A DNA stretch of 64,000 nucleotides from Desulfomonile tiedjei. GTDB lineage: Bacteria > Desulfobacterota > Desulfomonilia > Desulfomonilales > Desulfomonilaceae. The position numbers and the translations under genes are program-made. The stretch covers positions 21,880-85,879 of the forward strand of contig JACRDG010000099.1 in the NCBI GenBank assembly GCA_016218715.1, read 5' to 3'. The notes below the pieces were generated by a model. The model saw only the letters and a list, made by a program, of their open reading frames with translations, had not been told where the DNA came from and searched no databases. Of the stretch, positions 1 to 64,000 are shown in pieces (within the stretch, counting starts at the first letter, position 1; every line of letters starts with the position of its first letter).

Positions 1-2
1 GT

Positions 3-200
3 GCCGCGATTGAAGAGAAAGGCTGGAAAGTGGAACTGGGCGAAATCACGATGATTCCCCAGAACACTATCAAGCTCGAAGGCAAGAAAGCAGAACAGAT
101 GCTCAAGATGATGGATGCTCTCGACGACAATGATGATCTTCAGACCGTCTATGCTAACTTCGATATCTCGGAAGAGGAGATGATGAAAGCCTCCGCGTAA
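3..200 (+). CDS. C-terminal part of YebC/PmpR (TACO1) family protein, truncated by window edge
   Basis: In-frame translation [65 protein letters not shown] matches the YebC C-terminus; lies directly upstream of ruvC as is common. Confidence 0.85.
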
Positions 201-240
201 CCGCGAGCAGCTCCATCAAACCCGAACGGATGCTTTACTA

Positions 241-726
241 ATGCTGATTGTAGGAGTCGACCCCGGAAGCAACGCCACCGGCTTTGGAATCATAAGAAAA
301 GAAGGCACTCGCTCCGTGCATGTTGCCAGCGGAGTGATCCGTGCTTCCACTGCAGACAGTCATCCAAAGAGGCTGCACCGGATCTATCGCAAGCTGGACG
401 AGGTCCTGCAGCGCCACCAGCCCCAGGTGATGGTGGTGGAATCGCTCTTTCACGGCAACAACAGCCAGAGTCTTATGAAACTCAGTCAGGTGCGCGGCGT
501 GGTGTTGCTCGCCGGCGAAATGCACGGGCTGGATATCTTCGAATATGCTCCGATGGAGATCAAGGCGGGACTGACGGGCTACGGGAGGGCGGAAAAGGAC
601 CAAATGGTCTTCATGGTCGGCCGAATTCTCTGCCTGCCCGATCTGAAATCCCCTGACGAGGCTGACGCACTGGCCATGGCGCTCTATCATTCCCATCGCT
701 GTTTGCCCGAGAGGTGCGCTCTGTGA
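241..726 (+). CDS. ruvC: Crossover junction endodeoxyribonuclease RuvC
   Basis: MLIVGVDPGSNATGFGII N-terminus; followed by ruvA. Confidence 0.95.
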   Translation: MLIVGVDPGSNATGFGIIRKEGTRSVHVASGVIRASTADSHPKRLHRIYRKLDEVLQRHQPQVMVVESLFHGNNSQSLMKLSQVRGVVLLAGEMHGLDIFEYAPMEIKAGLTGYGRAEKDQMVFMVGRILCLPDLKSPDEADALAMALYHSHRCLPERCAL

Positions 727-1319
727 TTGCCTCACTGCGCGGTAAGGTCATTTTCCGAGGGATCAACCGACTGGTTCTAGAAGCCCAAGGGGTGGGGTAC
801 GACGTTGCGGTGACGCTGACCACCGCGGAATCATTGCCTCCTGACGGAGAGGTCTTCCTGCACGTCCACACCGCCATGAGAGAAAACGCCCTGGAACTGT
901 ACGGATTCATGACGCCGGAAGAGAAGGCGCTCTTTGAATTATTGATCACCGTGGCAGGCGTGGGACCCAGAACTTCTCTGATGGTGCTCTCCAGCATCTC
1001 CCCGGATGGTTTTCGGCAGGCGGTGCTGGATCGAGACATCCGACAATTGACAGCTATACCGGGAATCGGCAAGAAATCCGCGGAGCGCATTATTCTGGAA
1101 CTTCGCGAGAAGATCGAAAAGCTCTCGATGAAAGACGGCTATTCCCTGACCAAGGCCGCTGGCCCTTCACTTCATCAGGACCTGATTTCGTCACTCATCA
1201 ACCTGGGTTACACGCCGCGCTCGGCGGAGGCGGCCGCGAGGCAGGTCCTCGGAGCCGGCGGCCCTGACGTCACCCTTTCCGAAGCCGTGCGCATGGCGCT
1301 AAAGGATCTGGCAAAATAG
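723..1319 (+). CDS. ruvA: Holliday junction branch migration protein RuvA
   Basis: GTG start (GTGA overlap with ruvC stop); VIASLRGKVIFRG..., GVGPRTSLMVLS, IPGIGKKSAERIILELR motifs. Confidence 0.95.
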   Translation: MIASLRGKVIFRGINRLVLEAQGVGYDVAVTLTTAESLPPDGEVFLHVHTAMRENALELYGFMTPEEKALFELLITVAGVGPRTSLMVLSSISPDGFRQAVLDRDIRQLTAIPGIGKKSAERIILELREKIEKLSMKDGYSLTKAAGPSLHQDLISSLINLGYTPRSAEAAARQVLGAGGPDVTLSEAVRMALKDLAK

Positions 1320-1443
1320 TCTTCTGATGCCTATTCGCCGAGAGAGAGGTAACGTTGGGAAACCATCTTGACGGCGATTCTGACGACAATACCCTTCCAA
1401 AGCCGGACTCTCTCGAATCCATTTTTTTGAAGGAGGTCGTAAC

Positions 1444-2784
1444 ATGAGGTTTGTCATCATCGGAGGCGACGCAGCGGGGATGAGCGCCGCATCTCGGGCC
1501 AAGCGCAATGACCCGGATTTGGAAGTGGTGGTGTTGGAACGATCCAAGGATGTGTCGTATTCCGCATGTGGCATGCCGTACAATATTGCAGATCCGGGCC
1601 GTGACATGGACGATCTTGTCGTTCGTCATGCGGAGGTTTTCAGGGACAAACAAGGGATTGACATGCGTCTGGGGCATACGGCCGAACGGATCGACCGGGG
1701 GAATAAGAAAGTCGTGGGACGGCTGGCTGAGGGCGGAAGCTTCGATCTCCCGTACGACAGGTTGCTCATAGCCACCGGAGCCAACCCGGTGGTGCCGGAT
1801 GTTCCTGGTAAAGACCTCGACGGAGTGCTCGTCCTCAAATCGCTCGCAGATGGACGCAAGCTGAAGAATTACCTCGCGAACCATCACGTCAGCAACGCGT
1901 TGATCGTCGGAATGGGCTACATAGGGATGGAAATGGCCGAAGCCTTCCACGAACGCAAAGTAGCGGTGGAGATGTGCGACATCCTACCCAGGCCTCTCCC
2001 CTGGATGCCGGAGGAAATGGCCGAGGCAGTCCGCCGGGAACTCGAAGACAAGGGCGTTCAACTCCACTTCGGCGCGCGGGTGACGAGCATCGAACCGCAA
2101 GGCGACCGCAAGGTCGTACGGATGGGTGACCGCGAGGCGGTGGTCGACGTGGTGCTCATGGCTGTCGGGGTCGCTCCGGCATCGGGGCTGGCAGCGGACG
2201 CGGGGCTGGCCCTCGGACCGTCCAAATCGATCGCGGTGGACCGATCGCTCCGCACGACGGACCCGGACATATTTGCCGCGGGCGATTGCGCCGATGCGTT
2301 TCATGTCGTGACGGACCAGAGGGTCTGGATTCCCCTGGCGCTCAGAGCAAACCGGGCCGGTTGGGCCGTCGGAGACAACGTAACGGGAAAGAGCGTCGAA
2401 CTGGACGGCGTTGCCGGAAGTGCGGTCTTCAAGGTCCTCGATCTCGAGGTGGCTCGCTCGGGTTTGAGTGAAGCGGAAGCCACGGATGCGGGATTCGAAC
2501 CCGTCTCCACGACGATCCGCTCCCGATCGAGGGCGCACGGTCACCCGGGAAATCAGACGATTTACGTGCACCTTGTGGCGGACAAAAGAAATGGTAAACT
2601 GCTTGGAGGGAGCATGGTCGGCAAGGAAGGCGCGGCCCATAGAATTGATGCTGTTGCCGTGGCTCTGCACGCCGGCATGACAGTGCGGGAGTTCTTCCAG
2701 TGCGATTTGGCGTACGCACCGCCGTTCTCGCCGGTATGGGACCCGCTGCTCACCGGAGCAAACCAGCTCCTGAAACGACTGTGA
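1444..2784 (+). CDS. FAD-dependent pyridine nucleotide-disulfide oxidoreductase, CoA-disulfide reductase/NADH oxidase-like
   Basis: FVIIGGDAAGMSAASRAKR FAD motif, SYSACGMPY active-site Cys context, second dinucleotide motif ALIVGMGYIGMEMAEA, FAAGDCAD. Confidence 0.85.
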   Translation: MRFVIIGGDAAGMSAASRAKRNDPDLEVVVLERSKDVSYSACGMPYNIADPGRDMDDLVVRHAEVFRDKQGIDMRLGHTAERIDRGNKKVVGRLAEGGSFDLPYDRLLIATGANPVVPDVPGKDLDGVLVLKSLADGRKLKNYLANHHVSNALIVGMGYIGMEMAEAFHERKVAVEMCDILPRPLPWMPEEMAEAVRRELEDKGVQLHFGARVTSIEPQGDRKVVRMGDREAVVDVVLMAVGVAPASGLAADAGLALGPSKSIAVDRSLRTTDPDIFAAGDCADAFHVVTDQRVWIPLALRANRAGWAVGDNVTGKSVELDGVAGSAVFKVLDLEVARSGLSEAEATDAGFEPVSTTIRSRSRAHGHPGNQTIYVHLVADKRNGKLLGGSMVGKEGAAHRIDAVAVALHAGMTVREFFQCDLAYAPPFSPVWDPLLTGANQLLKRL

Positions 2785-2907
2785 AGACTGATTGCCGACA
2801 GGCAACCGTTTGCCGCGACAAACCCGATCCGCAGGAGATGAGGCGAGGGAGGGCTTGCCGGGAAAATCTGTTCCAGCCGGCCCGAACACCCGGCAGGTGT
2901 GCGAGAA

Positions 2908-3705
2908 ATGGCTGACCCACATAGGGAACGCAAGTCTTCGCGAGACCGGCGCTACCGGGTCGTCTCTCCTTTTTTCGGGCTGTTGCCATTGGACTTTCTC
3001 GTGACCGGAGAAGAGCATCCGTGTCCGTACCTCCCCTCCCTTCAGGCCAGAGAAGAACTCTTCGCGGCCGCGGATCTCCACGCGGAGCTGTACCACGACC
3101 TCATGGACCTTGGCTTCCGCAGGGCAGGAACGATTTTCTATCGGCCCGTTTGCCGTAGCTGCGCGGAATGTCGGCCGCTCAGAGTCCCAGTCTCGGAATT
3201 CAGGCCGACCAAATCCCAGCGGCGTGTCCTCGCGAAAAACCAGGATACGGAAGTCGTTGTGAGGGCTCCCCGGTTCACGCAGGAGAAATTCAGAATCTAC
3301 TCCGACTATCTGAGGACACACCACGGTAGCGCGGAAGCGACGACACCGGAGGAGTTCCAGCGCTCGTTGTACACATCGCCGGTGGCTACGTTGGAGTTCG
3401 AGTATCGCATCCGAGGGCGCCTCGTGGCCGCGTCGATCGCGGACGTGTCGTCGAGGTCGCTCTCCAGTGTGTACGTGTATTACGACGTCGGTGTCGATTC
3501 CAGGAGCATGGGAACGTTTTCCGCAATGAGAGAGATCCTCTTCTGCGCGGAGCACGGCATTCCTTTCTACTATCTCGGGTTCCACGTGGCCGACTGTCCG
3601 GCCATGAGCTATAAAGCACGCTTCAGACCCAATGAAATCCTCTCGCCGGATCTCAACTGGATTCGGCAGTCGCTCCCCGCTCGCCCTCCGGCAGTCTCCG
3701 CTTGA
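2908..3705 (+). CDS. bpt: Aspartate/glutamate leucyltransferase (arginyltransferase family, N-degron pathway)
   Basis: CPYLPSLQAREELF, LMDLGFRRAGTIFYRPVCRSCAECRPLRVPV, YYLGFHVADCPAMSYKARFRPNEIL typical of Bpt/ATE. Confidence 0.88.
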   Translation: MADPHRERKSSRDRRYRVVSPFFGLLPLDFLVTGEEHPCPYLPSLQAREELFAAADLHAELYHDLMDLGFRRAGTIFYRPVCRSCAECRPLRVPVSEFRPTKSQRRVLAKNQDTEVVVRAPRFTQEKFRIYSDYLRTHHGSAEATTPEEFQRSLYTSPVATLEFEYRIRGRLVAASIADVSSRSLSSVYVYYDVGVDSRSMGTFSAMREILFCAEHGIPFYYLGFHVADCPAMSYKARFRPNEILSPDLNWIRQSLPARPPAVSA

Positions 3706-3834
3706 TATCACTTTACTCGCCGAAACCTATGAAGGACCGGGATTGACGCAGACCGGCGGAGGACTTATATTTGTTTTCGAGACAAGTGATCCAGTGCAGA
3801 GTTGTCGCACGTGGAGAGGGAAAGGCTGATAGCC

Positions 3835-5628
3835 ATGCAAGAAGATGATACCACCAAGGCCACCAATCTCCCGGATCCCAAAGAGATCGAGAGAGAGATA
3901 AACGAGTTCCTGGCCAACAAGTACGGAAACAGGATCAGGGTCATGGGAACCCAGATCGGCCCGTGGCCCGGAACCGAGGAATCAGGAACGGGTGAGACGG
4001 TTCTCGGCGACCGGACTACGTCGTCGATCCGCTTCGCTATGAAGCCTGCGGAATTGCACGAGTATCTGGACCGTTTCGTCATTCGCCAGGATTCAGCCAA
4101 GGAGATTCTCGCCACCAAGATATGTACCCATTTCAATCGCATTCGCCACTACCAGCAGAAGGGTGAGCCAGATGAGCGCGAAGGGATCGGAAGGATCAAG
4201 AGCAACATCATCCTCATCGGCCCTACCGGAGTCGGCAAGACGTATTTGATCAAACTGATCGCCAAGAAGATCGGCGTCCCCTTTGTCAAGGGAGATGCGA
4301 CGAAATTCAGTGAGACCGGATACGTGGGTGGCGATGTGGAAGATCTGGTCCGAGATCTGGTGCAAGCTGCTGACGGAGACATAGATCAAGCGAAGTACGG
4401 AATCATTTACATCGACGAAATCGATAAGATCGCGTCATCCGGAAACATCATCGGCCTCGATGTCTCCCGCACGGGAGTCCAGCGGAACCTCCTCAAACCC
4501 ATGGAGGAAACCGAGGTAGATTTGAAGGTGGCTCACGATCCGGTTTCCCTGATGGAGGCTGCTGCCCACTTCCAGAAAACCGGGAAGAGATTGAAACGAA
4601 CTATCAATACCCGTGACATACTCTTTATCGTTTCGGGTGCGTTCGACGGACTCGACGAAATCATATCCAAGAGGATTTCCCGGAAAGGGCTCGGGTTCGA
4701 GGCCGTCCTGAAACAAAAGGAATATCGCAGTGATGTGCTTCGGGAGGTGAAGTCCGAGGATCTGATCGAGTTCGGGTTCGAATCCGAATTCGTCGGCCGC
4801 CTGCCGGTCATTGCAGTACTTGATGATCTTGACGTTGACGACCTGTACAAGATCTTGAAAAACGAGTACTCTTCCGTGGTGACCGCCAAGAAACAGGACT
4901 TCAAATCGTACGGCATAGACATTCGCTTTACCAACGAGGCGCTCAGGAGGATCGCCGAACAGGCCAGCCTCGAAAAGACCGGGGCACGTGCGCTGGTGAG
5001 CTGTATGGAGCGGCTTCTCGTCAGCTTCGAGCGGGTGCTCCCATCCTCGGAAGTGAACCGATTCACCGTCACTGATGAACTGGTGGAGAACCCGAGAGGT
5101 TATCTCCAGGAAATGCTTGCAGATGAAAACCATCCGGCCCGCGGCTCGATCTTTGACGCTGTCGACACCGCCGAGAGGGTGGAGCGGTTGGCGGAACTCG
5201 ATGCACGGTGCGGCGAGTTCCGGAAGCACTACGGAGACGTCCTCTGCGGAGCCGCGCTCGAAGCCGTCGTCGATGCCGCTATCAAGGAAGGGGTCTCCTC
5301 GGAGACCATGTACCAGAAATACCTCAAGCTTCAGAACGAGGTGCACGCTTTTGAGGAAGAGTTCTTCCGCCTTTACGGCTTGAAGATCCGATTCTCAATG
5401 GACGCCCTCCACGAGTTGGTCCGGTTGGTGCTCACCGGCTCCGAAGAGGCGCTCATTGTGTGCAGAAAGATCTTTCAGAACTACCACCATGGGCTGAAAC
5501 TCGTCATGGAACGCTCGGGCGACAAGGAATTTACCATTCCGAAAGAGGCCGTCAAGAATCCCGAACGATTCCTGAACGACATGATTCAGAAGACGTACAG
5601 CCACCCTGACGCAGAAGCCGCGAGCTGA
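3835..5628 (+). CDS. ClpX-like AAA+ ATPase lacking the zinc-binding domain, with duplicated C-terminal small domain
   Basis: Walker A GPTGVGKT, pore loop GYVGGDVE, Walker B IIYIDEIDK, ClpX-like EFVGRLPV, LGF tripeptide where ClpX has IGF; no N-terminal Cys4 motif; ATG at 3835. Confidence 0.85.
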   Translation: MQEDDTTKATNLPDPKEIEREINEFLANKYGNRIRVMGTQIGPWPGTEESGTGETVLGDRTTSSIRFAMKPAELHEYLDRFVIRQDSAKEILATKICTHFNRIRHYQQKGEPDEREGIGRIKSNIILIGPTGVGKTYLIKLIAKKIGVPFVKGDATKFSETGYVGGDVEDLVRDLVQAADGDIDQAKYGIIYIDEIDKIASSGNIIGLDVSRTGVQRNLLKPMEETEVDLKVAHDPVSLMEAAAHFQKTGKRLKRTINTRDILFIVSGAFDGLDEIISKRISRKGLGFEAVLKQKEYRSDVLREVKSEDLIEFGFESEFVGRLPVIAVLDDLDVDDLYKILKNEYSSVVTAKKQDFKSYGIDIRFTNEALRRIAEQASLEKTGARALVSCMERLLVSFERVLPSSEVNRFTVTDELVENPRGYLQEMLADENHPARGSIFDAVDTAERVERLAELDARCGEFRKHYGDVLCGAALEAVVDAAIKEGVSSETMYQKYLKLQNEVHAFEEEFFRLYGLKIRFSMDALHELVRLVLTGSEEALIVCRKIFQNYHHGLKLVMERSGDKEFTIPKEAVKNPERFLNDMIQKTYSHPDAEAAS

Positions 5629-5673
5629 TCCCAGCCAACCGACTTCTGCCCCTGACCCTCGCCTGACATCAAC

Positions 5674-5713
5674 GGCTCCTCTTCTCTCTCCCGAAGGAGA
5701 GGGAAGGGGAGCC
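5674..5713. terminator. Hairpin downstream of ClpX-like gene
   Basis: GGCTCCTCTTCTCTCTCC-CGAA-GGAGAGGGAAGGGGAGCC, arms of about 18 bp with a few mismatches/wobbles. Confidence 0.55.
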
Positions 5714-5814
5714 TGCCATTGTCACCTGCATACATGATTGCGCTGGCAAACGAGGAATCCCGATGCCCTCAGGTTACACCCTGGGCCAGAGGGAGAGAAA
5801 GATCGCGGGCAAGA

Positions 5815-5895
5815 TGCCGCCGTAGCGGAGGAGACCAGCCAGGAGAAGCCCTTGGTAGGCTCCTCGAATATTACCGGTTATAAAGCGAATGGTAT
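5815..5895. repeat. Dispersed intergenic repeat family R, copy 1
   Basis: GTAGCGGAGGAGACC...CCTTGG...ATTAC..GTT..AAAGCGAAT.GGTAT shared with 57925-58006. Confidence 0.6.
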
Positions 5896-5978
5896 GGGTG
5901 AGATATCGTATTCCCAACAAAAAGAGGCCCGTCTCTCGCGACGGACCCCTTCACATCTTCAAGTCTGAATCAGATCGC

Positions 5979-7394
5979 CTATGGCTCGCCTATGCTGCTC
6001 CTGCCTCTCCCCTGGTCCATGAGTGCTCGCGGAGACGGACCAACGTTGCCCGGAGAAGAGAAGATCTCTTTCAGCGTATTCCAGAATCCTCCGCCACTCT
6101 CTCCTTCTTGTTGCTGAGGCTGTTGGACCTGGAGCGGTGTCGACTGGCCCGGCTGGGTCTGTTGCGGAATGATGAGAGGCGGCCGCTGCTGACCCTGTTG
6201 CTGCGGGTATGCGCCTTGAGGCTGCATGTACGGCTGCTGTGCCTGACCGGCGGGCTGGGGGTACTGCTGCGGCTGGCCGGGGCCCTGGACCGGATATCCG
6301 CCACCCTGGCCGCTTTCCCGCGATACGCCCAAAAGTTCATAGTAGCGTGCCTGAGCGTCCTTGAGTCTTTCGTAGGCCTCGGCTGTGGCCTTCTGCTGGT
6401 ATTCCTTCTGAAGCTCCTGCTGCCGGGCCTCCTGTTCCATCATCTTCTGCTGGGCTCCCGTCATTGCTTGCTGGGCCTGTTGTAGCTCCTGGAGAGCGGC
6501 TTGCTGTTGCGCTGCGAGGCCTGCTGCTCTCTGCCGGGCCACTGCGCGTTCGTACGCCTTCTCTTGCGCCTGGCGTACTTCAGGATCCTGGCTGTAAGCC
6601 GGCTGGCCCTGAGCAGCCTGAGCCGCCTGGGGAGCTTGGCCGTAACCCTGCGGATAGTTCGCGTACTGACCTGCCGGATAAGCTCCAGCTTGCTGCTGTT
6701 GCGGGTAAGCCTGCGGCTGATACCCAGGTTGCTGATACCCCTGAGGGCTGGGCTGCTGGTAAGCCTGCGGCTGCTGGTAAGCTTGCGGCTGCTGGTAAGC
6801 CTGGGGCTGCTGATAAGCTTGCTGCTGCTGGTAATCCGCGGCTTTTTGCTTTGCGCTCAATCGCCGTTTCTTCTTGGGCGTGGGCTGCTGGGGCTGTTCC
6901 ATCTGTTGCGGAACTCCGCCCTGTGCATAACCGGCAGGAGCCTGGGGCTGCTGATACTGTTGCTGATACTGTTGTGGGGAAGCTTGCTGATATTGCTGTT
7001 GATAGGGCTGCTGATACGGTTGCTGATACCCCTGGGGCGCCTGTTGAGCCCCGTAATCGTACATGCTCCCGGCCTGAGTCGCCGCGGCTTCGGGAGAGGT
7101 GGCAGCGCTGGAGCCCGAGGCCGGATAATAGCTCGTGACCGGGGCTGATCCGGGGTAGTTCCCGGTTATGGAGTAGTAACCGCCTTCCCGCTGAAGATTG
7201 TCGAGGTAGTTGTGCCAATACGGATAGTACACGGGCGGCTGACTTGGATCGAAGCTACCGGAGGGGGTTTGCATGAAGGTGGAAGAGTCGCCCCCGTAAT
7301 ATCCTGGCCCGCCCGCTCCCTGGCCCAGGGCAGGCACGACCGAGAGCAGCAGGCTCAAGATAGCGCCCGTAAGGAGCATCCATTTTTTTCCCAT
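5979..7394 (-). CDS. Secreted Gln/Tyr/Pro-rich low-complexity protein (YQQP repeats)
   Basis: Signal peptide MGKKWMLLTGAILSLLLSVVPALGQ; RBS AAAGGAG; repeats AYQQPQAYQQPQAYQQP and QYQQQYQQP. Confidence 0.8.
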   Translation of the reverse strand: MGKKWMLLTGAILSLLLSVVPALGQGAGGPGYYGGDSSTFMQTPSGSFDPSQPPVYYPYWHNYLDNLQREGGYYSITGNYPGSAPVTSYYPASGSSAATSPEAAATQAGSMYDYGAQQAPQGYQQPYQQPYQQQYQQASPQQYQQQYQQPQAPAGYAQGGVPQQMEQPQQPTPKKKRRLSAKQKAADYQQQQAYQQPQAYQQPQAYQQPQAYQQPSPQGYQQPGYQPQAYPQQQQAGAYPAGQYANYPQGYGQAPQAAQAAQGQPAYSQDPEVRQAQEKAYERAVARQRAAGLAAQQQAALQELQQAQQAMTGAQQKMMEQEARQQELQKEYQQKATAEAYERLKDAQARYYELLGVSRESGQGGGYPVQGPGQPQQYPQPAGQAQQPYMQPQGAYPQQQGQQRPPLIIPQQTQPGQSTPLQVQQPQQQEGESGGGFWNTLKEIFSSPGNVGPSPRALMDQGRGRSSIGEP

Positions 7395-7513
7395 CACTAT
7401 TCTCCTTTCGGCGAATGCAGTCCGGTAGGGGTTCCGAAGCCATGCAATCCCGAGGCAATCACCTTTGAACAAACCCGCGAAATCACGCGAACCAACCAGA
7501 GTAACACAGGTAT

Positions 7514-7542
7514 ATTATACCTTCTTTGGCCAAAAAAGCAAA
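7514..7542 (-). promoter_or_regulatory. Putative sigma70-type promoter for the YQQP protein
   Basis: Minus strand: TTTGCT-17 nt-TATAAT upstream of the 7394 start; the -10 sits in palindrome GGTATAATATACC. Confidence 0.4.
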
Positions 7543-7624
7543 GCCCAAAAAGCCGGTTCCAGCCGAAATTATACAATGTCAGATACATACGAAAGGCTCA
7601 ACCGTTGGAGGCGAGCATAGCCGG

Positions 7625-7885
7625 CTACTTCACTATTTTCAGACGGGTTTTCGATTTCTTCGGTGGCTCGGGAGGCCTGGAGCCCTTCACCTTTTCGTTG
7701 AATATCTTATTTTTCACACGTACGGAATTGATCATGAAATACACCACGGTCGCCCGTTCCCAGTCGCGAGTGGGAGAGAACTCTGACACCTTCTTCAAGT
7801 ATTTCTCCTGCAACTGTACCAGCGAAGCCTCATCCAGATCGAGGACGCGATCGGCCAGCCCCAGTAGTACTTCCTCAATTCCCAC
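7625..7885 (-). CDS. Conserved-looking hypothetical protein (86 aa)
   Basis: Uninterrupted ORF with plausible composition, no competing ORF; function unknown. Confidence 0.55.
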   Translation of the reverse strand: MGIEEVLLGLADRVLDLDEASLVQLQEKYLKKVSEFSPTRDWERATVVYFMINSVRVKNKIFNEKVKGSRPPEPPKKSKTRLKIVK

Positions 7886-8070
7886 TGTACCCTCGCAACG
7901 CTATTTCCACTCAGCTTAGGGCTTTTGCTTTCCCAGGTCAAGGGTCGAATGCTGCCCGGGCTCATTCGCCGGCGACTGGCGCGAGATTACCTTGAAAAGA
8001 AGCCATGACGGAGAGCCTTAACTCCCGCGGAGCGTTGGTGTAAAGGAGACGGATCGTCCCCAGGCTCACT

Positions 8071-8595
8071 TCAGCAAGCCGCAGAGGACTTGGCCGCTTT
8101 CACCCCAGCGTCCATTGCCCGCAGATTCATGGTTCGGACCTGTTCTCGCGGATCGCCCGCGAGCCTGGACCGGAGTTCTTCCACGGAGATGGGAAAACCT
8201 CCCACCATCGTGGCGAAGGCGAGGAGAACCACGTTCTCCAATTGCGTACGGCCCAAATCACGGGCGAGGCCGGCTGCATCGCAACGGAACACACGCGGCT
8301 CCGCCGGCAACGGCGAATTCTCCACGAGAATGCCGTCCGGTGTCAAGTAATGGGCGTTGTTTGGGGTCTCGGCCGATTCCAGCGAAACGAGAAAACCCGC
8401 CTGGCCCGGTCTTACCAGGGGCGAATAAAAGGGGCCGATTCTCACGTGACTATTGATCGAACCGCCGCGGACCGCCATTCCGTGAGTTTCCGAGGTAATG
8501 ACGCGGAGCCCTTTGCTCGTGGCTATCTCGCCGATGAGTTTGGTCAGGAACACGATTCCCTGGCCGCCTCTGCCGCACAAAATCAGTTCCACCAT
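8071..8595 (-). CDS. iorB: Indolepyruvate ferredoxin oxidoreductase beta subunit (2-oxoacid:acceptor oxidoreductase gamma domain)
   Basis: LILCGRGGQGIVFLTKLIGEIA, ETHGMAVRGGSINSHVRIG; adjacent to iorA. Confidence 0.88.
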   Translation of the reverse strand: MVELILCGRGGQGIVFLTKLIGEIATSKGLRVITSETHGMAVRGGSINSHVRIGPFYSPLVRPGQAGFLVSLESAETPNNAHYLTPDGILVENSPLPAEPRVFRCDAAGLARDLGRTQLENVVLLAFATMVGGFPISVEELRSRLAGDPREQVRTMNLRAMDAGVKAAKSSAAC

Positions 8596-8598
8596 GGA

Positions 8599-10425
8599 TC
8601 ATGCACCTGTAGCCTTGATGGCCTGTGATGGGCATACCTGGACGCAGAAGCCGCAGCCGGCGCAGATGTCTGCATCGATTTCAATCTTCTTTTCCGCCTT
8701 CTCGTACCTGAACGCCGGGCATTCGAGGTCCCGGATACAGCTCATGCAGAGGTCGCAGTTCTCATCTACCTGGAATCTGGTCGACGGCATGGTCACGTTC
8801 CGCATCCGAACGCACGGCCGTCGCGCGATCACCACCGAAACGCCTCCGGCTTCGTCAAAGCTGTGCCGGCGTGCCTTCTCGAGGGCACCCCGCATGGACT
8901 CGTGATCGTATGGGTCGACTACCTCGAGGGATTCGACACCGGTGCCGCGGACCAGTCTTTCCATGTCAATGGGTACCGCGGGAGAGCCATCGGCTAGTTG
9001 GTCGCTGGCAGGGGTCGGTTGGCCTCCGGTCATGGCGGTGATATTGTTGTCCATAATGACCAGCACCATCGGAGTCCTGGTGTGGACCGCGTTGATCAGC
9101 GCGGGGACGCCGGCGTGGTAGAAGGTCGAATCTCCGATGGTGGCCACCACCCTGGTATCTCTTTCGGAGGACCCGCCTCGGGCCAGGCCGCCGGCCATGC
9201 CCACCGAAGACCCCATACACAGGCACGTATCCACCGCGCCCATGTTGATCCCGAGGGTGTAACAGCCGATGTCACCGGAATAGATGGCGCGATCGAACAC
9301 CTTTCGGATTGCGTAGAAGGCCGGACGGTGCGGACAACCGGGGCAAAGCGAGGGGCGCCTGGCCTTGATCGTCGGCGCATCCCTCGCCGGCCGGTCAGCG
9401 CCCACTACGTTCAGGATGATATCTTCCACGAGCTCCGGAACAAGCTCGCCCTGCTCGGGGACGGTACCGGAAAGCCTGCCCAGCACCTTGCGCCTGTCAC
9501 GAAGCTGGAGTTCCAGCACCGGGTACGTCTCTTCTACCACGAGGGTACGGTCATAGCGGTCCGCGATCTGCTGCAATGCTTCGGCATGGGCAGGAAACGG
9601 AAGATCGACCTTGTACACGTCTACCCCGGCCAATGCGCCGTTGGCCGTGACCACGTCCCGGACGTGAGACGACACCGACCCGGACGTCACAACCGCGGTT
9701 GCTCCACGCGAATCGCCGCAGATGAGCACCGGCCTCGCTGCCGGTTCTTCTTCTCGCATCTTGGCGAGCTTCTCGTTGAGTTGCCGGTGAAGCACGAGCC
9801 TGAACCGAGGGATCGCGGCCCAACGGGTCCAGTCTTTCTTAAACGGTCCCACGTCGGCTGGAGCCCGGGGAGTCGTGATGGCGACGTTTTGCCGAGCGTG
9901 GCACACCCGAAGGCACGGTCTCAGCAGTACGGGAACTTCGTACTTCTCCGACAGCTCGAAAGCCTGCATGACCATCTCGCGGGCCTCGGCCGGAGTCCCG
10001 GGGTCCAGTACCGGCACCTTGGCGAACCAGCCGAAGAAGCGACTGTCCTGCTCGGTCTGACTAGAATGGGGGCCGGGATCGTCTGCCACGACAACCACGA
10101 GTCCCCCGCGAACCCCGAGGTAGGCCGCGCTCAGGAACGGGTCCGAGGCCACGTTCAATCCCACCATCTTCATGATAGCCACGGATCGGGCCCCTGAGAG
10201 CGACGCCCCGTACGCAATCTCGAAAGCCACCTTTTCGTTGATCGACCACTCGAGATAGATTGGATGGTTTAGTTCACGCTTCCAACGGACCAGGGATTCG
10301 AGCACTTCCGAAGAGGGAGTACCCGGGTAGGCAGCTGCCAGGGTGCAGCCGGATTCGATAATCCCCCGTCCGATGGCTTCGTTCCCCATGAGGAACCTGA
10401 CATCGGCACCGGTTGGCTTGTTCAT
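8599..10425 (-). CDS. iorA: Indolepyruvate ferredoxin oxidoreductase alpha subunit
   Basis: FLMGNEAIGRGIIESG, AAYPGTPSSEVLE, RRPSLCPGCPHRPAFYAI, TPP motif GDIGCYTLG, C-terminal ferredoxin CDLCMSCIRDLEC / CAGCGFCVQVC. Confidence 0.93.
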   Translation of the reverse strand: MNKPTGADVRFLMGNEAIGRGIIESGCTLAAAYPGTPSSEVLESLVRWKRELNHPIYLEWSINEKVAFEIAYGASLSGARSVAIMKMVGLNVASDPFLSAAYLGVRGGLVVVVADDPGPHSSQTEQDSRFFGWFAKVPVLDPGTPAEAREMVMQAFELSEKYEVPVLLRPCLRVCHARQNVAITTPRAPADVGPFKKDWTRWAAIPRFRLVLHRQLNEKLAKMREEEPAARPVLICGDSRGATAVVTSGSVSSHVRDVVTANGALAGVDVYKVDLPFPAHAEALQQIADRYDRTLVVEETYPVLELQLRDRRKVLGRLSGTVPEQGELVPELVEDIILNVVGADRPARDAPTIKARRPSLCPGCPHRPAFYAIRKVFDRAIYSGDIGCYTLGINMGAVDTCLCMGSSVGMAGGLARGGSSERDTRVVATIGDSTFYHAGVPALINAVHTRTPMVLVIMDNNITAMTGGQPTPASDQLADGSPAVPIDMERLVRGTGVESLEVVDPYDHESMRGALEKARRHSFDEAGGVSVVIARRPCVRMRNVTMPSTRFQVDENCDLCMSCIRDLECPAFRYEKAEKKIEIDADICAGCGFCVQVCPSQAIKATGA

Positions 10426-10490
10426 GGCTTTCTTGTACTCCAGTAGCCAAGAACTGTCAACCGGGGAATCCCCCGAAGACCCGCTTCCGG

Positions 10491-10964
10491 TCAACGCGAA
10501 GGCTGCGGAGCGAGATCACCGTGCATGGCCGTTCCCGATGCGGATTGCCTGCCGCTCCTCGCTTCGACCAGGCTCAACCAGAGCGAAGCGGCAATTCCCC
10601 AGACGAGGTTGAAGCCAACTACGAACAGAGGGGTCAGCGGACCCAGTTCAGCGCCCAGCATTCCTTTTCCCGCCTGGATCGGGAACACCACAAAGAGTTG
10701 AACCAGAGTGGGCGCAATACTGTAAACCGCTCCGCGCAACACCGGGGAACCCGGCAGGAATCCCAATAGGAACAGCCAACCCCACAATCCGCCCCAGACG
10801 ATGCGCGGATAGAGCCACTGCACGGTCAGTGCAGGAGCGATCTTCACGTCGAACAATGCGGTGATACCGAACGCACCGAATATCCAGATCGCGAGGCCGT
10901 TCAGCAGGCCGCCGAGACTGCCCGCAGCAAAGGTCACGGAAAGCTTCGCCAGTAATTCCTTCAT
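10491..10964 (-). CDS. Membrane protein of unknown function
   Basis: 157 aa with several hydrophobic segments (FAAGSLGGLLNGLAIWIFGAFGI, IVWGGLWGWLFLLGFLPG, FVVGFNLVWGIAASLWLSLVE). Confidence 0.7.
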   Translation of the reverse strand: MKELLAKLSVTFAAGSLGGLLNGLAIWIFGAFGITALFDVKIAPALTVQWLYPRIVWGGLWGWLFLLGFLPGSPVLRGAVYSIAPTLVQLFVVFPIQAGKGMLGAELGPLTPLFVVGFNLVWGIAASLWLSLVEARSGRQSASGTAMHGDLAPQPSR

Positions 10965-11124
10965 GCTCCCTCCCGTTCAATACAGACGTCTCCCTGTCTC
11001 ACCGCGGCGGATACGTGCTGCGGACAGAGAGGTCTCGAAGGAAACACCTTCTTATTAGAATTAGATGCAGGACAGGGCGGGAAGAGTCACCGCTGCCGGA
11101 AAGACCCGGCACGGTCGGTCGTGT

Positions 11125-11925
11125 TCACGCGCCGGGGGTTTTACCGGCCGTTCCTCTCACAGCCAGCGTCGGCTCGCGGAAAAGAGCGAACCTTAGCCAT
11201 CGGAAGGCAAATTCAAGCAGCGCCGTGTCGTCGTTCCTGAGGGCTACCACAACGGGTCCTTCAACGTCAAACCGTTGCAGGAAGGGGCTGTTGAAGATAA
11301 AATCGCGGAATTTCTCCGTGTTGTAACAGGCCATGAAGAACATCTGCAAATGCTTCTCTTCCAGCGGCACCGCGCGGCCGCGGCTTTTCAATACGTAGAG
11401 TTCCATCAGCAGATCGTTGAGCCGGTTGTACTCCTCGAGGCCCTGATCGGAAAGCCACTCCCGCACCGTCCATAGCCTCGTCTCCTCAAACCCTCTGCAG
11501 TGAGCTTCTCTGACCGTGAAATAGAACTCCCTGTGGCTCCCGTCCATGGGATGCGAGGTGGAAGCCCTGCCGAGGGGATAGATGCGGCACGCGGCAGGCC
11601 GATCCTCATAGAGGGAACACCCCCGGGGTGTGACAAAGGGGCATTTTCTCTCCCCCTCCGCTTCCATTTGAAGCAGCACCTCAGGAAGTCCGTGCACGGT
11701 CCTCCAGCGCACGATCGCGTACGTATCGAGGAATTCGGCTGATGTGATGGCCAGCCGCTTCTTCAGGCGCAAACAATCGTACGGTGTGAGCATCAGCTCG
11801 AGTTTGGCGCAGCATTCCGTGAAACACGGCACATGGGGGCCGCATGCGAACTGGAACGTGTCGTCCGCGGAGAGTCGGCGATCCATATCGACCGCGGCGT
11901 TGGGGGGTGTTTGTTGTCGCTCCAT
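11125..11925 (-). CDS. YkgJ-type cysteine-cluster (Fe-S/zinc) protein
   Basis: CGPHVPCFTECCAKLELMLTPYDCLRLKKRL...KCPFVTPRGCSLYEDRPAACRIYPLG. Confidence 0.85.
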   Translation of the reverse strand: MERQQTPPNAAVDMDRRLSADDTFQFACGPHVPCFTECCAKLELMLTPYDCLRLKKRLAITSAEFLDTYAIVRWRTVHGLPEVLLQMEAEGERKCPFVTPRGCSLYEDRPAACRIYPLGRASTSHPMDGSHREFYFTVREAHCRGFEETRLWTVREWLSDQGLEEYNRLNDLLMELYVLKSRGRAVPLEEKHLQMFFMACYNTEKFRDFIFNSPFLQRFDVEGPVVVALRNDDTALLEFAFRWLRFALFREPTLAVRGTAGKTPGA

Positions 11926-11962
11926 TTAGGCTCCTGTGTATTGCAGCGAGTGATCGATAAGT

Positions 11963-12556
11963 TCAGCGATCTCCGGACTCCGCGGAATGCCCCTCCCCTG
12001 AGGCCGCGGTGATTCTTTCGAGGTACACGGCGAAATCCAGGAGGCTGCGGAAGACCAGATGAGCGTTTCCGTCCTCCTCCTCGGTGATGCGAACCGCGCG
12101 AACACCGGCGTTTCGGCCTGCCTCGACGTCAGCGGGCGAATCTCCAACCATGTACGAACGGCTCACATCGCAATCAAGCTCTTCGACTGCCCTGAGGATC
12201 ATCCCCGGCTTGGGTTTCCGACAGTCACAGGACGGGTCTCCTTCGTCGTGAGGGCAGTGGTACACGCGGTCCACCGCGATGCCGTTCCTGAACAGCACCT
12301 CGGCCATATGATCGTGAACTCTGGCCAGGTCTTCCTCTGTCATGAAGCCCCGCGCGATGCCCCTCTGGTTCGTGATGACCACAAGGAGGTACTCCAATTT
12401 CTTGAGAATCGCGAGCGCTTCGACTGCTCCCGGAATCAGTTCGAACTGCGACGGACCGCTCACATAGTGGTTTTCAGGGAGTTTGACGTTGATCACACCG
12501 TCTCGATCCAGGAAGATCGCGGCGCATGATCCGGTCGAGACCTCAGGGTAGTCCAT
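11963..12556 (-). CDS. gmhB: D-glycero-D-manno-heptose 1,7-bisphosphate 7-phosphatase (HAD-IIIA)
   Basis: AIFLDRDGVINVKLPENHYV, VITNQRGIARGF, YHCPHDEGDPSCDCRKPKPGMI, MVGDSPADVEAG. Confidence 0.9.
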   Translation of the reverse strand: MDYPEVSTGSCAAIFLDRDGVINVKLPENHYVSGPSQFELIPGAVEALAILKKLEYLLVVITNQRGIARGFMTEEDLARVHDHMAEVLFRNGIAVDRVYHCPHDEGDPSCDCRKPKPGMILRAVEELDCDVSRSYMVGDSPADVEAGRNAGVRAVRITEEEDGNAHLVFRSLLDFAVYLERITAASGEGHSAESGDR

Positions 12557-13014
12557 GCTCGTACTTTCAAGAGGGATTAGCCGCGCGGATCGTACGCTTA
12601 CACCGGCGCAAATCCGGAGGACTCATCATAAATGCCCTGCAGGATAAGGTCAAGCGGGGGCGCCCGATCGATCGCTTCCAGAGGTCCGAATGAAATGCGA
12701 TTAGTCTGCCATGAAAATATAGTCAGTGATAGCAATAAGTTGTATGTCATAAATAAGCCGGTGAATCAGGAGAGATCCGATCGGAGGGCGGTACCGGGCA
12801 CTCACCCTGGTTGTTTTCACAGGGTTTTCGCGACGCCAAGAACGGCATTCTTGGAAAAGACCTCATGACAAGCAAATATGAAAACAACGGTATTATACAT
12901 AGTTAACCATCTGTCATGAAAAAGATTCAACATTTTCTCAGAAATCACTTGACATATAATTCCCGCTGAATAATTACAGCATCCCAGGACATTCAGTGAA
13001 GGAGGGAGGGTACC

Positions 13015-14175
13015 GTGATAAAGAAGCCCTTGAATGTATTGGTTTGTCTAGCTATTCTGTTGACACTGACCTCTGCGTCCGCTCTGTGGGGTTATAACGG
13101 GACAGGTCTGCCTTCAGGCACGGCTATTCAGGGAGACTCGCTCTCTGTCGATCCTGCCGCGAAGACCGTTCCACAGGTCCGTCCCTATGGAGGGACTACC
13201 GTATCGAGCCCCGCGGTTTCAGGAACTTCATCCGGATCACGTCATCGAACCAAGAGCACCGGGAGCCGTTACAGCTCCAACCCCCAAGGTTATGGCACAG
13301 GCACGTCCCGGCAGTATGCCAGCCTCGATCAAGGCTACGCCCCCGGAAACCCGGCGTCGCAAGGCATGTCCGGGCCGTTCGCACCGTGCGGAATCTCGTA
13401 CGGGTCTTCTCCGTGCGCTCCACTGGTCCTGCCGCGGGTGGGCCCCAAGCAGTTCCAGTTGGACGCGAAACTCTGGTATGCCACGCTGAACGCCAGCACC
13501 GTCCTCTGGGGGACCATACCGGGTGGTTTCGTCGCAACCGAGCTGAATCTGCATGACGACCTGGGTTTGAGCAAACAGCAGTACATTCCCGAGTTCGAGG
13601 GGCGCTTTCAGCTTCGTTGCAACTGGGGGGTGCGCATGTCGTACATGCCTATCCAGTACAAAGACACCACCAGGACCACGCTACCATTCTATTTCGGAAA
13701 CCTTATTTACGCCGCGTTCGTACCCATCGAGACGGAGTGGAACAGGAACATCTGGCGTGCCGAGCTGATCTACGACTGGTTTCAGGCACCACACGCGGTG
13801 GCCAGCATCTTCTGCGGGTACAGCCTGTACGACGACAAACTGACTGTGCGACAGCCCTTGCTCTTCCAGAGCCGTACGCGGTCCCAGGGCTTCGGACTCG
13901 TCAGGAGTGGCGCGATGCTCGACCGCGTCATCAGCAAGGTGGGCTGTGGGGGGGCTGTGGCTTCCGTCCACTGTGAGGGCGCGCTCCACTACCTGGAAGG
14001 ATACGTCGGGTACGACGTGTACGGCACGGGGAGAGTGTCCGTGCCGATGGGTTGCGGCCGGTTCGGGTACCTGGAAGCAGGGTGGAGATTCATGGTCCTG
14101 GAGCGAAGCTACCCCACCAATGTGGATAGAACCAACATGGACGGCGTGATCGGAGCAGTGGGCCTGGTATTTTAG
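13015..14175 (+). CDS. Secreted/outer-membrane beta-barrel-like protein (paralogue of 38825-39856)
   Basis: Signal peptide; alternating hydrophobic strands; terminal aromatic residue (VGLVF*), typical of outer-membrane proteins. Confidence 0.7.
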   Translation: MIKKPLNVLVCLAILLTLTSASALWGYNGTGLPSGTAIQGDSLSVDPAAKTVPQVRPYGGTTVSSPAVSGTSSGSRHRTKSTGSRYSSNPQGYGTGTSRQYASLDQGYAPGNPASQGMSGPFAPCGISYGSSPCAPLVLPRVGPKQFQLDAKLWYATLNASTVLWGTIPGGFVATELNLHDDLGLSKQQYIPEFEGRFQLRCNWGVRMSYMPIQYKDTTRTTLPFYFGNLIYAAFVPIETEWNRNIWRAELIYDWFQAPHAVASIFCGYSLYDDKLTVRQPLLFQSRTRSQGFGLVRSGAMLDRVISKVGCGGAVASVHCEGALHYLEGYVGYDVYGTGRVSVPMGCGRFGYLEAGWRFMVLERSYPTNVDRTNMDGVIGAVGLVF

Positions 14176-14514
14176 CACGAATGGCTCTACGTGAGTCCTA
14201 CTGGGTTGGTCAAGGAGTGTGAACGACGATCGACGGGGGAGCAAGTCGCAGACCCGGGTTCTCGGGGTGTTTCAGCGGGCGCTTCCCTTCAAAGGTTGAA
14301 TGTCCATCCAGGGTGCCGTGAGGAGAAGAACTCCACGAGAACCCGAAACTACTGCGACAATGCCCCGGCAAGCCCGACCAGTGCACTGGCGGGCTTGTTA
14401 TTTGGGCAGCAATCGCGGTAGGGTAGGGGTGTCCAGGATTGTCCGCGGGATTCGCTTGACACACGCGCGGACCGGTGGTAAAAACTATGGTTTACACGTT
14501 TGAAGAGGTTTGCC

Positions 14515-14946
14515 ATGAAGACCTGGGTTCCCAAGAAGGATGATGTAGTCGAGAAGAAATGGTTCGTGATCGACGCCAAGGATAAGGTCCTGGGACGGGT
14601 TGCCGTCGAAGCCGCACGGATGCTCCGGGGAAAGAACAAGCCCCAGTTTACCCCGTACGCGGATGCCGGGGACTTCGTCGTGGTGATCAATGCGGCCAAG
14701 GTTCGTCTGACGGGGAAGAAGCTCGAGCAGAAAATGTACTACCGCTACAGTGGCTACCAGGGCGGCCTCAAGGTCACCCAGGCCTCGACGCTGCTCAAGG
14801 CGAAACCGGAACGCCTGTTCTGGCTGGCGGTGAGAGGTATGCTCCCCAAGAATACCCTCGGCCGAGCACAACTCAAGAAGCTGAAGGTGTACGCGGGCGA
14901 TACCCATCCCCATGCAGCACAGAAGCCGGAAGCCTATCAGTTATAG
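14515..14946 (+). CDS. rplM: 50S ribosomal protein L13
   Basis: [30 protein letters not shown]..., [12 protein letters not shown]; followed by rpsI. Confidence 0.97.
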
Positions 14947-14961
14947 TCCTGGAGTAACGAC

Positions 14962-15354
14962 ATGAGTGACGATCAGTATTACGCGACCGGTAAAAGAAAG
15001 AATGCGGTAGCCAGGGTTTGGCTCAAGCCGGGGAGCGGCAACATCGTGGTCAACGAGCGCGGCCTGGACGAATACTTCCGCCGTCAGACATCCAGAATGG
15101 TCATCATGCAGCCGTTCGAGTTGACCCAAACCGTCGGCCGCTTCGATGTGATGGTCGTCGTACACGGCGGTGGCCTGTCCGGCCAGGCTGGAGCGGTGAA
15201 GCACGGCATCAGCAGGGCATTGCTCGGGGCGAGCACGTCGCACCGGCCGGTGCTCAAGGCCGCAGGCTTCCTCACCCGGGATTCTCGGGTCAAAGAGCGG
15301 AAAAAATACGGGAAGCGCGGCGCCAGAGCGAGCTTCCAGTTCTCCAAACGTTAA
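14962..15354 (+). CDS. rpsI: 30S ribosomal protein S9
   Basis: [21 protein letters not shown]...[25 protein letters not shown]. Confidence 0.97.
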
Positions 15355-15369
15355 TACTACGCCGGCAGG

Positions 15370-16161
15370 TCACCGGGCGTCCACTTCACCTTGCAGCAAA
15401 CGGTGCTGTTTCATCAGGGCGTCCATGACCTCTCCTGCCTTCCCCTTGAGAACGACATCCATGTACTGGTCGTAGGGCGTGGCGTCGAGGTTCGCCAGAA
15501 TAAGCGAAGCTCCGCCGCGTTTCGCGTCCAGTGGCAGAAAACACGCCGGCTGAACCACAAGTGAAGACCCGATCGTGATGAAGAGGTCGCACGCGCGTGC
15601 GTGGACGAAGGCCTCTTGCAGGACATCCGCGGGGAGGGATTGTCCGAAGGCTATAGTCGCGCACTTGAGCGGTCCCCCGCAGTGCGGGCAGTGAGGCACC
15701 TCGATCCCCTCTCGATCCATCATGTCCGTTATCTCTTCCCGGGGCCACCTGGCATTGCAGTCCAGGCAGGTCACTTCTCTCACCGTCCCGTGAAGTTCGT
15801 AGATCTTGTCAGGGGAATTTCCGGCCTTAAGGTGGAGGCCGTCGATGTTCTGGGTGATGAGCGCGAGCAGTCGGCCGGTCTTCTCGATCTCCACCACTGC
15901 TTGGTGTGCAGCGTTCGGCATCGCGTCCCGCATGGGAGGATATCGGGCGCGGTCGTATTCCCAGTAGAGTTTGCGATATCGCTCGTGAGAGCGGAACTTC
16001 TGATACGTCAGGTCGTCAGGATTGTATTGGCTCCAGATCCCCCCCGGAGATCGAAAGTCCGGTATCCCCGACTCGGTCGATATGCCCGCACCCGTAAAGA
16101 CGACGATTCTCCTCGCGTCGCGAAGCATACGGGCTGCGGTTTTCAGCGCGTCCGTGTCCAT
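15370..16161 (-). CDS. Sir2-family NAD-dependent protein deacylase
   Basis: VVFTGAGISTESGIPDFRSPGGIW, TQNIDGLHLKAGN, ELHGTVREVTCLDC...CPHCGGPLKCATIAFGQ; RBS AGGAG before ATG at 16161. Confidence 0.93.
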   Translation of the reverse strand: MDTDALKTAARMLRDARRIVVFTGAGISTESGIPDFRSPGGIWSQYNPDDLTYQKFRSHERYRKLYWEYDRARYPPMRDAMPNAAHQAVVEIEKTGRLLALITQNIDGLHLKAGNSPDKIYELHGTVREVTCLDCNARWPREEITDMMDREGIEVPHCPHCGGPLKCATIAFGQSLPADVLQEAFVHARACDLFITIGSSLVVQPACFLPLDAKRGGASLILANLDATPYDQYMDVVLKGKAGEVMDALMKQHRLLQGEVDAR

Positions 16162-16300
16162 GTGAGGCTCCTGACCGGGGAGTACCCGCTGATTACCCCT
16201 CTGCGCGTGGGGAGGACTAGGTACAGGTTTTCGCAAATACGGTCACGTATTCCCGTGGGACGCGGTCTCCGTTCATCGCCCCGGCATCACTGGCTGGATT

Positions 16301-16361
16301 GGTGGGACAGGCATCTTTTGCCTGTCATTTCTCTCTGGACAGGCAAGATGCCCGTCCCACC
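16301..16361. repeat. Long inverted repeat (REP-like)
   Basis: GGTGGGACAGGCATCTTTTGCCTGTC...GGACAGGCAAGATGCCCGTCCCACC. Confidence 0.7.
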
Positions 16362-16465
16362 GTGCTCCCCGAAATGCGTGACCGAACTTGCGAAAAGATG
16401 CATACGTGACGGTCGCCCCAGTTGCCTCCCGAGCCGGAATCCGTCTCAACGTGAACACGGAACGT

Positions 16466-16741
16466 TCATCGTTTCTCTGGCTGATTGTCCTTGCGCCGGG
16501 GTGGAATCTTGCACTTGTCAAGCTTTCTCATGGCATTCTTGACGGACACGATTTTGTCGAGTATCTCCGTCAAGCCGTCAAAGGTTATCTCCTTCGACTC
16601 CGGAAGCTTTCGGGTTGCGTACTCGTGGTATTCCTGCCTGAGCCGCACCAGTTCCCGGGTCATCTCTCCGCAACTTTTCGCGTGGGTGATCCAGGGAACG
16701 CTCAGTACCAAGAACAACGCGGTAAACGCGATCTTCATCAT
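16466..16741 (-). CDS. Small secreted protein (91 aa)
   Basis: Signal peptide MMKIAFTALFLVLSVPWITHAKS then a charged helical region; two Cys in the mature part. Confidence 0.65.
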   Translation of the reverse strand: MMKIAFTALFLVLSVPWITHAKSCGEMTRELVRLRQEYHEYATRKLPESKEITFDGLTEILDKIVSVKNAMRKLDKCKIPPRRKDNQPEKR

Positions 16742-16866
16742 GGGGACCCTGCAAGTCGCTTTGGCTTTGCCGCGGGAGTGCGATCGGTCCGGTCAGGCCT
16801 TTTCCGCCCCCGTTCCCAGGGGTGGGAGGTGGAGGCCGCCTCCGTGTTGCGGCAGGCACCACGATA

Positions 16867-19800
16867 TCACATGCTGAGCAGTTTGCGCCAGGCAGATACG
16901 CCCTGGAAGCGCATGCGCTGCTGATCCGGTTTGAGATGCGACGGAGGGAACGCCACGGTCCATTCTCCCATGAGAACGAACGGGGCCCAATAGAACGGAT
17001 GGCTCGTCGCCGGGTTTGACAGGAGCGCAAGCTTCGCGCGGCGGAGTGCTTCGGTTTTGCTCCCATCGCTGAGATTGCGGTACATGTCGATGAAGAGCTT
17101 CGCAGTGCTGTCGTCGTTTACCTGCCAAAGGCTCAGCACCACCGAGTCGGTCCCTGCAAAGAGAAAGGCCCGAGATAATGCGAGGATGCCGTCGCCTTCC
17201 GCGGTGTACGGAGAGCCGCCGGTGAGGCATGAGGAGAGAACCACCAGATCCGAATTGAGCTTGAGCCCGAATACTTCACCGAGTTGGAGAAACCCGTCAT
17301 TCTCTCGGTCTCCGAATAGAGAGAAGAGGATGGCCGGCTGCTGCTGGAATTTGCCGGAGCCTGAAACCAGGACTCCGTGGGTGGCCAGGTGGATGTAGCT
17401 GTAGCGGCTCAAGTCAGCTTTCTTGAAGAGCGACTCGGTGGCTTGATCGCCGAAGTAGACCTGGGTGGGGCCTCCCATGAGTTTGGCGATTTCCGAGATC
17501 TCGCGCCGCGCGCCCGGCAATGAGCGAAGCTCGGCGGTGCGCGACGGACGAGTGGTGTGCGTGACCGTGGTCAGGAGGCGATCCGCACCGGGATTAGGCT
17601 CTTTGGTCTTGGTCGGATCGGTATACAGAGCGTCTCCGAAGGCCGCAAGACTCCACCCGGGCTCTTTCTCATGTTTTCTTGCGCGCACGTTGGAGAGAAC
17701 GGACGCGGAGGGGGCATAAGAGAACGCATAGTTCTCCACGAGGTACGTGGGACGGTCGCTGGCCGACCAGAACCGTTTTCCCGCGTGACTCTTCGAACTG
17801 ACGAGTATTTCAAAGGGCAGGGAGGCCAGAGGTCCGTGTGGAACTACCACCACCGCTTTCTTCGCGGCAAGAAAATATTCTACAGGTGCGATGAGCCTTG
17901 AATATAGGCGATGCGCGACTGAAGGATCCCAGTTCGAAGGAGTGTCCGAGCGATGCAGCGGTTTGATAAGGGTTTCGATATCTCGTTCCATCTCCTTGCT
18001 CGGGTACTGAATGGAATGCGCGTGGAAGCGGTTCTTGTCGATGGCGAACAGATAGGTGCGCGCCCTTGTCACCATGTAGACCAGGATCGCCTCTTCCGGA
18101 CGGATCACGTCTTTCTGGAGCTGGTGAACGGAAATGGGTTTGGGGAAGCGTAGGTCCGCATAGGACGGGTACTCCTTCGTGAGTCGATCCTTGAGTTTTC
18201 TGAACGCGTCTTCCTTGAGTCGGCGTTCGTCGAGGATCTTCTTGACCTGAGCCTGGTCGGGATGGACCCGGGAGAGTTCGGCGGCCAGCCGCGAGTGGAG
18301 CTTCCGAAGACCGAGCTTGAGACTCTTCTCTTTAATGAGCAGCTCTTTGGGCAGGTCTGAGAAGGCGCTCACGTTAATCTTGGCAAGAACGTTCTCGAAC
18401 TCGGCCGCCTTAAGTTTCTCCACGATGCGCAGCGCCTGGGCGTCGTACGCGCCCTCGGGGTCTTTCCGAGCCAGTCGCATCATCACTCTCAGAGTAGTCT
18501 CGAACAGAGAATTCTTGCCGCCAAAGATGAAGTCATCCTCGTCCAACTCTTCAACGATGTCGGCTTCCATAGCTTCCAGAATCGTTATGGCCTTGCGATA
18601 CGATTCCAGCGCTTCGCCAAGGCTGTTCTTTTCCTCGAGCGCCCTGCCCATGATGAAGTAGGCTTTCCAGAGCATGCTCCTGTCTTCGGAGTTCTGAGAA
18701 ATGACGAACGCGCGCTTCAAATCCGCGACCGCTGCGTCGAAACCGCCGAGGATAGACGTCACGAGCGCCATCTGGAGAAGGTTCTCGTTTACGCCTCGCC
18801 GGTCTCCGATTTTGGTCCGGATCTCACTCGCTTCTCTGTAGCTGTCCAGCGCGACCCGCGGGCGGCCCAGCACCTGATACAGGGTCCCCATGCGCGTGAG
18901 CACGCGAGCCTCGGTTCGTTCGTCTTTGGTGTCCCTCGTGATCGCGAGCGCCTGCTGGTGGCGCTTGAGCGCAGCCTCCGGGTCGCCCAGCTTGCTCAGG
19001 ATGTCCCCCAGGCGGATCAATTCGCTCTTCTGCTTCTCGAGGTCGCGCAGCTCGGTGTTGAGCCGCAACGCGTCCTCGAAGAAATCCTTGGCCTTGGCAT
19101 AATCTTCGGTCATGTAGTAGACGTTGGCGATCCGGTCGTCGATCTTGGCCAGGTCACTGTAATTTCCATGGGTCTGACAAGAGGTAAGGGCTTTGTGATA
19201 ATGCTCCAAGGCCCGTTCGAAATCCCGGAAGCCTTCGTAGATTTCCCCGAGGTAATAGTGGAGATCGGTCGATTGCGATGCCGGCAGACCGAGTTCGGAC
19301 AGGAGCTTGAGGGCCTTATGGAGGTTCGGCAACGCGGTTTCATAGTCTTCCGTCTTGACCTGAACCACCGCGATGCCGCTCAGAGCCCAGAGTTCTCCTT
19401 GCCGATCCCCTTGCTGTCTCATTTCCGTGAGGGTTTCCTGCAGGAGAGCCAAAGCCTTTGCGTATTCCCCTGCGTCTTCCAGTACGGTAGCCATTTTCAA
19501 TCGTATGGAGGACAGTGCCCGCCCTTCGTTCAAGCTTCGAGCGAGACTCATCGCCTTCTTCAGCGACGACAGTGCTCCGCTCGCGTTCCCTTTGGCTCGT
19601 TCCAGCATGGCCTGTTCTGTAAGAATGGCCATCTCTCCAGCCTGGTTGTTGATGCGCTTGTTCATCTTCGCGGCTTCGTCCAGGGAGGTGGTCGCGTTTT
19701 TCAAGTCTCCCTTTGCCAGGTAGACCCGTCCCATGCTGGTCAGGTTGGTTGCCGCACCCCGGGAATCCTGGATCTGGCGCTGAATCGCCAGAGCGGCGCT

Positions 19801-21954
19801 GAACTTTTCCAGGGCCGTGGCCTGCGCCCCGCGAGCGGCCTCAGCGTTACCCAGATTCGTAAGAATGTCGGCTTCTCCCTTTCGGTCCGACAGATCGCGA
19901 TAAATGGCCAGAGCCTGATCGAGATGCTGCACACCGTCCACGATGCGGTTCCTGTGCCGAAGGACGTTGCCGGTATTGGCGAGGTTCGCCGCGTGCCCTC
20001 TACGGTCCCCGATCCCCTTGGCCAGGTCGAGCGCTTTGTTGAAGTATTCGAGCGCCTTGTCGTGGTCGCCGACGTGCTTATAGTAGACACCCAAAGCTGT
20101 CAAATCCCGCCCTTCGCCGAACCGGTCGGACAACGCCCGATGGCTTTCCAGCGCCTGCAGAAAAGCCTTTTCAGCCAGATCCCTGCGCCCCTGCATTTCA
20201 TAGGCGAGCCCGCTTAGATGGTCACAGTCGGCCATGGACCGGCGGTCGTTCAGCTCACCGAACTCGGCACGGGCGTCCTTCGCGTCCTGGAGTGCCCGCT
20301 CCGAATTGTCCCGGGAGAGACGGAAGCGCGCGAGAGCCAGCCGAACCGCGGCTCGGGAGCGACGATCCACACCGGCCTTCACGTCCTCGACCGCTTCCTT
20401 GAGCAGCTTCGCTGCGGTTTCCGGATCCCCGGTGCTGCCGTGCATCTCCGCCAGCAGAGCGCGCGTCAGTGCAGCCTGGTTGCGATCGTGGACCCTCTTG
20501 GACACTGCGAGGGATGCATCCGCATATTCCAGTGCCTTATGGACGTATCCCTGGCGGAAATAGACCTCACCGATCTGACGAAGCGCGGCAGCCTCACCGC
20601 CCTGAACCGACAAACTCCGGAACTCGTGCAGGGCCTTGCCAGCCAGCGCCAGTGCAGACTCGAACTTGGCCCGATCCGCCTCCAGGCCCGCCAGCCTGAG
20701 GCGAACGCGCGCGACCATGATGGCGTCCCCGGCTTCCTCATACAGCCTCAGCGCGGCGTTGAGGCTGTTGGTGGCCTGGGCCGCCTTGCCTTCGGCTGCC
20801 AGGGCCATTCCACTGACGAGCAACGGCAACGCGCTGTTCCCCGCGTGTGGTTCGCCGAGGAGCGCCTTCCCTTCATCCAGGGACTTCCGGCTCGCAGCCA
20901 GATCTCCCTGGAGTTGGTCGATGTATGCAAGTCGAAAGAGGGTTTCCCCTACCTCTTTTGCACTATTGGCATCGCGATAGAGTTTCAACGCCTTCGTGAA
21001 ATTGGCCTTCGCAGCCGAATAGTCCGATCGGGACAAATGGGTCTCGCCGACGAGCAGATTTATCCGGGCGGATTCTGTCTGGTTGGAATCCTTGGCGAGA
21101 AACGTCAGGGCACGGTTGAGCGCGGCGAGCGCCTCGCCGTGCTTGTGGAGCCGGAGCAGGCAGGTCGCCATGTTCTCCAGGAGCTTCGGTTTTTCCGCTG
21201 CCTCTGATTCTGGGAGCAGCTTCAGAGCCTCATCGAAGGATTTTATTGCTGCCGGATAGTCGGCCATGGCCATCTGGATGCGGCCTGTCAGCAGGTAGTC
21301 GAGACTTCGGGCTCTGGCGTTTTTGAGGGTCTTGTTCAGGTCGATGGCGCGGTTCAGGTATTCCAGGGCCTCTTTGTCCTTGCGGAGCTGGTGGGAGACA
21401 CGCGCCAGAGCCGAAAGCACCACTGCCGATGCCTTCTGATCCTTGGCTGCCGTGAGCTTTTCCAACGCCACTTTGTATGCCTCGAACGCTAGGGTGTGAT
21501 CTCCATTCTTCTCAAGCTCTGCCGCGCGATTCAGCATCGAAGCGAGGTCTTCCACCGGTCGCTTCTCCGGGGCCGGCTCCGCTGTCGAGCTTGGCTGTGC
21601 TTGAATGGTGGAGGGGTCTTCTTTCTGCACTTCAACCGTCGGACCTTGCTCGGGCGGAGTCTGCGCCGAACTGGGTTCAGGCTCGGGGCTCGGCGCAGGT
21701 GCCTCAGGGACTGGCTCGGGAGCACGCGCCGGACGAGACCAAGGCTTGACGGGAGCATCGTGCAGCCTCCTGGGCCCGGGCGCCTCTCCCCCGCCCATGA
21801 GGGCTTCAATGCGTGTTCCGCCGAAAACCTCCGTGTCATCGGGTTCCGCGAGAACTCGTTCCGGGTAGACAGCGCCGGCCACCAGCAGGCACGCGCACGC
21901 CGCCGCAGTGGCAAAATCTACGTATCTGAACCTTTGTTGGAAGAATCGAATCAT
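16867..21954 (-). CDS. Exported TPR-repeat protein with C-terminal CHAT (caspase-like) peptidase domain, ~1695 aa
   Basis: RBS GAAGGAA before ATG at 21954; N-terminal hydrophobic export signal, Pro-rich linker, many TPR motifs (e.g. YFNKALDLAKGIGDRRGHAANLANTGNVLRHR), CHAT His/Cys motifs YIHLATHG and LVVLSSCLTGG. Confidence 0.9.
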   Translation of the reverse strand: MIRFFQQRFRYVDFATAAACACLLVAGAVYPERVLAEPDDTEVFGGTRIEALMGGGEAPGPRRLHDAPVKPWSRPARAPEPVPEAPAPSPEPEPSSAQTPPEQGPTVEVQKEDPSTIQAQPSSTAEPAPEKRPVEDLASMLNRAAELEKNGDHTLAFEAYKVALEKLTAAKDQKASAVVLSALARVSHQLRKDKEALEYLNRAIDLNKTLKNARARSLDYLLTGRIQMAMADYPAAIKSFDEALKLLPESEAAEKPKLLENMATCLLRLHKHGEALAALNRALTFLAKDSNQTESARINLLVGETHLSRSDYSAAKANFTKALKLYRDANSAKEVGETLFRLAYIDQLQGDLAASRKSLDEGKALLGEPHAGNSALPLLVSGMALAAEGKAAQATNSLNAALRLYEEAGDAIMVARVRLRLAGLEADRAKFESALALAGKALHEFRSLSVQGGEAAALRQIGEVYFRQGYVHKALEYADASLAVSKRVHDRNQAALTRALLAEMHGSTGDPETAAKLLKEAVEDVKAGVDRRSRAAVRLALARFRLSRDNSERALQDAKDARAEFGELNDRRSMADCDHLSGLAYEMQGRRDLAEKAFLQALESHRALSDRFGEGRDLTALGVYYKHVGDHDKALEYFNKALDLAKGIGDRRGHAANLANTGNVLRHRNRIVDGVQHLDQALAIYRDLSDRKGEADILTNLGNAEAARGAQATALEKFSAALAIQRQIQDSRGAATNLTSMGRVYLAKGDLKNATTSLDEAAKMNKRINNQAGEMAILTEQAMLERAKGNASGALSSLKKAMSLARSLNEGRALSSIRLKMATVLEDAGEYAKALALLQETLTEMRQQGDRQGELWALSGIAVVQVKTEDYETALPNLHKALKLLSELGLPASQSTDLHYYLGEIYEGFRDFERALEHYHKALTSCQTHGNYSDLAKIDDRIANVYYMTEDYAKAKDFFEDALRLNTELRDLEKQKSELIRLGDILSKLGDPEAALKRHQQALAITRDTKDERTEARVLTRMGTLYQVLGRPRVALDSYREASEIRTKIGDRRGVNENLLQMALVTSILGGFDAAVADLKRAFVISQNSEDRSMLWKAYFIMGRALEEKNSLGEALESYRKAITILEAMEADIVEELDEDDFIFGGKNSLFETTLRVMMRLARKDPEGAYDAQALRIVEKLKAAEFENVLAKINVSAFSDLPKELLIKEKSLKLGLRKLHSRLAAELSRVHPDQAQVKKILDERRLKEDAFRKLKDRLTKEYPSYADLRFPKPISVHQLQKDVIRPEEAILVYMVTRARTYLFAIDKNRFHAHSIQYPSKEMERDIETLIKPLHRSDTPSNWDPSVAHRLYSRLIAPVEYFLAAKKAVVVVPHGPLASLPFEILVSSKSHAGKRFWSASDRPTYLVENYAFSYAPSASVLSNVRARKHEKEPGWSLAAFGDALYTDPTKTKEPNPGADRLLTTVTHTTRPSRTAELRSLPGARREISEIAKLMGGPTQVYFGDQATESLFKKADLSRYSYIHLATHGVLVSGSGKFQQQPAILFSLFGDRENDGFLQLGEVFGLKLNSDLVVLSSCLTGGSPYTAEGDGILALSRAFLFAGTDSVVLSLWQVNDDSTAKLFIDMYRNLSDGSKTEALRRAKLALLSNPATSHPFYWAPFVLMGEWTVAFPPSHLKPDQQRMRFQGVSAWRKLLSM

Positions 21955-22055
21955 GTTTCCTTCGCTTTCGCAGTGATCGGCAGCCGTTTGGAAGCGGTCA
22001 ACCGGCAACGCCCGCCCCGGATGAACCGACAGGCGAAGCAGCCGCGCGAGTGCCG

Positions 22056-22922
22056 TCACCCTGCTGAAAAGCCATTAGTTTCTTTCTTCGTGCCCGGCGA
22101 CCGGTTTGTTCCAGCCCTCTGGCCGCGCAGGAAAAGCAGTAGCGAAATCCCACCGACAATCATGCACAGGCAGAGGATCTGCCCCATGGTGAGCCCTTCA
22201 AACACGAACCCGAGCTGCGGGTCGGGCTCGCGAACCAGCTCGATAAGAAAGCGGAAGATACCGTACCCGATCAGGAAGACGCCAAGAAGCTGCCCGTGAA
22301 TGCGGAGTCGGCGTCTGAGCGACCAAAGAATCAAAAAGAGGATGAGACCCTCGAACAGCGACTCGTACAACTGCGACGGATGACGGGGCAGAGGGCCGCC
22401 CAGCGGGAAAACGATCCCCCATGGTGCCGTGGTCACTCGGCCGAAGAGCTCTCCATTGATGAAGTTTCCGAGCCTCCCCAGCATGAGGCCGGGAGTCGCT
22501 GCGAGCGCACCGATGTCGGCCAGCTCCAGGAAGCTCGCATGGTGGCGACGAGCAAACAGAAACCCTAATACCACCATGCCGATAAGCCCACCGTGAAAGC
22601 TCATCCCGCCGTTCCATACGGCTAGAATTTCCCAGGGCGCGGAGACATACACGCTCAGGTTGTAGAAGAGCACGTACCCCAATCGGCCGCCGATGAGCAC
22701 GCCGAGGATCAACTGAAAGAGAAAGTCTTCGGCACCCTCGGGAGGGATCGGTCCCTGCTTGCGGCGGAGTTCCGATCGTATGATCAGGTAGGCCAGGGCG
22801 AAACCGGCCAGGTACATGACCCCGTACCACCTCACTTCGAGGGGAGGCGTATGGAACCACCCCAAATCCAGTGAGCCTATATGAATCAGGACCGGATCGA
22901 TGAACGGGTAATGCACCGTCAT
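22056..22922 (-). CDS. lgt: Prolipoprotein diacylglyceryl transferase
   Basis: VRWYGVMYLAGFALAYLI, GGRLGYVLFYN, WNGGMSFHGGLIG, GRLGNFINGELFGR, RHPSQLYESLFEG. Confidence 0.95.
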   Translation of the reverse strand: MTVHYPFIDPVLIHIGSLDLGWFHTPPLEVRWYGVMYLAGFALAYLIIRSELRRKQGPIPPEGAEDFLFQLILGVLIGGRLGYVLFYNLSVYVSAPWEILAVWNGGMSFHGGLIGMVVLGFLFARRHHASFLELADIGALAATPGLMLGRLGNFINGELFGRVTTAPWGIVFPLGGPLPRHPSQLYESLFEGLILFLILWSLRRRLRIHGQLLGVFLIGYGIFRFLIELVREPDPQLGFVFEGLTMGQILCLCMIVGGISLLLFLRGQRAGTNRSPGTKKETNGFSAG

Positions 22923-23016
22923 GCTGGGGCCTCTCTCATGCCGTGGCCCACACCCCTGGGTGTTGCCTGCCGGTCGAGGCAACCGAGAATCCGTTTTCCC
23001 ATGCTCCGCGGCCCAT

Positions 23017-23213
23017 GAGGCTGTTGCGTAACGCAATGCTTTCCCGACATCGTGGCACGATGGTGTCGATTGCCGCAGTGACTCGTCAATGCCGTCACCT
23101 GAAAAGCTAAGTATGTAAGCATCATAGGAGCTTCCCAACCGAAGCCGGGTGTCCACTTATCCGCTGATGTGCCATCATTTCTCCGATGCGCGGGGTTAAG
23201 CGGCAGGCTCCTA
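23017..23213. repeat. ~197-bp dispersed intergenic element, copy 1
   Basis: Aligns without gaps over most of its length with 40921-41118 (GAGGCTGTTGCGT.ACGCAATGCTTTCC ... CACCTGAAAAG ... ATAGGAGC ... GGCTCC.AG). Confidence 0.75.
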
Positions 23214-24035
23214 GTCATCGGTCGTTCCCAAGCCGGCGTTCACTGGTCCTCTTTCGTCGGCAATCCGCATCATGTTGCTTATCTTACGAAAGATGCCGCG
23301 GACGATCTTCACGTCCCGATCGTCCATGGCTGCGCTATTAAAGATACGCCGGACGTCGCGCATCATCCGCAACGGGTTGGCGGGGTCCAGAAATCCTGCC
23401 CGAATGAGAACGCTTTCGATGTGTTGATACATGTCCTCACGCGCCTCGACGGACGCAGGGATCAACTTCTTGGCCTGAAAGTGAACCGGCACGGACGCGG
23501 CCTTGAAGATCTCGTACGCGATGACCGCCGCGGCATGCGCCACGTTCATGGACGCAAACTCCTCGTTGGTCGGAATAATCAGGTGATGGGTGCAGAGCTT
23601 CATCTGTTCGTTGGTGAGCCCTCTCGATTCTCGTCCGAATACGCACGCCACGGGGCCCGCGAGGGCGCTCTCCAGCAACTCGGGGATCACCTCCGTGGGA
23701 GCGCGAGCCGCGACCCGTTTCCCTCCGAGTCTCCCGGACGTGCCTACCGACATCACCGTGTGCCCGAGCGCTTCCTCGAGGGTTTCGCAGAAGCGAGCCC
23801 TTTCGACGATGTCGTAGGCGCCGGAGGCCCGAGAAAACGCCTCAGTTTCGGGTCCACAATCGGTTGAAGAAACGAGAGTAAGATTCTGCAAGCCCATATT
23901 TTTCATGACACGCGCGACCGCTCCAATGTTCCCGGCATGTGTGATCCCGACCATGACAAACTGCACGTTCTCCAGTGCCTCCACCCATTGGGAGTGGATT
24001 CTGAACCCTCTCTGGATGCGTCTGGACGGCCTCAT
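23211..24035 (-). CDS. SpoU/TrmJ-family RNA methyltransferase (start uncertain)
   Basis: VQFVMVGITHAGNIGAVARVMKNMGLQNLTLV, VFGRESRGLTNEQMKLCTHHLIIPTNEEFASMNVAHAAAVIAYE. Confidence 0.85.
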   Translation of the reverse strand: MRPSRRIQRGFRIHSQWVEALENVQFVMVGITHAGNIGAVARVMKNMGLQNLTLVSSTDCGPETEAFSRASGAYDIVERARFCETLEEALGHTVMSVGTSGRLGGKRVAARAPTEVIPELLESALAGPVACVFGRESRGLTNEQMKLCTHHLIIPTNEEFASMNVAHAAAVIAYEIFKAASVPVHFQAKKLIPASVEAREDMYQHIESVLIRAGFLDPANPLRMMRDVRRIFNSAAMDDRDVKIVRGIFRKISNMMRIADERGPVNAGLGTTDD

Positions 24036-24301
24036 TGCAACGGGGGCGCCTTCCGTGAAATCCAAGCGATTACCGGCAGCCGCGTCACTACACTGACGGC
24101 TCACGCTGGAGTTGTCTCCAAAATAGTTAAACGGTATCAGCATGTTAACGGTAATACCCGCGGCGCGCAAGCCGTGGGGGCTACGCGGCACCGTAGTATC
24201 CTCATGTCCTATTGTCAAGGGATATCAAATGAAAGGAATTGCTTCTTAGTGCAGAGGATGAAAAGGAGGTTTCGATGGTTGCGCAAGCCTATTTGCTTTC
24301 A

Positions 24302-24357
24302 AAGGAGTAATCTGGGGAGAACCTCTTTGAACAAAGGTTTCTGCCCAGTTACTCCTT
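24302..24357. terminator. Long palindrome downstream of rubrerythrin (terminator-like family T, copy A)
   Basis: AAGGAGTAATCTGGGGAGAACC...GGTTTCTGCCCAGTTACTCCTT; core shared with 26904-26952 and 52128-52180. Confidence 0.6.
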
Positions 24358-24373
24358 GGAGTGCGCTCTGGTC

Positions 24374-24871
24374 TCAGTCGATTTTCTTGAAGGATGAGCC
24401 CTTGGCCTGGCAGATTGGGCACCGTTCCGGCGCTTCATGCTCGACTGTGTACCCACACAGCGGACACACGTAATATGAGTATTGCTCTTGAGCAGATCCT
24501 AGACTGTCGAGCAGCACTTTGTACAGCTCCGCGTGGACCTTCTCGACTTCATTGGCGTACTCGAAGGTACGGAGGGCCTGCTTGTTTTCTTCGGCTTTGG
24601 CAGCCTCGATCATCTCCGGATACATGTGCTCGAACTCATGGGTCTCGCCCGCGATGGCTACTTCGAGATTCTCTTTCGTGGTCTTTATCCCCTTCAAGGC
24701 CTTCAGATGGTTGTGCGCGTGAATCGTCTCCGCCTCCGCGGCTGCCCGGAACAGTCTGGCAACCTGAGGATGCCCTTCCTGATCTGCCTTGACCGCGAAA
24801 GCAAGATACTTGCGGTTGGCTTGCGATTCTCCGGCAAATGCTTCCTTTAAGAATTCTTCAGACTTGGACAT
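24374..24871 (-). CDS. Rubrerythrin
   Basis: EAFAGESQANRKYLAFA, AAEAETIHAHNH, ETHEFEHMYPEM, C-terminal rubredoxin-like YVCPLCGYTVEHEAPERCPICQAKGSSF. Confidence 0.95.
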   Translation of the reverse strand: MSKSEEFLKEAFAGESQANRKYLAFAVKADQEGHPQVARLFRAAAEAETIHAHNHLKALKGIKTTKENLEVAIAGETHEFEHMYPEMIEAAKAEENKQALRTFEYANEVEKVHAELYKVLLDSLGSAQEQYSYYVCPLCGYTVEHEAPERCPICQAKGSSFKKID

Positions 24872-25062
24872 TGAACCTCCCCTTTCTCTCATTGGAGTGA
24901 TCTGCGGCAGCGACTGCGGTAAACGGCAGGGCTGGGTGCGTCAGAAATCGGTCATCAGGGCAATGGCCGGGATGCAGAACCGAACCGCCCGATGCCGCAG
25001 CGTTTGCCCGAATTTCTGTGACGTCCGCTATAGAAGGCCTCATCGCTTCTTGTTTGGCAGCC

Positions 25063-25221
25063 TCACCCGGAGGCCATGGATACCCCGATCACCGTGCCGA
25101 TCACAACGGCTACCACGGGGTTGCACCAGAGCGCTCAGCCGACCCCCGCATTGGAACTGATCAGATAGAGACCAAATCCTGCAGCCGCGCCGACGATTGC
25201 GCCGATCAATGCTTTCATCAT
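25063..25221 (-). CDS. Candidate selenoprotein: small two-segment membrane protein with in-frame UGA (DUF6132-like)
   Basis: RBS GAGGGAGG before ATGATG; translation MMKALIGAIVGAAAGFGLYLISSNAGVG-(TGA)-ALWCNPVVAVVIGTVIGVSMASG*; TGA at 25135-25137. Confidence 0.55.
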
Positions 25222-25568
25222 TGCCTCCCTCGATTTGACGAAACCGCCGGCTTTTGGTGACCGGATCGCGTACAACCAGTAGAGGACCATGCTGGGCAGT
25301 CCCCCTGGCTGCGCTGGAAAGACCGTGGCTTCCGCAGCGGGGTTTCCGGTACGTTTCGCCATTCCTCACCGAGGCAGTTCGCTTCAGTCATTCTATCAAG
25401 ATGGACATGGGGCCGCAATATGGTGGACCGCTTTGAAAACTGAGACAGAGTTGTAATGACTTGAACGTTCCCCGACCCTATTATATGACCGGAGGCCGGG
25501 GCGCTTCAGCCGAGACACGGATGGCTGCGCAGGAGTCAGTGCAAAGGGGCTGCTGGGAGTGAAGGAAC

Positions 25569-26564
25569 ATGAACGACAAATGGACGAGAGACAAACTGCT
25601 CGAACTGGGCGGCGGGTTTCGGATCTGCCGAATTTTCCTGAGTGCCGTGGAATTGGACCTGTTTTCCAAGCTCCGCCAAACCCCCAGGACCGTCGATGCC
25701 CTCGCCGTGGATGAAGGATGGGACCCCCGCGGCCTCCGAATCCTTATGGATGCGCTGGTGTCGCAGGGGCTGCTGTCCAAGGACAGTCACGGTGAATACG
25801 CCGTACCGGAGGCCCTGGCCGAGTGGCTCACCGGGGACGGGGAGGAGACGATCCTTCCCATGACGTTGCATCAAAGCCACCTCTGGAGCAGCTGGTCGCG
25901 GCTCACGGAGATTGTTCGCACCGGGATGAACCCCAAAATCGTGCCTGAAAAGAAGCGGTCGCGCGAGGAGCTGGAAAGCTTCATCGGTGCCATGCACGTG
26001 GTCGGTCGCGCCATGGCGGCAAAGATCGCGGACTCAGTCGACCTGTCACCGTTCACGCGTATGCTGGATGTGGGAGGAGGATCGGGAACCTACCTGATCG
26101 CCTTCCTCACGAAAGCCCCCCACTTGACGGGAACGCTGTTCGATATTCCCGACGTGGTGGAACTGGCCAAAAAACGCTTGACCGAAAGCGGGTTCATCGA
26201 CCGTGTCGAGCTGAAGGTCGGTGATTACAACAAAGACCCGCTGCCCCGCGGCCACGACCTCGCTTTGCTCTCCGCGGTGATTCATATCAACTCTCGGGAG
26301 CAGAACAAGGTCCTCTACGCCAATGTGTTCAACAGCCTCGACCCGGGAGGCACGATCCTCATCCGGGACCACATTATGGATGCAACGCGCACGGTCCCGC
26401 CGGATGGAGCGATCTTTGCGGTGAACATGCTCACGGCAACGAGCGAAGGAGACACGTACCCGTTTGACGAGATCAAGGAAGACCTTGAATCGGTCGGCTT
26501 CCGGGATGTGCGATCGATCCGAGACGGCGGGCATATGGATCAGCTCGTCGCCGCGGTGAGGTGA
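25569..26564 (+). CDS. SAM-dependent methyltransferase with N-terminal dimerisation/winged-helix domain (O-methyltransferase family 2)
   Basis: MLDVGGGSGTYLIAFLTKAPHLTGTLFDIPDVVELAKK, RVELKVGDYNKDPLP, LIRDHIMD. Confidence 0.85.
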   Translation: MNDKWTRDKLLELGGGFRICRIFLSAVELDLFSKLRQTPRTVDALAVDEGWDPRGLRILMDALVSQGLLSKDSHGEYAVPEALAEWLTGDGEETILPMTLHQSHLWSSWSRLTEIVRTGMNPKIVPEKKRSREELESFIGAMHVVGRAMAAKIADSVDLSPFTRMLDVGGGSGTYLIAFLTKAPHLTGTLFDIPDVVELAKKRLTESGFIDRVELKVGDYNKDPLPRGHDLALLSAVIHINSREQNKVLYANVFNSLDPGGTILIRDHIMDATRTVPPDGAIFAVNMLTATSEGDTYPFDEIKEDLESVGFRDVRSIRDGGHMDQLVAAVR

Positions 26565-26746
26565 AAGAGCCTCATGGGAAGGTGTACTCCGAGGCAGTCG
26601 CATCGGTGCTAACCAAAACAAGGGTAAGCTCCCGGCTAGATGGGGAGACTCCCAAGGGTTTGCCCGTGGGCGGAGGTAGCGACCGGTGTTGTGAGAAAGC
26701 ACCAGCTCCGAATCCATTACTTTTGGAAAGTCCCATCCGCCCGTCT

Positions 26747-26817
26747 CGTCACCCCGGCGGAGGCCGGGGTCCAGAAGATGTGTGAAAGCCTGGATTCCGG
26801 CCTTCGCCGGAATGACG
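26747..26817. repeat. REP-like inverted repeat
   Basis: CGTCACCCCGGCGGAGGCCGGGGTCCAG...CTGGATTCCGGCCTTCGCCGGAATGACG. Confidence 0.8.
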
Positions 26818-26903
26818 GACGGAGGAACGGCCGAGTTTCAAGTTAACGCCTATGCTCCCATGGGGAGAAGGGACCCTCAAACCGACTCGCAATCCAAAGA
26901 GTG

Positions 26904-26952
26904 AATTTGGGGAGGAACCCTTTTCTCAAAGGTTCTCCCCAGATTTTTTTTT
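26904..26952 (+). terminator. Terminator-like hairpin with T-tract (family T, copy B)
   Basis: TTTGGGGAGGAACCCTTTTCTCAAAGGTTCTCCCCAGATTTTTTTT. Confidence 0.6.
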
Positions 26953-26967
26953 GAACGCGAACCGGTC

Positions 26968-28368
26968 CTAAAGTGCTCGCATAAACGCGACCAGGTCTTT
27001 CTTTTCTTGAGCGGTCAGCTTGAGCTGCTGAATCATGTTGAAGAACTCTACCGTATCCTCCAGGGTCAACAAGCGACCGTCGTGAAGATACGGGGGCGAG
27101 TCCTTGATGCCTCTGAGCGGAAACGTCTTGATCGGCCCGTCAGCGGAAGCCATTCTCCCATTGATCATGCGAGGCTTATAGAAGCGCTCCGTTCTGAGGT
27201 TGTGCATGAGGTTGTCGGTGTAATAGGGAGCTGGATGACATACCGCGCATTTGGCTTTACCGAAGAAGATTGCCTCCCCTTTCATCTCGGACTCGGTCGC
27301 CTTCTTCGGATCGAGCCTGCCATAGATATCCAACTTGGGGGCTGGCGGAAAATCGAAGAGTTCTTGAACTTCCGCCATGAAGTGAACCTGACTCCCCCGT
27401 TCCAGGATGTTCACCCCCTTCTTGGTGGCTATGACGGGGTCTCCGTCGAAATAGGCGGCCCGTTGTTCAAATTCCGTGAAATCCTCAACGCTCTTCAAAG
27501 CTCGTTGGGAACCGAACAGCCGCTGGATGTTCACTCCCCTCAGCGGAGGCGTATCGAGGCGGTGCCGGAATTCCTGCGGTCGGATATCCCCCACGAGGTG
27601 CGTTGCGCCATTGGTGTGCCCGTTCACGTGACAATCGAAGCAGGTGACCCCTCGGCTGGGCTTGGCCGAACGTCGGTCGTCCGTTTGATTGAATTGCTGC
27701 TGCGGAAAAGGGGTCACAAGCAGGCGAAGCCCTTCGAGCTGCTTCGGGTTCAGGATACCGTTGAAAAGCTCGAAGAAGTTCTCGATGGTCACGAGTTTGC
27801 CCTGTGAGACATCTCCGAGATCGGGGCGCGTTGTGAGGTAGATGGGAGGCGGGAATTCAGGCAGCAGATGCTCCGGTAGGTCGAATTCCAGGTCGAACCG
27901 CGTCAGATCCCGTGCTTCCTGCTTCTTGATCTCGTCGATGTGCTTCTTGGGGAAGAGCATCCCCCCTTCAGGATGATTGGGATGGGGAAGGGGGAAGAGC
28001 CCTGCAGGGAAGACATCCTTCTCCTTGATTTCTTCCGGAGTCATCTCCGCAAGCTTTTCCCAGGTCATTTCGGCGGGGAGCTTGATCCTGACCCCCTCCT
28101 GGACCGGCTTGCCGCGGGACATGGTGGCGTCTCTTGCCGGGTGATCGCCGAGGTCGTACCGCGAGTTGAGGAGGTCCATGTGTCGTTTCATGATCTCCGG
28201 TTTTGCCGCGGTCATACGTTTCATGATGGAGTCGAAGGGTTCCGTGATCACTACGGGAGAATAGCTCGATTTCTGCGAGGCCGTCTCAGCGAAGGCCAGG
28301 GCCAAAGCCATCAGCAGCGAGCAGACGATTATCCAGGTCAAAAAAGATAGTCTTCCCGTGGTCTTCAT
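26968..28368 (-). CDS. Di-haem cytochrome c peroxidase-family protein
   Basis: Two CxxCH motifs (TCFDCHVNG, KCAVCHPAPYYTDN), TPPLRGV, FPLRGIKDSPPYLHDGRLLTLEDTVEFFN; signal peptide. Confidence 0.88.
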   Translation of the reverse strand: MKTTGRLSFLTWIIVCSLLMALALAFAETASQKSSYSPVVITEPFDSIMKRMTAAKPEIMKRHMDLLNSRYDLGDHPARDATMSRGKPVQEGVRIKLPAEMTWEKLAEMTPEEIKEKDVFPAGLFPLPHPNHPEGGMLFPKKHIDEIKKQEARDLTRFDLEFDLPEHLLPEFPPPIYLTTRPDLGDVSQGKLVTIENFFELFNGILNPKQLEGLRLLVTPFPQQQFNQTDDRRSAKPSRGVTCFDCHVNGHTNGATHLVGDIRPQEFRHRLDTPPLRGVNIQRLFGSQRALKSVEDFTEFEQRAAYFDGDPVIATKKGVNILERGSQVHFMAEVQELFDFPPAPKLDIYGRLDPKKATESEMKGEAIFFGKAKCAVCHPAPYYTDNLMHNLRTERFYKPRMINGRMASADGPIKTFPLRGIKDSPPYLHDGRLLTLEDTVEFFNMIQQLKLTAQEKKDLVAFMRAL

Positions 28369-28830
28369 TCGTCAGATTCCTCCTTCTTTCAATTTCATCG
28401 GAGACGGTAGAAGGTCAGGGGGCAATCCCGTCCGGTCACTCTCACATCCCACCACTCAGCCTCCGCTGGGACGGTCATGGATGCGGGAATCGTTCAGCTG
28501 CAGCGCCCACATTCGCCAGCTGTTTTCTTCCCCTCGGTGATGCCGCGCTGCCGCGAAAGATCTGCGCGCCGGCATCGGTTGTTGACTCGCGTTAACCTGG
28601 TCTTTCCACTGCTGCTCCCCCCACTTGCCTCGGTCTATTTGAATGGAGCGTCGAACTGCCACGAGCATCGGTTTGTTGACGTCATGACAGGGTCCCCGGG
28701 GAACATTCAAGTACAATCATAGCAGTTAGAGGGGAGTCAGGGAAGCGGTGGGACGATGCGCGGTAGCGGCCGAGGGTGAACTCGCATCCGTTCGGGCTGC
28801 GCAGGCTGGCTCAGGGGGCTGGGTTCCGCG

Positions 28831-29100
28831 CTAGAACATCTCGTCCGATTCGTCCGGATCGTCCGATACGTGCCCTCGGGTGTAGAGGGTCTTGTAGCGC
28901 TCCTCCAATTCGGGAAGGTCGAAACAGCCGCTACATTCCTGACCTTCTTCAGGTACAGCCGCTTCTATCCTCACTTCGAGGCCCAGTGACTCGTACACTT
29001 CCTTCATCTCGGACAGGCGAGGCTCTTCCGCGGTGAAGCGTCGTTCCCATCCTTCTTGAGTGAGTTTCTTGTGCCGTTCCCTCATCTGTTCACGGTCCAT
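28831..29100 (-). CDS. Hypothetical protein (89 aa)
   Basis: MDREQMRERHKKLTQEGWERRFTAEEPRLSEMKEVYESLGLEVRIEAAV...ECSGCFDLPELEERYKTLYTRG. Confidence 0.65.
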   Translation of the reverse strand: MDREQMRERHKKLTQEGWERRFTAEEPRLSEMKEVYESLGLEVRIEAAVPEEGQECSGCFDLPELEERYKTLYTRGHVSDDPDESDEMF

Positions 29101-29189
29101 CACAAGCCCCTCGGATGACTGCATCCCCTATCCAGACTGTTCCGGCATCGCTCTTGGGTAACTTCTCGTATGGAGACGAGGGCGCGGTA

Positions 29190-30095
29190 TTACCGCTCCC
29201 ATTGCTCCTTGACATCCCCGTCGAAGCCCACGTACAGGATTTCCTTTCCTCGTGCTGCGGCCAGGACAGCGCGGGCCGTATTCCGCCTCTCCTCAGGGGT
29301 CAACCCCATGTGCAAGGCGTACTCACCGAGGAATCGGAGCCGGTCGGTGGCTCGCAGCGCTAAAGGAGTAGACAAGAAAATCTGGAGCAGGTTCTTGATC
29401 CGTTTCCGCTCCGGAACCTCCCAGTACTCGCGGACCGCGTCATAATCCAGGAGAAAGAACCGGGGCATGTGCGGTTCGAGATTGGCTTGAGCGCAGGCTC
29501 GCGGGTTCTGATGCTCTCCAGACTCCCGCGGTAATGCATCCCGAGAAATGAGAATGTTGCAGGTCTTCAGGTCCGAGTGAAAGATCCCCGCCGCGTGCAT
29601 GCATCCGATAAACCGCCCGAACAGGACCGTGAATTCTCTTTTCTCGGAAATGGGCCAGTTGTCGCGTTCTCTGCCCAGGATGTACCGGTCCATCTCCGTG
29701 GCATGCGGGATGACTTCCATCACAACCCATTCCGACCGCGTCAGGCCCGCCCGTTTCTCTCTGACGTAAGCCAGGGGCGCTGCGGCTCCGACACGGGCGT
29801 CGGTGAGTCGCCATCCGTTTCGGTACGTTCGCCATCCTTGAGTCGGTCGGAATAAACCCTTTATCGCGTGACGCCACCCTCGCCAGCGGAACTCCTTGAC
29901 GCAGACCGTCGGAAAGCCGGCGATCTCCACAAGCGTTACCGCACTCTCCGGGCTGTCTTTCATGACCGACCCGGATTTGACGGCGAGCTGGCGGCCATGC
30001 TCCTCAATGCACGACCGGACAAAATCAGGCAGGAGGTCGTCCTGCGCGTCGAGAATCCGCGTGGCTGTCGGATGAATTTTCAGGGACAGGCTCAA
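29190..30095 (-). CDS. Lipopolysaccharide kinase (WaaP/InaA-like) family protein
   Basis: IFHSDLKTCNILIS catalytic loop, FFLLDYDAVREYW metal-binding Asp; beside LPS-core glycosyltransferases. Confidence 0.82.
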   Translation of the reverse strand: MSLSLKIHPTATRILDAQDDLLPDFVRSCIEEHGRQLAVKSGSVMKDSPESAVTLVEIAGFPTVCVKEFRWRGWRHAIKGLFRPTQGWRTYRNGWRLTDARVGAAAPLAYVREKRAGLTRSEWVVMEVIPHATEMDRYILGRERDNWPISEKREFTVLFGRFIGCMHAAGIFHSDLKTCNILISRDALPRESGEHQNPRACAQANLEPHMPRFFLLDYDAVREYWEVPERKRIKNLLQIFLSTPLALRATDRLRFLGEYALHMGLTPEERRNTARAVLAAARGKEILYVGFDGDVKEQWER

Positions 30096-30099
30096 CTCC

Positions 30100-30996
30100 C
30101 TATCCGTTCGTCCGGTTGAGAATACCGCAGGCGTGCATGATCCTGTATTTGAGGTAATAGCGCCAGCTTCTCAGACGCAGGGGGGTCCTGCGGACCGAAC
30201 TGCGGAACCACTTCAGGGCTTCCGTGAGATCTCCGGCCTTGACATGGGCACGGCCGAAGGAGATGTCGTGATCGGACATAGTCCGAAGAAAAACCGGGCG
30301 CGGGATACGCTCGGGGTCGTAGTTCTTCATGAGGATATCGTACGTATCGGTCCGAACGCCGATCCGATTGTGGCTCGTGTTGGACTCATAGAAGCGGATG
30401 AACACGAGCGGCTGGTCATAATAAGCGATGGGATACGCGGCAGCGATCTTGAGCCAGACGTCGAATTCGTCTGCAAAGCGATAAGAGGGCGGAAAGCCCT
30501 TAATCTCCTCAAACACCTCTTTTCGGATCATGACGGAAGACGTGTGGATGAAACTCTCCGCGAACTCCTTGACGAGAAGGTCCCCCTTGATCCACGCCGC
30601 ACGCCGCGGACGTCCATGGTGCTTTCCCAATCGCACGTGGCGAGTCGCCACCAATCCCACGTCCGCGTTTGCCGCGACGAATTTCGCCTGAACCTCGAGT
30701 TTCTCGGGCGCCCAGAGATCGTCATGATCCAGAAACGCGAACCATCGGCCGCGCGCTATGGCCGCCCCGTTGTTCCTGGAGGTCGCGATGCCCTGGTTTT
30801 CCTGTTCCAGCACCCGGAGATCGGTCTGCGCCGCGAGCCATTCGGTGGTACCGTCACCGGAGCCGTCGTTCACCACAATAATCTCGAAATCTCGAAAGGT
30901 CTGTTGCCGCACAGACGCTACCGTCTCCTTCAACAGCTCCAATCGGTTGAAGGTGGGAATAATCACACTGACGAACGGCGGCTTATCTGAAGGCAT
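30100..30996 (-). CDS. Glycosyltransferase family 2
   Basis: VSVIIPTFNRLELLKETVASVRQQTFRDFEIIVVNDGSGDGT...WFAFLDHDDLWAPEKLE. Confidence 0.92.
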   Translation of the reverse strand: MPSDKPPFVSVIIPTFNRLELLKETVASVRQQTFRDFEIIVVNDGSGDGTTEWLAAQTDLRVLEQENQGIATSRNNGAAIARGRWFAFLDHDDLWAPEKLEVQAKFVAANADVGLVATRHVRLGKHHGRPRRAAWIKGDLLVKEFAESFIHTSSVMIRKEVFEEIKGFPPSYRFADEFDVWLKIAAAYPIAYYDQPLVFIRFYESNTSHNRIGVRTDTYDILMKNYDPERIPRPVFLRTMSDHDISFGRAHVKAGDLTEALKWFRSSVRRTPLRLRSWRYYLKYRIMHACGILNRTNG

Positions 30997-31055
30997 GTGA
31001 AACCGGTTTCAAGACCTCGGAAGCGGTTCAAGCAGTGCAGGAGGCTACTTCTTGA

Positions 31056-31088
31056 GAGAAGGCGCTTCGCGTGTGACGAAGCCTTCTC
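31056..31088. terminator. Hairpin between heptosyltransferase and GT2 genes
   Basis: GAGAAGGCGCTTCG-CGTGTGA-CGAAGCCTTCTC. Confidence 0.45.
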
Positions 31089-31139
31089 GCCGTTGCCCTT
31101 TCCCCCACACGCGGAAAGGGTTCAGCGAGATAGGAGTCC

Positions 31140-32252
31140 CTACAGAGAAGCCCGGCGATGACCTGCTTGCAGGCGGTTCGCTGCTAGTAGCTCTTCCGCC
31201 TTCTCCAACACCGCTTCAGGGGTGATGCTTCTCATACAGGGATGGTCGGGCAGCGGGCAGCGGTAGTGACGGCATGGCGCGCACGTCGCGGTCCCTTGAA
31301 TGATGGCCGCCTGCGGCCCGTACGGCGCGGTGGCCCCCGGCACGGTCGGACCGAACACGGTCAAGACTCGGGACGACGCTGCCACCGCGAGATGGGCGCT
31401 CCCCGTGTCGTTGGAAATGACCATTTCCCCGAGTCTCATTACCGCCATCGAGACCATCATGTCTGCCTTTCCCGCGAGGTTCACCGCTCCGGCGAGGCTC
31501 ATGCCGGAAATGATGTCCGTCACGAGATCTCGCTCGGCCGGAGCTCCCAAAAAAACGACCGAGGCTTTGAGTCGCTCCATGAGGAGGTCCGCCAATCGAG
31601 AAAAGTAATCCTTGGGCCACCTCTTCGCTTCGGAGTTCACAGAGCCGGGACACAGACAGAGAACAGGACGCGTCACGTCCGCCCCTTCGGAAAGGAGGAG
31701 TTCCCGTGCGCGCTGGAGACTACTTTCTCCGAGAGAAACCGAGCAGTCCGGCGCGTCCGAGGCCGAATGGCCGTCCAAGCCGAAACGCTTAGCAACGAAG
31801 TCCGTGATGGCAAGATAGTAGAAGACCTGATGTTTAAGTCGGATCTCATGAGTGAGCGGAACCTTGACGTTCAGCAACGGCCCGCGCAGGTCGGTCGGGT
31901 AACCGAGTCGCACCGGGATCCCAGCCAACCATGCCGTCAATGCGCTCTCGAAGGCGTTCTGGAAGAGAACGGCCATGTCGAACTTCAGGCCGGCAAGTCT
32001 CCGGCTCATGACCACGGGTCGCCTCAGGACGCCTCCGCGATCGCGGTCGAAGATGATGACCTCATCGGGGACCTCTGTGGCTCGGAGGAGGGGTTCCAAA
32101 CCCGGAGCGGCCCAGATACAAATCTCCGATGACGGGAAGATTCTCCTGAGTTCCCTTAGAGCCGGGACGCTCATCACCGTGTCGCCGACCCAGTTGGTCC
32201 CACGAACCACGATGCGAGAGGGAATGGGAGGCCGCCCGAGCCCGCGTTTCAT
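31140..32252 (-). CDS. waaF: ADP-heptose:LPS heptosyltransferase II-like (GT9)
   Basis: IVVRGTNWVGDTVMSVPALRELRRIFP, LCPGSVNSEAKRWPKDYFSRLADLL, ISNDTGSAHLAVAASSRVLTVFGPT. Confidence 0.9.
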   Translation of the reverse strand: MKRGLGRPPIPSRIVVRGTNWVGDTVMSVPALRELRRIFPSSEICIWAAPGLEPLLRATEVPDEVIIFDRDRGGVLRRPVVMSRRLAGLKFDMAVLFQNAFESALTAWLAGIPVRLGYPTDLRGPLLNVKVPLTHEIRLKHQVFYYLAITDFVAKRFGLDGHSASDAPDCSVSLGESSLQRARELLLSEGADVTRPVLCLCPGSVNSEAKRWPKDYFSRLADLLMERLKASVVFLGAPAERDLVTDIISGMSLAGAVNLAGKADMMVSMAVMRLGEMVISNDTGSAHLAVAASSRVLTVFGPTVPGATAPYGPQAAIIQGTATCAPCRHYRCPLPDHPCMRSITPEAVLEKAEELLAANRLQAGHRRASL

Positions 32253-32305
32253 GTTACCGTCGTCCCTGCAAGTCTTTGTACCATGCCACGTCGCGGAGAC
32301 CGTTC

Positions 32306-32494
32306 CTAAGAGCCGGCTTCGGTCTTGTCCAACGGGATTGCCTCATCGATGAGCATAATCGGGATATCGTCTTTGATGAGGTACTTCAAATGGCACGCGT
32401 GGCAGATCAGGCCATCGCTGTTATCGGTGAGGACCAGGTCTCCCTTGCATTTAGGGCAGACGAGAATTTCCAACAACTTCTGGTTTACAGCCAT
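32306..32494 (-). CDS. Trm112-family protein
   Basis: KLLEILVCPKCKGDLVLTDNSDGLICHACHLKYLIKDDIPIMLIDEA. Confidence 0.92.
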   Translation of the reverse strand: MAVNQKLLEILVCPKCKGDLVLTDNSDGLICHACHLKYLIKDDIPIMLIDEAIPLDKTEAGS

Positions 32495-32664
32495 AGGTCA
32501 CCTTGCAACGTCAACCTTTACCCGGCCTGCCCCGGAGTCCGACCTCTCCGGCATCGACGCTCCGAAACAACCACTCCCGGACACTTCCCGGTCGTACGGT
32601 TTATATAACGAGCCGGCAAAAGGCGCAAGGTCTCCCGCGATTTTCAATGCGCCGCACAGTACCA

Positions 32665-34569
32665 TTATGACGCGGGTTCGGATAATTCGTCTCCGGTGCG
32701 GTCTACACCGTACCCACCAAGGGCCATGACCCTGGACTTGAACGAGGCACCGCGCATGACATCGAGCAAAGTCAGTATCTTCTGGTCCGCGAGGTATTCT
32801 TCCGGGATGACCAGATCGTATTCCTCAGTCGCGACGGGGATGAAATCCAGACCGAGCGCTCTCGCCGCGGACAGCACTCCCATCCCCGCATCCGCGACGC
32901 CGGACAGGACCGCGACCGCCACCGAAGTATGTGTGTACTCCTCCATGCGGTAGCCTTTGATGCCCGAGGGGTCCAGGCTCGCGCGATCGAGATGGTAGTC
33001 CAGGAGCACCCTGGTTCCGGCACCTGCCTGACGGTTGATGAAGGTCACGTCGTCTCGCAGCAGATCCTCGAAGGTGGTGATTCCCTTGGGATTGCCTTTG
33101 CGAACGATGAAGCCTTGCTCTCGGGTTACTCCACGAAAGAGCTTCACCGGTATGTCCGGAATATACTTCCGGATGTAAGACCAGTTGTACACACCGGTTT
33201 CCAGGTCCAGCAGGTGAGAGGTGGCAAGATGAGCGCTGCGGCTCTTTAGAGCCATGAGCCCGCCAAGGCTCCCCACGTGGCTGGACGAAAGGAAGACGTT
33301 GTACGGAATGAGTTCGTCAGCCAAGACATCCAGCGTGAGATCGTGGCTCCCGATAATCACGACCGTCCGCTCGATCTGGGGAGCAGGCCTGAGCAGCTCA
33401 ACCGAAACGGCCGCAGCCTGTTCGATCCCCTCGCTGCTCGCGGGGATACGAATGATGCCGTCCGCCCTGGTGAGCGTTGTGATAGAACCGGCGCCCCTCG
33501 GTAATGGAGCGGCAACCACCCGTTCCCCCACTTTGCCGAGCTTCACCCGGAAAAACTCCTCACGGCCGAGCTTGGAAGTGACCTTCCTCGCAGTATGCGC
33601 CACGATGGATGGTCTGCGGTCCTGGGAGACCCCGAGCATGGTTTCCAGCACGGGCACACCGAAGACCTCGAAGGAGAGCACTGCTGAAACGGGAAACCCA
33701 GGATTACCCATGACCGGTTTCCCTTCCACCATGCCCAGGATGGTGGGTTTGCCGGGCATCATGGCCACACCGTGGACGAACACTTCGCCGAGTTCCCTGA
33801 TGGCGGCAGCGGTGAAATCTTCGCTCCCTGCGGAAGACCCCGCGTTGATAACTATCAGATGCGCATCGGAGCGGACGCCCTCCAGGATCGTCTGCTTCAC
33901 TACCTCAAATTGATCCTGAACAATGGAGTGCCGAACGGGTATCCCGCCCGCAGCTTCGACGATTCCGGCGAGAATGACAGTGTTGTACTCGACTATTTTG
34001 CCCGGCTCCGGTTCGCCGTGGACAAGGATCTCCGGAGCTACCAATTCGGACCCGGTCGGGATGAGGAGGACGCGCGGCTTCTCCTTGACCTCCACCGAGA
34101 GAACGCCCCCGGCCAGCAAGGCACCCATTTCGTACGCCGTGATGTGATGATGGCCCGGCAGAATCATCTCGGACGCGACGAAATCTTCGCCGACCCGCCG
34201 CACGTTTTGCCACGGGACTACTCCCTGTTCGATCTCGAAATTCTCGTCGTCCTGGAAATTTACGTTTTCGATTATGACGACAGCGTCGGTAGCCGGCGGC
34301 ATGGGGCGACCGGTATTCACCGGCCATGCCTCGCGGCCGATCCTCAAGGTAATCGGCGAATCCGGCCCGGCCCCGAAGGTGCGCTCCGCCTGGACCGCAA
34401 ACCCGTCCATGGCAGCAGCGTGGAAACTGGGTGAGGAAAGCCGCGCGTGTACCGGCGCGGCAGTGACGCGGCCCAATGCGTCCGTCACCGGGATACGTTC
34501 AGACCCGGGAAAGACGCTCCTGTTCAGACGCGCCAAGAAGATGGCCAGCGCTTCCGCCGGCGGCTTCAT
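32665..34569 (-). CDS. MoeA-like molybdopterin molybdotransferase fused to C-terminal periplasmic-binding-protein-like domain
   Basis: SFHAAAMDGFAVQAERTFGA, GEPEPGKIVEYN, VHGVAMMPGKPTILG, GNPGFPVSAV; C-terminal GSHDLTLDVLADELI...NRQAGAGTRVLLDYHLD...GVADAGMGVLSAARALGLDFIPVATEEYDLVIPE. Confidence 0.9.
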   Translation of the reverse strand: MKPPAEALAIFLARLNRSVFPGSERIPVTDALGRVTAAPVHARLSSPSFHAAAMDGFAVQAERTFGAGPDSPITLRIGREAWPVNTGRPMPPATDAVVIIENVNFQDDENFEIEQGVVPWQNVRRVGEDFVASEMILPGHHHITAYEMGALLAGGVLSVEVKEKPRVLLIPTGSELVAPEILVHGEPEPGKIVEYNTVILAGIVEAAGGIPVRHSIVQDQFEVVKQTILEGVRSDAHLIVINAGSSAGSEDFTAAAIRELGEVFVHGVAMMPGKPTILGMVEGKPVMGNPGFPVSAVLSFEVFGVPVLETMLGVSQDRRPSIVAHTARKVTSKLGREEFFRVKLGKVGERVVAAPLPRGAGSITTLTRADGIIRIPASSEGIEQAAAVSVELLRPAPQIERTVVIIGSHDLTLDVLADELIPYNVFLSSSHVGSLGGLMALKSRSAHLATSHLLDLETGVYNWSYIRKYIPDIPVKLFRGVTREQGFIVRKGNPKGITTFEDLLRDDVTFINRQAGAGTRVLLDYHLDRASLDPSGIKGYRMEEYTHTSVAVAVLSGVADAGMGVLSAARALGLDFIPVATEEYDLVIPEEYLADQKILTLLDVMRGASFKSRVMALGGYGVDRTGDELSEPAS

Positions 34570-35848
34570 GTCGAGATAGATGTTCCTCCTCAATGCTCTC
34601 CTCCAGCCACGGGGCAAACAGATTTACCGTAACCTCGTCACCTTTGTACAGTCCTTCGCAATCCGGTGCTATCCGAACGAATCCGTGGGCCCGCACCATG
34701 GACGAGATCATCCCGGACTTGCCGGGCACCGGCACGGCCATAACGAGGTCGCCGCTCTTCTGCAACCGCACGCGGACAAAGTCGGTCCTCCCTTCCCGCG
34801 AAGGGCAATTCCGGCTCAGCACAGCCCTGAACGTCGCATGCAAATAGGGTCTTCGTTGGGCCTCTCCCTCGAGTCGGCGCATGAGCGGCACGACAAATTG
34901 TTCGAAACAGACCATCGCGGAGACAGGATGGCCGGGAAGCCCCACCACAGGATGATGTCCCATCCGACCCAGGATGAGCGGCTTTCCGGGAGAGACGGAA
35001 ACCCCATGCACGAGGATTTCCGCATCCTTGTATCTTTGAATGGCCTCGATGACGTGATCTCGGCTCCCCATTGAACTGCCTCCCGAGACAACCACCACGT
35101 CCGATTCACGCATCGCCTTCTCCAGCAAGGAGGCAAGAGCGTTGAGCCGATCCGGCGCGATCCCCATCCAGACCGGTGTCCCGTGGGCTTCTCGGATCAT
35201 GGCGGACAGGGAGTGGCGGTTGACATCCCGCACGCAGCCCGGGGGAGGTTCCTGTTCGATGGGAACTATCTCGTCCCCGGAACTGATCAGCGCGACACGC
35301 GGCCTGCGATATACCTTGACGGACCCGCGTCCCATCGCGGCCAACAGACCGAGGTCCTGGGGAAGCAGGCGATGTCCGCCGGAGAGGAGGGTCTCTCCAC
35401 TCTTGAAGTCCTCTCCCTTGCGTACGACGTTCTCGTAGGGTGCCACCGCCTTACAGATCTCGACCGTATTTTCGTCCAGCTCCTCGGTCTGCTCGATCAT
35501 CACCACGGCATCGGCACCGGCGGGGAGCGCGCCGCCAGTCCAGATGCGGATTGCTTCTCCTCGCTTGAGCTTGAGACTGTGGATTTCACCCATGGAGATC
35601 TCACCGACGACGCGAAGCAGGCCGGGAGAGGTCTCGGTGGCGCCAAAGGTGTCTGACGATCGCACCGCGACTCCGTCCATGGTGGACCGATGGAACGACG
35701 GCAGGTCGTGTCGGGCCTTTACAGGTTCGGCGAGAACCCGGAAGAGCGCTTCGTCAAGGGGGGTCTCTTCGACGTCCAGAGGACCGAAGCCGGTGAGAAC
35801 TGCCCGAGCCTCGTGGGGAGAGAGCACCCGGAGAAAGGGTTTCAACAT
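34499..35848 (-). CDS. moeA: Molybdopterin molybdotransferase MoeA
   Basis: SFHRSTMDGVAVRSSDTFGA, GDEIVPIEQEPPPGCVRDVN, VSGGSSMGSRDHV, GVSVSPGKPLILG, GLPGHPVSAMV; overlaps the next moeA-like gene. Confidence 0.92.
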   Translation of the reverse strand: MLKPFLRVLSPHEARAVLTGFGPLDVEETPLDEALFRVLAEPVKARHDLPSFHRSTMDGVAVRSSDTFGATETSPGLLRVVGEISMGEIHSLKLKRGEAIRIWTGGALPAGADAVVMIEQTEELDENTVEICKAVAPYENVVRKGEDFKSGETLLSGGHRLLPQDLGLLAAMGRGSVKVYRRPRVALISSGDEIVPIEQEPPPGCVRDVNRHSLSAMIREAHGTPVWMGIAPDRLNALASLLEKAMRESDVVVVSGGSSMGSRDHVIEAIQRYKDAEILVHGVSVSPGKPLILGRMGHHPVVGLPGHPVSAMVCFEQFVVPLMRRLEGEAQRRPYLHATFRAVLSRNCPSREGRTDFVRVRLQKSGDLVMAVPVPGKSGMISSMVRAHGFVRIAPDCEGLYKGDEVTVNLFAPWLEESIEEEHLSRHEAAGGSAGHLLGASEQERLSRV

Positions 35849-36058
35849 GGCGCGTCCTGTTTGATCCTGGCCAAAAGGGGATGATTGTGACAGCCAACTA
35901 TACCAACAAGAGGTACCTGTGTCAAAAATGTCTGAACTCTCTCCCGTCCGCGTTGTGCGAAGTTCCGGGAGATTTTTCAGCAAGGATACACTCCGATCTG
36001 GTATGCTAGCGGCCTGACACAATGTCTTGTCTTTCCCCCATTCCAGTGGAACGATGTC

Positions 36059-37363
36059 ATGGATGACAGCTCGCGCGGTAAGGTGCTGACGTATCGGTGG
36101 CTGATCTTCTGGGTCATGGCCATCGCGTACATCTTTGTATACTTCCACCGGCTCTGCCCTGCCGTCGTCGCGGTCGATTTGCAACAGGCCTTCTCCGCGA
36201 CCGGCGGCTTCATGGGTATTCTTGCGTCGGCCTACTTCTATCCGTACGCGCTCATGCAGTTCCCCGCGGGATTGCTTTCCGACTCCCTGGGCCCGCGCCT
36301 GAGCGTCAGCATCTTCCTCGCCGTCGCAGCCGCCGGGAGTATCATCTTCGGATTGTCCCCCAACGGAGAGGTTGCCGTGGCCGCGCGAGTCCTGGTGGGA
36401 CTCGGAGTGTCCATGGTCTTTATCCCGATCATGAAGATCCTCTCCCAGTGGTTCCGCGTTCGGGAGTTCGCGTTCATGGTCGCGTGCGTGACCACCATGG
36501 GAGGCGTTGGAGCCTTGACCGCGGCGACGCCCCTCGCGCTCATGACAGGCTGGTTGGGGTGGCGCGTGTCCTTTGAAATCATCGGCGCGGCGACGGCTGT
36601 GATGGCGGTGCTCGTCTGGTTCTTCGTGAGAAACCGTCCTGAAGACGTCGGCTGGCCCTCCATATCGGAAATAGATCACCTGGGGCCCGGGATGTCCGCG
36701 CCTCCAGTGGTCATCCCTCTCTGGGAAGGGGCACGTCGCGTCGTCACCGAGAAGTATTTCTGGCCCATTGCCATCTGGTTCTTTTTCCTCGTGGGGATCT
36801 TTTTCGGCTTTGGCGCACTCTGGGCAGGCCCGTATCTGATCCAAGTGTACGGGATGTCCCGGGCGGAAGCGGGGAACGTTCTCAACATGATCGCGGTCGG
36901 CCTGATCGTCGGGAGCCCGCTCGTGAGCGTACTGTCGGACAAGGTCTTTCATAGCCGGAAAAAGGTGCTCGTGCTCGCGTCGATCTGCGTGAATCTCGAA
37001 CTCCTCTTCTTGAACTTCTTCCCCAGCGGATTGCCGCAGCCGGTCATTTACGTATTCTTCTTTGTGTTTTGCGTCTGCTCGTCAGCTATTGTAGTGATCG
37101 GATTCACCACCACCAAGGAGTTGTTTCCCGTGGAAATCGCCGGGACATCGGTCGGCACGGTGAATCTCTTCCCGTTTCTGGGCGGCGCGATCATGCAACC
37201 ACTCCTCGGCTGGATTCTGGAACAATACCCCAAGACTGCGTCCGGAGCTTATTCTCTTCAAGGGTACCAGGCGTTGCTCGTGACGCTCTTCGCCGCGTCG
37301 CTCATCGCGACGGCAAGCACCTTCTTCATGAAAGAAACCTTCCCCGGCCTGGGGAAGCGGTAG
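36059..37363 (+). CDS. MFS transporter
   Basis: Multiple TM segments; YFYPYALMQFPAGLLSDSLGPRLS. Confidence 0.9.
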   Translation: MDDSSRGKVLTYRWLIFWVMAIAYIFVYFHRLCPAVVAVDLQQAFSATGGFMGILASAYFYPYALMQFPAGLLSDSLGPRLSVSIFLAVAAAGSIIFGLSPNGEVAVAARVLVGLGVSMVFIPIMKILSQWFRVREFAFMVACVTTMGGVGALTAATPLALMTGWLGWRVSFEIIGAATAVMAVLVWFFVRNRPEDVGWPSISEIDHLGPGMSAPPVVIPLWEGARRVVTEKYFWPIAIWFFFLVGIFFGFGALWAGPYLIQVYGMSRAEAGNVLNMIAVGLIVGSPLVSVLSDKVFHSRKKVLVLASICVNLELLFLNFFPSGLPQPVIYVFFFVFCVCSSAIVVIGFTTTKELFPVEIAGTSVGTVNLFPFLGGAIMQPLLGWILEQYPKTASGAYSLQGYQALLVTLFAASLIATASTFFMKETFPGLGKR

Positions 37364-37369
37364 GGCGTT

Positions 37370-38275
37370 TTGCAAGCGGGCCGCGGGGACAACCCGTCGA
37401 AGATCCTGGTCGTCCGTCCGGGTGCACTTGGCGACACCATCCTGACCTTGCCTCTCGTCGAATCGATCCGCCACGATTATCCCCATGCGCGAATAACCCT
37501 CCTCGGCAACCGAACGTACCGGGATATCCTCCCTTCAGCGATTGAACTGATCCCGTTCGATGGGCCGGAGTGGCTGTGGCTCTTCTCATCCGACGAACAA
37601 GCCGTGCCGGCCCATGCCCCGCGTTTCGACCGCGCGTACGTGATCCTCCAACACCCGGAACAAGTAGCCGGAAACCTCCGCCGAGCGGGAACACCACACA
37701 TATGCACGGCCTCGCCTGCACCCGAAGGCGCCTCTCACCTCGTGGCCCAAATCCATCTCGCACTGGGATTCCCGGTCCCGCCCCGGCGACCGTCTCTCCT
37801 GCATCTCGCGCAACCTGGGAAGCATGATCTGATCTGGATGCACCCCGGGAGCGGCAGCGCGACCAAATGCCTCCCCCTGGATCTCATGATCCGCGTCGTA
37901 GAAACCCTGCAACGGCGAACCGGCTATCGCCTGGCAATGACCCTGGGCGAGGACGACGCCTTCCTCACCGCTTCGGATCAGTGGTCCCACCTTACAGGGC
38001 TTCCCGGGCTCGAAATCTTCCACAGCCGCGCCCTCGCTGATATCGCGGCCAACCTGGCAGGGGCCGCTATCTACGTGGGGAACGATTCCGGGATCAGTCA
38101 CTTTGCCGCGGGGCTAGGTGTGCGGTCCCTGGTCTTCTTCGTCACCACCGATCCCGTGGGATGGTCCCCTTGGGTCCCGGCCGAGCAGCTCTGCTCGGCC
38201 GATCTGCGCGGCGACGATCGCGACGTCACGATCATCCCCACCGTCATCGAAGACATCCTACAGCGAGTCGTCTGA
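37370..38275 (+). CDS. Glycosyltransferase family 9 (heptosyltransferase-like)
   Basis: KILVVRPGALGDTILTLPLVESIRHDYP, IWMHPGSGSATKCLPLDLMIRVVE, VGNDSGISHFAAGLGVRSLVFFVTTDP; start codon uncertain. Confidence 0.85.
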   Translation: MQAGRGDNPSKILVVRPGALGDTILTLPLVESIRHDYPHARITLLGNRTYRDILPSAIELIPFDGPEWLWLFSSDEQAVPAHAPRFDRAYVILQHPEQVAGNLRRAGTPHICTASPAPEGASHLVAQIHLALGFPVPPRRPSLLHLAQPGKHDLIWMHPGSGSATKCLPLDLMIRVVETLQRRTGYRLAMTLGEDDAFLTASDQWSHLTGLPGLEIFHSRALADIAANLAGAAIYVGNDSGISHFAAGLGVRSLVFFVTTDPVGWSPWVPAEQLCSADLRGDDRDVTIIPTVIEDILQRVV

Positions 38276-38824
38276 TACACCGCGCGATCGGCGAGGCATT
38301 CCCACTCTCCTATCCGAGTCCACCGCAAGACGAAGGACAGGGGAGCAAGGGCGAGGCCTGCCACGATCAGCCGTCAGCAGGTTCCTTGAATGTCACCAGT
38401 TTCGAGCTCATGGGTCCGAAAGCCAAGCGCGTCCAGGAGCCGCGAAACCGCGGTATCGTGCCAGGGGGAAGGAGTGCCGGCTCCGGGGTGCAGATGTGGG
38501 GGGGAGCGCTCGAACGCCTGTTGGGAAGCGGCTCTTTCGTGCCAGCTGCTTCACTGGATCGTTGCGCACGGGGGGTGAAGCGGTCGGTTTGGGAGGGGAT
38601 GGCGGGGCGAGGGCGCGCGTACGTTAAAAAGGTAAGATAATGCTGGTATAATAAGATGTTACATAGATTCACTAAAGTCACATCTTGGAAACCGAGACTT
38701 CAGTTTCATGTCAATTCTAGCTTTTTTTATTAACTCACCAATTATTTGCCATTTTTTTCTTGACAAATTCAAACTGCGCTGAGAAGGTCAGTAGTAACGA
38801 AACGTTGTCTCTTGGAGGGAGGGT

Positions 38825-39856
38825 ATGTACTCAAGAACAACCTTTATGGTAGTGGTATGCCTAGTTTTTCTTGGAGTCGTGTTTCTAACGAATGCACCGG
38901 CCTGGGAAATCAGACAGGCTGCCTTTGTCGATCCACAACAACAGCAACAACAACCTGCGCCCCCCGCTGCACCTCAGACGAAACCTGTCACAAAGGTGAA
39001 GCAGAAAACAATCGTCAAGTGTCGTCCCCTTGCAGGCTTCGCAGGGGCTTACGATCCAGCCCTGAGGTACGTTGGAGTCTATGACTGCCTGCTTCCTGTG
39101 GAGCGACCACAGGGTGGTTGGGAATTCAGCGCGGAGTTACTTTTCGCCCGCACCAAGGGCACGGTCCGCAACACGCAGGGAGCGACCTACTATGGTACCA
39201 CCGGCTTGGCCGACGTCGACCTGAATTCGGACATGGGAGTCCCGGACCACAATCTGGTTCCAACCTTCATGGCTCGCTATCGGTTCAGGCCCAGCTGGTC
39301 CCTGAGGTACTCCATCATGCCGATGGTCACCGAGGAAACCTCTGCGCTCCAAAACAGCTTCACTTTCGGAACTCAGATTGGCATGGGCTACGGCCAGCAG
39401 ACGAAGGTCAAATGGGAGCGTCAGTACCACCGACTCGGGCTCGTCTACGACACGATACGAACCCCCCGCGCCCGCTTGAGCGTCTTCGGTGACTACGTGA
39501 GGCTGAACGAGAGGGTCGCACTTGCCGGCGGATACGGAGGATACGGCAACTCGGGTGCGCTGGACAACGATCTGAATATGGCCATGGCCGGGGTCGAGTT
39601 CGAGCGGTGCCTCAAGACGACCCGCACCTATAACACGCTCTCTCTTGAGTGCAAAGCCGGCGTAGCCTTCGGCGACCTGGCTGTCGGCTCAGATCTGAGC
39701 ACCGGCCTCAAGTACAGTCTGCCGCTGGGTGATGGCCGCTGGGGCTTTGTCAAGGGTGGCTATCGATACGTGAACTACAACAAGAAGTACAGCGAAGCGA
39801 AACTGATGAACACTACCCTGGAAGGCGGCTTCGTCCAGATGGGCTTCGTCTTCTGA
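38825..39856 (+). CDS. Secreted/outer-membrane beta-barrel-like protein (paralogue of 13015-14175)
   Basis: Signal peptide MYSRTTFMVVVCLVFLGVVFLTNAPA; alternating strands; ends ...GGFVQMGFVF*. Confidence 0.7.
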   Translation: MYSRTTFMVVVCLVFLGVVFLTNAPAWEIRQAAFVDPQQQQQQPAPPAAPQTKPVTKVKQKTIVKCRPLAGFAGAYDPALRYVGVYDCLLPVERPQGGWEFSAELLFARTKGTVRNTQGATYYGTTGLADVDLNSDMGVPDHNLVPTFMARYRFRPSWSLRYSIMPMVTEETSALQNSFTFGTQIGMGYGQQTKVKWERQYHRLGLVYDTIRTPRARLSVFGDYVRLNERVALAGGYGGYGNSGALDNDLNMAMAGVEFERCLKTTRTYNTLSLECKAGVAFGDLAVGSDLSTGLKYSLPLGDGRWGFVKGGYRYVNYNKKYSEAKLMNTTLEGGFVQMGFVF

Positions 39857-40131
39857 TCCAATCTCGGCCGGGGTCGGTCTGCGGCCCCGGCGATCTCTCG
39901 CACGTCCCACTTCACCACTTGAAACAATCAGTTTGAGCCCGATCGTTCTTCGGCTGTTTCCTCCCAGCTCAATAGCAGCCCTCCGGTCGGGCTCTCTTTT
40001 TTCCTTCGGCAGAAGAGGGACGCATCCAATCTTGACCAGCCTTCGCTGACAGTCTTGATATTCTCGCTTGGAGATGCCAGATTATGTAAAGATGGTGCGA
40101 AGATATTTCCCTCCGAGGAAGCCGGAATAGT

Positions 40132-40920
40132 ATGACCCTGCATGCGCGCGTGTTGCAGTGCATTCTTGAAGAGCCCGGTACGTCGAAGCAACGGCTCTGT
40201 CGGCGGTTTGACTTAAACCGCTATCGCCTGAGGCGCGTATTCCAGAAGATAGACGAAGGGCTCTCCGGTCGCAGCCTGGTTCAGGACGACCTGAACGGGG
40301 TCTGGATCGTCGCGATGGACCCTGAGAAGTGCGCCGGCACCATCTGGCTGGGAGGCGACGAGGGGGGGTATGTCCAGTGTTCCGGGCCGCGAGAATTCGC
40401 AGATGGGCGATGCTATGATCACTCCGGATGGGAAAATCCCGAAATGATCGCGTTCGAGCGCCGGTTGAGGTGGGTAGCGGGTCCCTGTGAGGCTTCTGCA
40501 CGCGTCCTGGCTCAATTGACCATGACGGTGCTGGAAGATCTGGCCGAGACCCTCTCCGCTGTGAACCCGGTGACTTTCAGGCAACTCCAGGAGAAGAAGC
40601 GGCTGGCCGGGATGCTTCGTAGTGCTATGGCGTTTGTTCGGTGGAAGCAGCGGGCGAGACCGAGCGCTTCGGGGTCTTGGATACCTCCGGAGTTTGCGGA
40701 GCGGCTTCGGCGTTCTTCAGGCAATACCTTCGAATTCGCAGTGAAACAACATTTCTTGGTCCTGGAGGTCACCTCCGACGCGGGCAGGGATGAGGTCGTC
40801 AAGGCCTGGCGCAAGCTGGCGCGGCGCTATCACCCGGATGCCGAGGGCGGAGACGAGGAGAGGATGAAACTCATCAATCTAGCCAAGGACAGAATATTCC
40901 TTATAAGAGGGTGGGATTAG
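40132..40920 (+). CDS. Protein with N-terminal winged-helix-like region and C-terminal J (DnaJ) domain
   Basis: HFLVLEVTSDAGRDEVVKAWRKLARRYHPDAEGGDEERMKLINLAKDRI with HPD motif; N-terminus ARVLQCILEEPGTSKQRLCRRFDLNRYRLRRVFQKI. Confidence 0.75.
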   Translation: MTLHARVLQCILEEPGTSKQRLCRRFDLNRYRLRRVFQKIDEGLSGRSLVQDDLNGVWIVAMDPEKCAGTIWLGGDEGGYVQCSGPREFADGRCYDHSGWENPEMIAFERRLRWVAGPCEASARVLAQLTMTVLEDLAETLSAVNPVTFRQLQEKKRLAGMLRSAMAFVRWKQRARPSASGSWIPPEFAERLRRSSGNTFEFAVKQHFLVLEVTSDAGRDEVVKAWRKLARRYHPDAEGGDEERMKLINLAKDRIFLIRGWD

Positions 40921-41118
40921 GAGGCTGTTGCGTGACGCAATGCTTTCCAGGAGCGGCAGTACGATAGTGTCGTATGCGGCAGAGCGTCTTCAATTCCGCC
41001 ACCTGAAAAGTGTAGTATGTCAGTCTTATAGGAGCCGCCCGACCCAGGCCGGCGCGGCGCGGTTATGCTCTGGAGTGCCGTCATCTCTCCGGGGCATGGG
41101 CTTAGGCGAGGCTCCCAG
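40921..41118. repeat. ~197-bp dispersed intergenic element, copy 2
   Basis: Aligns with 23017-23213; begins right after the stop codon of 40132-40920. Confidence 0.75.
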
Positions 41119-41232
41119 GCCCTGTCGCTTCAGCCGAGGAGCGGGGCAAAATAAAAAGGACGACTGCCCGTGCGTACACGAGCCGAGTCGTCCCTTGGAT
41201 TCGCGTGAACCGTTCGCGACCTGGCCTGCAGC

Positions 41233-41832
41233 TTACCAGTAATTTCCGAAAATACCTTCGCTCTGGTCGGCAAACAGTTTGGTCTTCACCGAACTCTTCT
41301 TGGCCATCGGTTTGAAGTGGCGTGGAGCGCCTTTCCCCATGCCCATGCTCGTAGGCGGCGGCATGGCTCCCATCCCGTAGCCCACTGGGGCGCCGTATCC
41401 CGGTCCGCACATAGGCGGCGGGCAGACTGGGGGAGCACACGGAGCCGGTCCGCACATAGGCGGCGGGCACGCGGGCGGCCGACATGCTTTGGGCCGACAG
41501 ATCTCCGTTACAACGCAATCGACCAGCCTAAAGGGGAGCGCAACTGCACCGGCAACCAGCCTGACAGTCCCAGTGAGAATCATCTTCAAGGGATTCATCT
41601 CACACGTTCGAGGCGGCGGGCACGGTGGCGGGCAAGCCGCAGGTCCGCACATGGGGGGCGGACACGGGGCTGGTCCACACATGGGTGGCGGGCACATGCT
41701 CGGTCCGCACATGGGCGGCGGACAAACAGGGCGGCACGGCCCCCCCGCGAGGACTTGCGTTACTCCGAGAGCCAGCAGCAGCCCGATCGCAACGAGTGTG
41801 CGAACGAAGAACCTCCTCAATACTCGATTCAT
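41233..41832 (-). CDS. Secreted Cys/Pro-repeat protein (CPPPMCGP repeats)
   Basis: Signal peptide MNRVLRRFFVRTLVAIGLLLALGVTQVLAG; PVCPPPMCGPSMCPPPMCGPAPCPPPMCGPAACPPPCPPP, a non-repetitive middle, then a second CPPPMCGP block. Confidence 0.78.
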   Translation of the reverse strand: MNRVLRRFFVRTLVAIGLLLALGVTQVLAGGPCRPVCPPPMCGPSMCPPPMCGPAPCPPPMCGPAACPPPCPPPRTCEMNPLKMILTGTVRLVAGAVALPFRLVDCVVTEICRPKACRPPACPPPMCGPAPCAPPVCPPPMCGPGYGAPVGYGMGAMPPPTSMGMGKGAPRHFKPMAKKSSVKTKLFADQSEGIFGNYW

Positions 41833-42001
41833 GAGAATACCCCTTCAGCCGGAAAAACTTCCGCAATTACAAGGTTTCTTTGCTTTCACCTGATTGTACT
41901 TTCGCCGTATGGCGCGGAGCATAGCAAAGTGGCCCTGACGATGTCAACCAAATAGCGCTCTCCAGCGTAAGATCAGTGGGTTGAGTGAAGGATTGAACGC
42001 T

Positions 42002-43402
42002 TCACGGGTTATCTTCGTCCCAAATCACGTCGACGTCTCTCGAATCACTCGGCTTCTCTGCCTCGGATTCATCCTCCGGACGCCGCGGAAATCCGATCCT
42101 TCCGCACCCGAAATCAGGCGATCGCGCCTCACCCAAGTCCTGGACGATCATCTGGTTCACGGCGTCACTCTTGGAGACCCATTCCTGGACCATCACAGGA
42201 ACAATCGCCTCATGGTTCGCGTCGAACGTGATTTTGCCTCTCGGGCCGTCGATCTCGATTCCCCTGATGAAATCGACGATCTTGTCCGAGTCGGTCTCCT
42301 GTGGGATCTGTTGTGCGACCCGGAGAATGGCCTGGGCCATGTCGTAACCTTCGGCAGCTCTGCTCGCGTCGGCCACGTCAACCTGCAGTTTGGCTTTGAT
42401 GGCAGCGACGAAATCCCGGGGGTTGCGAAAACTCGTCAACGTCTTGATCCCTGCCCACCCTGTCGTGGCGTCCGTGACGATCAGCGGAAACGCTGTAAGG
42501 GATTCGGGACCGATCACCGGCTGCTTGATCGCGGGTTTTGCTTCACGGAGCGCTTTGAGAAAAGCAGCCGCACTGTCCCTCCTGAAAGAGGCGAAGATGA
42601 AATCAGGTTCAGCTTTGACCGCTGCCTCGAGAACGGCTTCGATCTCCTTGGCCTCCGGAGACGCCATCCTCCGGTCGAGGAACGTCCCGCCGGCCCTTTC
42701 GAACCCGAGCGCAAAAAAATCGGCTTCCTCGTTCCCCTCCGGGTCGTCGTCCCCCATAATAAATACCTTCTTGCCGACGTTTCGCAGTGCCCAGGGGGCT
42801 AGCGGCTGAGCGGCTTGATAGGAGTTCGGTCGGACCCTGAACGCGGTGGGCACGCACACGTCTCCTGCCACGAAACGCACGCAGGGATTGGTCACAAAAA
42901 GGATCGGCTTAGCACCGGCAAGGCCGTGGATGGTCTTGACGGAGCCTTCAAGTGAGGGGGGGGCTACGAGGAACGAAACCTTGAGGTTGACAACGAGTTC
43001 AGCCACCGCTTCGAGGGTCTGTGCGTCGTCGGGACCGGGGTCTTTCTTGTGAACCTCTACCCGCGATGCCTCCGAACCCTTCTCCTTGAGACACAGCTCA
43101 AAGCCGGCGAACATGGACTTGCCCTCGGCGGCCGAGGGTCCTGTCTCCGGGAGGATGATCCCGACCTTAAGCGGGCCGCTCTGCTCAGCATGCACGGGAT
43201 GTGGACCGGCAAGGAGAACCGTGGCCGATGCCGCGGAATAGATGAGAAAATCGCGACGCGAAATTCCAGAGGCCTGATGCCGCAAGACGGGCTCGGTTGG
43301 ACTCCCCGGCGTGCGGCCGATGGCCGGAACCGATGCTCGGCTGCCTCCAAAGGGTTTGCTCTCTTTTTCGCGGCCAGATGTGCCGGACGACATAACTCCC
43401 AT
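42002..43402 (-). CDS. ABC transporter substrate-binding protein (branched-chain amino-acid type, Peripla_BP_6), Tat-like signal
   Basis: SRRDFLIYSAASATVLLAG twin-Arg signal; LKVGIILPETGPSAAEGKSMFAGFEL; start uncertain. Confidence 0.85.
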   Translation of the reverse strand: MGVMSSGTSGREKESKPFGGSRASVPAIGRTPGSPTEPVLRHQASGISRRDFLIYSAASATVLLAGPHPVHAEQSGPLKVGIILPETGPSAAEGKSMFAGFELCLKEKGSEASRVEVHKKDPGPDDAQTLEAVAELVVNLKVSFLVAPPSLEGSVKTIHGLAGAKPILFVTNPCVRFVAGDVCVPTAFRVRPNSYQAAQPLAPWALRNVGKKVFIMGDDDPEGNEEADFFALGFERAGGTFLDRRMASPEAKEIEAVLEAAVKAEPDFIFASFRRDSAAAFLKALREAKPAIKQPVIGPESLTAFPLIVTDATTGWAGIKTLTSFRNPRDFVAAIKAKLQVDVADASRAAEGYDMAQAILRVAQQIPQETDSDKIVDFIRGIEIDGPRGKITFDANHEAIVPVMVQEWVSKSDAVNQMIVQDLGEARSPDFGCGRIGFPRRPEDESEAEKPSDSRDVDVIWDEDNP

Positions 43403-43505
43403 GTGCCCCTTTCCCCGCTGTGGTTGCGGCCGACCGATCATTTGCCGTTGATCCGGGATTTTCCGCAAGAATCCTACCCCAAACCCGCGGGTGTGTAAAG
43501 AAAAC

Positions 43506-43561
43506 GGTAACCGTTCACCAGGATAGGGCCAACCGGTTGGAATCACGATGGGTGAGGTTAC
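43506..43561. repeat. Dispersed short repeat family P, copy 1
   Basis: GGTAACCGTTCACCAGGATAGGGCCAACCGGTTGGAATCACGATGGGTGAGGTTAC, near-match to 62544-62598. Confidence 0.7.
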
Positions 43562-43603
43562 GAGAAGACTGAAGTCCGCTCTGCGTGTCGTAGAGCGAAT
43601 GCG

Positions 43604-44212
43604 TCAAGGAGTCTCTGAAGAGGGGATAGGCTGCGACGAATGGGGCCCGGGAGGTGGCATCGGACGCCCAAACCCCGGCGGTGCAGGAAGCGGAGGCAGA
43701 TCCGGAACGGTCTTCTTCAGGGTTACGAAGCCCGATGCAATCGCATCGATGAGGTCCTTGTTCTTTTCGCGAAAATCCCGCACTTCCTGAAATGACTTGT
43801 CCAGGTCTTTCAGTACCTCTCGAGAACCTTCGGCAAGCCCTTTGCTCAACGGTGCGACCACGTTCTTGGAAACGTCCTTTCCTGTCTCGTACATCTTCTC
43901 CGGGACCTCGGAGCGATTGGCGTCCTTCAGGATCGCTTCCAGCTGGCCTTTGATGGCTCCCTTCGCTATAGGGTAGAACTTCCTGGACAATTCCTCCGAG
44001 TTCTTCTCAAGGTTTTCGTCCGGCGTGTTCCGGAGAGTCTCTTTGAGTTTGTCTCCTGCCGCGGAGGCGGCACCCTGGACGAACGGAGAAGCGGCTTCCA
44101 CTGCGTCTTTTCCCTGTGAAGCGGTCAGGTGTGCGGCTAGAAGCGCATACGCGCCGTACATGGCAAAGGCGACCACAACGCCTGCTCCCAGGTACTTCAA
44201 GACGCTTCTCAT
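43604..44212 (-). CDS. Hypothetical membrane-anchored protein
   Basis: N-terminal TM YLGAGVVVAFAMYGAYALLAAHL, helical charged body, Pro-rich C-terminus; RBS AGGAG. Confidence 0.7.
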   Translation of the reverse strand: MRSVLKYLGAGVVVAFAMYGAYALLAAHLTASQGKDAVEAASPFVQGAASAAGDKLKETLRNTPDENLEKNSEELSRKFYPIAKGAIKGQLEAILKDANRSEVPEKMYETGKDVSKNVVAPLSKGLAEGSREVLKDLDKSFQEVRDFREKNKDLIDAIASGFVTLKKTVPDLPPLPAPPGFGRPMPPPGPHSSQPIPSSETP

Positions 44213-44285
44213 GATCCTGTCTCCTGGTCAGGTCCTCCGGGTCCGGGGACCCGAAGGACCACTCTCAGCGATTCAGGTGCCCCGA

Positions 44286-44654
44286 TCAGGGCATCGGCCG
44301 GCCCCAGGAATACGTAGCCGGGTAGTTCGGGCTGGTCGCCTTGGTTACGGACTTACGTATGGGCCGTTGTGCCATGGGCCGCTGTGCCATGGGCGGCGGC
44401 GCCGGATAACACACAGGAGGAGGACATTCCGCCCTGACTGCTACCACCTTGCAGGAAGGGGGTATGAAGGAGTCCTGCGAGCACTTCACCATAGCGTTCT
44501 CGCACGCATGGCCGGGGGTAGGGCCGACGCCCTGGTAGATGGCCCCTCTGAAATTCTGGGCTGTTGCGACGAACATCGGTGCGGCGTAACACAGCGATGC
44601 CATGAGCGCCACGAGCACTAGGCCGGCAAAAGTAACGGTTAACTTCCCACTCAT
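44286..44654 (-). CDS. Small secreted Cys/Pro-containing protein
   Basis: RBS GGAGG; signal MSGKLTVTFAGLVLVALMASLCYA; ECPPPVCYPAPPPMAQRPMAQRP. Confidence 0.68.
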   Translation of the reverse strand: MSGKLTVTFAGLVLVALMASLCYAAPMFVATAQNFRGAIYQGVGPTPGHACENAMVKCSQDSFIPPSCKVVAVRAECPPPVCYPAPPPMAQRPMAQRPIRKSVTKATSPNYPATYSWGRPMP

Positions 44655-44832
44655 CTGATACCTCCGAGCATCCAACTACAGGTGCCAATTAAAGTTGATA
44701 TTTGTTTTTTTGACAAAGGCCGGGACAAAAAGTTCCTCACAAGGCCTCTTCCTATTGCCGCACGGTCCGCAGTAGGCTTTCATACTTGGCCATGTGCGCG
44801 AGACCGTGAAATTGCCCTCCTCCGCACAGGGT

Positions 44833-46119
44833 TTACTCCGGTGGCTTGAACGACGGTTGTCCCGTTGCTTCCAGGACACTATTCCACAACTTCCCGTGGA
44901 GGTCCACCTGCCTGCGCGAACTCACCACGAGGTCCACTGGGATATAGACAAATTCTTCGTTCCACATGCCCACGACCATGTTGGTCTTCCCTGCCATGCC
45001 CGCGTGGACCGCGTTTTGTGCAAGAAATCCGCAAAAAATGGAATCGTTGGCGGTTGCCGGGACAGAGCGGATCAGGTAACTCGGGTCGAGGTACTTGAGA
45101 TTCAGTTCCACCCCCTGAGACTTGAAGTGCTGGGTGATCCTGTCCTTGAGGTACAACCCGATGTCCCCCAGTTTGAGATTGCCGGATTCGTCGCATCCTT
45201 CAATGCAGCAGTATTCCTGGCCCGCACCTTCTGCAACGACGATGACCGCGTGTTTCCGCTCCGACAGACGCTTTTCCAGGAACGCCAGGAGACCGTGAGG
45301 CCCTTCGATATCGAATGCCGCTTCGGGAATCAAAATGATGTTCGCATCCCTCTTGGCGAGCGCTGCAGTGGCCGCTATGAAACCCGAATGCCGCCCCATG
45401 AGCTTGACCAGACCGACCCCGTTGGGCGCGCCCGTGGCTTCCACATGAGCTGCGCTGATGGCCTGAGTGGCCACACTGACCGCGGTGTTGAATCCGAAAG
45501 AACGAGACATGAGATTGATGTCGTTGTCGATCGTTTTCGGGACACCGATGACGCTGATCCGCTCTCCTCGATTGCGGATCTCTTGGGTAATCCTCGATAC
45601 CGCCCGGAATGTGCCGTCCCCACCGATGGCAAAGAGAATCCCTATGTTCATACGTTCCAGCGCGTCCACGATCTCGCCGATGTCCTGCGGCCCCCGGGAA
45701 GAGGAGAGTATCGTCCCGCCCACCTCATTGATCTCGGCCACCGCTTCCGGGTTCAATTCCATCACCGGATGGCCGTAGCTGGGGATGAATCCCTGGAGGC
45801 CGTACATGATTCCCAGGATATTCTTCACCCCGTACCCGTGATGCAGGGTCAGCACGATCGACCGGATCACGTTGTTGAGCCCTGGACAGAGTCCTCCACA
45901 GGTCACCAGGGCGCATTTCAACTTCCTGGGATCGAAGTAGATATTCCTGCGGGGCCCCGCCTTCACAAACGAAACGGGCACGATCCCTTCGGCCATCTGC
46001 TGCTGGAGACTCTCCACCGAGATATCCATCAGGACTCGGCTGGAGTCTTCCACAAACTGGACCGACTTCAGGGGAGAGTCGATGCGAGGGTCACCCAGCG
46101 ATTCCAGTGTAGTATCCAT
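44833..46119 (-). CDS. 6-phosphofructokinase (ATP-type by GGDG motif)
   Basis: LVTCGGLCPGLNNVIRS, IGGDGTFRAVSRI, GVPKTIDNDI, LMGRHSGFIAATAALA. Confidence 0.9.
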   Translation of the reverse strand: MDTTLESLGDPRIDSPLKSVQFVEDSSRVLMDISVESLQQQMAEGIVPVSFVKAGPRRNIYFDPRKLKCALVTCGGLCPGLNNVIRSIVLTLHHGYGVKNILGIMYGLQGFIPSYGHPVMELNPEAVAEINEVGGTILSSSRGPQDIGEIVDALERMNIGILFAIGGDGTFRAVSRITQEIRNRGERISVIGVPKTIDNDINLMSRSFGFNTAVSVATQAISAAHVEATGAPNGVGLVKLMGRHSGFIAATAALAKRDANIILIPEAAFDIEGPHGLLAFLEKRLSERKHAVIVVAEGAGQEYCCIEGCDESGNLKLGDIGLYLKDRITQHFKSQGVELNLKYLDPSYLIRSVPATANDSIFCGFLAQNAVHAGMAGKTNMVVGMWNEEFVYIPVDLVVSSRRQVDLHGKLWNSVLEATGQPSFKPPE

Positions 46120-46407
46120 TCGTAACGATACCCCTTGCAGACAGCAGGTCTGCCGGAGACGTTCATTATTGCCAAAAATGCCAATGGAATGAGCCAGCAT
46201 ACCTCATGCGAGGAAAAAACACAATAAAAAAAACTCATTAGAGCGAAGGCTCCGCGAATGGCCGCGCACGAGCCGTTCAGTGCCAGGGACAATCGGGTAA
46301 CTTTTAGTCTAGACGGATTCGCGGTCAAAAAGTGAATTTCTTAATCCGCTGAGACGACACATAGGATGAGGGGCGGCCATGTTCCCTACTCTGAGCGCGA
46401 AATCGTT

Positions 46408-47481
46408 TCATACATTGAATCGGAACAACACGATGTCGCCGTCCTTCACCTGGTAATCACGACCCTCGAGCCGGACCTTGCCGGCCTTGTGAAGCGCAGC
46501 CACGCTGCCCGCTCCCTTGAGATCCTGAAAAGAGAAGACCTCGGCTCGTATGAAACCGCGTTCCATGTCGGAATGCACGGTCCCTGCAGCCTTGACTGCA
46601 GTGAGACCTTTCCTGAGCGGCCAGGCTCTCACGTCCGGGTCACCGACCGTAAAGAATACGATGAGCTGCAGCAGTTCAAACGATGTGCGGATGATTCTGT
46701 CCTTGGCCCCTTCGTCCAGGTCGAGTTCCTGTAAGAATTCGCGAGCGTCTTCCTCATCCAGCCTGGCGATTTCTGCCTCAGCATCCGCGTACAACCAGTC
46801 GACGCAGACATTGAGTTGCCCTTGGACCTGCTTTCGGATCTCCTCCATGGCCTCACGTATTTCCGAGCGGCTCTTCTCCTCACCCGCGTCCAGGAGGATC
46901 AGCTCGGGTTTTGCCGAGAGAAACGCGAAGCCTTTCAATCGTTCCGCGTTCGTAAGGTCCGGATCGGCTCGCAACGGTGTGGCAGCTTCCAGGAGGGCAC
47001 GGGCCTGTCGCAACAGTGTCACCTCCTCCTGAAGCTCCTTTTTCCCGCGAAGAATGTCCTTTTCGACTCGTTCGAGCCGTTTTTCAACCATTGCCAGGTC
47101 CGAGAGAATCATCTCTTCTTCGGCAGTCCTGAAGTCAATCAAGGGCTGCGCAGGGCCCAAGGACGGTGAGTCAAAAAACCTGACGCAATGGATCAACGCA
47201 TCGAGTGGCCGGATGTGGGCAAGGACCTGGTCCCCAATGGAGGTGCCGGGTTTTCCTTCACCGGAGATCCCGGCGATATCGAGGAACTCCACGTATACCG
47301 GGGTAAACTTCTTGGGCTTCTGGTACGCGACCAGGAAATCGAGCCTCTCATCCGCGACCTTGACCACCCCGTGGCCGGGTTCCTGATGTCCGCGTCGCTC
47401 ACTCGATTCGATTCCACCGGTGAGTGCCCTGAATACCGTGCTTTTCCCACTTCCCGGGAGACCGATGATTCCCAGCTTCAC
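46408..47481 (-). CDS. YchF/OLA1-family GTPase-like protein with C-terminal TGS-like domain
   Basis: LGIIGLPGSGKSTVFRALTG, VEFLDIAGIS, C-terminal VRAWPLRKGLTAVKAAGTVHSDMERGFIRAEVFSF...GRDYQVKDGDIVLFRFNV. Confidence 0.88.
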   Translation of the reverse strand: MKLGIIGLPGSGKSTVFRALTGGIESSERRGHQEPGHGVVKVADERLDFLVAYQKPKKFTPVYVEFLDIAGISGEGKPGTSIGDQVLAHIRPLDALIHCVRFFDSPSLGPAQPLIDFRTAEEEMILSDLAMVEKRLERVEKDILRGKKELQEEVTLLRQARALLEAATPLRADPDLTNAERLKGFAFLSAKPELILLDAGEEKSRSEIREAMEEIRKQVQGQLNVCVDWLYADAEAEIARLDEEDAREFLQELDLDEGAKDRIIRTSFELLQLIVFFTVGDPDVRAWPLRKGLTAVKAAGTVHSDMERGFIRAEVFSFQDLKGAGSVAALHKAGKVRLEGRDYQVKDGDIVLFRFNV

Positions 47482-47794
47482 TAGATCCCTCTTTTTCCAT
47501 ATTCCGAGGCGGCCGCACGCGAATTACCCCGCGCCAAGGGCTCTTCCCGGCTTCGAGGGGAGAAACAGTTTCACACAATCGTGCGACCACGAGAAACAGC
47601 GGGGAGTCTACCATAGCCAACTGCAAAACGGAATGGGCCAGGGGAATGAGGGAATGACCCGTCGGTTACGCGACCCGCGTACCCGAAAGGCCGTCAGGAG
47701 TGCTTGCAGATCTTGTCGTGAAGGGATGCCTGCTCGACGAACTCACCCGGAGTCTGTGAGCAGGCTTCTCAGGGCGAGCGTATCCCGTCTCATG

Positions 47795-48688
47795 TCATGG
47801 TTTGGTGACGATGCGAATGCGGATCATCACACTCGGGCCGGACCCACTTGACGACACCGAAGGATCCGGGTTCGAAACCGGCCCCACCTCGACCGCGCCA
47901 TGATTGATCAGTTCGGTCGTCAGATTCGGCCATGCGTTGGGCGGTATCGCCACCTGGAGAACGGTTTCCCCCACATTGGCCGCTGTCTGCTCGTCTACCA
48001 GCCTCCCCCGAAGGTTCGGCAGGACCCGCTTCAGAGACTCGACCGCACGGTCCATACTTGCACTCTCTACCACCAGATTGTCCGCACCGATCGCTGAAAC
48101 GGCCTCCGCGCGCGGAGCCGAAGTTCTCATGTGATAATCCGGGGAGATTGATTTCGATGTCGGGAGTGATGCGGTGGTAAAAGCGGCGGAGGGGGTGGAA
48201 GGTGAGGCGGCGTAAGGTCGGGCTATCATGCGGTTTGAATTCGCCGTCTCCGGCGATGCCGCGTCCCGGCCGGGTGCCGCTCCTCCCGGCGTCTGGATAA
48301 GCTCGGTCGCAGCGACTCCGGCAGGTACTGGCGTCGGCGCGTACTGGTACACCGCGAACGCGACCGCGACAACGAACGTCAGGGCCGTCACTCCTACCGG
48401 CAGCGGGAGATGAGGGAACGTGGTGAACAGGTTTCGGAAGGAGTCCAGGAGGGACTCGGAAAAGGACGGGGCATGCAATCGGGCATGAAGCTGTTCGAGA
48501 AAGTCGTCAGGAGGCTGCATTCGTTCCAGGTCGCTCAGGGCCTGTACGGTGATCCCGTACCATTTGAAGTCTTCCCTGCAGCCGGGACAGTTATGGAGAT
48601 GCCTCATCGCGGTGCTCTCCATCGTTCCGTCCAGTTGCGTATCGTGAAGTTCCACAAACAGATCGGCGATTCGGTCACATTCCTTCAT
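47795..48688 (-). CDS. Anti-sigma factor (zf-HC2) with TM segment and DUF4349-like extracytoplasmic domain
   Basis: CDRIADLFVELHDTQLDGTMESTAMRHLHNCPGCREDF; TM VGVTALTFVVAVAFAVY; overlaps the sigma factor gene. Confidence 0.88.
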   Translation of the reverse strand: MKECDRIADLFVELHDTQLDGTMESTAMRHLHNCPGCREDFKWYGITVQALSDLERMQPPDDFLEQLHARLHAPSFSESLLDSFRNLFTTFPHLPLPVGVTALTFVVAVAFAVYQYAPTPVPAGVAATELIQTPGGAAPGRDAASPETANSNRMIARPYAASPSTPSAAFTTASLPTSKSISPDYHMRTSAPRAEAVSAIGADNLVVESASMDRAVESLKRVLPNLRGRLVDEQTAANVGETVLQVAIPPNAWPNLTTELINHGAVEVGPVSNPDPSVSSSGSGPSVMIRIRIVTKP

Positions 48689-49287
48689 GACAGGGCCTTC
48701 TTGAGTTTTTCTTTTACGACCATCCGCGCTCGGTGCAAGCGCGATTTTGTAGTCCCTTCCGGGAGATTTAGCATTTGGGCGATTTCCTCATAGGAAAAAC
48801 CTTCGATGTCTCTCAGGATGACGATCTCCTTGTGATCGGGCTCGAGATCGTCGATGGCATCCTGAACGATCTTCTGTATTTGCTTGCCTGCCAGTATGGT
48901 CTCCGGATTTGTCGAGTAGTCAGCGACGGGGCGTTGGGAGATGTCTCGTTCGTCGTCTTCGTCGCTTCCGCCACGGTTGGCGAAGTAACCTCGCCGTTTA
49001 AGATATTTGAATCTGTTCTTTCCCCGGTTGGTCGCTATCTGGAACAGCCAGGTCGAGAACTTGGCGTCTCCGCGAAATTTCTTGAGATTCTTGTACGCGG
49101 CCGTAAAGATCTCCTGGGCCAGGTCGTTAGCCTCCTCAGGGTCCCCTACGAATCGGTAGGCAAGGTTGTATATCTTCTTATAGTACTTTTCAACCAGTAC
49201 ATCAAAAGCGTCGCGGCTGCCTTTGATGCACTTCTCCACCGCCTCCCTGTCCTCATCACTCTCCGGTCGGGTGGACGAGAACATCAT
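48685..49287 (-). CDS. ECF RNA polymerase sigma factor (RpoE-like)
   Basis: FDVLVEKYYKKIYNLAYRFVGDPEEANDLAQEIF, region 4 LPEGTTKSRLHRARMVVKEKL; stop overlaps anti-sigma start. Confidence 0.93.
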   Translation of the reverse strand: MMFSSTRPESDEDREAVEKCIKGSRDAFDVLVEKYYKKIYNLAYRFVGDPEEANDLAQEIFTAAYKNLKKFRGDAKFSTWLFQIATNRGKNRFKYLKRRGYFANRGGSDEDDERDISQRPVADYSTNPETILAGKQIQKIVQDAIDDLEPDHKEIVILRDIEGFSYEEIAQMLNLPEGTTKSRLHRARMVVKEKLKKALS

Positions 49288-49300
49288 CAAGCTCACGAAA

Positions 49301-49330
49301 TTCAGACACAAAGGTTGCAAAATAGTTTCC
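49301..49330 (-). promoter_or_regulatory. Putative ECF-type (RpoE-like) promoter upstream of sigma factor
   Basis: Minus strand GGAAACT-N16-GTCTGA. Confidence 0.35.
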
Positions 49331-49809
49331 GCAAAGATGAACACGTGATAATTTTTTCTCCATGGCAGATCATTCCGAAAATACTTGATGATCGTTGCCG
49401 AAGTCAAGAAATAAGCTCTGATGGCCCCTGTTACGGAGCAACTCACGGGTCTGGAAGGGCACAACGAGCACGAGAGAGGCTAGAAAACGGTTGTCGATGC
49501 GGTATTCGACCGCAGTCGGTACCGAGGCTGCACCCTTGACATCCTTTTCTCGAAAACGATATGGGTGAAAATCACCGGTCGAGATTCCAAACAACAGCAG
49601 CCCGAGAGGATTGGGACAGAATTCCGTTGCGCGGAGCTGTTGAATGAGTATGCTTGGTCGGGTACCACTGACGAGATCGCAGGGAAAAGATCGCTCGATC
49701 CCTCTATGCGTAGGCGAACGGGAGCGCGGTTATCTCTGCCTGACTCGAACCCCGATGAAACCCCGCAGCGGACTGCGGTAATGAAAATTTCCCGGCATGG
49801 AGGAGATTC

Positions 49810-50991
49810 ATGAACCTGTCCAGGAGGGTTATCGAAACCCCCCCGTACCTGTTCCACCTGATCGACGCGAAACGCAAGGCCGCACAGGAAAAAGGTATTG
49901 ATGTAATTTCACTGGGGATCGGCGATCCGGATCGTCCAACCCCCGGGTTTGTCCTGGACCTCATGGACCAGGAGATGCGCGACCCGCGCAATCACGTGTA
50001 CCCCAGCTACAAAGGCGAGCCCGACTTCTGCACCCTGGTTGCGGAATGGTTTTCCGACCGCTTCGGCGTGACCCTCGACCCGGAAGCCGAGATCATGGCC
50101 ACTATCGGCGCCAAAGACGCTGTATCCCATCTCCCGTTCGCATTTCTCGATCCTGGAGACCTCGGGCTTGCCACCGATCCCGGATATCCGGTCTACCAGA
50201 CTGCCATCCGGTTCGCTGGCGCCGAGGTAGTTCATATCCCGCTCTTCGAGCAACGAGGATTTCTCCCCGACCTGGATGCCATCGATCCGAAAGTCGCGGA
50301 CAAGGCCAAAATTATCTTCGTGAACTACCCGAACAACCCGACCTCCGCGGTGGCCGACGAAGGCTTCTTCCAGAAGCTCGTCGCGTTCGCGAGGCGGCAC
50401 CATCTCGTGATACTTTCCGACAACGCCTATTCGGAGGTATACTTTGAAGAGGAAGACCGGCCGATCAGCATCATGAAGATCGACGGCGCTAAAGAGACCG
50501 CGGTGGAAATACACTCCTTTTCCAAGACCTTTAACATGACCGGATGGCGCATCGGCTTCGTCACCGGAGGAAAGGAACTCATCAACGCGTTTCTGACCCT
50601 GAAATCCAATTTCGATTCCGGGGTTTTTATGGCCGTCCAGCGAGCTGCTGCCAGGGCATTGAAGCATCCGGACGCGGCAGGTTTCCACCAGCAGCGTACC
50701 GCGCTCTTCAAAGAAAGACGGGATCGAATAGCCCGAAGTCTCAAGGACGCGGGCTTCAGATTTCAGCTTCCTCGGGCGAGCTACTACTTCTGGGTGCGCA
50801 TTCCTGACTCGTACGCCTCGGCCGTGGCTTTCGCCGCGGACCTCCTGGAGAAAGCTGGACTGGTCGTAACTCCGGGAGTCGGGTACGGCCCCAGTGGTGA
50901 AGGGTGGTTCAGGATTTCCATGACCACCCCGGATCATAGGATAGACGAGGCAATGGAGCGCCTTGAGAAATTTGTAAAGGAACAGCTATGA
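49810..50991 (+). CDS. dapL: LL-diaminopimelate aminotransferase-type PLP aminotransferase
   Basis: SRRVIETPPYLFHLIDAKRKAAQEKGIDVISLGIGDPDRPTP, FVNYPNNPTSAVA, HSFSKTFNMTGWRIGF. Confidence 0.9.
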   Translation: MNLSRRVIETPPYLFHLIDAKRKAAQEKGIDVISLGIGDPDRPTPGFVLDLMDQEMRDPRNHVYPSYKGEPDFCTLVAEWFSDRFGVTLDPEAEIMATIGAKDAVSHLPFAFLDPGDLGLATDPGYPVYQTAIRFAGAEVVHIPLFEQRGFLPDLDAIDPKVADKAKIIFVNYPNNPTSAVADEGFFQKLVAFARRHHLVILSDNAYSEVYFEEEDRPISIMKIDGAKETAVEIHSFSKTFNMTGWRIGFVTGGKELINAFLTLKSNFDSGVFMAVQRAAARALKHPDAAGFHQQRTALFKERRDRIARSLKDAGFRFQLPRASYYFWVRIPDSYASAVAFAADLLEKAGLVVTPGVGYGPSGEGWFRISMTTPDHRIDEAMERLEKFVKEQL

Positions 50992-52097
50992 AAGCGTCTC
51001 TCGTTCTTGCCGACGGCACGATGTTTCGCGGGACGGCCTTCGGCGCGGCCGGCGAAAAGGTCGGCGAAGTAGTGTTCAATACTGCTATAACCGGGTATCA
51101 GGAAATACTCACCGACCCGTCTTACCGCGGCCAGATCGTTACCATGACCTACCCCCATATCGGGAACACCGGCGTCAACTTCGAGGACGACGAGTCGGTG
51201 AGTCCCTTCCTGGCAGGGTTTGTCGTGAAGGAGTACTGCCCCCACCCGAGCAACTGGCGCAAGAAAACGGATCTTGAGGAGTTCCTGCGCATGCATGGGA
51301 TCATCGGGATACAGGGGATCGATACGCGCAAGCTCACGCGAAATCTCAGGGAGACCGGCGCCAAGAAAGGGATCATCTCGACCGAGGACCACGACTACGA
51401 AAGCCTCATGAGCAAGGTCCGAGACTTCCCCGATATCGAGGGGCTCGACCTGGTCAAGGAAGTGACCTGTTCTGAACCCTATGACTGGGATGAAGGGTCC
51501 TGGAGCTGGAATGCACAGCCGAGCAAGCCGGAACCAAAGTTCCGGGTTGCAGCCTATGACTTCGGAATCAAGCAGAACATCGTGCGCCTTCTGGTCGACG
51601 CGGGGGCCAAGGTACGGGTATTCCCCGCCTTCACCTCTGCGGAAGAGATTCTCGCATTCGACCCGGACGGGGTTTTCCTGTCAAATGGGCCCGGAGATCC
51701 CGAAGGGGTGCCGTACGCGATCGAGAGCGTCCGAAATCTCATAGGTAAGAAACCGATCTTCGGCATCTGTCTCGGGCACCAGATTCTTGGTCTCGCGTTG
51801 GGCGGCAGGACCTACAAGCTGACCTTCGGCCATCACGGAGCCAACCATCCGGTCAGGAGAATCGAAACCGGCCATGTGGAGATCACCTCGCAGAATCATA
51901 ACTTCGCCGTGGCGGCCGAGTCCGTCAGCTCCGAATGCGACATTACCCACGTCAATCTGAACGACCAGACGGTCGAAGGAATGGTCCACAGGAAATACCC
52001 CGTCTTTTCGATTCAATACCATCCAGAGGCCTCTCCGGGACCCCACGATTCACGGTATCTCTTCGAGCAATTCAAGAGACTGATCGATGAACAGTGA
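50988..52097 (+). CDS. carA: Carbamoyl-phosphate synthase small subunit
   Basis: ASLVLADGTMFRGTAFGAAGEKVGEVVFNTAITGYQEILTDPSYRGQIVTMTYP; amidotransferase GICLGHQILGLALGG; ATGA overlap with dapL. Confidence 0.96.
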   Translation: MKASLVLADGTMFRGTAFGAAGEKVGEVVFNTAITGYQEILTDPSYRGQIVTMTYPHIGNTGVNFEDDESVSPFLAGFVVKEYCPHPSNWRKKTDLEEFLRMHGIIGIQGIDTRKLTRNLRETGAKKGIISTEDHDYESLMSKVRDFPDIEGLDLVKEVTCSEPYDWDEGSWSWNAQPSKPEPKFRVAAYDFGIKQNIVRLLVDAGAKVRVFPAFTSAEEILAFDPDGVFLSNGPGDPEGVPYAIESVRNLIGKKPIFGICLGHQILGLALGGRTYKLTFGHHGANHPVRRIETGHVEITSQNHNFAVAAESVSSECDITHVNLNDQTVEGMVHRKYPVFSIQYHPEASPGPHDSRYLFEQFKRLIDEQ

Positions 52098-52106
52098 TCA
52101 CGCCAC

Positions 52107-52197
52107 CCCCAAGCCGCTTTGAAAGAGGTAATTTGGGGGGAAACTTCTTTGCACAAAGAAGTTCCCCCCGATATTCTTCTTTCAATGCGGCTTGGGG
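52107..52197. terminator. Very long palindrome between convergent genes (family T, copy C)
   Basis: CCCCAAGCCGCTTTGAAAGAGG...GGGGGGAAACTTCTTTG-CAC-AAAGAAGTTCCCCCC...TCTTCTTTCAATGCGGCTTGGGG. Confidence 0.7.
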
Positions 52198-53445
52198 TTA
52201 GAACTTCTTGCCGGCGGCCCAGCGGTAGATGTTTTCTGCAGCTTTGAAGTGGCGGCGGGTGTTGAGGACCACGACCAGTTGATCCTTTGCGTCGTCCTTG
52301 AAGTGGGCGACGATGCATCGGCCGGCCATGTTGGTGAAGCCGGTCTTGGCACCGACGATGGGAAGGTTCCCGTAGAGGAGCTTGATGTTGGATGCGAGAC
52401 GGTACTTCCGGGGGATATCGTTACGCGTCGTTACCGTACAGGTCTTCGTGCTGGTGATCTCGCTGATGAGGGGATAATTAAACGCGTGACGGGCGATCAG
52501 GGCCACGTCCTTGGCCGACGCGACATTGGGTTTGGTCGCTTCGAGGGCTTTGCCGTCTCTCCTGCCCAGGATGACCTTCATGTCCAGCCCACTCGGGGTA
52601 AAGAGCGCAGTCGAGGACGCGCCGAGACTGGTTGCCTTTCGGTTCATGGCCTTCAAGAAAGCCGCGCGGCCCCCTTTGGGGTACGCACACGCGAGTGCTT
52701 CCGCACAATCGTTACCCGATTCCATGAGCATGCCGTGCAGCAGGTCGTTCACCGTGAACAGATCGCGGGGTCGAATGCCTACCTTGTGGGGCGGGACTTC
52801 AACGATATCCTCGGGCACTTCCACGATCTGATCGAGTTTCATCTCATCGAGAACCACCATCGCGGTAAGCAGTTTCGTGATGCTTGCGATGGGGAGCGGC
52901 TCGGAAATGTTCTTGGCCAGAATCACCTTGTCTGCCGCGCAGTCGAGACAGTACATCGCCTTGGCCGGGATATTGGGGCCTGACGCGGCAGGCTTGCCCT
53001 TGGCTTCGGCAGCGGGGGGCTTCGGCATCGATCTCTTGGCTGCCAGCGCGCTGCCAGTGCCGCGCGGGGGGGCCGAGGGCCTCTCGTGCCGATCCACGGG
53101 AAGCGCAGCCTTCATGCTTGCCAGCAAAGGCCTGGGTTTCAAGGAGGAAACCTCGGTCTCCGCACGGGCAGCGCCTCTCCGAACTTGCGCGGTGGACCCT
53201 TCGCCTGCGTGGGGCGATTCGACAGCCCGAGCCACGGCCGGCCTGGGAGTAGCATTCTTGTTCTTTGTCACAACCGACACTTTCGGTTGGCGCTGCAGTG
53301 TGTCGTACTGAGGCTTGCCGATGCGAGCGGCAATATCCTGGACAGAGCCCGACCAGCGGGCAGGCTCGAAGGCCGCGGCATAAGACGGGGCAAAGATCAA
53401 GATCGCCAGGATTGCCGGTATAGTCCGATAAAACACAGACTTCAC
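52198..53445 (-). CDS. D-alanyl-D-alanine carboxypeptidase (peptidase S11 family)
   Basis: LPIASITKLLTAMVVLDEM (SxxK), GMLMESGNDCAEALA (SxN), VGAKTGFTNMAGRC (KTG); signal peptide. Confidence 0.92.
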   Translation of the reverse strand: MKSVFYRTIPAILAILIFAPSYAAAFEPARWSGSVQDIAARIGKPQYDTLQRQPKVSVVTKNKNATPRPAVARAVESPHAGEGSTAQVRRGAARAETEVSSLKPRPLLASMKAALPVDRHERPSAPPRGTGSALAAKRSMPKPPAAEAKGKPAASGPNIPAKAMYCLDCAADKVILAKNISEPLPIASITKLLTAMVVLDEMKLDQIVEVPEDIVEVPPHKVGIRPRDLFTVNDLLHGMLMESGNDCAEALACAYPKGGRAAFLKAMNRKATSLGASSTALFTPSGLDMKVILGRRDGKALEATKPNVASAKDVALIARHAFNYPLISEITSTKTCTVTTRNDIPRKYRLASNIKLLYGNLPIVGAKTGFTNMAGRCIVAHFKDDAKDQLVVVLNTRRHFKAAENIYRWAAGKKF

Positions 53446-53503
53446 TCCGGTTCAGGGTGGCCCGGTGGGTGGGGCCCGAAAAACTATTACTTCAGAAAAG
53501 CTT

Positions 53504-53557
53504 CATGATCCAAACAAATTAATCGGATGATCTGAACATTAGCGTGATCATCCGAAC
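53504..53557. promoter_or_regulatory. Three phased direct repeats (consensus GATSATCYRAAC) upstream of the S11 peptidase gene
   Basis: CATGATCCAAAC (53504), GATGATCTGAAC (53526), GATCATCCGAAC (53546), spaced 22 and 20 bp; also contains perfect inverted repeat CGGATGATC/GATCATCCG. Confidence 0.5.
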
Positions 53558-53603
53558 AACATACGAAAAAATATACGTTAAATCACCATCTGTCAACAGA
53601 AAC

Positions 53604-54443
53604 TTAGAGTGATCCGTTGAATCGCGTCGGGGTCACTCCCTGGAAGCAGTCCGGTTCCGGAGAGAAGTCTTTTTCGATCAACGCGTACGCGCTGTGGTTG
53701 TGAATCGACTCGAAGGTCTCGGCTTCAATACGGTACCACGGGAAGTTGTTCTTCTCCCGGAGGCGAGACAGAGCCGAACGAACCACGTCTTCCACGAACA
53801 TCGGGTTGTCGTATGCCTTTTCGGTCACGAACTTCTCGTCGGGTCTCTTGAGAAGCGAGTACACTTCCGAGCTGACCGAAGACTCGACGATTTCGATAAT
53901 CTCTTCGATCCAGAAGAACTTCTTGAATCTGAGTTGTACCCGAACGAGCCCCCGTTGGTTGTGTGCGCCGTATTCGGAGATTTCCTTGGAGCACGGGCAT
54001 ACGGTGGTCACCGGGACCTCCACCCCCACGATGAGATCGAAACGGTCTGCCAAGGCCCCTCTCATGAAACATGTGTACGACATGAGCCCCGGCGTGCCGG
54101 TGACTGGCGCCATCTTATCTATGAAATAGGGGAATTCCACGTTCATGTGTGCGCTTTGGGCTTGCAGCTTGCCTTTGGTCTTCTCGAGGATCTCCTGAAA
54201 TTTTTCCATGGAGATCTCACCTCGGAACTCGTTCAAGACCTCAATGAAGCGACTCATGTGAGTCCCTTTGAACAGATGCGGGAGGCTTACAAAGAGGTCG
54301 AAGAGGCCGACGGTATGCTGGTACCCTTTCTGGCGGTCCTTGACCCGGATCGGATAGCGCAAGCCCTTTACTCCGACCTTGTCGATAGGAATCTGGCGGG
54401 TGTCCGGGGAGCTTTGAATGTCGGGAATGAGAATCCTGTCCAA
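53604..54443 (-). CDS. folE2: GTP cyclohydrolase I type 2 (FolE2)
   Basis: DIQSSPDTRQIPIDKVGVKGLRYPI, GTHMSRFIEVLNE, VPVTTVCPCSKEISEYGAHNQRG. Confidence 0.94.
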   Translation of the reverse strand: MDRILIPDIQSSPDTRQIPIDKVGVKGLRYPIRVKDRQKGYQHTVGLFDLFVSLPHLFKGTHMSRFIEVLNEFRGEISMEKFQEILEKTKGKLQAQSAHMNVEFPYFIDKMAPVTGTPGLMSYTCFMRGALADRFDLIVGVEVPVTTVCPCSKEISEYGAHNQRGLVRVQLRFKKFFWIEEIIEIVESSVSSEVYSLLKRPDEKFVTEKAYDNPMFVEDVVRSALSRLREKNNFPWYRIEAETFESIHNHSAYALIEKDFSPEPDCFQGVTPTRFNGSL

Positions 54444-54568
54444 TGAATATCTCCGTTGGGCGCGTACGTCAGTTTCAGGATCGAGGAGGCCCCACCCTGG
54501 CGCGGTTACCCGGGCGGTGGAGATCCTGCGGTCACGGGCCGGCGCGGTGCCTGATCACCTCTGGTCGC

Positions 54569-54940
54569 TCAGTCTCGCATGAACGTCGCGCGGGACGTCT
54601 CCGATTCCCAGACCGAGATGCTGTGGAGCATCCCTGCCCGTGTTCCCATTCGACGCGCGATTTCTTCAAAGATGTGTGCTGCAACATTTTCTGCGGATGG
54701 TTCGATTTTGTCAAACGGGGGCTGATCGTTAAGGAACCGATGATCGAGGCGGTCAAGGACTTCACCGCTGATTTCTTTTAGTTCTATGAAATCTATCACC
54801 ATGCCGCCTTTTCCGGGAGAGTGCGCTCGGACCGCGACATGGACCCGGTAGTTGTGACCGTGAAGTTGCTCGCACTTCCCCTTATACTCCCTGAGACGGT
54901 GTGCGGCAGAGAAATGTGCGATAATCTCTATTTCATACAT
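54569..54940 (-). CDS. queD: 6-carboxy-5,6,7,8-tetrahydropterin synthase (QueD/PTPS family)
   Basis: FSAAHRLREYKGKCEQLHGHNYRVHV, MVIDFIELK, LDHRFLND. Confidence 0.92.
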   Translation of the reverse strand: MYEIEIIAHFSAAHRLREYKGKCEQLHGHNYRVHVAVRAHSPGKGGMVIDFIELKEISGEVLDRLDHRFLNDQPPFDKIEPSAENVAAHIFEEIARRMGTRAGMLHSISVWESETSRATFMRD

Positions 54941-55141
54941 ACCTGGACCTCCTGTGGTGAGGCGAGGCGTTACTCATACAAAACTTTATCATATGCGCTG
55001 AACTTCTCGATTCTGTCAAGGAAATTCCAAAAAGACATTGACAATGTCTCTCAGATAGCGCTATATCCTCTTTCGTCTGTACGGAACACCGCGTCCGCCT
55101 CTCTTGGCAACGCGCCGGAACCCGTTTGAAGGAGTTCTTGA

Positions 55142-56155
55142 ATGACGGCTCTCCGACTGCGCATGCTCGTGACGAGCTTCTGTCTGATTCCTGGCATATT
55201 GGCTCTGTCTGCGGTCGTCTCTGCTCAAGAACCGGCCCTCCGCAGAGCCGCAACCTCTCCCGTGGCGCCTACGATCAAAGATTACCGCACCGCGCCCGGA
55301 GAAGGCAAGACGGATCGGGCAGGCAAGAGCAGGATAGGCCTCTCACCGATTCCGTACCGGCCGGAGGCTGCAGAAAGCGCGGCGAAGGACTCGTCACTGC
55401 GCCGGGCACAGTTCCCGGATCTTCGGGATTTGGTCAAGAAAGTGAATCGATCGGTCGTCTCGATCCGTATGCTGGACGGCAATTCGAAGTTTTCGATCGG
55501 AGGCCTCGGGTTTCCGGGAGATTCGGCTGGAAAAGCGATGGGCTACGGTTCGGGCTTCCTGATCTCCCGGGACGGGCACATTGTGACCAACGAGCATGTG
55601 CTCCGGAACGGGACGCGTGTGGAAGTGGAAGTGCTCGGAGGAGAGAAGTTTGCCGCGCGGATACTGTTCAAGGACAAGAAGAACGATCTCGCCCTTCTCA
55701 AGATAGATGCCACGGACCTCCAGCCCGTCACTCTGGGCGATTCAGAGAACGTCGATCTGGGAGAATGGGTCGTGGGAATAGGCAATCCGTACGGAATCGG
55801 CCAGTCCGTCATGATAGGGATTGTCAGTGCGCAGAAAAGACAGATTCCCGGATCGGGTTATCCACCGCTGATCCAGATCGATGCTGCGATGAATCTGGGC
55901 AATTCCGGCGGGCCGTTGTTCAATTTGGACGGCGAAGTGATCGGCGTCAACACAATCCTGCTCTGGAAGAGCCAAGGAATAGGGTTTGCCACTCCGATCA
56001 ACATAGCGAAAGAATTTCTGCACAGTAGGCAACAGGCATGGATGAAGGCAGCCGCGGCCTCGACGCAAGGCGTCATCGGGCCGGCTGAGGATCAACCTCG
56101 GGGGAGACCCGATTTCTTCAACCCCCTGGATCCTCCGTGGAGATCCGAACCCTGA
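55142..56155 (+). CDS. Exported trypsin-like serine protease (HtrA/DegP-like catalytic domain, no evident PDZ)
   Basis: GSGFLISRDGHIVTNEHVL, NDLALLKID, GNPYGIGQSV, LIQIDAAMNLGNSGGPLFNLDGEVIGVNT; signal peptide. Confidence 0.9.
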   Translation: MTALRLRMLVTSFCLIPGILALSAVVSAQEPALRRAATSPVAPTIKDYRTAPGEGKTDRAGKSRIGLSPIPYRPEAAESAAKDSSLRRAQFPDLRDLVKKVNRSVVSIRMLDGNSKFSIGGLGFPGDSAGKAMGYGSGFLISRDGHIVTNEHVLRNGTRVEVEVLGGEKFAARILFKDKKNDLALLKIDATDLQPVTLGDSENVDLGEWVVGIGNPYGIGQSVMIGIVSAQKRQIPGSGYPPLIQIDAAMNLGNSGGPLFNLDGEVIGVNTILLWKSQGIGFATPINIAKEFLHSRQQAWMKAAAASTQGVIGPAEDQPRGRPDFFNPLDPPWRSEP

Positions 56156-56341
56156 AGCCAACCATCAGAGCCGCCAACGGCAGCGAACCATAAAGATGCC
56201 CCGGCGCCCTCACTTCATCCCTCTGCCAAAGCGAGCCCCTCAGGGCCGGGCCATCCAATCGGATATCATTATCTTAGCAACTGCGAACCCGGAAAGGCGC
56301 CGCGACGCCGACCGGTGGTCGAATTTCCCGAGTGTGGGTAC

Positions 56342-57763
56342 ATGATGCGTAGCAAGAAACCATCCGAAAAAACGAAAGCACTGAGAGAAAGACTGCTCAG
56401 AGAGCCGGTAAGGACCTGGGATACGCTGACCGAGGCGGAAAAGAACGAGGTGCAGGCGTACTCCCGGGATTACCTGGCATTCCTCAATCGGAACCGTACC
56501 GAGAGGAAGGCGGTCGAGTCATTCGTGAATCTGGCTTCGAGAAAGGGATTCCGAAACTTGGACGGTGGCAGGACAAAACCGTCCCGGGTGTTTCAGTTGT
56601 TCCGCGGCAAGGTGCTCGCAGTCGCGGTCGTGGGATCGCGGCCTCTTACCGAGGGGATGAGGCTCATCGCGTCACACGTGGACAGCCCGAGACTGGACCT
56701 CAAGCCGAACCCTCTGTACGAGGATACCGGTCTGGCCCTTCTCAAGAGTCATTATTACGGAGGGGTCAAGAAGTATCACTGGGTTGCGCGGTCGTTGGCT
56801 CTCTGCGGCGTGGTGGTTCGCAAGGACGGGGTGCCCGTGGAGGTGGAGGTCGGCCTTGCGCCTGAGGATCCCATTCTCACTATACCCGATCTTCTCCCCC
56901 ATCTCTCGCGCAAGCAGATGGAGCAGAAAGCCTCGGAATTCTTGCCCGGCGAAAACCTCAATCTTATCGTCGGGTCGACGCCGTACCCGGACAAGGAGAC
57001 GGAAGACCGGGTGAAGCTGGCTGTTCTGGAACTCCTGGAAAAGAAATACGGCATCATCGAGGAGGACTTCGTTTCAGCAGAGATTCAGGTGGTGCCGGCG
57101 GAATCTGCCCGAGAAGCGGGCCTGGACCGAAGTCTTCTCGCCGGGTACGGCCAGGACGATCGTGTCTGTGCGTACACGTCCTTTACCGCAATGCTCGAAT
57201 CGACCCGCCCCAAGCACACCGCGGTCGCGATCTTCTACGATAAGGAAGAGATCGGAAGCGAAGGCAATACCGGGGCTCAATCCCGTTTCCTTGAGATGTT
57301 CCTCACGATGCTCATGGAGAAGTCGGGGCTCGAACCGTCTCCCACGAATCTGCACAGGGTCTTCTTCAACGGCAAGGCTCTGTCCGCGGACGTAACTGCG
57401 GCGATAGATCCCACGTACCCGGAAGTGTACGAGAAACGCAACAATGCGCGCTTGGGCTATGGGATCAATGTTACCAAATATACCGGTCACGGGGGCAAGT
57501 ACCTCGCATCGGATGCCAATGCCGAGTATGCAGGGTGGGTCCGCAAGCTCTTCAACGATTCCGGGATTGCTTGGCAGGCGGCCGCATCGGGGAAAGTGGA
57601 CGAGGGCGGAGGCGGCACGGTGGCAAAGTTCCTCGCGAAGAGCGGCATGGAGATTATTGACTGCGGGCCTCCGTTGCTGGGGATGCACTCGCCGCTGGAA
57701 CTGAGTGCCAAGGACGACGTCTGGATGTGTCACCGAGCGTACAAAGCCTTCCTGAACAGTTGA
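56342..57763 (+). CDS. M18-family aminopeptidase
   Basis: LIASHVDSPRLDLKPNPLYED, AIFYDKEEIGSEGNTGAQS, ALSADVTAAIDPTYPEVYE, LGMHSPLELSAKDDVWMCHRAYKAFL. Confidence 0.9.
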   Translation: MMRSKKPSEKTKALRERLLREPVRTWDTLTEAEKNEVQAYSRDYLAFLNRNRTERKAVESFVNLASRKGFRNLDGGRTKPSRVFQLFRGKVLAVAVVGSRPLTEGMRLIASHVDSPRLDLKPNPLYEDTGLALLKSHYYGGVKKYHWVARSLALCGVVVRKDGVPVEVEVGLAPEDPILTIPDLLPHLSRKQMEQKASEFLPGENLNLIVGSTPYPDKETEDRVKLAVLELLEKKYGIIEEDFVSAEIQVVPAESAREAGLDRSLLAGYGQDDRVCAYTSFTAMLESTRPKHTAVAIFYDKEEIGSEGNTGAQSRFLEMFLTMLMEKSGLEPSPTNLHRVFFNGKALSADVTAAIDPTYPEVYEKRNNARLGYGINVTKYTGHGGKYLASDANAEYAGWVRKLFNDSGIAWQAAASGKVDEGGGGTVAKFLAKSGMEIIDCGPPLLGMHSPLELSAKDDVWMCHRAYKAFLNS

Positions 57764-57924
57764 CGCGCCACTTGCCGTCTTCATGAATCCCCCGTCGGTG
57801 GGTCGGAGGTCCCGACTGCTCGTACCGCCGATCGACAGAGCTCGGGTATCATACTGACCCGCGAATCAAAAAGTGGTACTGCCGATGGGCGCTCCTGGGA
57901 GGTCTCCGGAGCCTAGTCAGGCTG

Positions 57925-58006
57925 TGCCGTTCGTAGCGGAGGAGACCTCCCACGAAAAATCCTTGGCGCGCCCTCGCACATTACTTGTTTAAAAGCGAAT
58001 TGGTAT
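57925..58006. repeat. Dispersed intergenic repeat family R, copy 2
   Basis: Aligns with 5815-5895; preceded by a perfect 11-bp inverted repeat GGGAGGTCTCC/GGAGACCTCCC (57897-57951). Confidence 0.6.
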
Positions 58007-58610
58007 CAGCGTTTCAGTCTGCAGTTTCCTGGAGGCTGATTTCTCTACAGTCCCGACCGCGGCATCGTCAGAAAAAAGCTCACACCTGTCCCTTCCCTGT
58101 GATAAATTATAAATGCGGTGGATTAGCGCCGCGAGACGACAAGAGGGGGGTCTAGCGGAAAGACGCGACGGGAGCTGGTTTCTCGAATGATAGTTGCTGC
58201 GCATAGCCTAGCTCCTCTTGGATGAAACCCAGAAAACAAACTGACCGTCCTGGTATGCCGAGGCGACGGGAGGAACCGGAAGTGCCCATTATCACACAGC
58301 CTTCCGGAAAAGGATCGCACCGATCCGGTCGGGTGCGCCGCGCGCAAAACCCGGTAAGGCCGGCTGCCTGTTCCGCTGGCTCAACTGCGGCAAATCATCT
58401 GGCCGGCATGACCTTTTTAGGCGCGTCTGCAACCCGCGAGGGCACTTTACGACCAACGACGGAGCGAACCGGTTGGAAACCGTCGTTGGCAAACCGTATG
58501 GAAAGCGCAGCGAAATCGGCTTGAAACGCTGCAGCCACTTCAGGCACCTCAACGCCCGCAACATCCGATCTTCGAAAGACCAACCGCAGGGGCCAGAGGG
58601 GGGAGCTATC

Positions 58611-60263
58611 ATGACACGCAAGCAGGTCCTCGTGGTAGATGACGAGTCGGCAAACAGGGAACTGATAGAAGCCCTGCTGGACCCACTCGGATGGGATTCC
58701 GTCTTAGCCGAGGACGGGGTCAGTGCCCTGGAAAAACTCAATCCTCAGATCGACGTGATCCTCCTCGACATCATCATGCCCGGGCTCGATGGTTTTGAGG
58801 TGGCACGGCAGATTCGGGAGCACCCGCAATGCGGGGACACGCCGATCATCATGGTGACCAGTCTCACCAGGAGGGAGGATCGTCTGCGCGCGGTCGAGGT
58901 GGGCGCCAATGATTTCATCAGCAAGCCCATTGATCGGGTGGAGTTGCAGACGAGAATCGGGTCCCTGCTCAAGATGAAAGAGGCTCAGGATGCCATAAAA
59001 CTCCACCGAGCCGAACTCGAGATCACCGTGGGAAAGCGCACGGCCTCCTTGCTGGAGAGTGAAAGGCGATACAAACGCCTCTACCAGGAATCCAAGAAGC
59101 GGGAGGCACTGTACCGCTCCTTCGTGAATGCTTCTGCTGATGCGGTGGTAGTGTATGACATCGAAGGACGGGTTCAGCATGTCAGTCCTTCGTTCACGCG
59201 CATGTTCGGGTGGTCTCTGGAGGAGCTTGAGGGGAGGCGGGTCCCCTATGTTCCGGAAGATCAGAGGGAAGCCACTATGGAACTCGTCAACCGCGTGCTC
59301 TTGGGAAACACCCCGATCAGCAGCCTCGAGACCCAACGACACGCCAAGGACGGGACGATGCTGGATGTAAGCGTCAGCGCAGCTCGCTTTAACGATCACA
59401 ACGGCAATGCTTCCGGTATCGTGACCATCATTCGGGATATCAGTGCGTTCAAGGCGATTGAACGTGCCAGAAGACGGGCGGTCCACCATCTGTCACACGA
59501 ATTGGTCACGCCGCTTGCCGTGATCAAGACTTCGGTTCGAAATCTCGCGGGATGGCAATTGACCCCCGAGGAGCGGGAAACGAATTTCAATCGGATTCAG
59601 CGTAACCTGCGGCGCCTTAAGGACATTCAGGAAATTGTCCAGGACATGGTCGCACCCCAGGAGTATCAGCCGACCACTTTTCATCTCGCTTCCGCGTTCA
59701 GGGAAATCGTCGAGGACCTGCGCGTCCAGAGTTCCCACAGGGAGGTGAATCTGGATTTGCTCGTGGATGACTCCGGCGAGGTCGAGATCATAGATCCGAG
59801 GGTCTTTGGCCTGGTCCTGCGCGGGTTGGTCAAGAACGCGATCGAGAACACGCCGGATGAGGGGCGAATCGTCCTTTCTTGCGAGAGAACCGCGGAGGGG
59901 ATGATGCTCACGGTGGCCGACCAAGGAATCGGGGTGAGTCCGGCCGATCGGGAGTTCATTTTCAACGCCTTTCACCACACGCAAGCCACCGAAGGCTACT
60001 CGACCAAGAACCCGTTTGATTTCAACGCAGGCGGCAAAGGTCTGGAACTCATGCGGCTGAAGATACTCTCCGAGAGCGGTTTTTTCGCCATTTCTTTCCG
60101 GAGTCGGCGGTGCCGGTGTGTGGCAGAGAATGGTTCCATTTGTCCGGGTCGCATATCCCGCTGTCGGCAGGTCCGCGATGCCCAAGAGTGCGCCGCGTCA
60201 GGAGGGACCACGTTTTCGGTGCGTTTTTTCGAGTCTCCGCAGCCATACAAGGGGCTTCCTTGA
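58611..60263 (+). CDS. Response regulator-PAS-histidine kinase hybrid with Cys-rich insertion in the ATPase domain
   Basis: REC VLVVDDESANRELIEALLDPLGWD...VILLDIIMPGLDG; PAS LYRSFVNASADAVVVYDIEGRVQHVSPSF; H-box RAVHHLSHELVTPLAVIKTS; C-terminal CRCVAENGSICPGRISRCRQVRDAQECAASGGTTFSVRF. Confidence 0.88.
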   Translation: MTRKQVLVVDDESANRELIEALLDPLGWDSVLAEDGVSALEKLNPQIDVILLDIIMPGLDGFEVARQIREHPQCGDTPIIMVTSLTRREDRLRAVEVGANDFISKPIDRVELQTRIGSLLKMKEAQDAIKLHRAELEITVGKRTASLLESERRYKRLYQESKKREALYRSFVNASADAVVVYDIEGRVQHVSPSFTRMFGWSLEELEGRRVPYVPEDQREATMELVNRVLLGNTPISSLETQRHAKDGTMLDVSVSAARFNDHNGNASGIVTIIRDISAFKAIERARRRAVHHLSHELVTPLAVIKTSVRNLAGWQLTPEERETNFNRIQRNLRRLKDIQEIVQDMVAPQEYQPTTFHLASAFREIVEDLRVQSSHREVNLDLLVDDSGEVEIIDPRVFGLVLRGLVKNAIENTPDEGRIVLSCERTAEGMMLTVADQGIGVSPADREFIFNAFHHTQATEGYSTKNPFDFNAGGKGLELMRLKILSESGFFAISFRSRRCRCVAENGSICPGRISRCRQVRDAQECAASGGTTFSVRFFESPQPYKGLP

Positions 60264-60873
60264 TCTCTGTCGCTGGCCCTCCGCAATGGTAACAAATAGG
60301 AGGGCGGACGCAACGCGCGGGCGAGAGACGAGTTCACGTGAGTGAACCCAAGTATTTCTCCTAAGCTCGCAAAGTTTTCGGTCGTCCTAAAATATGATAA
60401 GGCATATAACCTACACCTGGAGCTGACATAGCAGGCAATGGACTGGCCGATCAAAGCGACACTGATGGTCGAAAAAGAGGTTGCGCACGTGGGGAGAAAT
60501 ACTGTAAACTGAAAATGGGTCTGGAGGTCTACCGAAGATTCCCGGGAGGAGGGGCCGCTGTACCGTGCGAGAACCTCTCGCTGTCACTTGCTGGTGGATG
60601 GGGAGCTTGTTTCCGTACCGTGAAAGCGCCTTTTGACCCGGACCGGTGGGATGTTTCGGCTCATTTGAACGTGTCCTGACCCATACTTAAGCCTTTTCCA
60701 GATTTCCTGAAGGGCCCGTCACCCGCGTGGTAACGGCGGATTGCGGGCGCCAAGGGCCAAACTCGACCCGGCAAGCTCCAGGTATACCAGGCCGGGAACA
60801 CTGTGCTACAGGGTCTGCAAACCGTATGCGGGTAGTTCCGCAGACCCCAATCACGAGGCGGAGGTAGTCACAT

Positions 60874-62049
60874 ATGGATCGCAACGTCTGCATTATAGGC
60901 GGGGGAATGTCGCAATGGGGGGTCAGAGACGGCAGCCAGAGAGACTTTTTCCAGGAGGCTGCCAGGGCACTGTATGACGACGTTCCGCAACTCAACCCCA
61001 AAGATATCGACGGCCTGTTGGTCGCGTCCGCCTACACGGAGCGCACCTCCTACCAGACCCATCTGGCGCCTCTGGTTGCGGAGTACGTGGGAATAAAACC
61101 GAGGAGCATCTGTGCACGCGTTGAACTTCTTTGCGCGAGCGGCAGTTCGGCGATCATTCTCGCGTTCGGCCTCATCAAGTCGGGGCAGGCTGACATCGTG
61201 ATGGTTGCCGGCGGAGAAAAACTCTACACCCCCCAAAAATGGGAGGTGTTTTACAGCGAACTGGCCTCGGTCGATCACGACTGGGACGGGCCGCAAGGTC
61301 TGGGGCTTCCGCCTCCCGTGTTCGCGATGGTGGCCAAACAGCACATGAAGCAGTACGGCACCAAGAAGGAACACCTTGCGACCATATCGGTCAAGAACCG
61401 CCGGAACTCGGCAAAGAACCCCAAGGCGCAGTTTCAGACACCCGTCACCATGGAAGAAGTCATGGCCGGCCGCATGATTGTGGCCCCCTTGACCCTGTAT
61501 GACTGCTGCCCCATCACCGACGGCGCGGCCGCAGTCGTGCTGGCCTCCGAGGAGAAGGCGAGGGACCTGACGGACAAGCCGCTGGTGTACCTGCGGGGAA
61601 CGGCCCAGGCGTCGTTGAACAACATGTCCGCGAACATGCCGAGCTGGACGACCTGGGAAGCTCTCAAGATTGCCGCTTCGGAAGCGTACCGCAAGGCGAA
61701 AGTCGAGCCGAAGGATGTCAACGTGGCCATGACGCACGACTGCTTCACCATCTCTGAAATCATCGAGATGGAAGATCTCGGCTTCTGCAAGAAGGGAGAA
61801 GGCGGTCCGTTCGTCGCTGAAGGGCAGAGCGACTTTGGCGGCCGGGTTCCGACCAATACCGACGGCGGACTCCTCGGCTGCGGGCACCCCTTCGGCGGTA
61901 CCGGAATACGGCAGGGGATCGAGGTGATGAGGCAGTTGCGGGGCGATGCCGTTCAGCAGGTGCCTGATGCGACCGTCGGGTTGACCCACAACCTGAGCGG
62001 GTTCATTGCCGCACATACGGTCCTGATCTACGGAAGGGAGGTAGCATGA
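60874..62049 (+). CDS. Thiolase-family protein (acetyl-CoA acetyltransferase-like)
   Basis: LLCASGSSAIILAFGLIKSGQADIVMVAGGEKL; MTHDCFTISEIIEMEDLGF; TDGGLLGCGHPFGGTGIRQGIEVMRQLRG. Confidence 0.88.
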   Translation: MDRNVCIIGGGMSQWGVRDGSQRDFFQEAARALYDDVPQLNPKDIDGLLVASAYTERTSYQTHLAPLVAEYVGIKPRSICARVELLCASGSSAIILAFGLIKSGQADIVMVAGGEKLYTPQKWEVFYSELASVDHDWDGPQGLGLPPPVFAMVAKQHMKQYGTKKEHLATISVKNRRNSAKNPKAQFQTPVTMEEVMAGRMIVAPLTLYDCCPITDGAAAVVLASEEKARDLTDKPLVYLRGTAQASLNNMSANMPSWTTWEALKIAASEAYRKAKVEPKDVNVAMTHDCFTISEIIEMEDLGFCKKGEGGPFVAEGQSDFGGRVPTNTDGGLLGCGHPFGGTGIRQGIEVMRQLRGDAVQQVPDATVGLTHNLSGFIAAHTVLIYGREVA

Positions 62050-62534
62050 CCACTCCGGGTATCTCCGTGCTCGACGGAAAATATATGGTCACCATGGACC
62101 TGTTCCCGCAACAGTCCAAAGAGTTCAACCAGGTGCATCCGTTTTACGCCTTCCTGCAAGAAGGTCGGCTCTGCACCACCCGGTGCAAAGACTGCGGCGC
62201 GGAGCCGTTCCCGCCGAGAGTTCTCTGCCCGGACTGCTACAGCACGAACATGGAGTGGGTCGACTGGCCTACCACAGGCACCGTGATCGACTTTACCGAA
62301 GAGGTAGTCGGTGTGCCGCTCGGTTTCGGCAAAGCCCCGCTGGTGCACGCGTTGGTGGACCTTCAGGGAAAGAAGACCTTTTTCGTGCGCATCATCAACT
62401 GCGCTGCCGGTGAACTGAAACCTGGGGACCAGGTCAAGCTTGCGGTGTTCGACGTCGATTCCGTGCCTCAGGAGGTCGGAAGGGACGTGGTAGAGATGCA
62501 GCGGGTCTTTTACGCGTTCGAGCCGGTCAAATAG
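62046..62534 (+). CDS. Zinc-ribbon/OB-fold protein (DUF35, acyl-CoA-associated)
   Basis: RLCTTRCKDCGAEPFPPRVLCPDCYSTNMEWVDWPTTGTVIDFT; ATGA overlap with thiolase. Confidence 0.88.
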   Translation: MTTPGISVLDGKYMVTMDLFPQQSKEFNQVHPFYAFLQEGRLCTTRCKDCGAEPFPPRVLCPDCYSTNMEWVDWPTTGTVIDFTEEVVGVPLGFGKAPLVHALVDLQGKKTFFVRIINCAAGELKPGDQVKLAVFDVDSVPQEVGRDVVEMQRVFYAFEPVK

Positions 62535-62543
62535 AGCTGTTCA

Positions 62544-62598
62544 GTATCCGTTCACCGGGATGGGCCCAACCGGCTGGAATCACGATGTGGGCCGTTAC
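62544..62598. repeat. Dispersed short repeat family P, copy 2
   Basis: GTATCCGTTCACCGGGATGGGCCCAACCGGCTGGAATCACGATGTGGGCCGTTAC, near-match to 43506-43561. Confidence 0.7.
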
Positions 62599-62825
62599 AC
62601 TGTTCAGCTATGGTGGAAGATTGAGTGTGTGGCGTTACGCCACATCCGTTCGTGGGGGCCGTGAGGGTCGGGCCATTGGAAGGGGAGGCCGCGACCCCCA
62701 GGCCCCGCGAGTGGACTAATCCCCCCTTTCATCGAAGAGTACTAACGACTTGCGGCATGCAGCTTCAACAGGGTCATGAACATCCTGGCAAGTCGGAGCA
62801 AGCCTTACCATTCAAGGAGGTCAAA

Positions 62826-63956
62826 ATGACGCTGGAGTGGCTACCTCGGGATAACAGCCATAAGGATCACATTCTCATGGGGAGCGAGCACTGGGGCACT
62901 GAGGCGCCGTGCACGGTCTATGAGAAGAAGCCGCTGGTCTCGCCGGACGGCAAGGAGATTGATGGACTGTACGTTGCCTGGATTCGTCTGAACAATCCCA
63001 AGCAGTACAATTCGTACACGACCGAGATGGTCAAAGGAGTGATTGCCGGGTTTTCCGCAGCCAGCCAGGATCGATCGGTCGTGGCTACGGTTTTCACCGG
63101 AACCGGTACCGATGCGTTTTGCACCGGGGGGAACACCAAGGAATATGCCGAATACTACTCTGCCAGGCCCCACGAGTACGGCGAGTACATGGACCTGTTC
63201 AACGGCATGGTGGATGCGATCCTCAATTGCAAGAAACCAGTGATCTGCCGCGTGAACGGGATGAGAGTCGCTGGCGGCCAGGAAATCGGTATGGCATGCG
63301 ACCTGGCTATATCCAGCGACCTGGCCATTTTCGGCCAGGCGGGTGCGAGGCACGGCTCCAGCCCGGATGGCGGCTCCACTGACTTCCTCCCCTGGTTCCT
63401 CTCCATGGAAGACGCCATGTGGAACTGCGTGAGCTGCGAAATGTGGAGTGCCTACAAGATGAAGGCCAAGAACCTCATCTCCAAGGTGGTCCCGGTCCTG
63501 AAGCAGGGAGACAAGTTCATCCGCAACCCGCAGATCATCACCGACACGTACGTCATGGACGGTGAGATCGTGTACGGCGAGTACAAGAGCGGGAGCGCGT
63601 TGAAAGAGGCGCGGGCGCTGGTCAAGGAGTTGCCGAAAGATTTCGAACTGCTTGACAAGGCGGTCAACGGAGTTGTATGGACCTTCGCGAACCTGTTCCC
63701 CGGCTGCCTTATCAAGGCTGTCGACGGGATCCGGGCAAAGAAGAAATTCTTCTGGGATCAGTCCAAACTCGCCAACCGCCACTGGCTGATGGCCAACATG
63801 GGTTACGAAGCTCTGCTCGGCTTCAACGCGTTCAATACCAAGAAGATCACCGGCAAGGATGTGATCGACTTCATCAAGTGGCGCCAGTTGATAGCTGCAG
63901 CGGAGCCCGCGAGCATGGAGAACTTTGCCGAAGTCCTCGGTAAACCGCAATCGTAG
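62826..63956 (+). CDS. bamA: 6-oxocyclohex-1-ene-1-carbonyl-CoA hydrolase (anaerobic benzoyl-CoA degradation)
   Basis: Crotonase-like fold with NPKQYNSYTTEMVKGVIAGF, FTGTGTDAFCTGGNTKEYAEYYSARPHEYGEYMDLFNGMVDAILNCKKPVICRVNGMRVAGGQEIGMACDLAISSDLAIFGQAGARHGSSPDGGSTDFLPWF; RBS AAGGAGG before ATG at 62826. Confidence 0.9.
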   Translation: MTLEWLPRDNSHKDHILMGSEHWGTEAPCTVYEKKPLVSPDGKEIDGLYVAWIRLNNPKQYNSYTTEMVKGVIAGFSAASQDRSVVATVFTGTGTDAFCTGGNTKEYAEYYSARPHEYGEYMDLFNGMVDAILNCKKPVICRVNGMRVAGGQEIGMACDLAISSDLAIFGQAGARHGSSPDGGSTDFLPWFLSMEDAMWNCVSCEMWSAYKMKAKNLISKVVPVLKQGDKFIRNPQIITDTYVMDGEIVYGEYKSGSALKEARALVKELPKDFELLDKAVNGVVWTFANLFPGCLIKAVDGIRAKKKFFWDQSKLANRHWLMANMGYEALLGFNAFNTKKITGKDVIDFIKWRQLIAAAEPASMENFAEVLGKPQS

Positions 63957-64000
63957 CCGAATGGTGAACCGCACGTGCCATCCGTAGTACGTGTACCAAC

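Follow-up and report, generated by a model that had tools for sequence, protein, structure and literature searches.

A gene on the minus strand of the window (the whole 64,000-nucleotide stretch of DNA that was analysed) very probably encodes a tiny membrane selenoprotein, the selenocysteine of which would be specified with the help of a hairpin lying over the stop codon. The data as a whole are best explained, with a probability that we put at roughly 0.8, if codon UGA-29 is read as selenocysteine, a hairpin about 66 nt downstream (element B) is the SECIS bound by SelB, and a long stem-loop between the two (element A) serves as a folded spacer. The open reading frame (25063..25221, minus strand) follows a Shine-Dalgarno-like GAGGGAGG (25224..25231, minus strand, assigned from the sequence) and reads MMKALIGAIVGAAAGFGLYLISSNAGVG-U-ALWCNPVVAVVIGTVIGVSMASG, with the in-frame UGA at 25135..25137 and the real stop codon at 25063..25065, both on the minus strand. 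The frame, both TGA codons, the ribosome-binding site and the ATGATG start had been described in the initial annotation and were confirmed in the sequence, as was its remark that the list of open reading frames ends at the first TGA; most homologues start at the equivalent of the second ATG (25216-25218 in the window gene). The product would be a two-helix membrane protein of 52 aa with selenocysteine at residue 29.

Two covarying hairpins downstream of the UGA

The initial annotation had placed the SECIS just after the UGA, in a hairpin formed by GCAAC...GTTGT, all five pairs of which are kept in only two of 37 homologues. The G-loop hairpin that is conserved instead overlies the second stop codon, ~66 nt from the UGA, and the rule applied here (a stem of 4 bp or more, no more than one G-U pair, and G in the first two loop positions) identifies it there in all 37 window-type genes. 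Within the ordinary range of 16-37 nt after the UGA, the same rule finds a hairpin in 26/26 fdhA genes (counted in this range only, as the fdhA stretches ended short of +66) and in 5/5 genes of the DUF6132 type considered below, as opposed to 16/37 window-type genes, in which some weak G-loop hairpin occurs at scattered places.

Element B (GGCCUC-CGGGU-GAGGCU; 25059..25075, minus strand, with loop GGG at 25066-25068) has a stem of 4-8 bp across the family, and its G-loop starts at +64 to +67 after the UGA. In 34 of the 37 genes B and the stop codon overlap. The four central pairs are standard in each of the 34 hand-aligned genes, with two-sided exchanges between C-G and G-C, C-G and U-A, and U-A and C-G; the first loop G is invariant (34/34), and the next loop base is G or U. 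In an alignment of 31 sequences B is 92.2% paired, compared with 58.1% at the best slid register, a level that none of 500 shuffles reached. Elements A and B together hold 40 two-sided changes where 17.4 are expected, and against a null model of synonymous recoding B stands out at z = 8.0. Leu codon 22, which lies in the B stem, is TTA in 23/23 genes, compared with 31/213 elsewhere in these genes, and the second stop, which forms part of the 3' side of B, is UGA in the window gene and in the Desulfomonilaceae, where the stem needs a G, and UAA or UAG in other families, mostly UAA, where the stem needs an A. Directly after the stop codon, GG is found in 33 of 34 genes. In a few Desulfomonilaceae genes the outer pairs of B do not form, and in one member (L019) an insertion of 2 nt enlarges the loop with the stem kept.

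The loops of B (A-GGU-U, C-GGG-U, A-GUG-U, A-GGA-U and G-GGA-C) and the SECIS loops of fdhA (U-GGC-A and GGUCU) and selD (G-GGA-C) in the same genomes all fit the published pattern N-G-[G/U]-N-N. The fold energy of the hairpin is -8.7 kcal/mol in the window and ranges from -2.8 to -13.8 kcal/mol in the other genes, the bacterial SECIS consensus model having its threshold at or below -7.5 kcal/mol, and no matching element was returned by Rfam. Since the 82-nt region as a whole is no more stable than its shuffles (fold energy z = 0.09), it is covariation alone that makes the case for the RNA structures.

Element A (25081..25123, minus strand), the proposed spacer helix, is a long stem-loop of ~43 nt, from +12 to +54 after the UGA. 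Its closing helix is 82.9% paired and shows two-sided changes in four of seven pairs, with z = 8.7 against the synonymous-recoding null and z = 7.5 for two-sided changes at wobble positions. Some of the core pairs (CC/GG) are forced by the conserved Pro and Gly codons, the inner part of A is not conserved, and the element is weaker than B. Given this covariation, a tip near +33 and the great variability of bacterial SECIS elements (PMC13188914), A might itself contain an ordinary SECIS with its loop 16-37 nt from the UGA, leaving to B a part in termination efficiency or mRNA stability. We consider this unlikely, because the tip of A carries no conserved G loop, the SECIS-type loop is found in B and not in A in all 37 genes, and hairpins at the ordinary site are patchy and scattered when set against their constancy in fdhA and the DUF6132-type genes. 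Moreover, the distance of B is fixed to the UGA and not to the stop: in three members (L022, L069 and L110) the stop codon lies 3-10 codons further on and B remains at an unchanged distance from the UGA, in L110 wholly within the coding region, which argues that B is not a feature of the stop codon.

The position of B over the stop codon in most genes could also suggest an intrinsic terminator or a stop-associated stability hairpin, with selenocysteine insertion directed by something unseen. This seems very improbable, as no T-run follows B, the same three members carry B inside the coding region at its usual distance from the UGA, and a loop restricted to G followed by G or U is not something that a terminator needs.

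We infer, rather, that SelB binds to B and that A acts as a spacer. According to this mechanism, SelB and tRNA-Sec would insert selenocysteine at UGA-29, with B (loop N-G-[G/U]-N-N) as the SelB site, the 3' side of which holds the true stop and the first bases after it. With the ribosome at the UGA, element A would still lie ahead and be free to fold on itself; its start presumably falls close to the point of mRNA entry into a ribosome that has the UGA in its A site, given the usual ribosome footprint. Folding of A would loop out ~43 nt and so leave an effective distance of 23-24 nt between the UGA and the B loop, made up of 11 nt before A and 12 nt after it.

Measured in nucleotides, B departs from the bacterial consensus, by which the SECIS loop lies 16-37 nt after the UGA (PMC13188914): its loop is ~66 nt away, it overlaps the stop codon, and an extra helix stands between it and the UGA. 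In the form of its loop B is nonetheless like the bacterial SECIS that these genomes have in fdhA and selD. In standing at the end of the coding sequence or past it, B recalls the SECIS elements in the 3'-UTR of archaea and eukaryotes; these are marked by a GAA_A bulge motif and a GA quartet, respectively (PMC13188914), whereas B, small and bacterial in type, lacks both.

Conservation beyond the UGA and the selenocysteine machinery

A translated read-through search of 198 related genomes returned, apart from the window genome itself, 20 loci with E < 1e-3, near-full-length and each with a single internal TGA, which is far beyond chance; the next matches, from E = 0.003, were unrelated or lacked a TGA at the site. 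The initial annotation had looked to such homologues, extending past the TGA, for its support. The phylum (Desulfobacterota, also Thermodesulfobacteriota; the family of the window is Desulfomonilaceae) was searched with a profile in 395 genomes, and all matches at E < 0.003 had a single TGA at the site and no Cys codon. Three more members came from class searches centred on two other families. A scan of named genomes placed the members in Desulfomonilaceae, Syntrophaceae, other deltaproteobacterial MAGs and one MAG labelled Armatimonadota. Every clear homologue has its single TGA at the site, and no TAA or TAG variant was seen there in any clear homologue among the 198 related and 395 phylum genomes. 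Cys homologues were likewise absent from the 395 phylum genomes (profile with TGA read as C), from plasmids (tblastn with a DUF6132-type member as query) and from viral contigs (with a Cys-form motif as query).

The conserved core can be written as G-x3-G ... U-x3-C-[N/H]-P ... G-x3-G; past the UGA, Pro and Gly are invariant and Cys is near-invariant. Conservation on the 3' side of the UGA, which the initial annotation had made a touchstone of its proposal, is protein-like in five families, with a median dN/dS of 0.160 after the TGA compared with 0.176 before it and similar variability (entropy) of the codon positions on both sides, whereas the sequence beyond the second stop is unconstrained. 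Because constraint is alike before and after the UGA and is lost past the second stop, the two parts appear to be translated as one protein. Standard annotation does end at the UGA, but that it is a true stop, closing a 28-residue single-helix peptide with the remainder decayed or belonging to a separate frame, is scarcely credible in view of the low dN/dS and conserved residues beyond it in five families and the constancy of TGA at the site. The second UGA (25063-25065) was considered as a further selenocysteine codon and rejected, since this position is TAA or TAG in other families and conservation does not extend past it.

The selenocysteine machinery, a check on which the initial annotation had advised, is complete in the window genome: SelB (384 bits), tRNA-Sec (71 bits), SelA (590 bits) and SelD (370 bits) were all found. 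The fdhA genes of this genome have a TGA followed by ordinary SECIS hairpins, and the SelD gene has an in-frame TGA of its own. Combined with the conserved TGA and the coding constraint after it, the presence of this machinery and of the fdhA and selD selenoprotein genes makes it almost certain, as far as comparative genomics can tell, that the window protein is a selenoprotein, as had first been proposed.

Some further observations concern the machinery and its genes. The selD gene of the window genome (L164), a selenoprotein gene, has the SECIS hairpin GUCCAGG-GGA-CCUGGAC. Among the other genomes that bear the gene, G064 and G097 have SelB but no tRNA-Sec match above the cut-off; SelB gave no match in G126 (89% complete), where the gene and tRNA-Sec are present, and none at E<1e-60 in the Armatimonadota-labelled MAG with L110. 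The contig of L110 may be mis-binned. A second SelB gene beside a second tRNA-Sec-like gene, in addition to the main SelB, occurs in only some genomes (G005:C1:3562734-3564838 and G085:C36:23373-25389).

Kinship with DUF6132 and a probable relocation of the SECIS

The initial annotation had likened the protein to DUF6132 (Pfam PF19628), a group of small two-helix glycine-zipper membrane proteins. The kinship stands via intermediates and not by direct comparison: the window protein itself has no match to PF19628 (Pfam cut-off 23.2 bits), whereas L065-L068, distant TGA-containing members found with the window-family profile, reach 31.8-48.8 bits. The window protein would thus be a distant relative of DUF6132, joined to it only through these intermediates. 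Two helices, GxxxG repeats and a reactive turn residue, followed by [N/S]P and the second helix, are shared by both; the window protein differs in having UxxxC-[N/H]-P, no preceding KCxG and a displaced SECIS.

Among 297 genomes of the phylum, all eight DUF6132 matches (L155-L162) contain one in-frame TGA, and in most DUF6132 loci the 'PWS' codons form a CCCUGGUCAGGG-type hairpin near +20, its loop being GGUC. DUF6132 is also present in a Bacteroides control genome. The DUF6132 proteins of the sampled Desulfobacterota apparently form an uncatalogued selenoprotein family in their own right, DUF6132 being absent from the 2026 catalogue of 119 prokaryotic selenoprotein families and from the largely open-access selenium literature that was searched.

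In the window's clade the DUF6132-type hairpin at +20 is absent and B is present in its stead. Two loci may be intermediates in a relocation, because each mixes window-type and DUF6132-type traits: L070 encodes a window-like UxxxC protein with an ordinary hairpin, and L069 retains 'PW' with B already present. In a tree of the 52-aa proteins, the relocated and ordinary types cluster. From the ordinary SECIS at +20 in the DUF6132 relatives, compared with B in the window's clade, it therefore seems that the SECIS was relocated within one protein family. On balance we favour the view that a bacterial SECIS can act from ~66 nt beyond the UGA, over the stop codon, by means of an intervening helix, and that this arrangement arose by relocation in one family.

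A possible redox role and its setting

Neither Pfam nor NCBIfam gave anything meaningful for the window protein, and it drew no match in PHROGs or, by sequence, in the PDB; a weak PHROGs match of one relative to a DNA-methyltransferase was ignored. AlphaFold predicts a helical hairpin (residues 2-25 and 35-51; pLDDT 85 in this small model) with a short helix at 29-32, and U29 stands at the start of this short helix, in the turn, a position where redox-active residues are often found. In having selenocysteine and then Cys a few residues on, the protein resembles the LULAxC selenoprotein TsoA (NF045695) and other catalogued small selenoproteins, but it and its relatives have no NCBIfam match.

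The next gene downstream, on the same strand, encodes a rubrerythrin (24374..24892, minus strand; PF02915 plus a rubredoxin-like domain). Beyond it lies a SpoU-type RNA methylase gene (23211..24218, minus strand), and on the other side a divergent O-methyltransferase gene (25569..26564, plus strand; PF00891), both of them conserved neighbours in Desulfomonilaceae. The neighbour genes differ between families. At four loci (L142, L146, L148 and L149) the strand of the selenoprotein gene also carries a thioredoxin gene, the end of which lies ~100 nt upstream, which suggests that the two form an operon. Thioredoxin reductase is encoded directly downstream of the selenoprotein gene at L141 (genome G126) and L151 (genome G091), with a sigma factor gene in the cluster; superoxide dismutase lies downstream at L139, and L110 has OsmC downstream and a CsoR-type repressor upstream. 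The most economical reading, which we put forward tentatively, is a membrane selenol/thiol (UxxxC) relay coupled to thioredoxin or oxidative-defence systems, and this redox role is read from the motif and from neighbours that differ between families, and from nothing else. Such a membrane-anchored relay would work with thioredoxin or with enzymes of peroxide and superoxide defence.

The window protein family, too, is absent from the 2026 catalogue of 119 families, and would represent a tiny bacterial membrane selenoprotein previously uncatalogued, although a prior mention is possible. Bacterial selenoprotein finders rely on a SECIS 16-37 nt from the UGA, and genes of this type thus fall outside their range. 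If the proposed mechanism is true, the spacing rule would concern the effective folded distance and not the number of nucleotides, and the family, with its candidate intermediates, would be an example from nature of a recoding signal that has shifted its place in a gene. Every clear homologue found, in several families, has kept the selenocysteine, a constancy that points to an essential part for selenium chemistry in this very small membrane protein.
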